Assembly (NCBI GenBank): GCA_002245135.1
Contig: NGBS01001161.1
Span: forward strand, 495,359 to 559,358
Reading direction: 5' to 3'
DNA length: 64,000 nt
From: Proteromonas lacertae
Lineage: Eukaryota; Sar; Bigyra; Opalinata; Proteromonadidae
Every line of letters starts with the position of its first letter. Within the stretch, counting starts at the first letter, position 1. The notes beneath the pieces were generated by a model. It saw only the letters and a list, made by a program, of their open reading frames with translations, made no database searches and was not told the DNA's origin. This document shows, one piece after another, positions 1-64,000 of the stretch. Made by a program: the position numbers and the translations under genes.

Positions 1-1
1 T

Positions 2-3000
2 GATCCAGTTGGTATAGAAGTATATAGAGAAGCAGGTGGAGCTTGGGGACTTCATAATTCATATACAACTCAACCAGTGATTAGATTATATGATGCTGGA
101 GGTAATACAGTAACAAGAGATGTAGATAATGTCACTGTTAATTGTAGTGATTTAAATGGCAATAGTGAAGAATTATATGGTGATTTATCAGCTATGTTTG
201 TTGATGGATTTGCTGAATTTACTAATTTATATATCTTCAAATTAGGAGATTTTATATTACACTTCACAGCCGTGTTAAATCCAAAATATCCACATAATAT
301 CAATATATATGCTAGTCAATCAATTCATGTAGGTGAAACTATTGAATATGAGTATTTACCATCAGATGGTGAAGAAGGAGATGACTATGGAAGGTCAATA
401 TCAATAACAAATGATACTTTGGTAGTTGGAGCTCCAAATAAAGATATACAGATTAAAGAAGTACAAATAGTTGAAACACATTGCCATACTGAACATTTAT
501 CAGGTGAAATCGTTTATATTAGAGGTTATACTGAACCAAAACATGCTGAAGATCAATTAGATTTTGAATTGAATGATAATAATGAAGATATATCCTATTT
601 AACAGGTGGTTATTATATGAAATTAGTATTAAAGAGTAACACTTATTATACGAGTTGTATTCCTGTTGATTTTAGAGCTGATCAATTGTATGTTGAAATG
701 TATAAAGCATTTTGTAAATATGATTCTGCTTATTGTGATTTTGAAGTAGTTTCACATCATTCTTCCAATACTATAATCAATAAATATAGTTATAATATAA
801 CCTATTATTCATTAATTGATTCAATATCAAAATTACAAGTTTATACAAATGATAGTTGTAATGTAACAGAAGCAACTCCATTATTTTCAAATAGAATAAG
901 TGGAGAAGAATTTGGAGGTAAATTCAAATTAATATTAGAAGGAAATGAAACTCCATTAATAGATGTAAATGATAATGAAGAAATGACAAAACAAATAATG
1001 AATTTAAATTGGAATTATACTGTTTTAAATGTTGAAAAACATGATATAGGAATAAGAAAAGAGAGATTATGGATGATCACATTTGATGCTGAATATTCTC
1101 ATTATGATGTTCCTACAATAACATATGAATCAATTAGTTTAAAAGGAAAGTATCCATTCTTAGATATAACAACAGTAAAAGAAGGTGAAGCACCAATTCA
1201 TGGAACTTTCAAATTGAAATTTAGAGGTGAAACAACAAAAGGAATTCAATTTAATGCTAAAGAATCTGAAGTTAAACAGAAGTTACAAGATTTACATGTA
1301 TTTGACACAGTTACAGTAGAGAGATTAGGTCCATATAACAAAGACAATTATCGATGGGTAATTACATTTGATAAAGTTGCTGATTGGAATATATTTGACA
1401 ATGTTCATCCAATAAAACAAGAGAATTTTGAACCGTTAGAAGTGATCGATGATGGTATACAAGGTACAAATGCTGAAGTTAAAGTGATTGCTGCATATCA
1501 ACAACCATCTAGAGCTCCATGGTTGACAGAAGTAATGGGTTCTCCAGGTAATGATTCTGGTGTAGTTTATATATATCATAAATATGGAATTGAATGGATA
1601 GAAACTCAGATTATTTCTGGACATGATACAACTGCTGAAGATCATTTCGGATATAGTGTAAGTAGTGAGAATGATATTATATTAGTTGGTGCTCCTGGTG
1701 CTGAAACGATTGGACAAATACGAATAGATGAAATAACCTGTAGAATGGAAGAAGAAGATATTTCTGATGAAACTTATTTTGTATTTAATAAAGATGGCAT
1801 TGTAACGAATGAATTATCACCAAATACTACAATTGATGAATTAGAAATAGAATTGAAAAGAATATTTGAAAAGATAGAAATATCACCATTTAGAGGTTCA
1901 ATGTGTTCCGAAAGTGGAAATACTTTTTATATTACTTTCTTATGGGATAGAGATCCACATAGAATGGATTATAATATAGAAATGCATAATTTAGAAGAAG
2001 AAAATGGTTATATTAATAAAACAACAATAAGTAAAAGAATCAGTCAAGCAACAGGTAATAATTCAACATATCATCAAACAGGTAAAGCGTATATATTCCA
2101 AAAGATAAATGATACTAATAATTGGATTGAAAAGTATGTTATTTATCCACCCAATGTCGTAGAAGGATCTGAGTTTGGCCATCAAGTTCAGCTTGACTTA
2201 GAACATAATACATTATACATCAGTGCACCAGCTGCAAATAATCACAAAGGATATATTTATATATATAAATATGATGATTTTATTAGTGATAATAATGATA
2301 GTAATGAAGATGATATGTATAACGAAGATGGAAGTTTAAAGAGTGTATTTAATTATCCACCAAAACTAATACAAACATTATCCTATGAAAGTGCTGATCC
2401 AAAAGATTTATATACACATTCATTTGAGATAGGATATTCATTTGAAAATGAAGTACAATTTCTATTTGTTGGTGCTATGAAACAAGGAAGTGTTTATATA
2501 TATACAAGAAAAAATGATAATGATATATTTAGATTTAATCAAGTGTTATATTCACCAATAAAAGATACTGAATTTGGCAGTAGTATAAAGTTTTATAATG
2601 ATACTTTATTGATTTCAGCTCCACATTATAATAATCGAAGAGGAATTGTTTATTATTTTGACTTAAATAAAATATCAAATACATTCTATTTAAAACAAAC
2701 TCTAATTCCATCTGATAATGAAGAGAATGATATGTTTGGTAGAACAATTGAAGTTAATGATAATGTATTAGCAATTACTAATAGCAGAGATGTACCAAGT
2801 ACAAAGAGGAATGCGACAAGAATTATATTTGAAGTTCAAACCTATCCTGAGGATAATAATACGAATATTACAGGTACATTTTATTTTGAAGGTGATGTTA
2901 GAAAAAGACAACCAAATCAATTATGTCATATTAATAATGATTTACCTTGTCATGAAAAGGATTATTTTATGGGTTGCAAAAGATGTAATAACAGCGAATG

Positions 3001-6000
3001 GGAATTTAAAACTACTTATAGATTGAGTTATAATGTATCAGCTTATGAAATGAGACTTGCTTTAGAAGAATTGACTAATTACAGTATGAAAGTAACAAGA
3101 GAAGGTACTTATTTTAATTCATACCGATGGTTAATTACTTTTGAAGCTAATAAATGTGATACACCTCGATTAATAGTCCATAATCTATTACATTCAGGTA
3201 ATATAAGATTGTCATTATTAAATTCTCCACCAGATCTTAGAAGAAGAACAACCTATTTATATATACGTGATAATAGTAACAATGATGATAGAAAATGGGT
3301 AGAAACAGCTTTATTAATGCCAACAGCTACACAATGTAATGATTATTATGGTTATACTTCAGCAATGTATGATAATGTGTTAGTAATAGGAAGTCCAAAT
3401 AGAGATACTGTTTATGGTGATACAAATAGTGGTGGAATATTCTATTATGTATTAAAATGGCTTGATTTAGGGTTTGAGAAGAAAGAATACAGTGTAACTG
3501 AAAGTGAAGGATTTATTAAATTGAATTTAATAAGATGTAGAAATGGAGAATGTTTATTCGGTGATGAAGAAGATGAAATTGATATAAGATATATAACAGG
3601 AGATGAATTATCACCAGCAGTAATTCCACACCATTTATTAGAAAGATCATTGATTAAACCAGGTACAGCCATATCACAATCAGATTGTTTATTGAAAAAT
3701 CAATTGGAACATGATTGTAAATGGTCTTATGGACAGTATATGTTGAATGGTTATAATGATTATGTTAATTTGAATGAAAGAGCTGTTTTTAAACCATACC
3801 AAATGAATTATACTGTTGAAATTGTTATTACTGATGATCGTGTTGTTGAAGTACCTGATGAATATTTCAATATTCGTTTAACTATGCCTGGAATGATTGC
3901 TAGTCCAGTTGGTCCAATGACAACTAAAATAACTATAACAGATGATAATGAAGATGGTTATGTTGATAAAGAAACTGGATTTATTAAGATAATATCTCCA
4001 GATGTTGATATATTGGATAAATTTGGTGAAGATGCAACTTTTTGTGATAATTATTTGTTTATTGGTTCTCCTCATAAGAATATGTATGCTGATAGGAATG
4101 TTGGTGCTGTTTATATGTATAAAAAAGATGAAAAAACAGGAAAATGGAATTTTGTTAGAATTATTTATGAACCAAATGGTATTTCTTATGGTAGAAACTT
4201 TGGTAATGGAGTAATAACTGATTGTAAATATTTAATAATCTCATCACCAGAAATAAGAAAGTTGTACATATACAGAATTGATAAGAATAATGATAATGTA
4301 ATTCATTATGATACTTTAGATTTAAGTAAAGATGTAATCTCACCAGAAGGATTTGGACATAGTCATACAATGCTAATTAGAGATGATAAATTATATTTAG
4401 GATTACCCTATATTAATGAAGTTAGAATATACCAACTAGCAAATTATAATGATGAAAATGAGGAGGAGGAAGAAGAAGAATCAACTCAAGCTGATGAAGA
4501 AATGACAGAAACAGATAATGATGGTGAAACAAAAGAAAATGAATTTTATAAAGATAATAATAATAATATCACATCAATCAAATTATTGCAGACACTAAGA
4601 CCATCTGAAATGGATGAAATTCCATATCCACCTATTGAAAAACATCAACCTAATTTCTTATTTGGTTATTCTATTGCTATTGCCAACAATACATTATTGG
4701 TTGGATCACCACAAGGAGGATTATATCGTCCAATGAAACCTTATTTATTTGAAACAGTAAAAGATGTAAATAATGAAAATGATGATGAAAATGATGATGA
4801 AGAAGAATATGATACTCCAACAACAGAAGAAGATGATTATACAACAGAAATGACAGAAAGTGAGGTAAATACAGAGAATGGTAATAAACCATCCAAAATC
4901 CCATCTAAAGGATTATATTATCATGATTATGATGGTATTATAATGGAAAGCACAGGTATGGTGTATATGTATTTATTCAATACAACAACTGAACAATGGA
5001 ATGAAGTAAATAGATTTACTCCAGAAGAAAAAGAACCAATGAGGTATGGTACAAGTGTAGCAATTGATTATAATTATTTCGTTGTTGGAGCACCAAGAGC
5101 TACTAATATGCCAAGTGTAACATGGGATTTTGAATCAGGAGATTTACAGTATATTTTTTTTTTGTGTTTATATCATTTATAGTGGATGGAGTTTAACAGG
5201 AGAAGCTTTTAATAATCAACCTACTTATGGTGATAATCCAAGATATAGATTACCGTATATCTATTTACTTATTTTTTATATATTGATTTTAGACCTACAA
5301 AATTCCGATTTAATGATTATACAATAAGTGGCCATTCTAATTTAGATGGTAGATATTACATTGGTACATATGAAGATCATCATGTAGTAATTAATATGAC
5401 AACTGGAGAAATAATTGAAGAGAAAACAAAGCAAGGATCAATTCAAGGTGATAAATTATTAGGAACAATGACATCTCCAACATTTATAATTGAAGGAAAT
5501 ACAATTCAATTTAAATTGGGTGGTGGTTGTGATATAAAAACAATGTATCTATATTTATTGTTATTATCTTTTTTTAATAGATATGTTGAATTAATAGTAG
5601 AAGGAATGTCTGTATATAGTAATACAGGAAAATGTAAAGAAGAAATGGAAGTAGTCACATGGAATGTTACACAATATAAGAAGAAAGGAGCAATCATAAG
5701 AATAGTAGATAATTCAAACTCCTATTGGGGACATATCAATGTAGATTCATTCACATTTGATTGGCCAATTGAAGGAAAATCTAGCAGTTTTACATCATTC
5801 TATCAAAGAAGTCCAGTTGTAGAAGGTGGAAAGGCATATTTATATAAACATGAGTTAATATTAGAAGAAAAGCATGCAGAATTCCGATATTATTGTAATG
5901 ATTATGGTGATGCTAATTGTACTTGGGTTTTAGAGAATGAATTAATACCAAGTGATAGACATTCTTATCAGTTGTTTGGTGAATATGTAGCAATTGATTA

Positions 6001-6805
6001 TAAGAATCAAATAATAGCTATTTCTAGTCCTGGTAGTTTTAATATTGATACATTTAATTCAAAAATTAATAGATATAGTGGAGCAATGTATAATAATTAT
6101 TTTTATTTTTTATTTTATAGATATTTATATTCACCTTATGATATTACTCCATTCTATAATTTCGCAATGAGAATAAAAACATACCAAAGATATGAATCAA
6201 TGATTTATAGACCAATAGATAATAAACCAGAAGACAGATTTGGTAAAAAGTTACAGTTACTTGGTACTAAACTATTAATAACCTCACCATATGCATTAGG
6301 TTTGAATATGAATAGTGGTGCTGTATTTATGATGGATGCAAATATTGTACATGCTAAAATAGATGAAACTACACTGTATGATAAAGATGAAATGAGAATA
6401 TTAGAGAATTATCCAGCTGCTGATACTATTTATATAACTGTTACAAGAAATGAGAATTTGAATAGTTCAATAGATTTGACTTATAGTACAACAGACATTA
6501 CAGCTGTAGGAATGGATAAATCTGATGGTAATTATTGCTTATGGCTGAACGCTGATTTAAGAGATGGTGTTGGCTGTGGTGATTATATTCATGCAACTGG
6601 CTTTATTCATTTTTACCCATATCAGACAACTAGAAATATAATGATCAAGACAATTACAAAAACTTGCTCTGTTGATTATGAAAAGAAGTTTAAAGTGTCA
6701 ATTACTGGTGTTGGAATGGGTAAAATATACAATAGTGAAAAACAAGTTGTGGTGAGAATTAAAAATAGGTATAATGGTTTAGAAAGATGTGAATCTAATT
6801 ATTAA
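2..6805 (+). CDS. Giant FG-GAP / Calx-beta extracellular protein (5' end outside window)
   Basis: The frame is open from base 2, so the gene starts upstream. Seen: at least ten beta-propeller-like units of the form FG-x-S/T-hydrophobic then L-x-V/I-G-A/S-P (for example FGYSVSS then ILVGAPGA), embedded modules with the GTFKLKFRG pattern, Calx-beta-like stretches near 3450-3950 and 6400-6770, and acidic linkers near 4450-4550 and 4760-4870. Four introns: 5149-5182, 5255-5292, 5545-5580 and 6088-6120; the last two are multiples of three without stops and would be invisible to simple ORF calling. No transmembrane helix is evident at the C-terminus, which ends in a Calx-beta-like domain. This architecture (FG-GAP plus Calx-beta) is typical of large cell-surface or matrix proteins and is common in stramenopile genomes. 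Role inferred: adhesion or surface coat. Domain identity is fairly sure, function is not. Confidence 0.85.
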
Positions 6806-6949
6806 TTATTTATTTATTATTATTAAAAGTATTACATTTTATTTAAACTGTTTTTTTTGTTGTTTTTATTAATGCATTTTAAAAATGAAATATTGAAGAA
6901 ATATAACGAACAAATTTTTAAAAAGTATCTCAAATAGTTTCACACGTAG

Positions 6950-8097
6950 AAATAATAACACTAGTTTTGTTGTGTTTATTTTGTTTTCTTGTAACACATC
7001 ATCCACGGAATTCACGGAGAACAAGACTGCTTCAAAATAATAACAAACCATTTGTGCCTTACTCAGCAGATCCACTTCCTAAATTACACATTTTTCGCAA
7101 TGACAAAGTATTGATTTATAGAGCAGTAGATGATGTTAGGTACAACCAAATTAGAATACTTGCTGCAATGTATTTAGATATACCTAAATCTAAAGTTGTT
7201 GTTAAAGTAGATGGTAAACGAATCCGATATGAAAGAGAAGTATATGGTTTGGTAATTCCATATAATGTGCAATTCCCTCTTAAATATGTGAATTTGGTTT
7301 TTCCTTATATGCCAATAAAGAAAATAACTGTTAATGATGTAGAAATCGAGTATACACCAGTCCAAAAAATAAATTATGAACATGATTTTACTGTATGTAT
7401 AAGTTCGATCAAAAACAATTTTACAGCCTTGACAATGGTTGATCAAACATTAAATATATATAAAAAGCAAGGAGTATCCCATGCAATAATATATTATGGA
7501 GATATATCAAAAGAAGTATATGATGTATTAGATAAACATGTAAAAAGTGGATTTTTAGAAATATTCTATTGGCCACAGTTAGAAATCTTGTCATATATAA
7601 GAAATTTTGGACAAATATTGAAGATGAATGATTGTTTATACAGAAGTTATTATAATAGCAGATATATAGTAAATAGTGATTTAGATGAAATAATAATGCC
7701 AACAACACTTTATAAGTTGATAGATTTGATAGATAATTATAAAAAAATAAATCAAGGATGTGGAATGTTTCATTTTCCTGACAAGATATTTCCTAAAAAT
7801 AATGAATCTGATTGGAGTAGTAAAGTAGGAAGAAAAGCATATTATCATTTACCTCCTGTCGAAGATTGTGATTTGTTTAGTAAGACGCTTGGATGTAATG
7901 AAGTAATGAAAGGTAAATACATTATATCCAGTAAGAAAGTGAAGGCTATAAGGTTTCATGAAGCTGTAACTACAGATATTCAATGCAGAGTTGATAAAAA
8001 AGATGGTCATGTTCGTCATACAAGAGTTACACAATTCTATCATTCCGGTATTTGTAAAAACTTAACATTTGATAAAAGTATATTGAAATATAAATAA
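6950..8097 (+). CDS. GT92-type (DUF23) glycosyltransferase, type II membrane protein; start unresolved
   Basis: A Golgi-type layout: a hydrophobic anchor (about residues 5-20), a basic stretch (PRNSRRTR), then a catalytic region with VNSDLDEII carrying the D-x-D metal/nucleotide-sugar motif and a conserved MFHFPDKIFP-like segment, as in family 92 glycosyltransferases, which usually add galactose to glycans in the secretory pathway. No in-frame ATG precedes the anchor. An ATG at 6872 gives a basic cytoplasmic N-terminus (MHFKNEILKK), but joining it through the GTATCTC...GTAG intron (6925-6949) misses the frame by one base, in a run of T5A5. So either the assembly has an indel there or the real first exon lies elsewhere. 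The gene sits in the same orientation as the surface protein upstream and ends with TAA. Confidence 0.75.
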
Positions 8098-8275
8098 ATA
8101 TAAAAAGCAATAAAATAATTTATAAATTATGAAATAATTACTTTTCCTTTTCCTGGATATAATTCATATATAAATAGTACTAAATATAATAGTTAGTGTA
8201 ATATCTGTCATTTTTTTCAGTCATTGCTCTGTCATTTATTGTTTTAAAATAATCATCTTTAACTATTTTATCTAA

Positions 8276-9732
8276 TTACATAATAATAATATAGAGCAAT
8301 ATACCATCAATTACAACGCTAAAAACATGGGGTAATAATTCCAACTGTTCTTTTAAACACTTACATCCAATCTCATCAAAACTATTACCAGCTAAAATTA
8401 TTTCTCTTAATTCCTTTAAATATCTTAAACCTTCATTTAAAACCATGCATGATTCATTTGTCAAATTATTAAAACTCATATCCAGAAATTCTAATGATTT
8501 AAGATATTTGAATTCTTTAGTCAGTACTTTCAACATTTCATTATCAATCCCACATTTTATCATAATCAATCCCTTCATGTGTTGTAATGTAAAAAATGAA
8601 TATGATAAGAATTGAACATTAGATGGATTTAGAGAATCATGTACAAACAATGATGTTTCACCACCTATATTAAATGGTGATAAATAATATAAAGGATTAT
8701 GAGAATCTTCAATTTCAAAATTATTGCCTTTATATTCTTTACTAAAACAATAATTGATGTATAGAATAAAATCTGTAATTGATTTGACTTTCCCATATAA
8801 TAATCTATTTAATGAATCTCTGCATTCATCTATTAAATAATACATTAATCAATAAAAATACATTCATTCTTCATAATACGTTGGATATTATTGTAAACAA
8901 CATCCATACAACAATCATTAAATCTTAACGAACTAAAATAAAAATTATTAAAATATAGTAAATCAATGTAACTACATTTTCTTTCATCATTCACTATATT
9001 ATATGGAATAACAGTTTCTTTATTATCTAATGCTTCTAAGTATATAATAAGTTCACTAACAGTCATTCTTTCTTGTGGATTAATATTCAATGATCCTTTA
9101 ATTATTGGTATATATAAATCACTACTGTCATACTCATTTAACATATCAAAATTACTATTAATAATAGATAACGGTAATTCATCACTATTATTTCCATTGA
9201 ATGCATTTTTACCACCTGTTAAACAATAATAAACTAAACATCCATAACTCCAGATATCACACATTTCTGTGGGTTCTTTTCCATTTAAAATCTCTGGACT
9301 TATGTATCTGTATTTAATGGCTGGAACTTTATTATTTGGCCATAAATAATTCTCAAATGAATCACATAAAGAGAATTCATAATCTTCATTAAAAACAACA
9401 TTTGATGGACTTATATTTCCACTTAATAATCCACAAGAATGAATTGATCTTACTCCATATATTACATCTAGAAATAGATCTGTTAATGGCAATAAACTAG
9501 GATCAAGACATTTATCTACTACAAAATTACAATAATCACGTGTTGTGAATAAAATCATTTGAAAATTATCAAAAAATAATGTCGATGATTCAATATGATC
9601 TAATGAGAGAGTCTTAATAATATCAATTGCACTAGAATATGAAGTAATGCTATCTGGTGTTATATTATATGCGAATATAATTTTACAAACCTTTGAATCT
9701 TTTTTATTAGAATTTTCAGTACAATATGTCAT
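8276..9732 (-). CDS. Predicted pseudokinase fused to leucine-rich repeats
   Basis: Two open frames are joined by a 32-nt intron (8830-8861, GTATTT...TAG) into one 474-residue protein. The N-terminal half has a kinase-like C-lobe: HSCGLLSGNISPSNVVF in the catalytic-loop position, CDSF in the DFG position, SPE in the APE position, and DIWSYGCLVYYCLTGG as helix F. The HRD aspartate and DFG pattern are altered, and no clear VAIK lysine is visible. The C-terminal half carries leucine-rich repeats of the RNI type (LEFLDMSFNNLTNES, LREIILAGNSFDEIG). Known of such families: pseudokinases act as scaffolds or allosteric switches. The specific partner cannot be inferred here. Domain calls are firm for the fold; loss of catalysis is inferred from residues. 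Confidence 0.75.
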
Positions 9733-9952
9733 TTTATTGAAGTCTTGACAAAGAGTATCAGAAATCTACATATAAAGATTACTATTAACGTATAAATACT
9801 TCATATTGAGCATCTGGGTACAAATCTTGTAAATAATCAATCACAATACCACTGTCCATAATGTTTTTGATAAATTTCTAATCTTGAGAAACGAGTATAT
9901 TTTTTAGAACAACAAATTAAGCTTGAACTGAACGGAATTGTTATCTTTTAAA

Positions 9953-11905
9953 ATGAAAATCATAGCCGTCTTACTGTTTATTTACTTAGTAACTGCTAGT
10001 TCATGTCCTAATGCGTGTAGTGGACATGGTATTTGCACTACATCCGGCATTTGCGTTTGTAATCGTCAAACAGGCCTTGCTTTGAATAATGGAGATTCTA
10101 ACTCGTTCACATATACAGGAGCAGATTGTTCACAAAGAACATGTCCAAATGGATATAGTTTTGCTACTCCATGGGATTTATCAACTCCTATTTATCCACC
10201 AGATGTTCCAGACCCTAGAATTCGTACATTGGAAGAAGGTGAAGGAGATATAATAATAGAAGAATCCCCATACGAAGATGTATATGAAGTAATAGGAGCA
10301 AACTATTCAATAAATGCTGAAGGAGGTACATTACAATGTTCAAGTATTAAAACAAAGAAACCATTAGGAATAGCCACAGTATTAACAATGAAAAAAGAAA
10401 TGAAAAACGAAAGAGAAGTAAAAACATATTATGTTCGATATGATTTCACTTCAGATCCAACTCCGGATAACTACACTTGTACAGTTGCATCTCAAAGAAA
10501 TGATTTGTCATTATTTAAACCAACTAAAGTAGAAAATGTGAAAAAAGATTACTTAATAACATATAAAAATACTAAATATGTATTTGACATAATGAATTGG
10601 ACACTAATAAAAGGGAATGCAGATTCAGGTGAAGAAATAGAAGAAGATAGTCTAAAAGAAGATGAAATCAATTTAATCCAAAAATTTGCTTGTTATAGCG
10701 GTGATTCATTAATTCATTTTTATCCAATCAAATCAGTAGAATATACAGAAAAAGGTGATATTGTATTTGATATAGGAAGAGATATGGATGAAATAGATAA
10801 TAATTCAACTTGTCATTTATTAACCAGAGCAGATGGAACTCCAATCAAAATGAGTGAAAGTGATTTGTCAAAGTTATGTAGAAAAGATAGTGAAACAGGT
10901 AATTGGTATTATGGTGTAATAGATATTGGTTCATTAACTGATGATGATAAAGTAGTAAGTGGCGTTAATCAAGATGGTAATTATGTATTAGGTGTTACTG
11001 AAGCTGTATCTAAAGAAATGAGAGAATTATTAGTGAATAATTCACAATTATTTATTCCATTACTTCAAGATGATGCTAATTCTGCTTCAATTAGTAATTT
11101 GGTTATTGAAGGGACTTTAGTATCAGTTACTATTGTTTATAGTGATAATGATATAGTAATACAAAGAGTGAGATTGATGGGAGTAGAAGCTAATTCATTT
11201 ATATATACAAATAAGAATGTTATTATTGATAGATTATTGCTAGAAGAATTAGAAGAAGATGATTCTTCTTCTAATAATAATAAAAAAACTAAAAATACAA
11301 TTAAAAAAAGAAAATTACAGCAACAACCTAAGCCTGTTGTAGATGAAGGTAAGATCCCAGGAGTATTTACAAACACATTACCAGAATTATCAATCAAACC
11401 AAATGTAGATATACAGATGATCTTAATAGAAATAATCAATAATAATATTAAAGATGCAACTCATGTATTTATGGAATGTAGTGGTCAAGGAGTATGTAAT
11501 AGAGAGAATGGAGAATGTGAATGTTATCCTGGTTATGATGGTGAAGCTTGCCAAAGATTAAGTTGTCCAAATAATTGTAATGGAAATGGAAGATGTGTTA
11601 GAATGACTGAAGGTTTGACAAATAATGTAGAATCTAGTAAATATTATGGATTTGGTAGTGCCGATGTAAATGGTGATAAAATATATGTATGCTTATGTGA
11701 TCCTGGTAAGAGAGGACCTGATTGTTCGATGATTGAATGTCCTTCTACTGGTGATCCACAATCTGCTACAAATATAAAGGATGATACGAATAGTGAATAT
11801 AGAGATTGCAGTGGTAGAGGTATTTGTGATTATGATAATGGAATATGTAAATGTTTTAAAGGATATTATGGTGAAGCATGTCAGAAAATGATTGAAGTAC
11901 AATAG
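9953..11905 (+). CDS. Secreted EGF-domain protein
   Basis: 650 residues, intronless. The first ATG (9953) gives a clean signal peptide (MKIIAVLLFIYLVTASS) directly followed by an EGF module (CPNACSGHGICTTSGICVC). Three more cysteine-rich EGF-like units lie in the last 150 residues (CSGQGVCNRENGECEC, CPNNCNGNGRCV, CSGRGICDYDNGICKC). The roughly 400 residues between have few cysteines, are acidic and include a lysine-rich stretch near 11280-11330. There is no C-terminal membrane helix, so it is probably soluble and extracellular or wall-associated. Similar CSG-x-G repeats are abundant in stramenopile and holozoan secreted proteins. Function unknown; a matrix or adhesion role is inferred. Confidence 0.85.
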   Translation: MKIIAVLLFIYLVTASSCPNACSGHGICTTSGICVCNRQTGLALNNGDSNSFTYTGADCSQRTCPNGYSFATPWDLSTPIYPPDVPDPRIRTLEEGEGDIIIEESPYEDVYEVIGANYSINAEGGTLQCSSIKTKKPLGIATVLTMKKEMKNEREVKTYYVRYDFTSDPTPDNYTCTVASQRNDLSLFKPTKVENVKKDYLITYKNTKYVFDIMNWTLIKGNADSGEEIEEDSLKEDEINLIQKFACYSGDSLIHFYPIKSVEYTEKGDIVFDIGRDMDEIDNNSTCHLLTRADGTPIKMSESDLSKLCRKDSETGNWYYGVIDIGSLTDDDKVVSGVNQDGNYVLGVTEAVSKEMRELLVNNSQLFIPLLQDDANSASISNLVIEGTLVSVTIVYSDNDIVIQRVRLMGVEANSFIYTNKNVIIDRLLLEELEEDDSSSNNNKKTKNTIKKRKLQQQPKPVVDEGKIPGVFTNTLPELSIKPNVDIQMILIEIINNNIKDATHVFMECSGQGVCNRENGECECYPGYDGEACQRLSCPNNCNGNGRCVRMTEGLTNNVESSKYYGFGSADVNGDKIYVCLCDPGKRGPDCSMIECPSTGDPQSATNIKDDTNSEYRDCSGRGICDYDNGICKCFKGYYGEACQKMIEVQ

Positions 11906-12022
11906 TTATTAATGTTATTATATATTTATTCTATTTTTAAGTATGTTTTTGTTATATATGAAAAACTCAAAACAAAATATTTTTTACTTATATATTTATG
12001 ATATAAAAAATTGTATGTTTCT

Positions 12023-14520
<2,498 letters not shown>

Positions 14521-14816
14521 TTATATATTCTAAAAAACAAAGAAAAGAAGAAGTTTTGAAATTGAAGAAGTTCTGAATTATATAATAATTACATTCATTT
14601 TAAGCCTCGGTAAGTTTCTTTTTTTCTAAATGTAAACAAAGGTTGATGAACTGGCTTTTTTATCTGTAGTGCATTTGTATGGGACGTGCCATTTACATAA
14701 TAATTATTGCAATTCGGGTTTTGTTTTGTGCTCTTTAATAGTCAAAACACTTTTACAGAGAATGTCAAAAGCAATGCAAATAATATAATTCAATCAAGAT
14801 TAATAAAATTAAACTA

Positions 14817-16342
14817 TTAACCAAGCTCATCTCTAATTAAATTGTCAATTTCTACATAGATATAAATAGAATCAGTATACCATCATCATCTGGCATTATT
14901 TCATCTAATAATAATATACAGAGATAAAGTATACCTTCAAATGTTAACTGTGCAGCCAGTGCAGAGATATCAAGATCTAAAAATAGAACTCATAAAATAA
15001 ATATACCATCAGTGTTTGCTATAAAAAATATAATAAAAATAATATATATACTACTTGTTGTGGAAGGATTTGTATCAGGATCGATTAAAGTAGAAACAAA
15101 CTCTATATCAAGTATATAAAACAATCACAAATATACTAGGAGTAGGATTCTTCACAGCAGCAGGTGTAATGTGTGAAGGTTGTTGTTGTAATGGTGGAGA
15201 TGATATTGGTATTGTTGTAGTTGTATTGGTTTGTGTTACTAATGGTGTAACTGAAGTAGTAGAAGTTATTGTAGTTGTATTTGCATTAGTAGTACTAGTC
15301 GCACCTATTGTATTATCAACTACTGGAGATGGTGATTTGACTGGAGTAATTGTAGTAGTATTAGCAGTAGTATCTGGTAAAGGAGATGGCATTTTATTAC
15401 TATTCTTACCTAACCATCTTTCAGCTTTATCTAAATAACTCTTTTCAATACCATAAACATGATAGAAATAATTCCTCCAGAAATCATATTCCTTTAATTT
15501 ACTTCTTCGTATTAACTTCACTGACATTTTAGCGAGATTCTTATCAATTTCACAGAGTTTTGGAGCTAAATATTCCATTTGTTGTAAACTAAAATCTTTA
15601 TATTCACCATCTGGTGGGAAATCGAAAAATGTGCTTTCTTTTTCAGACAATTTGATTATCATTTCTTTACATTCTTCTTGTAATATACCTAATCTTGGAT
15701 TATCCCATGGTAGTCTCTTTATTACTTCATATTCTTCCTCTATATTTCAAAAAATAAATAATTATATTATCATACTTTGAAATTTCTTTGGTTCTTCTTC
15801 AAATGTTTTCTTGAATTCTTTTTCTGTTACTTTCACATCCTATTTAATAATAATTGCTTGATTTATTATACTGTTTCTAATTTCTTTGCGATTTCTTTTG
15901 ATTTTTGGGTAAATGAAGAGAACCAACTGGAGCCCCAACTACTTAATGATGAGATTGTATCAACTACTTGTGGAGGAGCTAATGAAGCTACAGATGGCAA
16001 ACTTAAACCTGCTCTATTTGGATCTTCGGCAGCTACTGCAGTTGGAATTGTAGTATCTGGTGCAGATGGAATTTGTGTTTGAATTGTTGGTGATATAGGT
16101 GATTGTACTGGTGTTCTTTGTTCAGAAGATTTTGTAGTTGTTTGTAAAGGAGATTGAGTAGGTGTCTTTTGTTGCTGACCAGTAGCATTCGAAGAAAAAG
16201 GTATTGAATTAATACGAACATTCTCTCTTTCAGGAGAAGATTGAACTGATATAACAGGAACAGCTTGATCTGGCACATCAGTACTATTTTGATTTCCTTG
16301 CTTTATTGGAGATGTATTACTATTATCTACTTGATGGTTCAT
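14817..16342 (-). CDS. BSD-domain protein, BSDC1-like, with a run of microexons
   Basis: Eight exons sum to 432 codons: 15872-16342, 15776-15839, 15137-15739, 15055-15102 (48 nt), 15007-15018 (12 nt), 14935-14976 (42 nt), 14881-14904 (24 nt), 14817-14851. The five introns after exon 3 all split a codon after its first base. The N-terminal quarter is Ser/Thr/Pro/Gln-rich, followed by a helix (SSWGSSWFSSFTQKSKEIA) resembling the amphipathic N-terminus of BSDC1/SYAP1 proteins. The BSD domain follows (LPWDNPRLGIL ... EYDFWRNYFYHVYGI, with the conserved FW pair). The tail is Thr-rich low complexity and then acidic (EIMPDDDEIDNLIRDELG). BSDC1-type proteins are poorly characterised; a membrane or trafficking role is only a suggestion. 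Confidence 0.85.
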
Positions 16343-16393
16343 TCTCTTAAAAGATTTTCAAAATTTGGGTATTGATAAATTTTCGATAACCAC

Positions 16394-17736
16394 ATGTTAT
16401 CATTTTTAAAATGCAGATTTACACACCAAATACAAAAGAATGTTAGATTGTCATATAATTATTCGTCTATAAAATACATATTGCGACATTTTTCAGAAGA
16501 TAATACTGTAACTAGTGAATTTACAACAGAATCTGAAGCCAACGGAAGTATATATTATAATAATATCGAAAATAGAAGATGTATATAGTAAATATTGGGA
16601 AATGAGATCTTTATGGAAAGAAGAAGTTCCTTTACCAAAATTGCTAAATAGAAACTATTTGAGATTGCTGCAAGGATTAGATAAAGAATTAGTTCGAGAA
16701 GAATGGAATAAACACATACATAAATTACATAATCACTACACAAGAAGGAGTTTCAAAGATTGGTCAGTTCATATCAACGAAGAAGAAGATAAAATATACA
16801 AATTTCCATTCGAATACAATAATAATCATTCATTAGCATATTTACAGCATGGTTTTCTATCATCTTATGCAATGTTAACAAGAGCTTTTGCTGAAGCTAA
16901 TGCAAAGATGAAATCATTCAAACCAAAGTCAGTATTAGATTTTGGTAGTGGTCCAGGTACTGGTGTATGTGTAGCCAATGAATTCTATGGAGAAACTTTG
17001 AAAGATTATACTTTAGTTGATACTTCAATCTATATGAATAAAATATCAGATTCACTATTATCCTATATAAAAGGTAGAATTAACACATGGAATAGTATAA
17101 CAGAATTAACAAAAAAGAATATGAAATATGATATTGTCATAGCTTCACAAGTGATATCAGAGTTACCTACACTACTATCAAAGCAAGCTGCTATGGATAT
17201 ATTATATAATCAATTAAATGAAAATGGCTTATTACTAATTCGTGGAACCAGGCACTTATTATGGCTCACATACAGTAATTTCAGCTAGAGAGTATTTATT
17301 AAAATATGCAATGAATGTTACACATACTTTACCATTCGTAATTGCACCATGCTTACATATGAAAACATGTCCATTCGCAAAGAATCCAGAGAATAAAAGA
17401 TATTGTTATTTTTTACAACAAGCTGTTCCTCCAGCAGATATTGAGAAGAAACATAGGAGATCAGTTGCATCAAGGTTGTCTTATATTGCTATTACTAAGT
17501 TGCCAATTGGTTTAACTCCTGTTACAAGTATGTTAAGAGATGATGCTCATCGTATTATTGGACATCCTTTACAAAGACATAATCACGTTATTATTGATAG
17601 TTGTTCTTCTGATGGGAAATTTGGTAGAACTATCTATACTAGAACTAAAGTGAAAGATAAGAAGAAGTATCAAGCTTTAAGAAAAGCTGATTGGGGTGGT
17701 ATTGTATATGATAACAATCCACCAACCTATTCGTAA
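16394..17736 (+). CDS. Rsm22/METTL17-type mitochondrial ribosome-assembly protein, with a one-base frame break
   Basis: Exons 16394-16547 and 16576-17736 (28-nt intron). The N-terminus is basic and Ser-rich, as for a mitochondrial presequence. A Rossmann methyltransferase-like core shows SVLDFGSGPGTGV (SAM-binding motif I). Downstream APCLHMKTCPF ... RYCYF matches the conserved cysteine cluster of the Rsm22/METTL17 family, which binds an iron-sulfur cluster and helps assemble the mitochondrial small subunit. The frame changes near 17241: LLLI is followed by the family motif EPGTYYG only if one base (the C at 17241 or a neighbour) is removed. With that base removed the model is 437 residues. 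It starts 51 bp from the divergent BSD gene, so the two probably share a promoter. Confidence 0.88.
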
Positions 17737-17811
17737 TTAATAATATATTAATTATAATGTCGTTTAATATATAATTGTGTTAGTATGGAATGACTAATAG
17801 TTTGACTTGAA

Positions 17812-18879
17812 ATGATAAAGTCTTTTTATCGATTTTCTCGTCTTATACCGCAAACTAGTTGTAAAATATATTTTGATTCTACTTATCTACGGTTTATCTC
17901 TGGATCTACAGGAGATTCCTCATTATTAAGAAGGTTTCCAGAATTAGCAGCAGAATGGCATCCTACTAAGAATGGAACTCTTACTCCTGATAAAGTTCCA
18001 TATAGTTCAACAAAGGTGGTATGGTGGAAATGCAATCATGGTCATGAGTGGAAATCAAGTATATTTTCAAGAGGTAATCATGCATTACCAGGCACATTAA
18101 CACTACATCAATGTCCCTACTGTAGTCACAAGAAAGCATCTCCAGATTACAACCTTGAAGTAATTAGTCCAGAAATAGCAGCTGAATGGCATCCAACTAA
18201 GAATGGTGATTTAAAACCTTGTGATGTATTACCAAGAAGCAATAAGAAAGTATGGTGGCAATGTAGTCGTTCGCAAATGCATGAATGGCAAACATCACCT
18301 CATAATCGAATTAATAAATCAGGATCAATAACAAAATGTCCATTCTGTTCAAATAGACAAGTATCACCAACAAATGTATTTACTAAAAACCGTGATTTGA
18401 TGGAGGAATGGGATTATGAACGTAATATAGTAAAACCTGATGAGATACAAGAAGGAAGTTCACAAATAGTGTGGTGGAAATGTAAAGTTAATCCAGAACA
18501 TCAATGGTGTACTCAGTTAAGAAATAGAACAAGATATCACGATAGATGTCCATTCTGTTCGGGGAAAAGAAAATTATTTGAAAAAGAAAAGAAAGAATTA
18601 AAGATTTATAATGATAAAAGTAAAGGCGAAAATGAAAATAGTGATTATCATACACTTGATTATTTGAGTTGGTATAGTAGGTGTTATTATGAATGTAAAG
18701 ATAATAATCATAGAAAACATATTGTGTTTTGTAGTCCTTATCAGTTAGATAATATACATGTATGTCCTTACTGTAGATGTGAGAGAAAAGGTTTTTCAAA
18801 AATTGAACCAAAACCTGAAAATGATATTTATAAAGCATTGAGAGATACAATTAAGAATATTTCTAAACTACCTGTTTAA
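17812..18879 (+). CDS. Multi-zinc-ribbon protein (DUF4379-like, treble-clef repeats)
   Basis: 355 residues, intronless. Three to four repeats of about 70 residues each contain the pattern AAEWHPTKNG ... KVWWKC ... GHEW ... CPYC, with paired CxxC-type cysteines and invariant tryptophans. This is the prokaryotic-looking treble-clef repeat known as DUF4379 (often seen in bacterial and phage proteins and in some protists). The fourth repeat is weaker (SWYSRCYYEC ... HVCPYCRC). The first 30 residues (MIKSFYRFSRLIPQTSCK) are basic and aromatic, consistent with mitochondrial targeting, but this is not proven. It lies 75 bp after the METTL17-like gene on the same strand. Function: probable nucleic-acid or protein binding through zinc; nothing more can be said. 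Confidence 0.8.
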   Translation: MIKSFYRFSRLIPQTSCKIYFDSTYLRFISGSTGDSSLLRRFPELAAEWHPTKNGTLTPDKVPYSSTKVVWWKCNHGHEWKSSIFSRGNHALPGTLTLHQCPYCSHKKASPDYNLEVISPEIAAEWHPTKNGDLKPCDVLPRSNKKVWWQCSRSQMHEWQTSPHNRINKSGSITKCPFCSNRQVSPTNVFTKNRDLMEEWDYERNIVKPDEIQEGSSQIVWWKCKVNPEHQWCTQLRNRTRYHDRCPFCSGKRKLFEKEKKELKIYNDKSKGENENSDYHTLDYLSWYSRCYYECKDNNHRKHIVFCSPYQLDNIHVCPYCRCERKGFSKIEPKPENDIYKALRDTIKNISKLPV

Positions 18880-18982
18880 TTTGTTATTTATTCATTATTA
18901 TGTTGTTTTTCATATATTTTCACTCCCCAAATAAAACTAAATCGCACTTTAATCGCATTATAAGCACAATCCTATCTAAAAG

Positions 18983-19061
18983 CACAATTCACAATTCACA
19001 TTTCACAATTTCACAAATTTCACAAATTTCACATTTCACAATTTCACAATTTCACAATTCA
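18983..19061. repeat. TTCACAAT-type imperfect tandem repeat
   Basis: About ten imperfect copies of a 6-9 base unit (TTCACAAT, TTTCACAA, TTCACATT) between two convergent genes. It is likely part of both 3' regions. Confidence 0.85.
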
Positions 19062-19107
19062 TAAATAAGTAAATGCCACTGTTGTAGAATTACACAAAAA
19101 AATATCA

Positions 19108-20131
19108 CTAGTTTGTATCTTGAACAAGAGCAGCAGGATCAAATAATAGACAAATTGGCAAACAATATTGTCTTAAGTAACACAAAAAACGAATTCTAGA
19201 GTAAACCCATTCTCTATTACATTCGTCTAAACGCACATTTTTATTAGCACTATTTTCAAATAATAATAAACCTTGAGATAAAAATGCTGATAAATCTGAC
19301 AAAAACGCTTCATTAATACCAGTCGCAGCAAATATCTCCACATGATTTAATATTTGAAGAAATAACGCATCCCACTTTTGAGACCATAATTCAAATGAAT
19401 CAGAGATTCCTAATAAACTTGATTGGAACCTTAAATCCAATTGATTTATAGATTGTAACACAGTATGAGCAGCACTATTATGAGTAGGTTTAGCACTTTC
19501 GTCCATGGCACGTTGTTTTGATTTAACACTTCGCATTTGATGTACATATTTTCCTGACAAACAACTTGTTGTATCTTCATCTGTTTGAGAGAAGTTAGAC
19601 CTGAGACATAAATGTTTGTGAGAATGACAAGCTTTATAAGCTACTGGACTAGGTGGATCTGTGAGAGTTACATCCGGATATTTTCTCATCAAATCATCAC
19701 AAACACTTACTTTACATTCAGCACTATCCAGAATTATGAATATCTACACACATATAGTTTATATAAAGCGATACCCTATTGGTACAAGCCAAGTTAGACA
19801 TTCTTTCGGTAATCTCAATATCAAACTTTAAGATATGCTCTGAGACCTTCAGCAATGCTTTATACTCCTCATAAGCAGTATGATAATCCAAAAAAGACAA
19901 CTATTTAAGATAGAGCTAACACTTATGTCGTTATACCTTCGGGAATTCTGCAATAATAATTCTATTCACGGGTAGTTCTAATTCTCCGTGAACTCTACAC
20001 ACTCTCGACCACAATCGAGGTTGGTTTGTCTTGTCAGACACAACAAAATTGCTAATAGGACACTTACGTTTCTCTTTTGGGTTCAATAGTTCTGCTCCTC
20101 TACAGGTATATAAATGATGCGCCATAGACAT
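19108..20131 (-). CDS. Unrecognised conserved-looking protein
   Basis: Three exons (19937-20131, 19775-19900, 19108-19743) separated by 36- and 31-nt introns give exactly 318 codons plus stop. The protein begins MSMAHHLYTCRGAELL, and has few low-complexity stretches. It contains a Cys/His-containing segment (YKACHSHKHLCL) and a helical C-terminal half (NQLDLRFQSSLLGISDSF, LSDLSAFLSQGLLLFE). There is no signal peptide or membrane helix. Base composition is less AT-biased than the flanking genes, which fits a constrained protein. I do not recognise the family. The gene model is well supported by frame and splice sites; function is unknown. Confidence 0.7.
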
Positions 20132-20151
20132 AAAATAATTAAATAAATAAA

Positions 20152-21120
20152 TCCAAATTTAAAAAAACTACTCAGGACAAGCACTATAAGAATTCTAATC
20201 TATTTTGCAAATAGGACTTATATACTTGACCCAAGCTGGGCTCGTTGAATTTTGACTTTAACACCTTTTTCTTTTCGTTTTTTAATTGTCTTTAAGTTTG
20301 AATAAAAAGCCAATACTCTACACATCTATTAATTACATGTTCAAGTTTGTATTTAGCTATAAATTAAAAATATCAAATTTTAATGCTTTTTAGATAGACT
20401 TTTAATAGAAATTCCAACTCAACAGAACCAACAATATTTTTAAATTAAGTAATATTTCATAACTAAATTCGCTTATTATTAGTAAACTATCAAATACTTG
20501 CAATCACTTTGTACCGAAGACTTAATAGAGTTCTTGAATTATTCTTATAGATAATATATAAATTGTAAATCTATGTGAGTAAAGCTAAGAAAATATCTGC
20601 TTGTATTTAAATGACATTTCAAAATTAGAGGAGTTATTCTAATTAGTTGTTATATAGTTACATCTAATGTTATAACGTATAATTATCTAATTCATATTGT
20701 GTTGTATATAGTATTAAAGTAGTATAGCAGAAAAAGCGATAAGCAACCTATATTACATAAACTTCAGATTGAATATTCATTAATTTGATCCATAATAGAG
20801 AAATTAATACATATTCATTAGTATATGAAGAGAAAAATGAGAAAATAAAAAAAGTAAAAGAAGTAAAAATACATGTAATTGTCATCTTTTAATGTAATTT
20901 AATTATTATTTCAAATATTATCATTTTGATTGTAATTTGTTATTTTAACATTTTTTTTGTATATAAACATGCATATATTTGCTAATTGTATAGCATAATA
21001 TATTATAGTAAAGATATTCTTAAATATCAATAACACAAATGAAATTTCTTCAAAGTATCATGTGTATAATATACAATCAATGAATTTGCTAATTAAGATG
21101 ATGAGAGTGATAATTAGTCT
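20152..21120. other. Non-coding stretch upstream of the 20131 gene
   Basis: AT-rich sequence with no open frame of note on either strand. It includes the promoter side of the minus-strand gene starting at 20131. I see nothing else. Confidence 0.6.
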
Positions 21121-21129
21121 GTTTTTTAA

Positions 21130-22600
21130 ATCCTATTACCTTTTCGACTTAATCTCATAAAGGCTTGAATGTTTCTTTTAAATGTAAATTCTTTATTGTT
21201 TCTATTGAGTTTAATTGTTTCAATAACTTATTTACTTTATCTTGAGATATAGAATTCTTCAGAAAGAAATAGTATAAGTATACCGATAATTATTCTTTAT
21301 CGTTATCGCCATTTCTACCTTCATATTCACTATCTCTATCATCATATAATACTGAATCATCTAATATTTCATCGTTATTATCTTCATCATATACATTATT
21401 ATTTCTATTAGAAATGTCATTCTTTGTTATAATATTAATATTATAATCTTCATCATTAGTATTATCATCATTGTCACAACTATCTGTTTCATCTTCATAA
21501 CCATCTGCTGTTATATCATATTCGTTACTTATATTATTATTATCTACACCTATTCTTTTATTATTGTGTGTATCTTCTTATTAATTACTTTTTCTCTTTT
21601 TTTTTTTTTTCCTCTATTCATTACACTATCAATATTTATTTCATCTAGTGAAATATAATGAACTTTATCTTCTACAGGTATTGAAAAATGTAGTTACCTT
21701 TTCTATATTCTTCATTAATTGTTTCTTTAATTTTCAAAAACTCTATAACAGATGATTTATTGTTTCTACTTGCTCTTGTAACATATCCTTTACTTTGTAT
21801 TGTATAATTATATGACAATATTCTATCAATTATAACTTGTGTTAAATAATAAGGAAAATCAAATATTCCATATCTTCCACTGATTTTTTACTAGTATAAT
21901 TTCTTTTGAATTAAAATGGATTGATAGAATCTATATCATTAATACTACTTACCATTTTTTTATCACAATTGATTGTTTTTCCCTTTATTACATTAAAACT
22001 TTTATAGAATTGAGGATAATATAATTTCTCTATTATAACCTCTTCATTTGCTTTCTTTATAATTTCTCTATCCAACTTTCCAAAATCTCTGTATTTATAA
22101 TTAATTCTTTTATAACAATCAATTAACTTATAAAACAATGGTATATTTCTTTCTACATTTGTAGTAATTACTTTACTGAAATATATAAAAGCTAGAAATA
22201 GAAAGTTATCAATTACTTTATCCATTATGACATCTTTTTCATTATTATAGAAAAGAAAATCTTCATTTTTATTATTTAAATTTTGTCTTAAGTAATATTG
22301 AACCACTTTTGTAGATATGAATTGATTATTTTAATTATAATAACATTAAATCTTAACAATGTAATGATGATGGATGGTTTGTCTGTTTAAAAATATATAT
22401 TTACTTTCTTATTATTGTATATATTAATTAATTCATCAATATTTGTGAATTAATCATAAAAAACTACCTCATAATATTTTTGAGTATTTTCATTGAAATT
22501 ATAAATAGTATCATCAACTACTAACACGTTGTAAGAATTACTATAATAAACATCATCATGTATTATATTAGAGTATAATTGATTCTCTTTTATTCTTTTT
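21130..22600 (-). pseudogene. Decayed protein-coding region of unknown family
   Basis: Read on the minus strand, several protein-like blocks follow each other: VVDDTIYNFNENTQKYYEVV near 22500, a 131-codon frame at 21911-22306 (DKVIDNFLFLAFIYFSKV), IFDFPYYLTQVIIDRILSYN near 21800, and an acidic Asn/Asp-rich frame near 21290-21560. A plausible intron (GTAACT...TGTAG, near 21690) joins two of them. However, I could not link all blocks in one frame: an in-frame TAA interrupts the first, and the splice phase fails between 22000 and 21850. Either this is a decaying gene or it has an exon structure I cannot resolve. No known domain is recognised. Confidence 0.35.
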
Positions 22601-22704
22601 TATTTTTTCATTATAAAGTAATATAATATATATCTATATAATAATAATAATAATAACAGTAATAGTAATAACCTTTATAACTTACTGTTTTTTTATTGGT
22701 ATAA

Positions 22705-22753
22705 TAAGCCAAAGGGGGAAAAGCCGTTATCCTGACAAATAGTCAGTGGCTTA
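22705..22753. other. Compact nested hairpin, possible structured RNA
   Basis: TAAGCC (22705-22710) pairs perfectly with GGCTTA (22748-22753). Inside it CTGAC (22732-22736) pairs with GTCAG (22742-22746) around a 5-base loop, AAATA. A G5 run (22714-22718) also lies inside. The island is clearly richer in G+C than the surrounding 5 kb. No known RNA family is recognised, and the strand is not determined. Confidence 0.35.
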
Positions 22754-22759
22754 GGTATC

Positions 22760-25700
22760 TATTATTACATTTATAATGGATGATGAGTATTAGTCACAAA
22801 ATCCATCAGTTTTTTAATCACAAATATTGTAATTCAAATAATCATTAGCTAATGATACTTTTGCATATAACATATTACTACTGAATTAATAGTATAAACA
22901 CGTGGAAGATTGTAATATTCTCTTAGGTTTATCATATTCTCTCTTCTCTTCACTTCCTATATTCACAATTTGCATAACCAAGTCGAAAAATTACTCACTA
23001 TACTCATTCTACTCACATGATAGTAATTTGTTGTAACATTAGTATAAATACAATCACATATAAAATAATTCCTTGAATCTATTGAAATTTGATTTTTTAG
23101 ACAATAACTTTTATAGCCAATAGATTAATTTGCATATTTACTTTCTCTTAACCACCTTTCACTTCACATTTTTACTTGGATATTTATTTCAACCATCTTT
23201 ATGTGAATCAAACATCAAATTGACATGTACACTATATATTATTACCTATTCACTATAATAAAAATAATCTAAACTTATACATTCATTTAATTTCTCAAAA
23301 CTGGAAGTCTGAAACGAATATAATTTTTGAAATACACTTTAATTCTTTTTTCTTCTGTTGTGTTATGAGTATATATAGTATATAATTTTATATAGAATAT
23401 AACAATGGTAGCACAAGTGTTGTTATTACAGATAAATAATAGACAAAACAATACAAAGAGCAGGAATTGATTATAATTGTTGAAGGAAGTATAATATTAT
23501 CATATATGTTAATTAGATTAAAGTTTTAATAATTAAAAATCAAAGATATTATAACTAAGGGAAGAATTAAGAACATTTGAAGAAAAAAATACAACTATCA
23601 GCTTTGATTTAGTCTGTCTTACTAAAGCTCATCAACTACATATACAAACTCTTACCTTGCTAATACATTTGGCACTTTTGATATACAACATATTATTGAA
23701 GTTATAAGTAGTAGGAAATTCAACTATTTCTGTTAATTTAGCATATTGGTATTATAGCAATTATCATATATATAATCATTAATAGGTTATTTAAATTAGG
23801 TGTCAGACTAGGATAATTAGAATATAAACCAAGTTTACCATCAACGATTAATCCAACAAATACAAATAAGTATAATTGTTATTATAATATAAAATAGTAA
23901 AGTCTGATGATGAAGAAGCTAAGATGAATTAGTATATTTTTTATAATTATTTTTGTTAGGATGAATTATTAGGTATGTTTATTCAAGAATTGGTGTGATT
24001 TCAGGTGTTGCCAAAACAGTAACTGTAGAAAAGACATATATCGTAATTACAACAATTCATTCGATGAGAACACCAAAATTAAGTATGATGATACGAATAT
24101 TCTGATTTTATTTTATTTATTCATAGTAATTAAAAAGCATGGAAGCTTCTAAACCATCTCCAATTCAAGAGTATTTAGCTGATGTTATTCCTGGATTAAT
24201 TGATTTAGAAACAGTTCAATCATTGTATTTATTGAATCAAGTTAATGATAATCCTATATTTAAGAAGTATTTGATCTATTATTTACTCTATTAGTTTTTA
24301 CTCCATTATTTGAAAATAACATTTGGTGGATTTGTATATAGTGGTATTATTGAGTTAGTATATCCAGTATTATTTTTATTATTTTATAATAGGTAAATGA
24401 ATATATTCTTATAAGTATATTAGTATATTATTCTTATTTATATATTGTTAGTAGAGTATTGAACATAATTTCAATAATTCAAAGTATATTCTTATTTATA
24501 TATTATCATTAGATGAATTGCATTAGAATTCCAGGTGAAGAACAGTAGAAACATCCAGTTTATATATTATATTTTACAATTAGAAAAAGTATAACTATTT
24601 TAGTATATTATATTTTATTATAGCTGTTTAGCATTGTACTAATCGATGAAAGGCAGAGAATATCAGCAACTTGCATGTTAAGCTATACTGGTATGTTTTA
24701 ATTTGTTATTATGTTTATAGATATTATAGATGATTATATAAGTATTATAGTTATTTTTATATTTTAATAGTTATTTTATTAGAATAGCAACAGAATTCCA
24801 GGGGAGAAGAATATTGATTCAGTAATTTATCTATAATATATGTTATACAGTGTATTTATGGGGTTTAGCTATTCAGATTAACATAATAGTACAGCATATA
24901 GTGCTCGTATGAAAAATATTTTGATATCTTCTTAATTAGAAGCAATTAGTCAAAAATAGCAATATGGCTTTATTTAACTACACACACATACATCAAAAAT
25001 CACATAATATCACGATTACATTCAATTACCTAGTCAAAATTAATATCGTCCTTTCTGGAATACTCCTATACTACACATATCGTATATAGGTAGTGATTAC
25101 GTATAAAATTTATTAACATATTTCAGTCCCTATTAGCCAAATACGTGGTATTTAAAATCAGTACAGTTCGAGATGTATTATAGTTTTTAAAGCTAATAAA
25201 TGATATAAATCAAATAAAAATATATCAATGTTATTATTTATGTTTGTTGTTATTCAATTATAATGTAAAATATCAAAAACAGACGAATGACATGAAAGAG
25301 GTAATTATGAAACTAAGTATACTATGATAAAGCTCAAAGCATGATACATCGTTTGACAAATTTTTACTATTTTATTCCTTATGGTTATTGAGAAAAATCT
25401 ATTTAAAGTCACAAAAAGCACTTAGAAAATTCTTATCGTGAGTCTCCAATAAAATCTCATTTTTATAATACCATAATAATTTGTCTCTGTAGTTGCTCAG
25501 TCTGTTTGACAAAAAAGTATATGATCTGGTACAACGCTAGCTACTAGCATTTTTTATATTATAAACAACCTGAATGCCCCTCAAGGTTTAATAGTTTAAG
25601 ATAAGGATCTAAACCGCTATCTCGATGAAAAGTAGACATAATTTTCTCTAATACATTTTTAGTATTGGTGTATTTTATTGTGAGAGTGCCTAAAGCGCTT

Positions 25701-25810
25701 TCAAATTGTTTAATGATCACTCTAAGCGGTTCTTTCTTTTAATTCAATTTAGTTGTAGTTGCAATAAATAAAACATATTAGAAATATATAAAACGATTAA
25801 TTTACTACTA
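22760..25810. other. Gene-poor AT-rich region
   Basis: No supported gene. Fragments with coding flavour appear at 23830-24100 and 24139-24400 on the plus strand, but frames are broken. A short motif (AGAATTCCAGG) recurs near 24520 and 24790 in otherwise unrelated flanks. Intron-like GTAT...TAG blocks occur without usable exons. Best read as eroded gene remnants. Confidence 0.5.
24139..24396 (+). pseudogene. Short frame with one in-frame TAG, probable gene remnant
   Basis: ATG at 24139 opens a frame reading MEASKPSPIQEYLADVIPGL, which stops at TAG (24292-24294) and then stays open in the same frame through a hydrophobic stretch (TFGGFVYSGIIELVYPVL) to a TAA near 24394. A 28-nt intron candidate ending at the TAG shifts the frame and does not rescue it. 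Unrecognised. It may be a membrane-protein remnant. Confidence 0.3.
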
Positions 25811-25817
25811 ACTAAAA

Positions 25818-27495
25818 TTACTTTACAACCGTTGTAGTTATTTCTACATGTCCCTCTTCTTTTCCTGATTGAAATTCGGCAGAAAACCTATTCATTATAG
25901 TTTTTTATTGGATACATGAATCTTGCTTCCATTTTCAACCAACACTCAATAGGATTCTCTAAATTTACAATGCTATAACTTAATCCAGTAGTCATATAAA
26001 CATAAGGACCTTTAAATTCAAGAACTTCACTCTATAAATTGAAATTAGCAACAATTATAATAATACCGATTGAGGTTTTGAACTTGTAATAGTATATTGT
26101 AATGGTACTTGTGTAGCTCCACTTACACTCAAAAACATCTATTAAAAAATAAAATAAAGAAATATAAAAATGATATACAAAATTACTTTTATTTGTTAAA
26201 TGATATATAGGAATCATCATATCTTCACCACATTGTGTTCGATATCTATTAATAAATAATAATAATATATACGTTCTAGATAATATATGTCTAGCAAACA
26301 TCACCATTTCAATAGGATCAACATGTGTATTACAACTCTGTATTAATGAAGTTACTAAATTAGCAATCATTATATGAACAATTTCAAAATTAGCCATATC
26401 CATATCTCGTTGGTATTTTATTCCATTTATTTCAATACAATCTCTTTCTAAGTCTTTAAATAGTTGATCATCTTCAAATTCTTGGGAAGATGGATCTGAT
26501 TTACTCTATTAATAATGTATATTATTTTACATTTTAATACATCGTATATCCATGATAAAGGCAAAACTAGTTTATGTGGAATCGTATGAATTATATCTAA
26601 ATATTGTTGTAATGTCAAATTATCATCTTTCAATTTTGCTCTTATATTTTCAACAAATTGAACATCACTATAATGTTTTTTATACAATTATTATTATTAT
26701 TATACTTTCTATATTTCAATTCTACTTTCTTTGTACTTCTATTTATTGCATCAATCCATCTACGCCTTTCTTCTTGAGATGAAGCATTAAATATTATATC
26801 AGTTACTGGTTCAGCTGTTACTTCATCGTTTAATATACAATGGAAAAAGAACTTCGTTGTGCTTGTAGAAAAAAGTTCAGATCTACATTCAAAATTGGTT
26901 GTTAAAGGTATATATTGATTATCCATTAATTCTAATAGATCTTCAGGTTTTGAAAAGAACCAAGATAAGAATCCAGGTCGAACTACTACATATCGTTTTG
27001 ATAATTTGTTTGATTTTGACATTTTGTCTAACCATCCTACTTTCACTATTTCATTGCCTTTAGTTAATCCTATTGGCTGAATTATTTGGCCTATATGTGT
27101 TGAATCGCTGACTATCGATGAATAAATTTGAATTAAATGAAATACTTATTGGTCTTACTATTGTGTATTGTTCTGGGTGATAATTTCCAGCTAGTTCAAA
27201 AGCTGCTACAATAAATTGATCTCTTTTCCTTTCACAATCTTCTTTTCGTTTCTTTAAACGCTAGGATTATTAAAATAGTAAAAAATGATATACATCAACT
27301 TCAGCTTGTTTTTTAAATCTATGAGGACTTCGATAGAATGTATATTTATCATATATCTAATAAATAGTTTGAACTAAATACATTTTGAATAGCTAACTGA
27401 TGTAATTCTATTTCAGCTTGTAAATTTTCTTCTACAGTTTTTAATTCAGCAGAGTAATTCCCTGTTATACTTTGCCTTAATCCTGTAGGAATCAT
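25818..27495 (-). CDS. PH-domain protein
   Basis: Ten exons give exactly 460 residues: 27382-27495, 27294-27356, 27146-27260, 26706-27111, 26541-26667, 26273-26505, 26179-26245, 26067-26138, 25916-26031, 25818-25887. The N-terminal about 100 residues are charged and helical (ELKTVEENLQAEIELHQ, LKKRKEDCERKRDQFIVA), possibly a coiled coil. A PH domain follows (VKVGWLDKMSKSNKLSKRYVVV to SQEERRRWIDAINRS, with the closing helix tryptophan). The C-terminal half is unassigned (ARHILSRTYRTQCGEDMM; VSGATQVPLQYTITSS). PH domains usually bind phosphoinositides or small GTPases, so a peripheral membrane role is inferred. Its start lies 80 bp from the divergent TyrRS gene. Confidence 0.82.
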
Positions 27496-27575
27496 TTTTT
27501 AAAATCAAGTCAAATATGTGTAATTGACACGTCATTTGGTCATTTTTCATCATTTCCGTATTTGTCATTTTTTGA

Positions 27576-29269
27576 ATGAGTAGAGTTTCTGAAGTTGCTA
27601 GTATCCATATTATCGTATTATTAATGAATAGAAAAAGTTGATCTTACAGGAGAATTAACTCCAGATCAAAAGTATGAAATGATTACTCGAAACTTGCAAG
27701 TATTCCAAAATTATGTTAATTTTTAGGAAGTACTCAGAGAAGATGATCTTAAAAAACTTTTACATGAAGGAAAAGACTTGAAAGTATTTATTTTATTTTT
27801 TTATTCTTTAGTTATATTGGGGTACTGCTCCAACTGGTAAGCCACATGTAGCTTATTTAGTTCCAATGAGTAAAATTGCAGATTTCTTAAGAGCTGGTTG
27901 TGATGTTACAGTTTTATTTGCAAACTTACATGCTTATTTAGATAACTTGAAATCAGATTGGGATGTATTAAAATACCGTACTGAATACTACGAAACAATG
28001 ATCAAAGCCATGTTAACCTCATTAGGTGTTCCATTAGACAAATTACACTTCATCAATGGTACTGAGTATGAATTGAGTAAAGAATTCTCATTAGATTTAT
28101 ACAAAATAGCAGCACAAGTAACAGATCATGATGCTCAGAAAGCAGGTGCAGAAGTAGTCAAACAAGTAGCCAATCCAAAGATGAGTGGTTTGTTATATCC
28201 ATTATTACAAGCATTGGATGAAGAGTATTTACACGTAGATGCACAATTCGGTGGTGTAGATCAAAGAAAGATATTTGTAATGGCTGAGAAGTATTTACCT
28301 CGTTTAGGATACAAAGAAAGAATTCATTTAATGAATCCAATGGTTCCTGGTTTAACTGGTGATAAGATGAGTGCTTCTGATCCTAATTCAAAGATTGACT
28401 TATTAGATACAGCTAAACAAGTAAAAGCAAAAATAGCAAAAGCCTTCTGTGAGCCTGGAAATGTTGATAATAATGGCGTATTATCATTCACAACAATGTG
28501 TTTATTCAATATCATTGAATTACCATTTGTAGTAGAAAGAGAAGAACAGTATGGAGGAACTATTAAATTCAATACAAAGGAAGAATTGATTCAAGCATTT
28601 AAAGAAGAGAAATTATATCCAGCTGATTTGAAAAATGCTGTTGTTTATTATGTTAATAAATTATTAGATCCAATTAGAGAGAAGTGTGATACACCTGAAA
28701 TGAAGGAGTTAACTAAGAAAGCATATCCACAAGATAATGTTCAACCAGGTAAAGCAGCTGATGTTCCAGCATTTGAGAAATTAAAAATATGTGTTGGCCA
28801 TGTAGTTAAAGTTACAGAACATCCACAATCTGATCATTTATATGTTGAAGAAATTGATGTTGGTGAAGACAAACCAAGAACAATCGTTAGTGGTTTAAGA
28901 AAATATGTAACAGTTGAGAATTTCCAAGGTAAAAATGTATTAATATTTGCTAATTTAAAACCACAAAAGATGGCTGGTGTATTATCTGAAGGTATGGTAT
29001 TATGTGGTTCAAATGAAGACAAATCTCATGTAGAATTAATATTAGCACCAGAAGGAAGTAAACCAGGTGAAATAATAACAGTAGAAGGATTTAATGCACC
29101 AACACCTGATGCTGCTGTGAATATTAGCAGGAAGAATAACCCTTGGACTACTTGTTTACCTGATTTGAGAGTAGATGCTGATTGTGTTGCTTGTTATAAA
29201 GGTAATGCTTGGATGACTGCTGCTGGACCATGTACAACACAAACATTGAAATGTGTTACTATTGGTTAG
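27576..29269 (+). CDS. Cytosolic tyrosyl-tRNA synthetase with C-terminal EMAP-II domain
   Basis: Exons 27576-27600, 27632-27699, 27727-27783, 27812-29269 (introns 31, 27 and 28 nt); 535 residues. The class I signature [10 protein letters not shown] replaces HIGH, and the KMSAS loop is present ([17 protein letters not shown]). From about residue 365 an EMAP-II/tRNA-binding OB fold follows ([20 protein letters not shown] ... [16 protein letters not shown]), ending [12 protein letters not shown]. The same fusion is known from animals and some protists, where the appended domain improves tRNA binding and can have cytokine activity. It charges tRNA-Tyr in the cytosol. Identity is certain; the start is set by the exon chain [10 protein letters not shown]. 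Confidence 0.96.
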
Positions 29270-29381
29270 ATGATTTTTATATATTTTGATTTTTAATAAT
29301 GGTTTTTATTTGGTTATTAAAAAGAAAATATAAAAAATATTTGCTTATTAAATATATAAAAGTTGATTTATTTTAGATATT

Positions 29382-30031
29382 CTATTTAGATTTAGAATAA
29401 ATGGTTTTATTGACTTTTAAGTCCTTTCCATTTAATAAATAGTGAAATACAGTGATCTTATCGTCTTTTATATCTAATAACATGAAGCTTGGCTGAATAT
29501 TCTCTTCTACACAATTTGGAGCACCAGTTGCACTTCCTGGGTTTAATATTAATATATCATCAATAATTTGAACCATCGGAACATGTGAATGACCAACTAT
29601 AAGTATATCTACACCCATTTTTCTAGCTTGCGTATGTAACAATGTTGTATTTCCTGATGGAATAATCTCATCACCATGTATTATTCCTACTTTATATCCT
29701 TCTATTTTTGAGATATTTTCATCTGGTAAATCATCCATCTAAATAAATAAAAATTAAATAATAATACATCATCAAAATCACCTTTAACTGTGAGAAAGTT
29801 TGGTGATAGATTCTGTAGCATTGTATATTGCTCTTTTGTACATAAGTTTCCTGTGCATAATACATGACTCATTTTATTGGGAACCTAATATCCATTAAAT
29901 ATGTAAGAATACTAACATTTTCTTGAATTGTTCAGGCAAATCTGCAGCTCTATACGGAATTTGCATATCTCCGATAACCAATACCAACTAATAATATTAA
30001 GTAGCAGATATACCTTACCAAACTTGCTCAT
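29382..30031 (-). CDS. VPS29: VPS29, retromer subunit
   Basis: Four exons; introns 29988-30013 (26 nt), 29885-29912 (28 nt) and 29739-29767 (29 nt). The metallophosphoesterase-like fold is recognisable in order: LVLVIGDMQIP, LCTGNLCTKE, VKGDFDD, GIIHGDEIIP, ILIVGHSHVP, NPGSATGAPN. The first motif has Gln where phosphoesterases and human VPS29 have His (GDxH to GDMQ), in line with VPS29 being a scaffold and not an active phosphatase. With VPS35 and VPS26 it sorts endosomal cargo to the Golgi or surface. It is divergent from MCM6 with 144 bp between starts, and convergent with TyrRS. Confidence 0.96.
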
Positions 30032-30175
30032 TCTTTTGTTTCTTTTTTGTTACTCAAGCTTTTATCAAGCTTCAATCATTTTTTATTAGAAAGGTATAGA
30101 GTCGTATTTATTATAATTAAATATCATTTTCACATTCTTGATTTATATTTATATAGTATATTAGGAAAATTGCTA

Positions 30176-30974
30176 ATGGAACAACAGAATCAAACACAAA
30201 TTATAAAAGATGAGCTTTCTGAGAGTTGTCAAGTAGCATTCTTAAAATTTTTGACCGAGTATTTGCAATTATTTTATCAATTATAGTTTTACTGTTGCAG
30301 ATGAGCCAACCCTTGAATCATCAACTGTTTCAAGACCTACACACAATGTATAATATAAAAATATTTGTATATATTTATTCTGTTAGAAATACGCCGAACA
30401 AGTTCAAAATATGGTTAATACTGAAACAACAACGATGTATGTTGATTTTAATGATGTATCTGAATTTGATGATGGTTTAGCAACTACAATTCAATTAGAG
30501 TATTTTTTATGACATAGTTATTTTCAATAGATTTTATCGAGTACACAACTATTTAAGACAAGCAGTCAGACAATTTGTTCAATCAATTGCTTCTGAATAT
30601 GTCCAATCTTCAACACAACACGAAGAACCCAAAGATTTTTTCGTATCCTTTTATAATAGTCGTGGTGTGAGAAAACTGAGAGAATTAGATGCAAATAAAA
30701 TTGGTCAGTTATTAGCCTTCTCAGGAACAGTAACAAGAACATCAGAAGTCAAACCAGAGTTGCTATTTGGTACATTCAAATGTGGATCTTGTGACCAAAT
30801 CGTATTTAACATAGAACAACAATTTAAATATACTCAACCAACAATATGTCCAAACCCAACATGTTCAAATTCAACAGATTGGGAATTATTACCAAGTTCA
30901 TCAAAATTTGTTGATTGGCAGAAAGTCAGAGTTCAAGAGAATAGTACAGAAATACCACCAGGATCAATGCCAAG

Positions 30975-31012
<38 letters not shown>

Positions 31013-31763
31013 TATAATTATATAATATATATATAGTATTGATGTAATTTTACGACATGAGATAGTAGATAAAGTAAAAGCAGGTAATGGTTGTATATTT
31101 ACAGGCACATTGATAGTCATACCAGATATAGCACAATTATATCGACCAGGTGAAGTTAAAGTAGGTGCAATTCGAAATAACAATAGAACTGAAGGTGGTG
31201 AAGGAGTTTCAGGTTTAAAAGCTTTAGGAGTAAGAGATTTGACTTATAAATTAGCATTTCTAGCCAATGGTATTCAATCAGTAAGTGATAAATTTGCAGG
31301 TAATGCATTCGTAATGGATGATTCAGAAAATACATTTACAGAGGAAGAAAGATCAGAGATATTAAGAATCAGACATGAACAGAATTTATATCAAAAAATA
31401 GTCCGATCTTTAGCTCCAAATATATTTGGTCATTCTGATATAAAGAGAGGTATATTGTTAATGTTATGTGGTGGAGTTCATAAGAAATCAACATCAGGCC
31501 AACAACTGAGAGGTGATTTAAATATCTGCATAGTTGGTGATCCAGCTACAGCAAAGAGTCAATTCTTGAAATATATTTGTAATTTTATGCCAAGAGCTGT
31601 TTATACTAGTGGTAAATCTAGTAGTGCTGCTGGTTTAACTGCTTCTGTAGTAATGGATCAAGATACTGGTGAATTAGGTATAGAAGCTGGTGCTTTAATG
31701 TTGGCTGATAATGGTATATGTTGTATTGATGAATTTGATAAGATGAATATTGTAGATCAAGTA

Positions 31764-31801
<38 letters not shown>

Positions 31802-32738
31802 ATCAAAGGCAGGTATTCAAGCAACTTTAAATGCAAGAGCTTCAATATTAGCAGCAGCTAATCCAGTATTTGGAAGATATGATAAAAGTAGAACATTGAG
31901 ACAAAATATTAATATGACAGCTCCAATTATGTCTAGATTTGATTTATTCTTTGTTATTGCTGATGAAAATAATGAAACTACTGATACTCGTGTTGCTGAA
32001 CATATATTAAAGATGCATCAAGAATATGAACAAGTTGATTCTGGTATAGTTAGTAATGCAGATTTTTCAATGGAACAATTACAAAAATATATTAGTTTCG
32101 CTAGAACATTTAATCCAATCATCACACAGGAAGCTAAATTGAAATTATGTGAAAATTATAAGAAATTAAGAAGAAATGATAATACTCCAAACTCACAGCA
32201 ATCATATCGAATTACAATTAGGCAATTAGAATCATTAATTCGTCTATCAGAAGCCTTAGCTAGAGTTCATTTAGATGATGAAGTTAAACCAGTATATGTA
32301 GATGAAGCATTTAGATTATTACAGCAATCAGTAATAAGAGTAGAAACTAAAGATATTGTATTAGGTTATGAAGATGAACAACAACAACAACAACAACAAC
32401 AACAGAATGATTTAACAATGGAAGAAGAAGGAGGAGAAGAATCAAAGAAAAAAGAAAGTATAATGATCAGTGTAGAAGAATATATTAAAATATCTCACCA
32501 ATTGTGCTCTATGGTTAATGATTTAGCTACTGTTGTTTGGAAAGATTTAGCAAAAATGTATGTTGAACAAAATCTACAAGGTTGTGAAGACATTGTTTCT
32601 GAAGTGAAAAAGATTAATTTGGTGATTAAAAGATTGAATAGTCAAGAAAAAGTGTTACTATTTGCTGATGAGGATGATAAATCTGATGATGAAAATAGAA
32701 TTCTTACACTTAATCCTAATTACGTTATAGGAGATTAA
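30176..32738 (+). CDS. MCM6: MCM6 replicative helicase subunit
   Basis: Five exons (30176-30258, 30287-30347, 30387-30499, 30531-30977, 31037-32738), 801 residues. The N-terminal domain has the zinc-binding pattern CGSC ... CPNPTC and the MCM6 hallmark VEQQFKYT-like IEQQFKYTQPT, then FVDWQKVRVQE. The AAA+ core has Walker A GDPATAKSQ, Walker B CCIDEFDKM and arginine finger MSRFDLFF. A polyglutamine run (32380-32403) separates the core from a C-terminal winged-helix segment. Part of the MCM2-7 helicase that unwinds origins. Intron 4 (30978-31036, 59 nt) is nearly a pure TA repeat. Identity is certain. Confidence 0.97.
30978..31036 (+). repeat. (TA)n microsatellite filling MCM6 intron 4
   Basis: A 59-nt GT-AG intron consisting almost only of TA dinucleotides, longer than the other MCM6 introns (28-39 nt). 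Splicing here restores PRSIDVILRHE, so the intron call is firm. Confidence 0.9.
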
Positions 32739-32797
32739 TATATAACATTTTTAGATAATATTACTCTTTATTTTATATTAAAAAAAATAAAAATTAT

Positions 32798-33905
32798 TTA
32801 CAATGCTGATCCAAGTTCTAATGTCTTTGTAAATTCATCTTCTGTGAAATTCAACAGTTTTGCTGCTTCGATATGCAGTTTTTGTCTTTTCAATACATCA
32901 ATTAATTTCATTTGTTTTTTAAATGCATTTAATAATTCAGCTTTCTGTCTTTCTATCCTTCTAATATCATTCTCTAGTGATTCCACTCGTTTTCTTGATT
33001 CTTCTTTAAATATAATATACTCATCTTTTTGATTCTTCAATTGAGATCGATATTTATCAACTTCCTCAACAGCTCTACTCAATTTATTCTCTCTGTTATT
33101 ATTATTGGTTTGTATATCTTTTGCTTCTTGAGATACTTGTTCCATTGTCTTTGATATTGTATCTACTTTCTTTTCTAAAGTCTGAACTGTTTTTGTTAAT
33201 TTTGCATTCTCTGATTTGTACTTTTCTAAATCATCAGTTAGTTTTTTGATTGTCTTTTCTGTTTCTTTCTTTTCTGCTTTGTTTTTATTTATTTCTTCGT
33301 TTAATTTATTCTGTGTTGTTTCTTGAGTTTTATTTCTTTCTGTTGCTTTCTTTAATTCGTAAATAATAATTAATAAAATCTATTTAATATCATTAAAATA
33401 AAATAAAAAGGATATTTCTTGTAAAACTCTTATTTTTGCTTTTAACATTCTGATTGTTGCATCAGCACCTAAATTATCAGTATCTACTACCTCTAAATCG
33501 CCAATTGATGGAGGCGGAGTTTCAACAGCAGATGATCTTCCACTATTGGGTGGTTTTATTTGAGATACTCTTTTCTGTGAAGCATTACTGGCTCTTTGCT
33601 TTTGTAAAGATTGTCTTCTTTTCCCAACTGATTTCTGTTCAGGAGCTATACTTATTAAATAATTCTATTCTTACTTAAAGGATTAGTTTCTAGAATGTCT
33701 CTGAATTCTCTTAAACTAAGTCTATCTGGGGGATCATTAGATGAATCTGTATTCATAACGCCTTGTAACTAACAATATAGAGTATAATTTGTACTTGTCT
33801 CTGTAATTGTTCTCTTTGACTATCCAAATCTTCATTTAATTTACGAAGTCTTGCCTATTAATAGTATAATTATTTAAATACCTCTCTTTCTAACTCTGAA
33901 GCCAT
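32798..33905 (-). CDS. TEX9-like coiled-coil protein with a probable AT-AC intron
   Basis: Five exons (33882-33905, 33795-33854, 33675-33768, 33416-33645, 32798-33358) sum to 322 codons plus stop. The protein is charged and coiled-coil over most of its length after a basic Ser/Gln-rich N-terminal third (KSVGKRRQSLQKQ). The C-terminus (AFKKQMKLIDVLKRQKLHIE ... LNFTEDEFTKTLELG) closely matches the conserved end of testis-expressed protein 9, and LGADATIRMLKAKIRVLQEE matches an internal conserved block. TEX9 relatives occur in flagellated eukaryotes, so a basal-body or centriolar-satellite role is likely. Intron 33359-33415 starts ATATCCTTTT and ends AC, the U12-type pattern; removing it restores the QEEL block and the frame. 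Confidence 0.88.
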
Positions 33906-33909
33906 TAAA

Positions 33910-35200
33910 ATTATAAAAATTTAAAAAAGCTTGAATAATATTTTAAGCTTGACGTTTTATCTCCTTACAAGGAAATATATTGTCATATAAATTTATGTGT
34001 CACACTTATATAAGTCATGGCTTAGTTATATACAATGTTTAAATCGAATATAAAAAACAGAATCAATATTTCACTATATTTTTTTCTATCTAATTCTTAA
34101 TATTACCGACATCACATATATCTTTTAATTTAATATGGGTGTACATTAATATCATAACCATTATTTATCTATTGAAGTAGATTTTTTGTATAGCATTCTT
34201 TTATATAACAAACACATGAAAAGAGACATGTATATTGTGATTAAAGAAAATTACTTATTGTTTTGATATAAAGATCAATAAAATGACTTGTTTTCTGTTC
34301 TTTTTAATTGCTTAATCACCATCATTTCATTGATTGATAACTACAGTCCTGGACGAATATTATTAGAAACAAAAGAGTACATATTTTTATCAATGGTTTA
34401 AACTATATATATACCATTTTATGATGAATAAAACTCATCAGGTATTGAATAATTAATCTTTATTGATGATAATAAAATAATTGCATTTTTAGTTAAAATC
34501 TTAAATAATTTGTCTTCTAGAATAGATATATTTTTAATACTCAGTCTTACATATACGCATAAGCATTGTTAATGATTAAAATAGTTTGTAATTAATATCA
34601 TCAAGTAACAAAAGAAAAAAACAAAAGAACGAGAAAAAAAGACTATTCTTTATACCATTTTGTTTTGTGATTTATGACTCCAAAACTGATGTTTATTAGA
34701 ATTTAAGATAGTGCAATCATAGATGAACATCTGATAATATACAATATAATAACAAAATTATGAAACAAATAGTTTTAAGTATAAAAAATCAATAAAAAAT
34801 AACCATAAAACATGATTCTTTATTCGATTTTCTTATTTTTTCATTTTTTACTTACAATTTATGTTATTTATGATACAAAGCATACACTTATGATCTGCAG
34901 GATGTGTACTTGTATATCACACCTAAAAAGAGCTATTTAAAAGGAAGAACAGATGGTTTAACAGATGTCTTTCAAACAAAGTAAAAAAAATATTAAAAGT
35001 AAATTTTTGAATTGAAAATAAAACAACAAAAAATCCTCAAAACAAAGAATGAGTAATAGATAAAGATATACCGAAGAAAAAAAGAAATAAAAAAAACTTA
35101 TCTCTCTCACACTTCTAGAATATTCTAAAACGAATCTTTTTTAAGATTCTGACCAATAATATTTCAGCTTGTATTATTCTTAGCTCAGATCTAGACCCAT
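33910..35200. other. Intergenic, no gene seen
   Basis: 1.3 kb of AT-rich sequence between divergent genes. No open frame of note, no tRNA-like fold, only homopolymer runs. Confidence 0.6.
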
Positions 35201-35216
35201 CAATTTGAATGATAAT

Positions 35217-37575
35217 ATGGATAACACACTTCCTTCGCCTAAACCATGGACGTGCACCTATTGTTATACATCAAACACTTGTGAAGATATAGTTTGCTCA
35301 CAATGTTCGCTTTATAGCACAGCATTGGCTATTAAAAGTAATCATGAGAACCCAGACGAGGTTTTAGAGAAATTTATCACAGAAAAAGGTGAGAGTACAC
35401 TGGATATGTGGAACAAAATTATATCATACCTTCCTAAGACAGATCAACAAAATGTGACTAAAATAGAGTTATTTTCCTTTCTAAATCCTAATAGGTATAT
35501 AAATTTAGAATAATCTTTGTAGAGAAGAAGCTCGTATATCTCATTGGGGAGACAGAGGTAATTATTGTTGTAGTGGTAATGAGTATCACATTTGTTTTTG
35601 GCAAAAAGGTGAACACTATGAAATAGGTGATTTTTGTCTTTATAATTCCAGTGGAACTAGCCGTATTGGTAAGATAATATCATTATATGAGTTTTATTCT
35701 ACACATTATGTTCAATTCATAATCTACAAAACAAGAAATGATTTTCAAGCAAGTTATCCACCTCACATAAGTTCAGATCCACGTTGGGCAAAATGGTTTA
35801 ATGTCCGAGAAATAGAGAATTATGAATTATATGCAATAACTCCAAGAGAATATGAAGTAGTTACAACTGATGATATTATACACAAATTAAGGATATATCC
35901 ATTAGCAATGTATTTAGAGAATTTAATATTACAAACAACAATGGAAGAAATAAAGTATTTTTATTATCTTCGTTATTTATTTAATGAAGAAAATCATACA
36001 TTTTTATTTCATACTGAAAAATGGAAATATCCTGTTACAATAAAAGGATATCCACATAGAGCTTCAAGAACGGGTAAACAGTTCCAAGCTATTGTACCGT
36101 TACAACCGTTAAACCATAAACCTGACGAAGATTTATCGCAAATGACTGAAGTATGGAATCCAAACCAACATCATTTATCCGAAGAGTCAATTACTGAATA
36201 TTTACGATATTGTCAAAGTAAAGACATCAATAGAGAAGATGAAGCTTTAGAAATATTACATAATAAGAAATATAATATACGAAATGCAAAATTAGTAATA
36301 GAGAAATTATCTTCTCCATTAGAAACATGTGATCATTATAATCGAATGTTATCAATGGATTTGAATGATATTTCTACATTAAGATCAACACTTACTAATA
36401 GATGTACATGTGAGTGTCATTCTAGAAGTATACATATTTATGTATTATTATTATATATTAATTAGCATTAAGTGAATTAAAGAAATATCAAAATCAAGCA
36501 TTTTGCAATTTGCCTCAATTTTCAAAGAAATGGGGAAAACATATTCTACAAACAATGAAAATGAAATCAATTAAGAAGAGGAAATTAAATCCACCCAATG
36601 AAAAAATTAGTTTAAAACCAGCAACATTCCCATCCTCAGCTTCATCTTCTTCATCATCTTCTACAACAACAACACCAAAACAATCAACAACATCATTATT
36701 AAAAACAAAAATATCAACATCGACAACATCATCATCAATCTCTAATAAGTCAAAACATAAATCAAAATCATTTCTTCCACAACCACAACCACCTCTACCA
36801 CCACCACCACCAATTCCACCTCCTCCAACAGTATCGTCAAATGTAATTGATTTTGTATAAATAATATTATATAATATATTTTATTATTAGAATGATTATG
36901 TTTGTGCAATGTGTAAATGTGAAGGTGAGTTATTATGTTGTGATGGTCCATGTAAAAGAGCATTTCATCTTGCTTGTATAGGAATGACAGAAGTACCTAA
37001 TACAGAGTATTGGTATTGCAATGAATGTAAAGCCAAAGTAATGACAATAGAGAATAAAACAAAAAGTACAAGATTATTAAAGAGTGTTTCTGATTATTTA
37101 TATAATACAGACCATATCTGTCCAATATCATGGTGTAAAGAGAAGTATAGTCATTTACCAGGTTTAGCTACACATATGAGGCAAATACATCCATCTGAAT
37201 TTAAGAAATATACGAAAATGAAAGATAAAATGAAGGATTTGAATTATACATTGCTATTAGATCATCCTTCACCTTTAGTATATATATAATATTATTAAAA
37301 ACTAGTCGTTTTCTTTGAGAAGTTTACGTTGTCCATTGGTATTATGTCATAAAGTATGTTCTGCTCCAATGTTTTTGAAATTTCACTGTCAAAGAAAACA
37401 TCATATTTATTTGAAATACAATGAAGATGAAATAAAAAAAATAAACTCATATATGTCAGATCCAAAAGTCTTTATATGTCCTGTAGAATCGTGTAAAAAA
37501 ACATTCAAGAAATTCAATGATTGTAAAGATCATTTATATGAAATTCATTTTTTAGAAGATATCCTTTTTTCCTGA
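35217..37575 (+). CDS. BAH-ELM2-PHD-C2H2 chromatin protein
   Basis: Five exons (35217-35494, 35523-36427, 36466-36854, 36891-37277, 37306-37575), 742 residues, stop TGA. An N-terminal RanBP2-like zinc finger (WTCTYCYTSNTCEDIVCSQC) is followed by a BAH-like domain (about residues 125-290; GDFCLYN ... FYYLRYLF). Then comes an ELM2-like motif (IKGYPHRASRTGKQFQAIVP) with a downstream helical segment (EALEILHNKKYNIRNAK), a Ser/Thr/Pro-rich linker with PPPPPPI, a PHD finger (VCAMCKCEGELLCCDGPCKR ... WYCNEC), and at least two C2H2 zinc fingers near the end (CPVESCKKTF ... HLYEIH). The order resembles MTA/ELM2 co-repressors, so a histone-reading, deacetylase-recruiting role is inferred. An N-terminal zinc finger plus BAH, ELM2, PHD and C2H2 in one chain is unusual. 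Confidence 0.85.
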
Positions 37576-38088
37576 TCTTATGTATTATTTAGATAGACTT
37601 AATAGATGTAATTTATTCTCATACAAAGACAGATTTATGTAGTAAATACTGTAGCTGTTATTCTGAGTAATGGAACTCATTTTCAAATGAACTATGTGTT
37701 TATTTAATGCTTTTTTTAATGTATGTTAATCCTGTTTTTGTTTAGTTCAAAGAGATGAAATTTTGTACAACATAATATAACTTCATTATCCATAAAAATG
37801 CATTTAAAATAGGAAATAAAACCTTTTCACCACGCTGTTATTTGATTATTATTCACATAAGATCAAGCAATATAGAAAAATGTTTGTTATCTAAAAAAAC
37901 ATCATTTTCTCTATACACATCCATCCTATGCAGATAATAATATTCAATTCACTTTCATAAACCTTTAAATTTATGGCGAACCGTTTGATTCTAAAGTATA
38001 TTTGAAATCTGTTGAGAAAACTAAAGAAATACAAACATCAAATAAAAAATCTGGAATCACAAAATCTCAGATCTAGGTCATTTAAAAC
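37576..38088. other. Intergenic, nothing recognised
   Basis: About 500 bp between two plus-strand genes, AT-rich, with no coding frame seen. It includes the promoter of the downstream gene. Confidence 0.6.
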
Positions 38089-39546
38089 ATGTATTTCTTA
38101 CAAGTGGTGTTGCTAATTATATTGGTTTATATCACTCCTTCTATCCATGCTCAAAATTCGAAAATCAGTTTTATACTTAAGGGTATAGAAAGACAAAATC
38201 TCAATTCCTCCGAAATTAACCAGAAAATTAAGGCGAGTAGCATTAATCATTGGCTTCTTTTAGATCATTACTCTGATGTATATCATTTTTATTCTTCTTA
38301 TCCTTATTAGAGTAATTTCAAAACTCCAAGGCGTTATGGTTTAAGAAATATTCAGTTGTGGAAATATCTCGAATCCTTTATAGATAATGTAGTTATTGAA
38401 GAAATTTATCAAAATGAGAGTATTTATAAACGTTACAACTACTTGAACGCTTATGCTCAAAGTTTAATGGTTTATGGAGAGTATTTAAATAATTTTAACT
38501 CTAATTTATAGCCTTGTTTTCAGCCAAACAAAGAATTACACAGAATCTTACCCTTACTTCAGTAAGGCATGTCCACTGGTTGAAATATTGTATGGTACAC
38601 ACTCTACATTAGCCAAACAGTGTTATGATTACATGTTATTCTATCATTAGTATGAATATATCTAAATTATCTTAATTACTAGTTATGCAAATGATTCAGA
38701 GAGTTTTTTAAATTTATATACATATGTATATAAAAGATTTTACTTTGGTACATATGAACATAAATATTATTTCCACGATATGTCTCATTTGGATTTATTA
38801 ATGATTAGAATTATACAACTTAACAAAAACTATAAAAAATATCAAAAATATTTAAACGAAGCACATTTAACAATGCAAATGATAACTGAACGAGATGTAG
38901 AAGCAAAATATTGTATATTTTTTTATTTATATGCAATTCTATTAGTTTTGAAATTTTATCGTAATTTAATAAATGAATTTGGTGGTAAAGGAGTAACAAA
39001 TTTTAAGCATTATCTAAATTATTTAGAAGTATTTATTTATTATGTTTATTATATATATAATAATAGACTCAATCAGATGAATATGATTTAGAATATAATC
39101 AAGTAGCATTTTTATATTATATTGGTGAATTACTTGATACAGAATTAAGACATACAGCTTTAGATAAAGAGGATTATTTCTTTGATGTAGATACAAGATA
39201 TTATGATAAATTGTTAATAATAAGACAAAAGACAATCATATCATTTGTAGTAATTGGTTTATGTGTATTATTTGCATTAAGTCTTACCATTTATTATATA
39301 TTCAAATCAAAGAATATTAAAATACAAATACAGTTCTTTAAGAATGATGATGATAATGATGTAAATGCAAATGTTAATGATATTCAATTAGCATTATCTG
39401 AAGCTGAAAGAAAGAAAGATATTGGTGAAATCATTGATCAAACAACTTCATCATCATCAAAATCAACTCCTGTTGTCAATATAAATCACAAAAAATACAA
39501 AAATTTGAAGCATAGAAAAGGAGAAAAGAAGACTTCCCAACCATCC

Positions 39547-39610
<64 letters not shown>

Positions 39611-41025
39611 GCAACAACAACATCAACAGTAACGCTAATACTATAGAAACAAATAATATTCGGAATGCAAGTAGATTTTCATCAATATCCGAATTATCAA
39701 TTTCTCAGAATAGTGTTGATATAGTATTAGAAACTCCAGAAGTGATAAGTCCAGCAACAGAACCAATCTCTCCCATAGAAACATCACATAATACACCTGA
39801 ATTAGCTGATCCATTAGTATCAATACCTGAAATAGATACACCTACAAATAAGAATGTTGATTCAACTACCAGTAATAATAATAAAATTATTAAACCTACT
39901 CCAATATCACCACCTTCACCACCACACTCATTGTCATCTTTCTCTCCTATGAATACCAATGAAAGAATGAATGATAGTGAAAAGCATTCTTCATCATTAC
40001 TTGAATCATTAGTTGAAGAATCATTAACTCCAGGTGAAACAAATACAGCTACAAAGAAACAGATATATTGTTTGCCAGAAATAAAACCAGTTTATACTTT
40101 ACCGACTGTAGTTGATAATGCAAACAACAGTAATACTCCCAACACTAATTACATTAGTTATATGAATACATATTTATATAGTAATAACAATACACAAGTG
40201 AATGATTTAAATATGTATTCTATGCCTAATACTAATCATAATAATGGTTATGTATATAATTCACTTCCTGCAGTAATTGGTGTTAATAATAATATGAATT
40301 CATCAAGTAATTCAGATTATGGTTATTCTCCATTAGATTACAATAGTCAATATACACAGTCATATATTACAACTGATTCTTATCAATATATTACACAACC
40401 ACAAGCAACTCCTGTTGCTACCACAGTATTACCGCAATCCCCAACTGAAATCCCATTGTCCAATATGAATCCTGTATCACCCATCCGTCTAAGTAATATG
40501 GGAAATAATAATAATAATAATAATAATTACACTTCACTTTCACCAGTTATTCTATCTCCACATACTACTCCAGTCACATCACCTACTATTAATCCAATAC
40601 TTCATAGTTATTCACCATCTACAATAGAACAACAACAACCACATCAACATCATCATCAGCAACAACAGCAGCAGCAAGTATTACCATCTCATACAACATA
40701 TCCAACAACAAACACTAATGGTAAAGTGAATTTATCAATTAGATTGTATATTTCACCAAATAATATATCATACAATTATTCAAAGATATATATATCTTGT
40801 ATTAGAAATGGTAGAGAATATTTGATGAGGATGACTCCTGAAACTCCAACAACCTCACATATTCTATTTCAATTACCAAATACAACATCCTATTTCAATT
40901 ATTATTATGTAATTGATGATGGTATAAATGGCTATTTGAAGGAAGAAAATAATATGAGGTCTATAGCGATTGATCCAATCCAAGATATTGAAATTACTGA
41001 TGTATTATATGCAAATATGAGTTAA
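38089..41025 (+). CDS. Type I single-pass membrane protein with Asn-rich cytoplasmic tail
   Basis: Six exons (38089-38277, 38311-38480, 38512-38649, 38683-38912, 38946-39028, 39067-41025), 922 residues. A signal peptide (MYFLQVVLLIILVYITPSIHA) and an extracellular part of about 270 residues rich in Tyr/Phe and Asn (unrecognised) precede one membrane helix (TIISFVVIGLCVLFALSLTI). The long tail includes a polyasparagine run (39547-39635, AAC codons), a Ser/Pro-rich region (PPSPPHSLSSFSP), HHHQQQQQQQ, and a folded-looking end (KVNLSIRLYISPNNIS ... YYYVIDDG) that could be a carbohydrate-binding-like beta-sandwich, though this is a guess. A receptor or sensor role is inferred from topology only. 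Confidence 0.75.
39547..39635 (+). repeat. (AAC)n coding microsatellite, polyasparagine
   Basis: A near-perfect AAC repeat, about 27 units with a few AGC and ATC interruptions, in frame in the cytoplasmic tail of the membrane protein. Confidence 0.95.
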
Positions 41026-41209
41026 AATGTGAATGTTTGTTTGTAAATATCTTGATATATATTTATTAGAGACAATATGCGAAATTAGTAACATATTATA
41101 GAAAATAATATTATTAAATGTGTTTTTTTATTACTGTTGTTTTTATATATGTAAAAGAACAATAAGCAAAACAATTTGAATAGTGATAGAGTATTAATTT
41201 TGTTTAATC

Positions 41210-43271
41210 TTAATCTTTCTTTGTATGTTCGGTTTCTTTAGATCTATTGTCCAATGTGTTAAACAATCTATAACCAAAGAAAGCTAAAATTGTCAATAAT
41301 GGGCAAAGATAACCAAGAACAGTAAACATTGTCAGATTAATCCAGTATTGTACAAACAAATATAATATAATTCCCAAAGTACCATGAAAACCTGCAGCCC
41401 AAATAATACCACTCCATACAAATCCACCAAATGTTGTCTTCATATACATCAAATAAAAAACATAAATACCAACTGGAGCGATAACAAATATAGTAAATAA
41501 CAAAGCTAACATTGGATTGGCTCTATTATCTGGAGCTCTAAATATATGGTCAAACACTGGTAATGGTTTTAAAGTTGTATCTGATTCATATAACAATGGA
41601 CGATGGTATAATGGTAATTCTTTTGAAGGTGCAGCAGGTAAAGTGATTTGGAAGTTAGCAAATTCCCATTGGATTGATTCTTGAATAGATGTATCACCAA
41701 TTAATAATATACATTTATAATCACCACTTTTATATTTAAATCCTTCATTTAATACAGATGTATCTTTAAGATTGATTGTTGATACATATTGTGATTTCTT
41801 TATTGTTGCTACTGATGTATATTGTACTTCACCAGATGTATGAATGAATTGAATGAATACTTGTTGTGGTTGGAATTCATTTCCAATACTGTCTTTAATA
41901 TCAAAACTAACTGTTATTGTTGTAGATGGATCTACTGATATTGATTCAGCTATCTTCTTTGGATATTCTGGTGCTTTTGATTCACTTCCACTGGATAATG
42001 ATACTTTGAGTTTATTAATATTTAATGTAGTAATTACATTACAGTGTAAAATATAAGAATCAACTGATAAATATGATTGTGGTGCTTCTAAATGTAATTT
42101 CAATTCATATGTACCTGGTTTGCCTTCTTTAAATACTGGTATAATGACATTATTACCTTTCTTTTCACCATTTACATTTGATAATACTTCATCTTCACCA
42201 ACTAATGATTGTAACAAATTCACATTTCCACCTTTTACATCTTCATCCCATAAAGATTTAATACTAATAGTTGCTTTACCATCACCATTATCTTTAATAC
42301 TGGGAGTAACGAGTGATAATATGATTGGTTTACCTTTAGGATTCTGTTCAATAGCTTTTAAACCAGCTAATACGAAATAAGCATCTTCAATTGAATTAGT
42401 ATCTTTTGAATCTAATAAGTATTTTGTTAATTGTAATATTTGATTTGAAGTGATTGTAATATCTTCACTGTTTAATGGTAATGAGAAATAACCTATTAAT
42501 ATTCTAGAGGTAGTTTGTAATTGTAATTTTTCACCAAATGAAAGTGTTAAATCATCAGCTGATTCTAATTCACCTAAGAGATTATTAAAACCTTCATTCA
42601 TTTTACCAACATATTGCTTTAATTCATTATCTGATTTTAATTGTGATAATATATAATAGGCATGGGATGCTGTTAATACAGATGCTTGGGATTTCTTACC
42701 TTCTTTTGTACGGAATGTTCCATCTGGTTCTTGGTATGACATTAAGTTCTTGAGGTAATTGTCAGGTAATGAAATTCCACTAGCTAATGCAGCAAGAGCA
42801 GCATTTACATAACTTCTCAAAGAATGACCATATCCATCAGTTATTGCGCTTTTACTATTGATATATATATTATAATAAATATACACATCATCTGCTAAAC
42901 TGATTTTACATCCAAGTTCATTCATTCCTCTTAAAGCATAAGATAGTACTTTTATATCTTGACCAGCACTTAAATAGCCTTCAAATTTTTTACAATACTA
43001 TTTTAAAAATAATATTAAATTGTGAGATATACAGTTGCATCAGCCTTCTTACTTCCTATCATCTTTAGAAGTGCAACAGCATAATATCCATCTTGTGAGT
43101 TTGAAAAATCCTTTAATGTATCAACTGCTAATTTTTCATATGCTTCTTTGTCAGCTTTTGTAAAGGGAGCCATATCCTGTGATAATGCTAATGCAATAAT
43201 TGCAAATCCAATCAAAGCAATGTATTTACTCCTATATATTATTAGTGTTTATGAAATTTTGAAATATACAT
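41210..43271 (-). CDS. RPN2: Ribophorin II (oligosaccharyltransferase subunit) with a split start codon
   Basis: Four coding exons (43270-43271, 43033-43231, 42885-42997, 41210-42854), 652 residues. The lumenal part has the ribophorin pattern (SYQEPDGTFRTKEGKKSQAS; FLV AGLKAI-like stretch). The C-terminal signature PVFDHIFRAPDNRANPMLAL is followed by three membrane helices (ALLFTIFVIAPVGIYVFYLM; GFVWSGIIWAAGFHGTLGI; YLCPLLTILAFFGY). The only sensible start is AT (43271-43270) joined to G across a 38-nt intron (43232-43269), giving MSKYIALIGFAIIALALSQ, a good signal peptide. A second small intron (42855-42884) is a multiple of three. It works with STT3 in N-glycosylation at the ER membrane. 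Identity is firm; the split start is inferred. Confidence 0.93.
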
Positions 43272-43401
43272 TCAGGAAAAAGAGTTAGAAAAATAATTGA
43301 AATGCTTGAAATCGAGTCAAAGCTTGAGATCTACAAAACTTTATCATCGTTTTTCTCTCTAACAAAACAATACAATACAAAAAATAATATTAAATAATGC
43401 A

Positions 43402-44642
43402 TCACTGTGGCTTAATTTTCTTGATTCGTTTTTCTAAATTGCTAATATTCTCAGACATCTTTTCTAAATTTGTTTGTAACCCATATTGAACCTATAAATA
43501 TAGATAATATGATATATATACTGTTTCAAGTAGTTGTTTATCTTGTTCTTTTATTGTCAAACTCTGATTTACTGATTTTTCTAAAGCTACAAATCTATTA
43601 GTCAAGTCAATAGCTGAATGGTGTAAAGTCTCTAATGTCTATTAACAATATAATCAATAAAACATAAAAATACTTTTAATCTCTTAACAAGAGGTGGTAA
43701 TTGTTTGACATATCCTCCCACTTCACTGAAATATTTATACAATTCTTCAACATGAACTACAGCTTGTTTATCTAAAGAAATATTCTCAATCTTTCTCATA
43801 TTTATCTTTTTCATAGCGTCACTTTCAAGCTTTTCCATTTTTGTCACAATTTCTTGTATTTCAGGTACAAAAGATTCTAATGTAATGATCTTTGATTCCA
43901 ATGAGTTGATTTTGGATTGTAAATCAAATAATGCAACTTTATTATCTAGTGGTGGTGGAATTGCATATAATTCATAAGTAACTGGTACAATGGAATCATT
44001 AGCTGATGATATTGATGATGACTTCAACTGATCTATATTCTGCTGCAATCTTTCTGCTAATTTTGAATTTTGTTGATAAGACTATTATTAATAATAGTGA
44101 ATAAATACTTCCATAATAGCTGGAGGACGTGGATGAATTCTTGGATCTGTTTCTAATCTCTCAAGTTTGTTTTTCATATCTTCTAAATCTGATTGATAGT
44201 TTTCCCATGTGGATACAGAAGAATTCTATTTAATAATCAAATATATATTTGCATAATACATTTTCAGAGATTTGTTCCATATCACTTGTTAATTCATCAA
44301 ATTGTTGTTTTATCATTGCAAATCGTTGATATGGAGTGAAATAAGTGCTATATGCACGAAGTGTAGAAGCTAATAAAACTTTATAAATACTCTATCCATA
44401 CATTCCTCGTTATGTTGAGTAATTTGTTGTAAAGCTTTTTTTGGACTAATATTTTCTTCGTCTATATAGCCTCTTGACTCACTTTTATCCTAACATAAAA
44501 CATAAATAATTGCTTTTAATACTCTAGAATCAATATTTTTATGTGGTAAAGATGTAAAATGATTAGGAAGATCCTCTTCAACACGTGGTTGAGGGTTTGC
44601 AGGTCTTTCATATATTTCTTCGCCAGATTGTTGCGAATCCAT
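43402..44642 (-). CDS. Dynamitin (dynactin subunit 2)
   Basis: Seven exons (44523-44642, 44402-44489, 44260-44369, 44109-44225, 43674-44081, 43522-43638, 43402-43491), exactly 349 residues, TGA stop. The sequence is largely coiled coil. The C-terminal third matches the dynamitin family best: LPPLVKRLKTLETLHHSA (family: LPPIVQRL..L..LH..A), then NRFVALEKSV and NLEKMSENISNLEKRI. The middle has YELYAIPPPLDNKVALFDLQ, corresponding to the family block after the first coiled coil. The N-terminal acidic dynactin-binding part is short and less like animal homologues. Dynamitin holds the dynactin shoulder together and links dynein to cargo. The gene uses six introns of 27-35 nt. Confidence 0.85.
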
Positions 44643-44731
44643 CCCTTTTAAAAATACTATCAAATCAAATTCAAGTTTATATTTGACAAGCTTTTTTTAT
44701 TTTTTTCTTTTCTTCACATAAACTAGACTAG

Positions 44732-45416
44732 ATGCAGGATATTAGACCCAAGTATTTTAATCATTATGACTGCAATTACCTTAGAACACAGAATAAGAAG
44801 CTGTTCACACCATTTATGTTATTTGCTGGTGAAATTAGAGACCAAGTATATCCTATCTGTAATAAAAAAGGTTACACGAGATTTACCTAATGGTACTTTT
44901 ATTGAAAGAGGAGTAGAGATTGCATCAAGGTGGGAAAAACTGAGTCCAGAATATAAAAAAGAGTTAGAAAAGCGTTTACAAGTAGAACCAGCAAAAAGAG
45001 ATAGGCAAACATCCTCCGTACTATAATAATCGATTTTACTTCTCTAGAATTCTAAATCAAACAGTAATTCTGACAAACCACTTAAGAAGAAGCATAAGAG
45101 AGATCCAGGAGCACCAAAACAACCATGTACATCATTCATGTTTTTTTGTCACGATAAAAGGAAGATGTTGAAAGAAGAAAACCCAGATTTATCTATATCA
45201 GAATGTATTATCACTTATATTATATGTGTTTTTAATAGCTGGTAAATTATTAGGACAAATGTGGAGAGGATTAAGTGATTCAGAAAAACAAGTATTATCT
45301 GTATAGTCTATTAGTAATAGAAATACATTAATCAAGCTGATATTGATAAGAAGAGATATTCAAAAGAGATGGAAGAATATAATAGAACGAAAAATCAAGA
45401 AATGAATAAAACCTAA
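44732..45416 (+). CDS. Two-HMG-box chromatin protein (HMGB-like)
   Basis: Six exons (44732-44751, 44785-44845, 44871-45017, 45048-45204, 45239-45291, 45321-45416), 177 residues. Box A (KKLFTPFMLFAGEIRDQVTR ... ASRWEKLSPEYKKEL) becomes continuous only when a 25-nt intron (44846-44870, GTATATCC...AAAAAAG) is removed; its acceptor AAG is atypical here. A Lys-rich linker (KPLKKKHKRDPGAPK) leads to box B (SFMFFCHDKRKMLKEENPDL ... GKLLGQMWRGLSDSEKQ ... KKRYSKEMEEY), of the NHP6/SSRP1 type. It bends and binds DNA non-specifically. There is no acidic tail. It starts 89 bp from the divergent dynamitin gene. Confidence 0.85.
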
Positions 45417-45535
45417 TTAAATTAATTAGAATTTAAAGAATATTTATACAGATATATGAATTTATGAGTATTTGTTTTTGTGTTTGGTTAAATGATAAAG
45501 AAAAAAGATATGAATTTGAAAAAAATGAAAAAATG

Positions 45536-45542
45536 AAAAAAA
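45536..45542 (-). terminator. Pol III T7 terminator of tRNA-Leu
   Basis: A run of seven T on the tRNA sense strand begins five bases after the discriminator base, as expected for RNA polymerase III termination. Confidence 0.8.
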
Positions 45543-45547
45543 GTATT

Positions 45548-45629
45548 TGCATTGAGTGGGGTTTGAACCCACGAGTGCGAACACATCACGACCTTAACGT
45601 GACCCCTTGGACCGCTCGGGCATCAATGC
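45548..45629 (-). tRNA. tRNA-Leu (anticodon AAG)
   Basis: The sense strand is minus. The acceptor stem GCATTGA pairs fully with TCAATGC. The D-arm/A box reads TGCCCGAGCGG. The anticodon stem TCACG/CGTGA closes the loop TTAAGGT, so positions 34-36 are AAG (Leu, CUU/CUC). A long variable arm (GTG-TTCG-CAC) marks a class II tRNA. The T arm is GTGGG-TTCAAAC-CCCAC with B box GGTTCAAACCC. The discriminator is A, as for leucine tRNAs. No intron. Confidence 0.97.
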
Positions 45630-45711
45630 TATTGAAAGTTCAACAAAATGTGATTATATGAATAAATCCTCAGCTTGTTTATTCAAATCTTTATTCCCTC
45701 CAAAATTAAAA

Positions 45712-47867
45712 ATGGCTGAATCTGAAAAGGATAGAGACTTAGAAATATTATTAGAGTATTAATTGTTTAGTTATTATTATAATTAGTAATTATGAGAGCA
45801 TTATTTCATCAAATTTATATTCCGATTCTATTCCAATAAGGTTACAATTGATTAAAGATGAAAATGTTGTTCAAATTCTTGATACATTCCCCATGCCGTT
45901 GGATTCAGTATTGAATTTATATTGTTTATTTTAGATTGAAATAAAAGATGATGAAGAAATGAAATCAAAAAAGAAACAAAGTAAAAATATAATTCAAAAT
46001 ACAAATTTTAAAAAGCTGAAAGTATCTATTCCTGCAGATACAGCAGAATCTATAAAAGCAGAATATTTATCAATATATTTCCCAACAAGACTAATTTCAA
46101 CTCCAAATGATGCATCATCTTTATCATCGCCATCTCAATCACAATCTCAAAGTACACCAACAAAACCATCAAAATCAACACCAATTACTATAACTAATAA
46201 ATCTCCATCACCCCTGTTAAGAAATACACAAAGAGTGGTAATAAATAGTTCAAAATTATCAAATCCAAAATTAATATTAGAAGAACTTAAGCCAATAATT
46301 AATCCAACTGATCCATTTTTGCTTGATTCCTGTTTGCCTTATTTGAATAATTTAATAAAGACTAAGAAGATTGTTAATAACAATAATTTATCAAATAGTA
46401 AGTTTATATGTTATTGGTGCCAAAATACTCCCAGAATAATTAATAATCCAGCTCTTTATTATTCAATATTTCTATCAATTACAGTAAAACTTCCATTATT
46501 TGTATTTACATGTATATCACAAAATCAAGTCAATAAATCAAATTATTATAGATCTAATGCATTTCAGTTGTTTTCTAATGAATTAAAAGTTTATAATATA
46601 CCATTAGTAGGATTGTACATGGAAGAGAAAGATGTATAATTTACATTTATAATATGATATATATATATAGTTATCTTCATTTTTTGGTCAATTTACTCGT
46701 AAAACAAAACCATTTATAATTATCACTGATGAATCATTATTACCATGTATGTATTTATTGTAATTGTTTTAATAAATAGCTTCCCGTAAATATACATTAG
46801 TTTGTAGTAGAACATCAGCTTGTTCATTTCTGTCATTCGACTGTAATTCAGTTTATGGAAAATATGAAAATATTCCATTGAAGTTAATAGAATCAATAAA
46901 TAATAAAGAACAGATTAGTATTGATAATGAAAATTACATTCAATTTTATAAACATATTATTTCTTATCCTACAGAATTAACAACAAAAATATCAACAGAA
47001 TGGATATTACCTTTATCAATACAAAAGTTTTTATATAAAGCAGATACAATTGAAAAGTCATGGATTGTAGAATTACCTGATGTTATAATTAATAAATGGA
47101 ATAGAGTTAATTGGGATAATGTAAATATAAAATATCATAATATTATAAAGAATAATAATAAATATATGATGAGTATTGATAGTTTTTACAATGAATATGA
47201 AAATAACAAAACAGCCAATAATCCTCTATTAAAATATGGATTATTATTTCAATGTTATACTGGTAGAATATCTCCAATAATGATATTCAAAATATTTATT
47301 GAGAAAAACAATAACATCATTCCAAATGATATAATCTATGTATATTTTAGTAACTTAGAAATTTCTTATTATAAATTGTATGAAAAACATAGTGATAGTA
47401 TATATATATTTGTATTATATATTATAGTTATTTTTCCTATAATAATATCAAAGTATATACCACAATGGGTTATTGAAACATTAGAAGATCATTCTACAGA
47501 TAAAAGAGCAAACAGAAATTATCCAGCAGATTTTGAATCAGCAATTACTGATGATAAATTGTTTAATGTTATACAGAAATATTTAGTGAATAATGGAATT
47601 ATTCCATTTGAATTGTTGAATTATTGGGTTGATTTTCCCATTTACAATACTCAACCACCGTTAGTTCCTGTTGATTTAACAATCTCTTTATTAAATAAAT
47701 ACTTTTGCAATGGATGTGAAAGTGTTTTATATCATATTTTAGATTCTTATAATGATAATAATGAACCATTATCAAGTGATGAAATAGTTACAGGTAAAAT
47801 GAATATTATGGATGTTGAGAAACTACATAGACAAATTAATGTTGAATCTTTTATTAATAATATGTAA
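45712..47867 (+). CDS. Degenerate class II photolyase-like protein
   Basis: Six exons (45712-45755, 45787-45907, 45935-46633, 46671-46746, 46780-47397, 47428-47867), 665 residues. After a Ser/Pro/Thr-rich N-terminal third comes a photolyase N-domain-like segment (FICYWCQNTPRIINNPALYY ... KLPLFVFTCI ... NELKVYNIPLVGLY), equivalent to the YWMSRDQR...NWAL block of class II CPD photolyases. The C-terminal half keeps the class II order: PLLKYGLLF, an LEISYYKLYEKH region, IPQWVIETLEDHSTDKR, ITDDKLFNVIQKYLVNNGII. The YWMSRD arginine pattern and the conserved GW-x-HN-x-LRMYW flavin/electron-transfer region are replaced (GIIPFELLNYW). It is probably no longer a light-driven repair enzyme; a structural or signalling role is inferred. 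Confidence 0.72.
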
Positions 47868-47898
47868 AATGTATGTGTTTTTTTTATTTTTTTATTTC

Positions 47899-49597
47899 TT
47901 ATAATAATAAAAACATAAAATTCATTAACAAATAAATGCTTATATTAAGTTTTTCAACAATTTGATTTACTTCTGTTGGATTTTTTCCTAATAATTGTTG
48001 TCTAATATCATTCCTTATCTTCTTTCTCAAATAGAAAATAACAACAACAATAATACCAATAAAAACTAATCCAAATACAACCGATAATGAAATAATCAAT
48101 GATAAATTATGACATTTATTATAACAATCACCTTTCTCTTCCAAAACATCACAAGGTCTACCACCATTATAAGATGGTTGTATTATTTCTCTTGTTCTAT
48201 AATGATAGCCTTTACCGCATTTCTCAGAACACTCACTCCATTCACTCCAATCACTCAATTTACAATTTCTTGGATAAGTTTCTTCATCATCCCAATCTAT
48301 TTTAGTTGATGAATCTAAAGACTTTATTTGTCTGAAATATTCTTCTTTATATTCTGTTAATAACAATGGATAACCAATACTAATTATATCTTGAATAACA
48401 AAATCAGGATTTGTACCTGAACTTTCTGGAAAATCATTCACAATATAATGTGTATTTGGATTTTCATACACTCTAAGTTGTGTATCCCAAGCATTTCCTT
48501 TCTGTAATGCTTGTATATGTCCATATCTAAAGTCTTCAGCTATTAATTCTTCTGATCTTGAGATATTATAATCATAATGCATCCAAATATCAGCAAGTTT
48601 TACATATTTTAATCCATCCTCTATTGTGTATTTGTATTTTCCTTCTTCTCCAAGATATTCTACTCTTGCATCTTTGAATATTTGATACATTGATGATGTT
48701 GGAGTTAAAGCTCCCCAATATTCTTTATTATCTTTATCTTTGTATATTCTACCTACAAATACTTTTGGTATTGGTGATGTAATATTTGTTACTACAGATT
48801 TGTATTTGTTGTATGTATCTAATGTTTTGTAAAATACTTCATCTGCTAATGCTTCTGCATTAGTCATAATTCCACATATTTTCAAAAATTCAACTCTATG
48901 TATTACAATAATAATAATTTATATATATTATACACTCCAAAAACATTCATTTCATTATTAAACTGTGAAATAAATACATTTCCAATTTTCGAGTGATCTT
49001 TCCAATCTTCAGATGTAACAAAAGCAACTTCATTGTTGACTTTTAATATTTCTTCCTATAATAATAATCATTATTGTTGATATTTAAATACATTATCAAA
49101 ATATGTTTCATTAGTTGTTGTGTTATATTTCTGTACAACTGGAATATAGTGACCTTTTACTTCTTCACTCTCTATATATGAATGAATATTATTTGTTGAT
49201 ATATGATCGACAAAACCTGTAGCTTGTAATAAGCTAATTTTATCCAATTTGACTAAGATTGGATATATTGTTGGATCTGTGGCTGTTATATCCTTAACAG
49301 GAACATAAATCACATTCTTATATCTATAAAAAATATAAAGTCATGTTTGCTTTAATACTCAGGTGGTAAAGGTAAACCACATCTAACCAAAGCATATTTA
49401 ATTGTCTCATCTTTATAATTGTACTCTACATCAACGTAGGTGTTATAATAGGTAATAGTATAAATATTGGAATAAGTCAGATTAACTTTGTATGGGAAAT
49501 AGTCTTTTCCTTCCACAAATATTTGTGGATCGGTACAGTCTTTTGAAAATACCTGTTGAATTAACAATAAAACTATAATATAGCGAAATATAGCCAT
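47899..49597 (-). CDS. Surface receptor: TroA/FecB-like binding domain, TSP1, one TM (copy A)
   Basis: Exons 49359-49597, 49092-49323, 48934-49055, 47899-48895; 529 residues. Signal peptide (MAIFRYIIVLLLIQQVFS), then a class III substrate-binding-protein fold: N-lobe FPYKVNLTYSNIYTITYYNT and ALVRCGLPLP, the long linker helix VEFLKICGIMTNAEALADEV, and C-lobe PKVFVGRIYKD ... LADIWMHYDYNI. A thrombospondin type 1 repeat follows (LSDWSEWSECSEKCGKGYHY ... CYNKC), then a membrane helix (SLIISLSVVFGLVFIGIIVV) and a short basic tail. Such TroA/FecB-like proteins bind siderophores or metals in bacteria; diatom FBP1 is a eukaryotic relative in iron uptake. Ligand unknown here. It lies in tandem with copy B, same strand, with matching intron positions. 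Confidence 0.85.
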
Positions 49598-49743
49598 TTA
49601 AAGTATTTCTAAAATTATAAATGCTTGGCTTGATTCAAATTATTTAAACATCTCTTAATATCTCTGTGTATTAGTATTTTATAGCAAATCAAAACACATA
49701 AATAAATATAGTCACTCAAGTTAAAATAAAAAAAATAAAATCA

Positions 49744-51411
49744 TTATATTTCCACCAAGTGGTTAATAATCTCTTTTTGTTCTTCAGGAGTCTTTCCTAT
49801 TAATTGACTTCTAATCTTATTCTTAGTATGTCTTGCTACACAGAACCACACAATAATTGCTGCTACTACTATTACTACAACAAAAACAACAACAAGGATG
49901 ATAATCAATGTTGTATCTTTACATTTGTTATAGCAAGCTTTTGTTTCTTCTAAAGAAGGACATGCTTCTCCACCATTTTTAGAAGCTGCAATAATTGGTC
50001 TAGTTCTTTTTTGAATACCTTCATCACATTTTTCAGAACAATCTGACCAATCACTCCATTCTCCTACAGCACAATTCACTGGATATGTTGATGGATTATT
50101 CCAGTCAATACCACTACTTGTATCTGCTGCAGGTATATTCATATAATATTGAAATTGGTGAGCTATCATAACTTCAGGATAAAATATTTTAGCTAAATCT
50201 TTCAATACTAAATTTGGATAAATCTGACCTGTTTGAAAGAATTCATTAGCTGTATAGTCATCTATTAATAAATATGTATATTATTATTATGGATAATACG
50301 ATTAGGGTCTTGATCTACTTTCAAAGTTCTATCCCATACATTTCCCTTTTGTAATGGCAGTATTTTACCATAACTAGAATCAGTAGCTAATAATGTTTCA
50401 GTTCTTGTATAATATCCTGTTCCAACATTTATCCAAACATCAGCTGTTTTGCCTGATTCTAATGCAGCATCTACTGAAATATCATTTAATATATTTGCTC
50501 CGGCATCTTCAATGATTTTTCTTGTATAACCACCAGCTGTTGCCCAATAAAATTCTCCTTGTACTTGAGTACTTGCCATTTTCCCACCAACTAATACTTT
50601 CACTTTTTCTTTATTACTATCAATATGTTCTTCTAAAGCAGCTTCAATTTCTTTTTTTGCTTCAATATAATCATCATAAATTCTATCATAAAAATTATTA
50701 GCTGCATCTTCTCTTCCTGTTAAAAGTCCTAAAACTTTTACAACTTCTGCACTATTTATATATAACAATAAAACTTAAATTATACACTCCAAATTGGTTT
50801 TCTTCGTAAGATGATTCTTCTAAAAATAATCTTACATCTGTACGATTTGCTAATAAAGTCCAATGACTACCTATAGCAACATCTGAATTAACTTCAACTA
50901 CTTTTGATATATTAGTTGCTGACCATCCATTATCTTGAAAATAATCAACATTTACTACTTCTTGTCCTGCTTTTTTCATCTGTTCAATGTATGATTTAAC
51001 TGGTTTGTATGTAATAAATGACTGCATTCCAGTTGCTTTGATTTTATTCAAAACTCCTAGTGCATTTAAAAATGCAGCTGATGTTGTTTCTAATATAGTT
51101 ATAGTATTAACTGGAATTTGAATTATTGCACCTTTTCTAAATAAATATAATGAAATAAAGATATACGCTTCAGGTGGTGTTGGACATCCTCTTTTCACTA
51201 ATGTGTGTTCATACCAAGCATCAGGACCTCCATATTCGCCTTTTACAAAAACATTTACTTCAACATATGTTTTATGGTATATTACTTTATATTGCGTTGA
51301 ATTCGTTAATTCAATTTTAGAACTGAATTGATCAATGTTAACATCACATTCATCAGCTGCTAATGCAATATCACAGGAAAGTAGCAACAAAAACAAGCTA
51401 AATTTTGACAT
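49744..51411 (-). CDS. Surface receptor: TroA/FecB-like binding domain, TSP1, one TM (copy B)
   Basis: Exons 51167-51411, 50786-51136, 50300-50751, 49744-50261; 521 residues. The architecture is as in copy A: signal peptide MSKFSLFLLLLSCDIALA, binding fold (YKVIYHKTYVEVNV, TLVKRGCPTPPEA, AEVVKVLGLLTGREDAAN, KTADVWINVGTGYYTRTE, LPLQKGNVWDRTLKV), TSP1 repeat (VGEWSDWSDCSEKCDEGIQK), membrane helix (IIILVVVFVVVIVVAAIIVW) and a basic tail ending NHLVEI. The N-lobe keeps the cysteine in the RCG/RGC position. The two copies are clearly diverged, so the duplication is not recent. The conserved splice position inside FGV shows common descent. Function as for copy A; binding of a metal chelate is inferred. 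Confidence 0.86.
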
Positions 51412-51552
51412 TTTAATTACTTTTTTAATTCAAACACACAATAATTATTTGGCTTGATTGAATATGATTGGATAAAATCAAGATTCGTCATTTTGTGTAA
51501 TTTTGACATGTAAATTACAGATATTTTAATTTACTGAATTTTTCTTGTTTTT

Positions 51553-52025
51553 ATGAATATTATCGCAAGCCAGGAGTATGACTTGGAATTTCCTGTTGCT
51601 TCTCCAATTGTACTACCTCATTCGTATAATATACCGAATTTGATGAAAACTCCACCTACAAGACTCAGTTATACTGTAAAAGAAAATCCTTTAAGTCCAT
51701 TTTATAAAAGTGATTTTAGTGCTAGTAATTCCAGCCTTACTTTGACTTTTTCTAGTAATAATGATTTAGTAGGTCAAGAGCATTTACAAGTATTATATAG
51801 TTTATGATAATGTATTTTTAGAATGATATAAAAGATGTGATGAACATCATTTCAGATTATATTGACTTACAATTATCACCAATTCATAAAAACAACCAAG
51901 ACATTGTTCAAGAGACTATATTGGATGTTTTTAATTATGTTGAAGGAAATGTTGATGATATGAAATATCTTCGACATGAAGTTTATGAAATAATGAATAA
52001 TGTTGTTGATCATTTAAAATTTTAA
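51553..52025 (+). CDS. Small unrecognised protein
   Basis: Two exons (51553-51789 and 51822-52025) joined by a 32-nt intron give 146 residues. The N-terminal half is Pro/Ser-rich (FPVASPIVLPHSYNIP, LSPFYKSDFSASNSSL). The C-terminal half is helical and acidic (DYIDLQLSPIHKNNQDIVQE, YVEGNVDDMKYLRHEVYEIM). No signal peptide or membrane helix; no family recognised. It is divergent from copy B of the receptor (141 bp between starts). Confidence 0.65.
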
Positions 52026-52197
52026 ATTAAAATAATCTGTAATAAATTAATTGTATTGATGCTGTTATAATATGTGATTTTTAGGAATATATAACATTAT
52101 TCACATCAAAACACTAAATTATTTTGTTTTTTAATATGATGAGCTTTGAAAAATATTTTCGTAACCCACAAATTATATTTTTTAATTCTTATTTTTC

Positions 52198-53291
52198 ATG
52201 TCTGTTTTTGTAGAAACAAAAAATCAAGTAATATATTCTAATATATTTTCTATATAGGATGCTAGTATATATGTAGGGAACTTGGATGAAAAAGTAAATG
52301 AAGAAATATTGTGGGAAGTAATGTTACAAGTATTAAATATATATTTTAATATATTAGGCTGGACCAGTAGTTAGTATACATATACCAAGAGATAAACTAA
52401 GTAACCTTCACCAAGTATATTATAACACATATCTTATAATTAGGGATATGGTTTTGTTGAATTTAGATCAGAAGAAGATGCAGATTATGCAATGAAAATT
52501 ATGAATATGGTATAAATTATCTAAATTTCGTACTATTAAATATCTAGGTGAAATTATATGGAAAACCTCTTAGAATGAACAAAGCTACTCAAGATAAGAA
52601 GGTACTTGATATTGGTGCCAATTTGTTTGTGGGTAATTTAAGTCCTGAAGTTGATGAAAAGATGTTATATGATACATTTTCAGCATTTGGTGGTATTGTA
52701 GCGACACCCAAAATAATGAGAGATCCAGAGACTAATGTAAGTAAAGGATATGGGTTTGTACAATATGAATCCTTTGAAGCTGCTGATTATGCAATTGATT
52801 CAATGAATGGTCAGTTTTACTGTGGTAAGCAGATTGTCGTACAATTTGCATTTAAGAAAGACTCAGGAGAACGTCATGGTTCTGCTGCTGAAAGATTTAG
52901 AGCTCAAAATGTTAATAAACTTAAACCTAATACAATGTTTGGTGGCGTTCCTCCTCCTAATGCATTACCAGGACAAATACAACCTAATCCAAGTATGTTA
53001 CCACCAGGTGTAACAGCTCAACCACCACCACCTCCTCCTCCTCCTGGTATGATGATGCCAAGTGGTGGTTTTCCTCCTCCACCACCTCCTAATGGTATGA
53101 TGATGATGCCTCCTATGGGAATACCTGGAATGATGCCTCCTCCAGGCATGATGCCACCTCCTGGAATGATGATGCCACCTGGAATGATGCCACCAGGTAT
53201 GATGATGCCTCCACCTGGTATGGGTATGCCTCCTGGAATGTTTCCTCCTCCACCACCTCCACCTCCTTCTGCAACACCTAATTCTAGTTAA
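52198..53291 (+). CDS. SF3B4: SF3B4/SAP49 splicing factor, two RRMs and Pro-rich tail
   Basis: Exons 52198-52227, 52258-52329, 52358-52414, 52444-52509, 52548-53291 (introns of 28-38 nt), 322 residues. RRM1 ([19 protein letters not shown]) and RRM2 ([21 protein letters not shown]) are spaced as in SF3B4. [13 protein letters not shown] lies between them and [20 protein letters not shown] follows, both hallmarks of this protein. The C-terminus is a Pro/Met/Gly repeat (PPPGMMPP type). SF3B4 is part of the SF3b complex of U2 snRNP and of the U11/U12 di-snRNP, binding pre-mRNA near the branch site. It fits with the many introns and the possible U12 intron in this window. Confidence 0.95.
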
Positions 53292-53467
53292 TTGTTACTT
53301 ATTTATGTAAAAATATATTGTGTGTATTGGTTTTGAAAATAATAATAGAAGTATTTATTTATTCCCAAATCAATAAAAGAGTTAAATAACAAAATACAAT
53401 AATATATTTAAAATGTCTCTCAACTACTATTATTATTATTATTATTATATGTTTATATTTAATATAT

Positions 53468-56400
<2,933 letters not shown>

Positions 56401-56491
56401 ATATAATAATAATAATATGTTTTTAAATATTGTTTTATTAATGGGTTTTTATAACAATTCACAAAGAAAATAAATACAAATAATATTTCAA

Positions 56492-57549
56492 TTATAGTTT
56501 TAATGTTTCGATTGTCCAATTCCATAATTCTTCTTCAGCTTGATTTGTACATTTTTCAGATGGAGTTAAGATTGAATGACCACTGTATATACCAAATCCA
56601 TCCATTAATAATTGTAAATAATACCATTTTGGTGAAAATGGATAACAATAAACACTCACATATTCTCCACCTTCTATCTCATCACTCGTTGCTGCATATA
56701 CTGAACTAGCACATCCTTGTTCAGGAGTTAAGATTATATAAGGCAAGATTTTTTGCATTAAAGCAGGTCGATTTCGCCAGATATTGGAACTTGATACACC
56801 TGGATGAACAGCTACTACTTTCACATGACTATTACCTTCTAATCTCAATCGACGTTGTAATTCAAATGTAAATAATGTCTATTAAAAATACATTATATTC
56901 ATATTTATACCATTGCATATTTAGATTCACGATAACTTGCAGCATATGTTCCATTCGCAGATTCTTTGAAATTACCACTTCCTAAACGATGAATTACAGA
57001 TGAGAAATTGATTATTCGACCATTCTTTGACTTCTTTATTGTCGGAAGAAGTAAATATGTCAATAGAAAATGAGACTAAAACATTTTATTATTATCATCT
57101 ATAATTATACCATATAGTTAGATTGGAAAGCTGTTTCAAATCCATCTTCAGTCATTGTACCAGATGTTGTAGAACCTGCATTGTTTATCAAGATTTCTAA
57201 ACTATCATATTTTGATTCATAACTTTTCACAAACTCTCTCACACTTTTAAAACTGTTCAGATCAATCTTCATTGCACAGATTGAACCATTCTTTTCGTTG
57301 ATCTCTTTCTTTAATTCACTCACTACTTCTTCAGCTCTATCAGTATAGTATGTGTTATATATTTATACTTTTCCATGTTCCTGCATGCAATTATCACATT
57401 CACACCTAATTGGATTAACTTCTTAGCAGTTTCTTTACCAATTCCTGAATTACCTCCTGTTATCACTGCTCTTGCTCCTTCTATCCATGGTTCAACATCA
57501 TATTTCTATAACTAACAATAATAAAATATACTTTCACACAACAATTCAT
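56492..57549 (-). CDS. Short-chain dehydrogenase/reductase, retinol-dehydrogenase/WWOX-like (SDR copy 1)
   Basis: Exons 57532-57549, 57369-57505, 57111-57336, 56911-57075, 56492-56878; exactly 310 residues. The first exon encodes only MNCCVK. NAD(P)-binding TGGNSGIG, IDLNSF, NNAG, and the active-site YRESK (YxxxK) are all present, with a serine in INFSSVIHR. After VAVHPGVSSSNIWR comes a C-terminal substrate region. Such SDRs reduce or oxidise lipid-derived carbonyls such as retinoids; the actual substrate is unknown. The N-terminal two thirds lie in the left arm of the inverted repeat (from 56932). Confidence 0.9.
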
Positions 57550-58746
57550 TCTTTTCAGAGAGTAAGTTCAATCGAACAAAAGAATTGTTAACAGATCTTT
57601 ATCGAATAAAATGTTTGGCTATATCCAAAAATGCAATATACCCATAATTGAAGTGTTATATAATACAAAATAGCAAAGATAACATAAATTATAGATGAAA
57701 ATGTGTTATATGAAGTTAAAGCAATGATAAATAATGTTATTTGTTGATAAATAGTATATTGAATGTGTTATTTAAAGTCAATCACTTATCTTCGCCAAAA
57801 GAAATGAAGATTTATAACTATTGTGGGTATATTTACATCATAAGTGCATTAAGACACTATACAAGAGACTATGAAATGACAATTCTGTTTGTTACTTCAA
57901 GAGAAAAGAGTGAGATTTATCAACTCTTGTTAAAGAAGCGAGATATGAAATCAGTATATTCTACATGATTTATGTAATATGAAATAGTGTAACAGACTGA
58001 TTTTGAAAAGCAATAGTGTAATTTTAGTAAAGAATATGAAATTATTGAAAAGTATGAGAAATAGAATATGTTACTATGGTTATGATGAAGAATATTATGA
58101 GGTATTTAATGATGGAAAAGTGAAAGAATTCAAAAAGAAAGTAATAAATTGGAAGATATTTAGTTCAATTACGAAAATACTATATCGAATGAATGAAAAT
58201 CATTTAATGATTGAAGATGAAGTATTAGATTCAAGTGTAGGAACATTACCATTGTATATATAACAATATTAAAGATATATAATGAATTAGATTGAAATTA
58301 TTATTACTATCAAATCGAGTAAAGAATCAGAATAATGCAAAGACGAAGAAAATGAAAGAGAATTTGTTGAAAGAAATAAATCGAATAAAGAGAGAGAATA
58401 AATCTTCATGTATTGAAGAAGAAGAAGATGATGATGATGATGAAGAAGAGTTAATGGAGTTTCCAGAATTAGAAGAAGATGAAAATAATAATGAGGTAAA
58501 AGAAAAAGTAAGTGAAGAAAGAGATAAAGAAATGGAAGAGAGATGGGAAATTCGAAGTGAAAGTACAATTCATAATAATAGTAATAATGAAAGTAAAAAC
58601 AAAATATATGAGTTCTTCAATATTCAGAATGAGATGAATAGTAAATATCCCCCTTTGACTGAGGCATTATTGAAATTTCACAATACTAAGATGATAAAAG
58701 TATAAAATTAAGTAAAACTGTGAGTTTATTTGATTGTTTTGTTTGT
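56932..58746 (+). repeat. Inverted repeat, left arm (1815 bp inside window)
   Basis: This segment is repeated in reverse orientation at 62186-64000. The outer limit seen here (56932) is set by the window end, so the arm may extend through the rest of SDR copy 1 and beyond. The inner boundary is sharp after GTTTGT at 58741-58746. Confidence 0.97.
57804..58705 (+). CDS. Unrecognised acidic protein inside the inverted repeat
   Basis: Three exons (57804-57953, 57988-58253, 58291-58705) sum to 276 codons plus stop. The N-terminal half is globular and aromatic (MKIYNYCGYIYIISALRHY; RICYYGYDEEYYEVFNDGK). The C-terminal half is strongly charged, with a Glu/Asp run (EEEEDDDDDEEELMEF) followed by KVSEERDKEMEERWEIRSES. 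No domain recognised. It is divergent from SDR copy 1 (254 bp apart), and a weak relative seems to precede SDR copy 3, so the pair may have duplicated together. Confidence 0.65.
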
Positions 58747-58774
58747 GTGTGTATTAAAGAATAAGTCATAGATT

Positions 58775-59110
58775 ATGGAAATTATAGATCTTTCAAAATA
58801 TTATGAACATTACTACATTTATCAAACCTGCGGGTATATTTGTCATTGTTTTATTCAATTATCATTTTTATTATCATCATCTTTGAAATCATGGTAATAA
58901 GAAAGTTTGTTTAGTTAAACATGAAGGTAATGTATTGATTAGAAAAGAAATGATCTCAACATCTAATTCAGAAAGGTAAATTAAAATTTAAAAAACTAAG
59001 AGATCTAAATATAGTAATACTAAACGACAGTGTAATTGAGAAAGATATGTGTTATATTTACACAGATTATTTCATAAATGGTGATTTACACAGAGAAGTA
59101 TATATGATTA
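58775..59110 (+). pseudogene. Probable remnant of the acidic-protein family
   Basis: MEIIDLSKYYEHYYIYQTCG aligns by eye with the start of the 57804 gene (MKIYNYCG), and VIEKDMCYIYTDYFINGD with its RICYYGYDEEYYEVFNDG region. Frames between are broken or unresolved. It sits upstream of SDR copy 3, but on the same strand. Low-confidence reading. Confidence 0.3.
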
Positions 59111-59551
59111 TTTTAATATATAGAAAATATTCAGTTATATAAAGGATTTGGTAGGAGTATTAGAATGTGATATTATTATTATTATCTATTTATTCTAATG
59201 TGAATCAATAGAATATAGAATCATTTATAAGTTGAGAAAATAAGAAAGATTAGATTTTTGCTATACATACTACCATTTTCGATCTTTTGCATTATATTTA
59301 ATCTATTAATCAACCATTGTACTACAATGTATTCAAATACCATCATAAGCACTTTTCTTTTCAGATTCTAAATATCTAATCTGATAATGATACTTTGAAT
59401 AAGGTAAATGATGCTTATGACATATACTGAGGATATGCTAGAAAATGAGTTGCAGCTTTGGACAATAGTTCTTGAAAATTGTAATTTTATTTTAGAATTC
59501 TTAAAACGGATTAATTTTTAGTAATCTCAATCAAAATATCATCATATTGAC

Positions 59552-60613
59552 ATGAATTGTTGTTTAAGAGTAATATATTAAGTTTATTTTATTTTTATGT
59601 AGGCATTTGAAACTGAAGCATGGGTTAAAGGATGTACTGCAATTGTTACAGGATCAAATTGTGGTTTAGGTAAGGAGACGGCAAGAGAATTACTTAAAAA
59701 AGGTGTACATGTAGTAATGGCATGTAGAAATACTGAAAGGTAATTCTTTATTTATTATAGTAGAGCAAAATCTGCTTTAGAAGAGCTTAGAAAGGATATA
59801 AATGAAAATAATGGTTCAATTGATGCATTACAATTAGATTTATCTTCTTTCAAATCTGTTAGAAGCTTTGTAGATACATTTATGAAGAAATATAATTCAT
59901 TAGATATATTGGTGAATAATGCAGGTTTAGATAAATCTACAAATATGACAGAAGATAGAAATGCTGAAGTATTTCAAGTGAACTATCTGGTATTGCTAAA
60001 TATTTATAATGATAGAGTCATTTTCTATTAACTCATTTATTATTACCACTTTTAGAGAAATCTAAGAATGCTAGGATAGTAAACCTATCTTCAGTTATGC
60101 ATAGACATGCTAAAGGTGAATATATAACCGCTTGTAATGGTAATCATCCTCATATATACAGTGAATCGAAATTAGCAATGGTATAAATGAATTGTTAATT
60201 ATTATATTAATAAACAGGCTTTATTCTCTTTCGAATTACAGCGTAGACTACGATTGAAAGGTAATAATAATATAAAAGTAGTAGCTGTCAATCCAGGTGC
60301 TGTTGGATCAAATATATGGAGAAATTGGTCTTTGATATACAAAACAATAGTGAATTATATGTTTTTAACACCAAAACAAGGATGTATTAGTTCAGTTTAT
60401 GCAGCTACCAGTGATGAAATTAATGGTGGGGAATATATCAGTGTTTATATGTCAATAGTTCCAGGCAGTGAGACAATTGAGAAATTATCAGATACTTTTG
60501 GTATTTATTGTGGATATTGCAAAATGAACCCTTCTAGTTTATGTACTAATAAATTGGAGAATGAATTATGGGATTGGACTTTAAAGAAGCTAGATATAAG
60601 TTCGGAATTATAA
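59552..60613 (+). CDS. Short-chain dehydrogenase/reductase (SDR copy 3)
   Basis: Exons 59552-59569 (MNCCLR), 59603-59739, 59764-59989, 60016-60180, 60218-60613; exactly 313 residues. Exon lengths 18, 137, 226 and 165 nt equal those of SDR copy 1, so the two are paralogues with identical intron positions. TGSNCGLG, DLSSF, NNAG and YSESK are intact, so it is probably active. Its second intron is only 24 nt (59740-59763). It lies in the spacer between the inverted-repeat arms and is clearly diverged from copies 1 and 2. Confidence 0.9.
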
Positions 60614-60769
60614 ATTATGTTATTATTTTTCATTTTGTATATTAATTGTTTTTTGTATATTGTTCCAGTAATTAAATCGATAAAAATACAATACTTGTTG
60701 AGCTATAGAGAATGTTCAAATTTTGAAACGGATTAAAATTCTTTATTATTTGTTTTTCTTTATTTTCGA

Positions 60770-62060
60770 ATGACTCAAATATCAGTTGGTGTCGAATGTA
60801 TTAAAACTTATAGTGCTAGATCATTTTGCCAATATTTTTATATTTTTCTTCAATTGTATTACCTACCAAAATATATTGAGTAGTGTTGTTCGTTTATTAT
60901 TCTTCCACAGTATTTAGATTTAAAAGATAAGAATGAAAACTTTGGTTATTCACTGTTTTCTGATTTAGATAGAATTGCGACTATTGTGTATATATGCTAT
61001 GTAATAATGCTTGCATTATTTAATGCAACTGTAGCATCTCATTTAACAGAAACAAAAGATTGTTGCCTAAATGCAAATTCGTATTATTTAAGATTATTAT
61101 TTTTATTAGAATACTATCCACTCTTTTTATTGGTCTTCCGTTAATTATTGGATTAAACCAATATGATAACGAAAATATTGAAATACAGTGAAATTGTGTT
61201 GTTTTAGGTAATGCTACTTTATCTAATCAAGTATTTAGATATAATTATATTAATAATGAATAGTGTGAAGCATTTATAAAAGAAATTAATTGTGACAATC
61301 CGTTTAAAGAATTTGATTATTATTATAATATAACAACTGGTAAATATCTATTAAATTCTTTAGTGTTTTGTATTTTGGCATGCGTTTCTACAAGTAGGAT
61401 TTTTTTTTATCTACTCAGACAATGATCAGAACAAAACAAGAATCAAAGCATGAGTTGGTGAATTACTCTAAAATACTTTTACCAATAAGTAATACATCAT
61501 TAAAGTATTTAAGGAAATTAGAATATATTAGAATGATTGATTTTATTGTTTTAAATATATGTCCAATTATTCCATTAATTGTATGTATTGTGTTATTGAA
61601 GAAAAGAGGAAGAATAGAATATGATTTCATTTCACAGAAATATGTTATAATTTTCATAGTAGTATCAATTTTTTTCATTGTAGTTAATATGATGATATGT
61701 TTTACACATCGATTGATATTTAGATTGAAAGATAATTGTTATTGTCATACAATAATATGGATATGTTTTTTTATTTGTGTTATTTACATTCTATTTATTA
61801 TATTTAAGTGATGGATTAGTAGGAAATGTTACTAAATCATATGAATATTGTTGTTCTTCTGAAAATAATGTATATATTATATTTTTTATATATTATTTGT
61901 AGTGTGAAAATATAAAACAACTGACTATTACTGTAAATCAGAAAAAGTATTCAAGGAATATTGTAGAAATATAATAAAGGTGTATTACATGCTATGTTTC
62001 GTATTTTTAGTAGTGTATTTTCTTCCATACGTATTATCATCAATGTTATTTATTATTACT
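60770..62060 (+). pseudogene. Degenerate multi-pass, Cys-rich membrane protein (tetraspanin-like)
   Basis: From ATG 60770 a frame reads through hydrophobic segments (IATIVYICYVIMLALFNATV; LSTLFIGLPLIIGL), a CC motif and Cys-rich loops (NATLSNQ, CEAFIKEINCDNPF), then further hydrophobic segments at 61520-61800 (MIDFIVLNICPIIPLIVCIV; YVIIFIVVSIFFIVV; HTIIWICFFICVIYILFIIF) and 61980-62060, with YEYCCSSENN before the last. Introns fit at 61081-61109 and 61231-61263. In-frame TAG (60881) and TGA (61189) are not removed by any canonical intron, and the phase fails near 61400. The four-helix plus CC pattern recalls tetraspanins; this is a suggestion. Probably a decayed gene. Confidence 0.45.
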
Positions 62061-62227
62061 AGATAATATATGTATTTGTATGTTTGAATATAGTGAGATT
62101 GAAAGGTGAAATATCTCCTTCTAAATATTCAGATTAACTTAACTTTAATAATAATTATTTATTCATTTTCCTTATTATTGTATTAACAAACAAAACAATC
62201 AAATAAACTCACAGTTTTACTTAATTT

Positions 62228-63130
62228 TTATACTTTTATCATCTTAGTATTGTGAAATTTCAATAATGCCTCAGTCAAAGGGGGATATTTACTATTCATC
62301 TCATTCTGATATTGAAGAACTCATATATTTTGTTTTTACTTTCATTATTACTATTATTATGAATTGTACTTTCACTTCGAATTTCCCATCTCTCTTCCAT
62401 TTCTTTATCTCTTTCTTCACTTACTTTTTCTTTTACCTCATTATTATTTTCATCTTCTTCTAATTCTGGAAACTCCATTAACTCTTCTTCATCATCATCA
62501 TCATCTTCTTCTTCTTCAATACATGAAGATTTTATTCTCTCTCTTTAATTCGATTTATTTCTTTCAACAAATTCTCTTTCATTTTCTTCGTCTTTGCATT
62601 ATTCTGATTCTTTACTCGATTTGATAGTAATAATAATTTCAATCTAATTCATTATATATTTTAATATTGTTATATATACAATGGTAAATGTTCCTACACT
62701 TGAATCTAATACTTCATCTTCAAATCATTAAATGATTTTCATTCATTCGATATAGTATTTTCGTAATTGAACTAAAATATCTTCCAATTTATTACTTTCT
62801 TTTTTGAATTCTTTCACTTTTCCATCATTAAATACCTCATAATATTCTTCATCATAACCATAGTACATATTCTATTTCTCATACTTTTCATAAATTTCAT
62901 ATTCTTTACTAAAATTAACACTATTGCTTTTCAAAATCAGTCTGTTACACTATTTCATATTACATAAATCATGTAGAATATACTGATTTCATATCTCGCT
63001 TCTTAACAAGAGTTGATAAATCTCACTCTTTTCTTGAAGTAACAAACAGAATTGTCATTTCATAGTCTCTTGTATAGTGTCTTAATGCACTTATGATGTA
63101 AATATACCCACAATAGTTATAAATCTTCAT
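62228..63130 (-). pseudogene. Right-arm copy of the acidic-protein gene, frame-broken
   Basis: Matches the 57804-58705 gene in reverse. One-base differences break the frame in at least four places: AATATTCAG became AATATCAG (near 62310), extra T and extra A near 62531 and 62549, and a lost A in the run near 63005. All but the first lie in homopolymers, so sequencing error is as likely as decay. Confidence 0.8.
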
Positions 63131-63384
63131 TTCTTTTGGCGAAGATAAGTGATTGACTTTAAATAACACATTCAATATACTATTTATCAACAAATAACAT
63201 TATTTATCATTGCTTTAACTTCATATAACACATTTTCATCTATAATTTATGTTATCTTTGCTATTTTGTATTATATAACACTTCAATTATGGGTATATTG
63301 CATTTTTGGATATAGCCAAACATTTTATTCGATAAAGATCTGTTAACAATTCTTTTGTTCGATTGAACTTACTCTCTGAAAAGA

Positions 63385-64000
63385 ATGAATTGTTGTGTGA
63401 AAGTATATTTTATTATTGTTAGTTATAGAAATATGATGTTGAACCATGGATAGAAGGAGCAAGAGCAGTGATAACAGGAGGTAATTCAGGAATTGGTAAA
63501 GAAACTGCTAAGAAGTTAATCCAATTAGGTGTGAATGTGATAATTGCATGCAGGAACATGGAAAAGTATAAATATATAACACATACTATACTGATAGAGC
63601 TGAAGAAGTAGTGAGTGAATTAAAGAAAGAGATCAACGAAAGAATGGTTCAATCTGTGCAATGAAGATTGATCTGAACAGTTTAAAAGTGTGAGAGAGTT
63701 TGTGAAAAGTTATGAATCAAAATATGATAGTTTAGAAATCTTGATAAACAATGCAGGTTCTACAACATCTGGTACAATGACTGAAGATGGATTTGAAACA
63801 GCTTTCCAATCTAACTATATGGTATAATTATAGATGATAATAATAAAATGTTTTAGTCTCATTTTCTATTGACATATTTACTTCTTCCGACAATAAAGAA
63901 GTCAAAGAATGGTCGAATAATCAATTTCTCATCTGTAATTCATCGTTTAGGAAGTGGTAATTTCAAAGAATCTGCGAATGGAACATATGCTGCAAGTTAT
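63385..64000 (+). pseudogene. Right-arm copy of SDR (copy 2), truncated by window end, frame-broken
   Basis: Starts MNCCVK with the same first introns as copy 1 and keeps TGGNSGIG and NNAG coding sequence. Two one-base deletions in exon 3 (A in the run near 63640, T in the run near 63683) shift the frame relative to copy 1. They may be assembly errors. The 3' end lies outside the window. Confidence 0.8.

Follow-up and report, generated by a model that had tools for sequence, protein, structure and literature searches.

The 57-nt segment at 33359-33415 (minus strand) of the window, a 64,000-nt stretch of Proteromonas lacertae DNA, is very probably an A-type U12 (minor) intron of a TEX9 gene, excised by a minor spliceosome retained, in modified form, in this lineage. 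This assignment draws on the gene model, the snRNA genes, two proteins specific to the minor spliceosome and similar introns in conserved genes; from these sequences we infer that the snRNAs are made and that the TEX9 intron is spliced in the minor-type manner. Taken alone, the intron is unremarkable for a class already described; it is the system around it that looks like a variant.

The segment (ATATCCTTTTTATTTTATTTTAATGATATTAAATAGATTTTATTAATTATTATTTAC, minus strand 33415..33359) started with ATATCCTTTT and ended with TTTAC, the boundaries that the first-pass annotation had proposed (Table 1). When it was retained, an in-frame TAG interrupted the TEX9 reading frame; when it was excised, KIRVLQE was joined to ELKKATER and the five exons summed to 969 nt including the stop codon, in agreement with the earlier count. 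The annotation had described every other intron as GTAT...AG, which was wrong for this gene: the remaining three start with GTAT, GTAC and GTAA, one each. The convergent neighbour of TEX9, with about 60 bp between the two, is an MCM6-like gene whose C-terminal exon occupies 31026-32738 (+); among the 120 listed of its 7991 relatives the closest shared 85% identity and the rest 46-61%. The window also contains a tRNA-Leu (AAG) at 45548-45629 (-).

Table 1. Coordinates of the TEX9 gene features in the window and of the U6atac gene in the assembly.
Feature	Position	Strand	Evidence
U12-type AT-AC intron of TEX9, 57 nt, phase 0	33359..33415	-	donor/acceptor, frame, homology, donor scan
TEX9 5' splice site ATATCCTTTT, +1 to +10 = complete U12 AT-type consensus	33406..33415	-	
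Best branch-site candidate of the TEX9 intron, TTTTATTAAT	33369..33378	-	
TEX9 intron 3' splice site, TTTAC	33359..33363	-	
TEX9 exon 1, carries ATG, 24 nt	33882..33905	-	
TEX9 exon 2, 60 nt	33795..33854	-	
TEX9 exon 3, 94 nt	33675..33768	-	
TEX9 exon 4, 230 nt, C-terminal end ...KIRVLQE	33416..33645	-	
TEX9 exon 5, 561 nt, ELKKATER... through stop	32798..33358	-	
Ordinary GT-AG intron, 29 nt	33646..33674	-	TEX9 gene model
Ordinary GT-AG intron, 26 nt	33769..33794	-	TEX9 gene model
Ordinary GT-AG intron, 27 nt	33855..33881	-	TEX9 gene model
U6atac gene, GCC at positions 12-14	L002:1501-1615 (G000 C1066:116605-116719)		Rfam match

TEX9 is a cilium-related gene. At E 0.001 or better the predicted protein matched 188 homologues, and where these were named it was often as testis-expressed protein 9; they were near full-length with an identity of about 29-36% and a strongly conserved C-terminal block. 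The block FKKQxKLIDVLKRQKxHIEAAK was present in the alignment, here as RQKLHIEAAKLLNFTEDEF. Searches with exon 5 and with the whole protein returned no Pfam family. When 19 homologues taken from the 120 listed of the 188 were aligned, none had an insertion at the join (a slash in what follows), where the majority sequence was VLQEEL, showing that excision restores a conserved block (VLQE/ELKK) without a gap, as the annotation had anticipated. A script listed 73 frame-keeping combinations of GT/GC/AT donors and AG/AC acceptors near the site, and VLQEELKK was obtained from the 57-nt AT-AC choice alone. One of the other choices, a 48-nt GT-AG (U2-type) intron GTTTTACAA...TTAAATAG, leaves the frame intact and also excises the in-frame TAG, and the three remaining TEX9 introns are all GT-AG. 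This choice had been noted for adding ILLIIIY, and it indeed exists in frame; however, it also deletes VLQE and gives KIR/ILLIIIYELKK in a block that is gapless in 19 of 19 aligned homologues, and it leaves the exact ATATCCTTTT plus AC without explanation. GT-AG splicing of the segment is therefore very improbable and was rejected, as its product disagrees with the homologues.

The 9-mer ATATCCTTT, the U12-type donor requirement, was present at the TEX9 5' splice site. Across both strands the window holds 8 copies of it (2 + 6), compared with an average of 2.0 for 60 first-order Markov sequences, so that by itself it is weak proof for the intron; the weight lies with donor, acceptor and frame jointly, inside the conserved block. 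U12-type introns are expected to carry a branch site resembling TTCCTTAAY some 10-15 nt ahead of the 3' end. A branch candidate was found near the 3' end as the annotation had stated, but its distance was 11 nt, counted from the second A of TTTTATTAAT, and not about 14 nt. This candidate was identical to TTTCCTTAAT at 8 of 10 positions, with T and A replacing the two Cs, and its computed pairing with U12 was weak (-1.8 kcal/mol, versus -5.0 and -7.7 for commoner forms).

Minor-spliceosome components were searched in the whole assembly (50.2 Mb, 1181 contigs), using Rfam for snRNAs and Pfam for proteins. Three copies of U11 (61.7-63.4 bits; cut-off 39), one U12 (56.9 bits; cut-off 53) and one U6atac gene (81.5 bits; cut-off 33) were recovered. 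No match above the Rfam cut-off was observed in 14 control genomes, where at E 1 a weak U6atac appeared in eight and a weak U11 in one. U4atac gave no Rfam match at E 1 (best 48 of 1767 candidates scored), and two U6atac-pairing patterns returned only U6atac itself or nothing; the gene may be diverged or may lie in an assembly gap. Among the proteins, PDCD7/U11-59K (54 bits, G000 C1089:142219-143085) and CENATAC (40.5 and 30.9 bits, in two pieces separated by 1 kb) scored above their Pfam cut-offs. The PDCD7 match contains one TAA, perhaps an intron. According to PMC8280824, AT-AN minor introns in human cells need CENATAC. The first-pass annotation had predicted a working minor spliceosome, suggested a search for its four snRNAs and specific proteins, and named the absence of all components as evidence against the intron. 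Three of the four snRNAs and both proteins were found, together with like introns in conserved genes, which supports the prediction.

The snRNA loci shared upstream elements. U6atac and U6 (98.3 bits) had both the 15-nt upstream element CTAACCCATAAATTT and TATATATAGAAA in common, and CCCATAAA was located 51, 53, 56 and 58 nt upstream of U12, U11, U6atac and U6, respectively; these four genes lie in loci L001, L002 (U6atac), L003 and L027. The U6atac gene ends in a terminator T-run. Because of these common elements, U11, U12, U6atac and U6 look like real genes; CCCATAAA is likely a common snRNA promoter element and could help in finding U4atac.

Introns of the same class were sought with three genome patterns. 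The strict pattern (RTATCCTT, CCTTRAY, A[C/G]) gave 48 matches versus 43 in the reversed control, the donor-agnostic pattern TTTCCTTAAYN{5,10}YAC (branch plus acceptor) 50 versus 342, and a wider pattern 94 versus 119. Raw counts were thus no better than the control, and the case for enrichment comes from base composition, frames and homology. Individual matches were convincing. Three joins, each produced by excising an AT-AC or AT-AA segment, were supported by PDB alignments: the protease join NKNILGNNFMRGHDVIFDLDKRRIGFVEAN/CN was gapless against plasmepsin V (a plasmepsin-V-like C-terminus), the LSm2 join LLED/AARKEE was gapless against LLQDAARKEA, and the join PIKIV/AESHYTRAW was gapless against branched-chain aminotransferase (BCAT), with a single-residue gap shortly ahead of the join. 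The BCAT locus had entered the sample through the U6atac pattern, its match turning out to be U6, and was not picked for introns. Pfam matches spanned the join in a kinase, the aminotransferase (BCAT), a BTB protein, a copine and a second join of an aspartic protease. Two of the six joined stretches of the first set matched no Pfam family, and both were matched in the PDB (LSm2 and plasmepsin-V-like); in the second set the joined stretch of L067 had no Pfam family (1 of 3). An above-cut-off RNase III match stopped two residues short of its join. The copine intron started with ATATCTTTTT (T at +6) and the aminotransferase intron with ATATCATTTT (A at +6). Four candidate minor introns, each 50-68 nt long, were clustered in about 2.4 kb of locus L067 (G000 C1119:296000-302000) and perhaps belong to one gene. 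An identical ATATCCTTTTTTGCATTT...CCTTAATAAATGAAC segment was present at five places (G000 C302, C352, C751, C809 and C857), representing either a repeat family with a minor-intron-like sequence or duplicated assembly.

From the 50 donor-agnostic matches, 34 loci were examined after 16 were dropped by eye (repeats of included sequences and nested ends); L086 (ATATCA, score 2.4) was excluded as too weak. An ATATC donor with coding sequence on both sides was observed at 8 of the 34 loci, with T at +6 in four, A in two and C in two. Scores above 11 were also reached by L083, L085, L099, L102, L105 and L107, which lack an ATATC donor; by eye their coding was continuous or one-sided, and they were judged not to be introns. 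For the wider pattern, 67 of the 94 matches were kept after duplicates and nested ends were removed by eye. Their first base was A in 66 and G in one, where 72% A was expected from composition (p 2e-8). Position +6 was T in 36, A in 16, C in 13 and G in 2, and +10 was T in 55. The ends were AC in 43 and AG in 24, the only two that the pattern permitted. When the seven flanked AG-ended loci were inspected, the frame in L066, L077 and L078 fitted only with the end one base earlier (AA/G), TA, AT or a later AC fitted L075 where AG did not, and no join of coding sequence was seen at L068, L069 or L076.

An exon-joining scan, leaving out introns that the genome patterns would pick, was run on 255.5 kb of non-redundant DNA. 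A hit had to combine, in frame, a donor with a TTTC[C/T]TTAAT-like site and a terminal AC or AA. Codon scoring was based on 84 long ORFs drawn from this DNA; thresholds were set by us, and decoys were run at identical settings. ATATC gave 12 introns, TEX9 included, compared with a total of 10 for its 15 one-base neighbours (0 to 3 each). In a companion run, the eleven decoy donors tried yielded 0-3 hits apiece and 13 in total, versus 12 kept of 14 for ATATC; the two overlapping hits removed, at 26128-26206 of the window with an AG end, are likely an ordinary GT-AG intron. When AG ends were admitted, ATATC gave 14 (two doubtful) and the neighbours also 14 in total, with 5 for ATATA and 4 for ATATT. 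In the scan restricted to AC and AA ends, no hit had a base other than T at +7 or +8, and +6 was T in five, A in four, C in three and G in none. Donor positions 1-5 and 7-8 thus look fixed and +6 free, while to our knowledge +6 is nearly always C in the minor introns of other lineages. GTATC gave no hits with any end, which is weak given its few candidates (47, versus 257 for ATATC); the case against GT-type minor introns, at most rare here, comes mainly from the 66 A to 1 G matches. The branch CC was often CT (TTTCTTTAAT) across the minor introns of this genome, whose form is TTTC[T/C]TTAAT.

The 12 unselected introns ended in AA (7), AC (4) and AG (1, where AA also fits). Exact ends were fixed by homology in LSm2 (AA), the aminotransferase (AA, less firmly) and the protease (AC); the AA share is soft, as a three-base shift is possible elsewhere and AA is common in AT-rich DNA. 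Four introns, the TEX9 intron being one of them, in 147 kb not chosen for introns extrapolate to about 1400 per genome (95% limits 370-3500), and 12 in 255.5 kb to about 2400 (1200-4100). The larger sample partly flanks genes picked for minor introns and the assembly looks partly duplicated, so that we state the number as hundreds to a few thousand. Counts of GT..AG introns were not above decoys, and a major-intron number, and with it the fraction of minor introns, was not derivable from them.

These data also bear on whether the AT-AC ends are real and the major spliceosome removes the TEX9 intron. Such U2-dependent AT-AC introns are documented in human cells (85 are mentioned in PMC8280824), and the weak TEX9 branch site would suit one. 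The donor, however, matches U11 across +4 to +10, the genome holds U11, U12, U6atac, PDCD7 and CENATAC, and the intron belongs to a class with a common TTTC[T/C]TTAAT-like site 8-16 nt from the end (the scans were built so) that decoy donors yielded far less often, which makes this reading most unlikely. A pseudogene or an assembly error, conceivable for a single locus, is hardly credible given the intact other exons and conserved C-terminus of TEX9, the coding score of 38.6 across the join (the highest of the exon-joining scan) and the same class of intron in further genes.

The system departs from the textbook at donor position +6, at the AA acceptor and in U6atac, features that lay beyond the view of the first-pass annotation. 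U6atac carried AUGAGCCGAGAGAAGG where the Rfam consensus is AUGAAAGGAGAGAAGG, with GCC instead of AAG at positions 12-14. A search for the U6atac core that allowed up to 2 mismatches returned 28 places, this gene being the only exact match; 20 of the 28 loci were put through cmscan, which reported only U6; the change is known from one gene copy in one assembly. In the mammalian pairing model, derived from suppressor experiments, U6atac G15 pairs to +5, G14 to +6, A13 to +7 and A12 to +8. The only copy found kept G at 15 and had C at 14, where the model requires G at both. With the GCC form, good pairing would be left at +4 and +5 only. The donor-pairing stretch of U11, AAAAAGGG, was unchanged and requires T from +7 onward, which would explain why these positions stay T; the excess of T relative to A at +6 is consistent with G-U wobble pairing to U11. 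G was the rarest +6 base in the 67 matches, and the best-pairing donor ATATCGGC was excluded by the pattern, which demanded T at +7 to +9. Computed folds of the donor duplexes included alternative registers with similar energy, so that the pairing picture is a model and not a result.

It is possible, though we think it the less probable account, that the U6atac found is a decayed copy whose canonical counterpart is absent from the assembly, and that +6 drifted through AT-richness and tolerance of U/A by U11. The single copy in an assembly of 1181 contigs, a +6 composition near background except for few G, and the ability of T at +6 to wobble with U11 are consistent with this, and PMC2846911 cites a personal communication according to which T may replace one of the two Cs in minor introns. 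Against decay, the gene has U6-type promoter elements and a terminator T-run, its remainder is conserved (81.5 bits), and a fixed C at +5 beside a free +6 is the prediction from losing base 14 but keeping 15.

In the favoured account, U11 AAAAAGGG would base-pair with CCUUUU of the TEX9 donor and U12 with the TTTTATTAAT branch region; the donor would then be handed over to U6atac, and the AC after the branch A would serve as 3' splice site. Minor introns of this genome start with ATATC[T/A/C]TTTT, carry the branch TTTC[T/C]TTAAT and end in AC or AA. A U6atac without the consensus bases 12-14 would hold the donor mainly via +4/+5, and U11 would keep +7 onward as T, thereby freeing +6. Whether the minor spliceosome of this lineage serves almost exclusively A-type introns (around a thousand, split similarly between AT-AC and AT-AA), with U6atac 12-14 rewritten, +6 free, and +5 and +7 onward fixed, we regard as evenly balanced.

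Minor introns, AT-AC and AT-AA ends and CENATAC are already known. Canonical U12-type AT-AC introns of animals and plants share with those described here the ATATCC donor, a TTAAY branch near the end, the AC acceptor and U11/U12/U6atac; the differences are T, A or C at +6 and a branch CC that is often CT. Blastocystis is likewise a protist with short, mostly AT-AC minor introns, as described in PMC5608401 and PMC10639083 (196 of 253 in subtype 1, PMC10639083). According to these descriptions it has a non-AT-AC fraction and all four snRNAs, whereas here GT-type introns are at most rare and U4atac was not found; AA ends look common here, unlike in Blastocystis. Physarum polycephalum is also a protist rich in minor introns, for which the title of Larue 2021 announces expansion and transformation (PMC10639083, PMC8329584). 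It is credited with more than 20,000 minor introns, compared with our rough estimate of hundreds to a few thousand, and many of its minor introns are GT-AG (PMC2846911). AT-AA is given in PMC10639083 as the commonest non-canonical minor type in animals and plants, where all non-canonical ends make up about 4% of conserved minor introns, compared with AA in 7 of 12 unselected introns here by a soft assignment. In the literature searched there was no case of an unconstrained +6, of a set of minor introns almost all A-type and often ending in AA, or of the U6atac 12-14 change, though Larue 2021 may report related changes in Physarum.

P. lacertae, for which the protein set searched held no close named relative, adds one more lineage to those keeping a minor spliceosome, one in which a splicing signal and an snRNA would have shifted together. 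Classifiers that demand C at +6 or GT-AG/AT-AC ends would miss many such introns, and surveys may have undercounted minor introns in other protists. A nearly all-A-type complement together with CENATAC bears on why AT-AN introns need this protein. If the proposed account is true, the donor positions read by U11 are naturally separated from those read by U6atac, and a free +6 next to a fixed +5 would be a direct natural test of the U6atac-donor pairing model.
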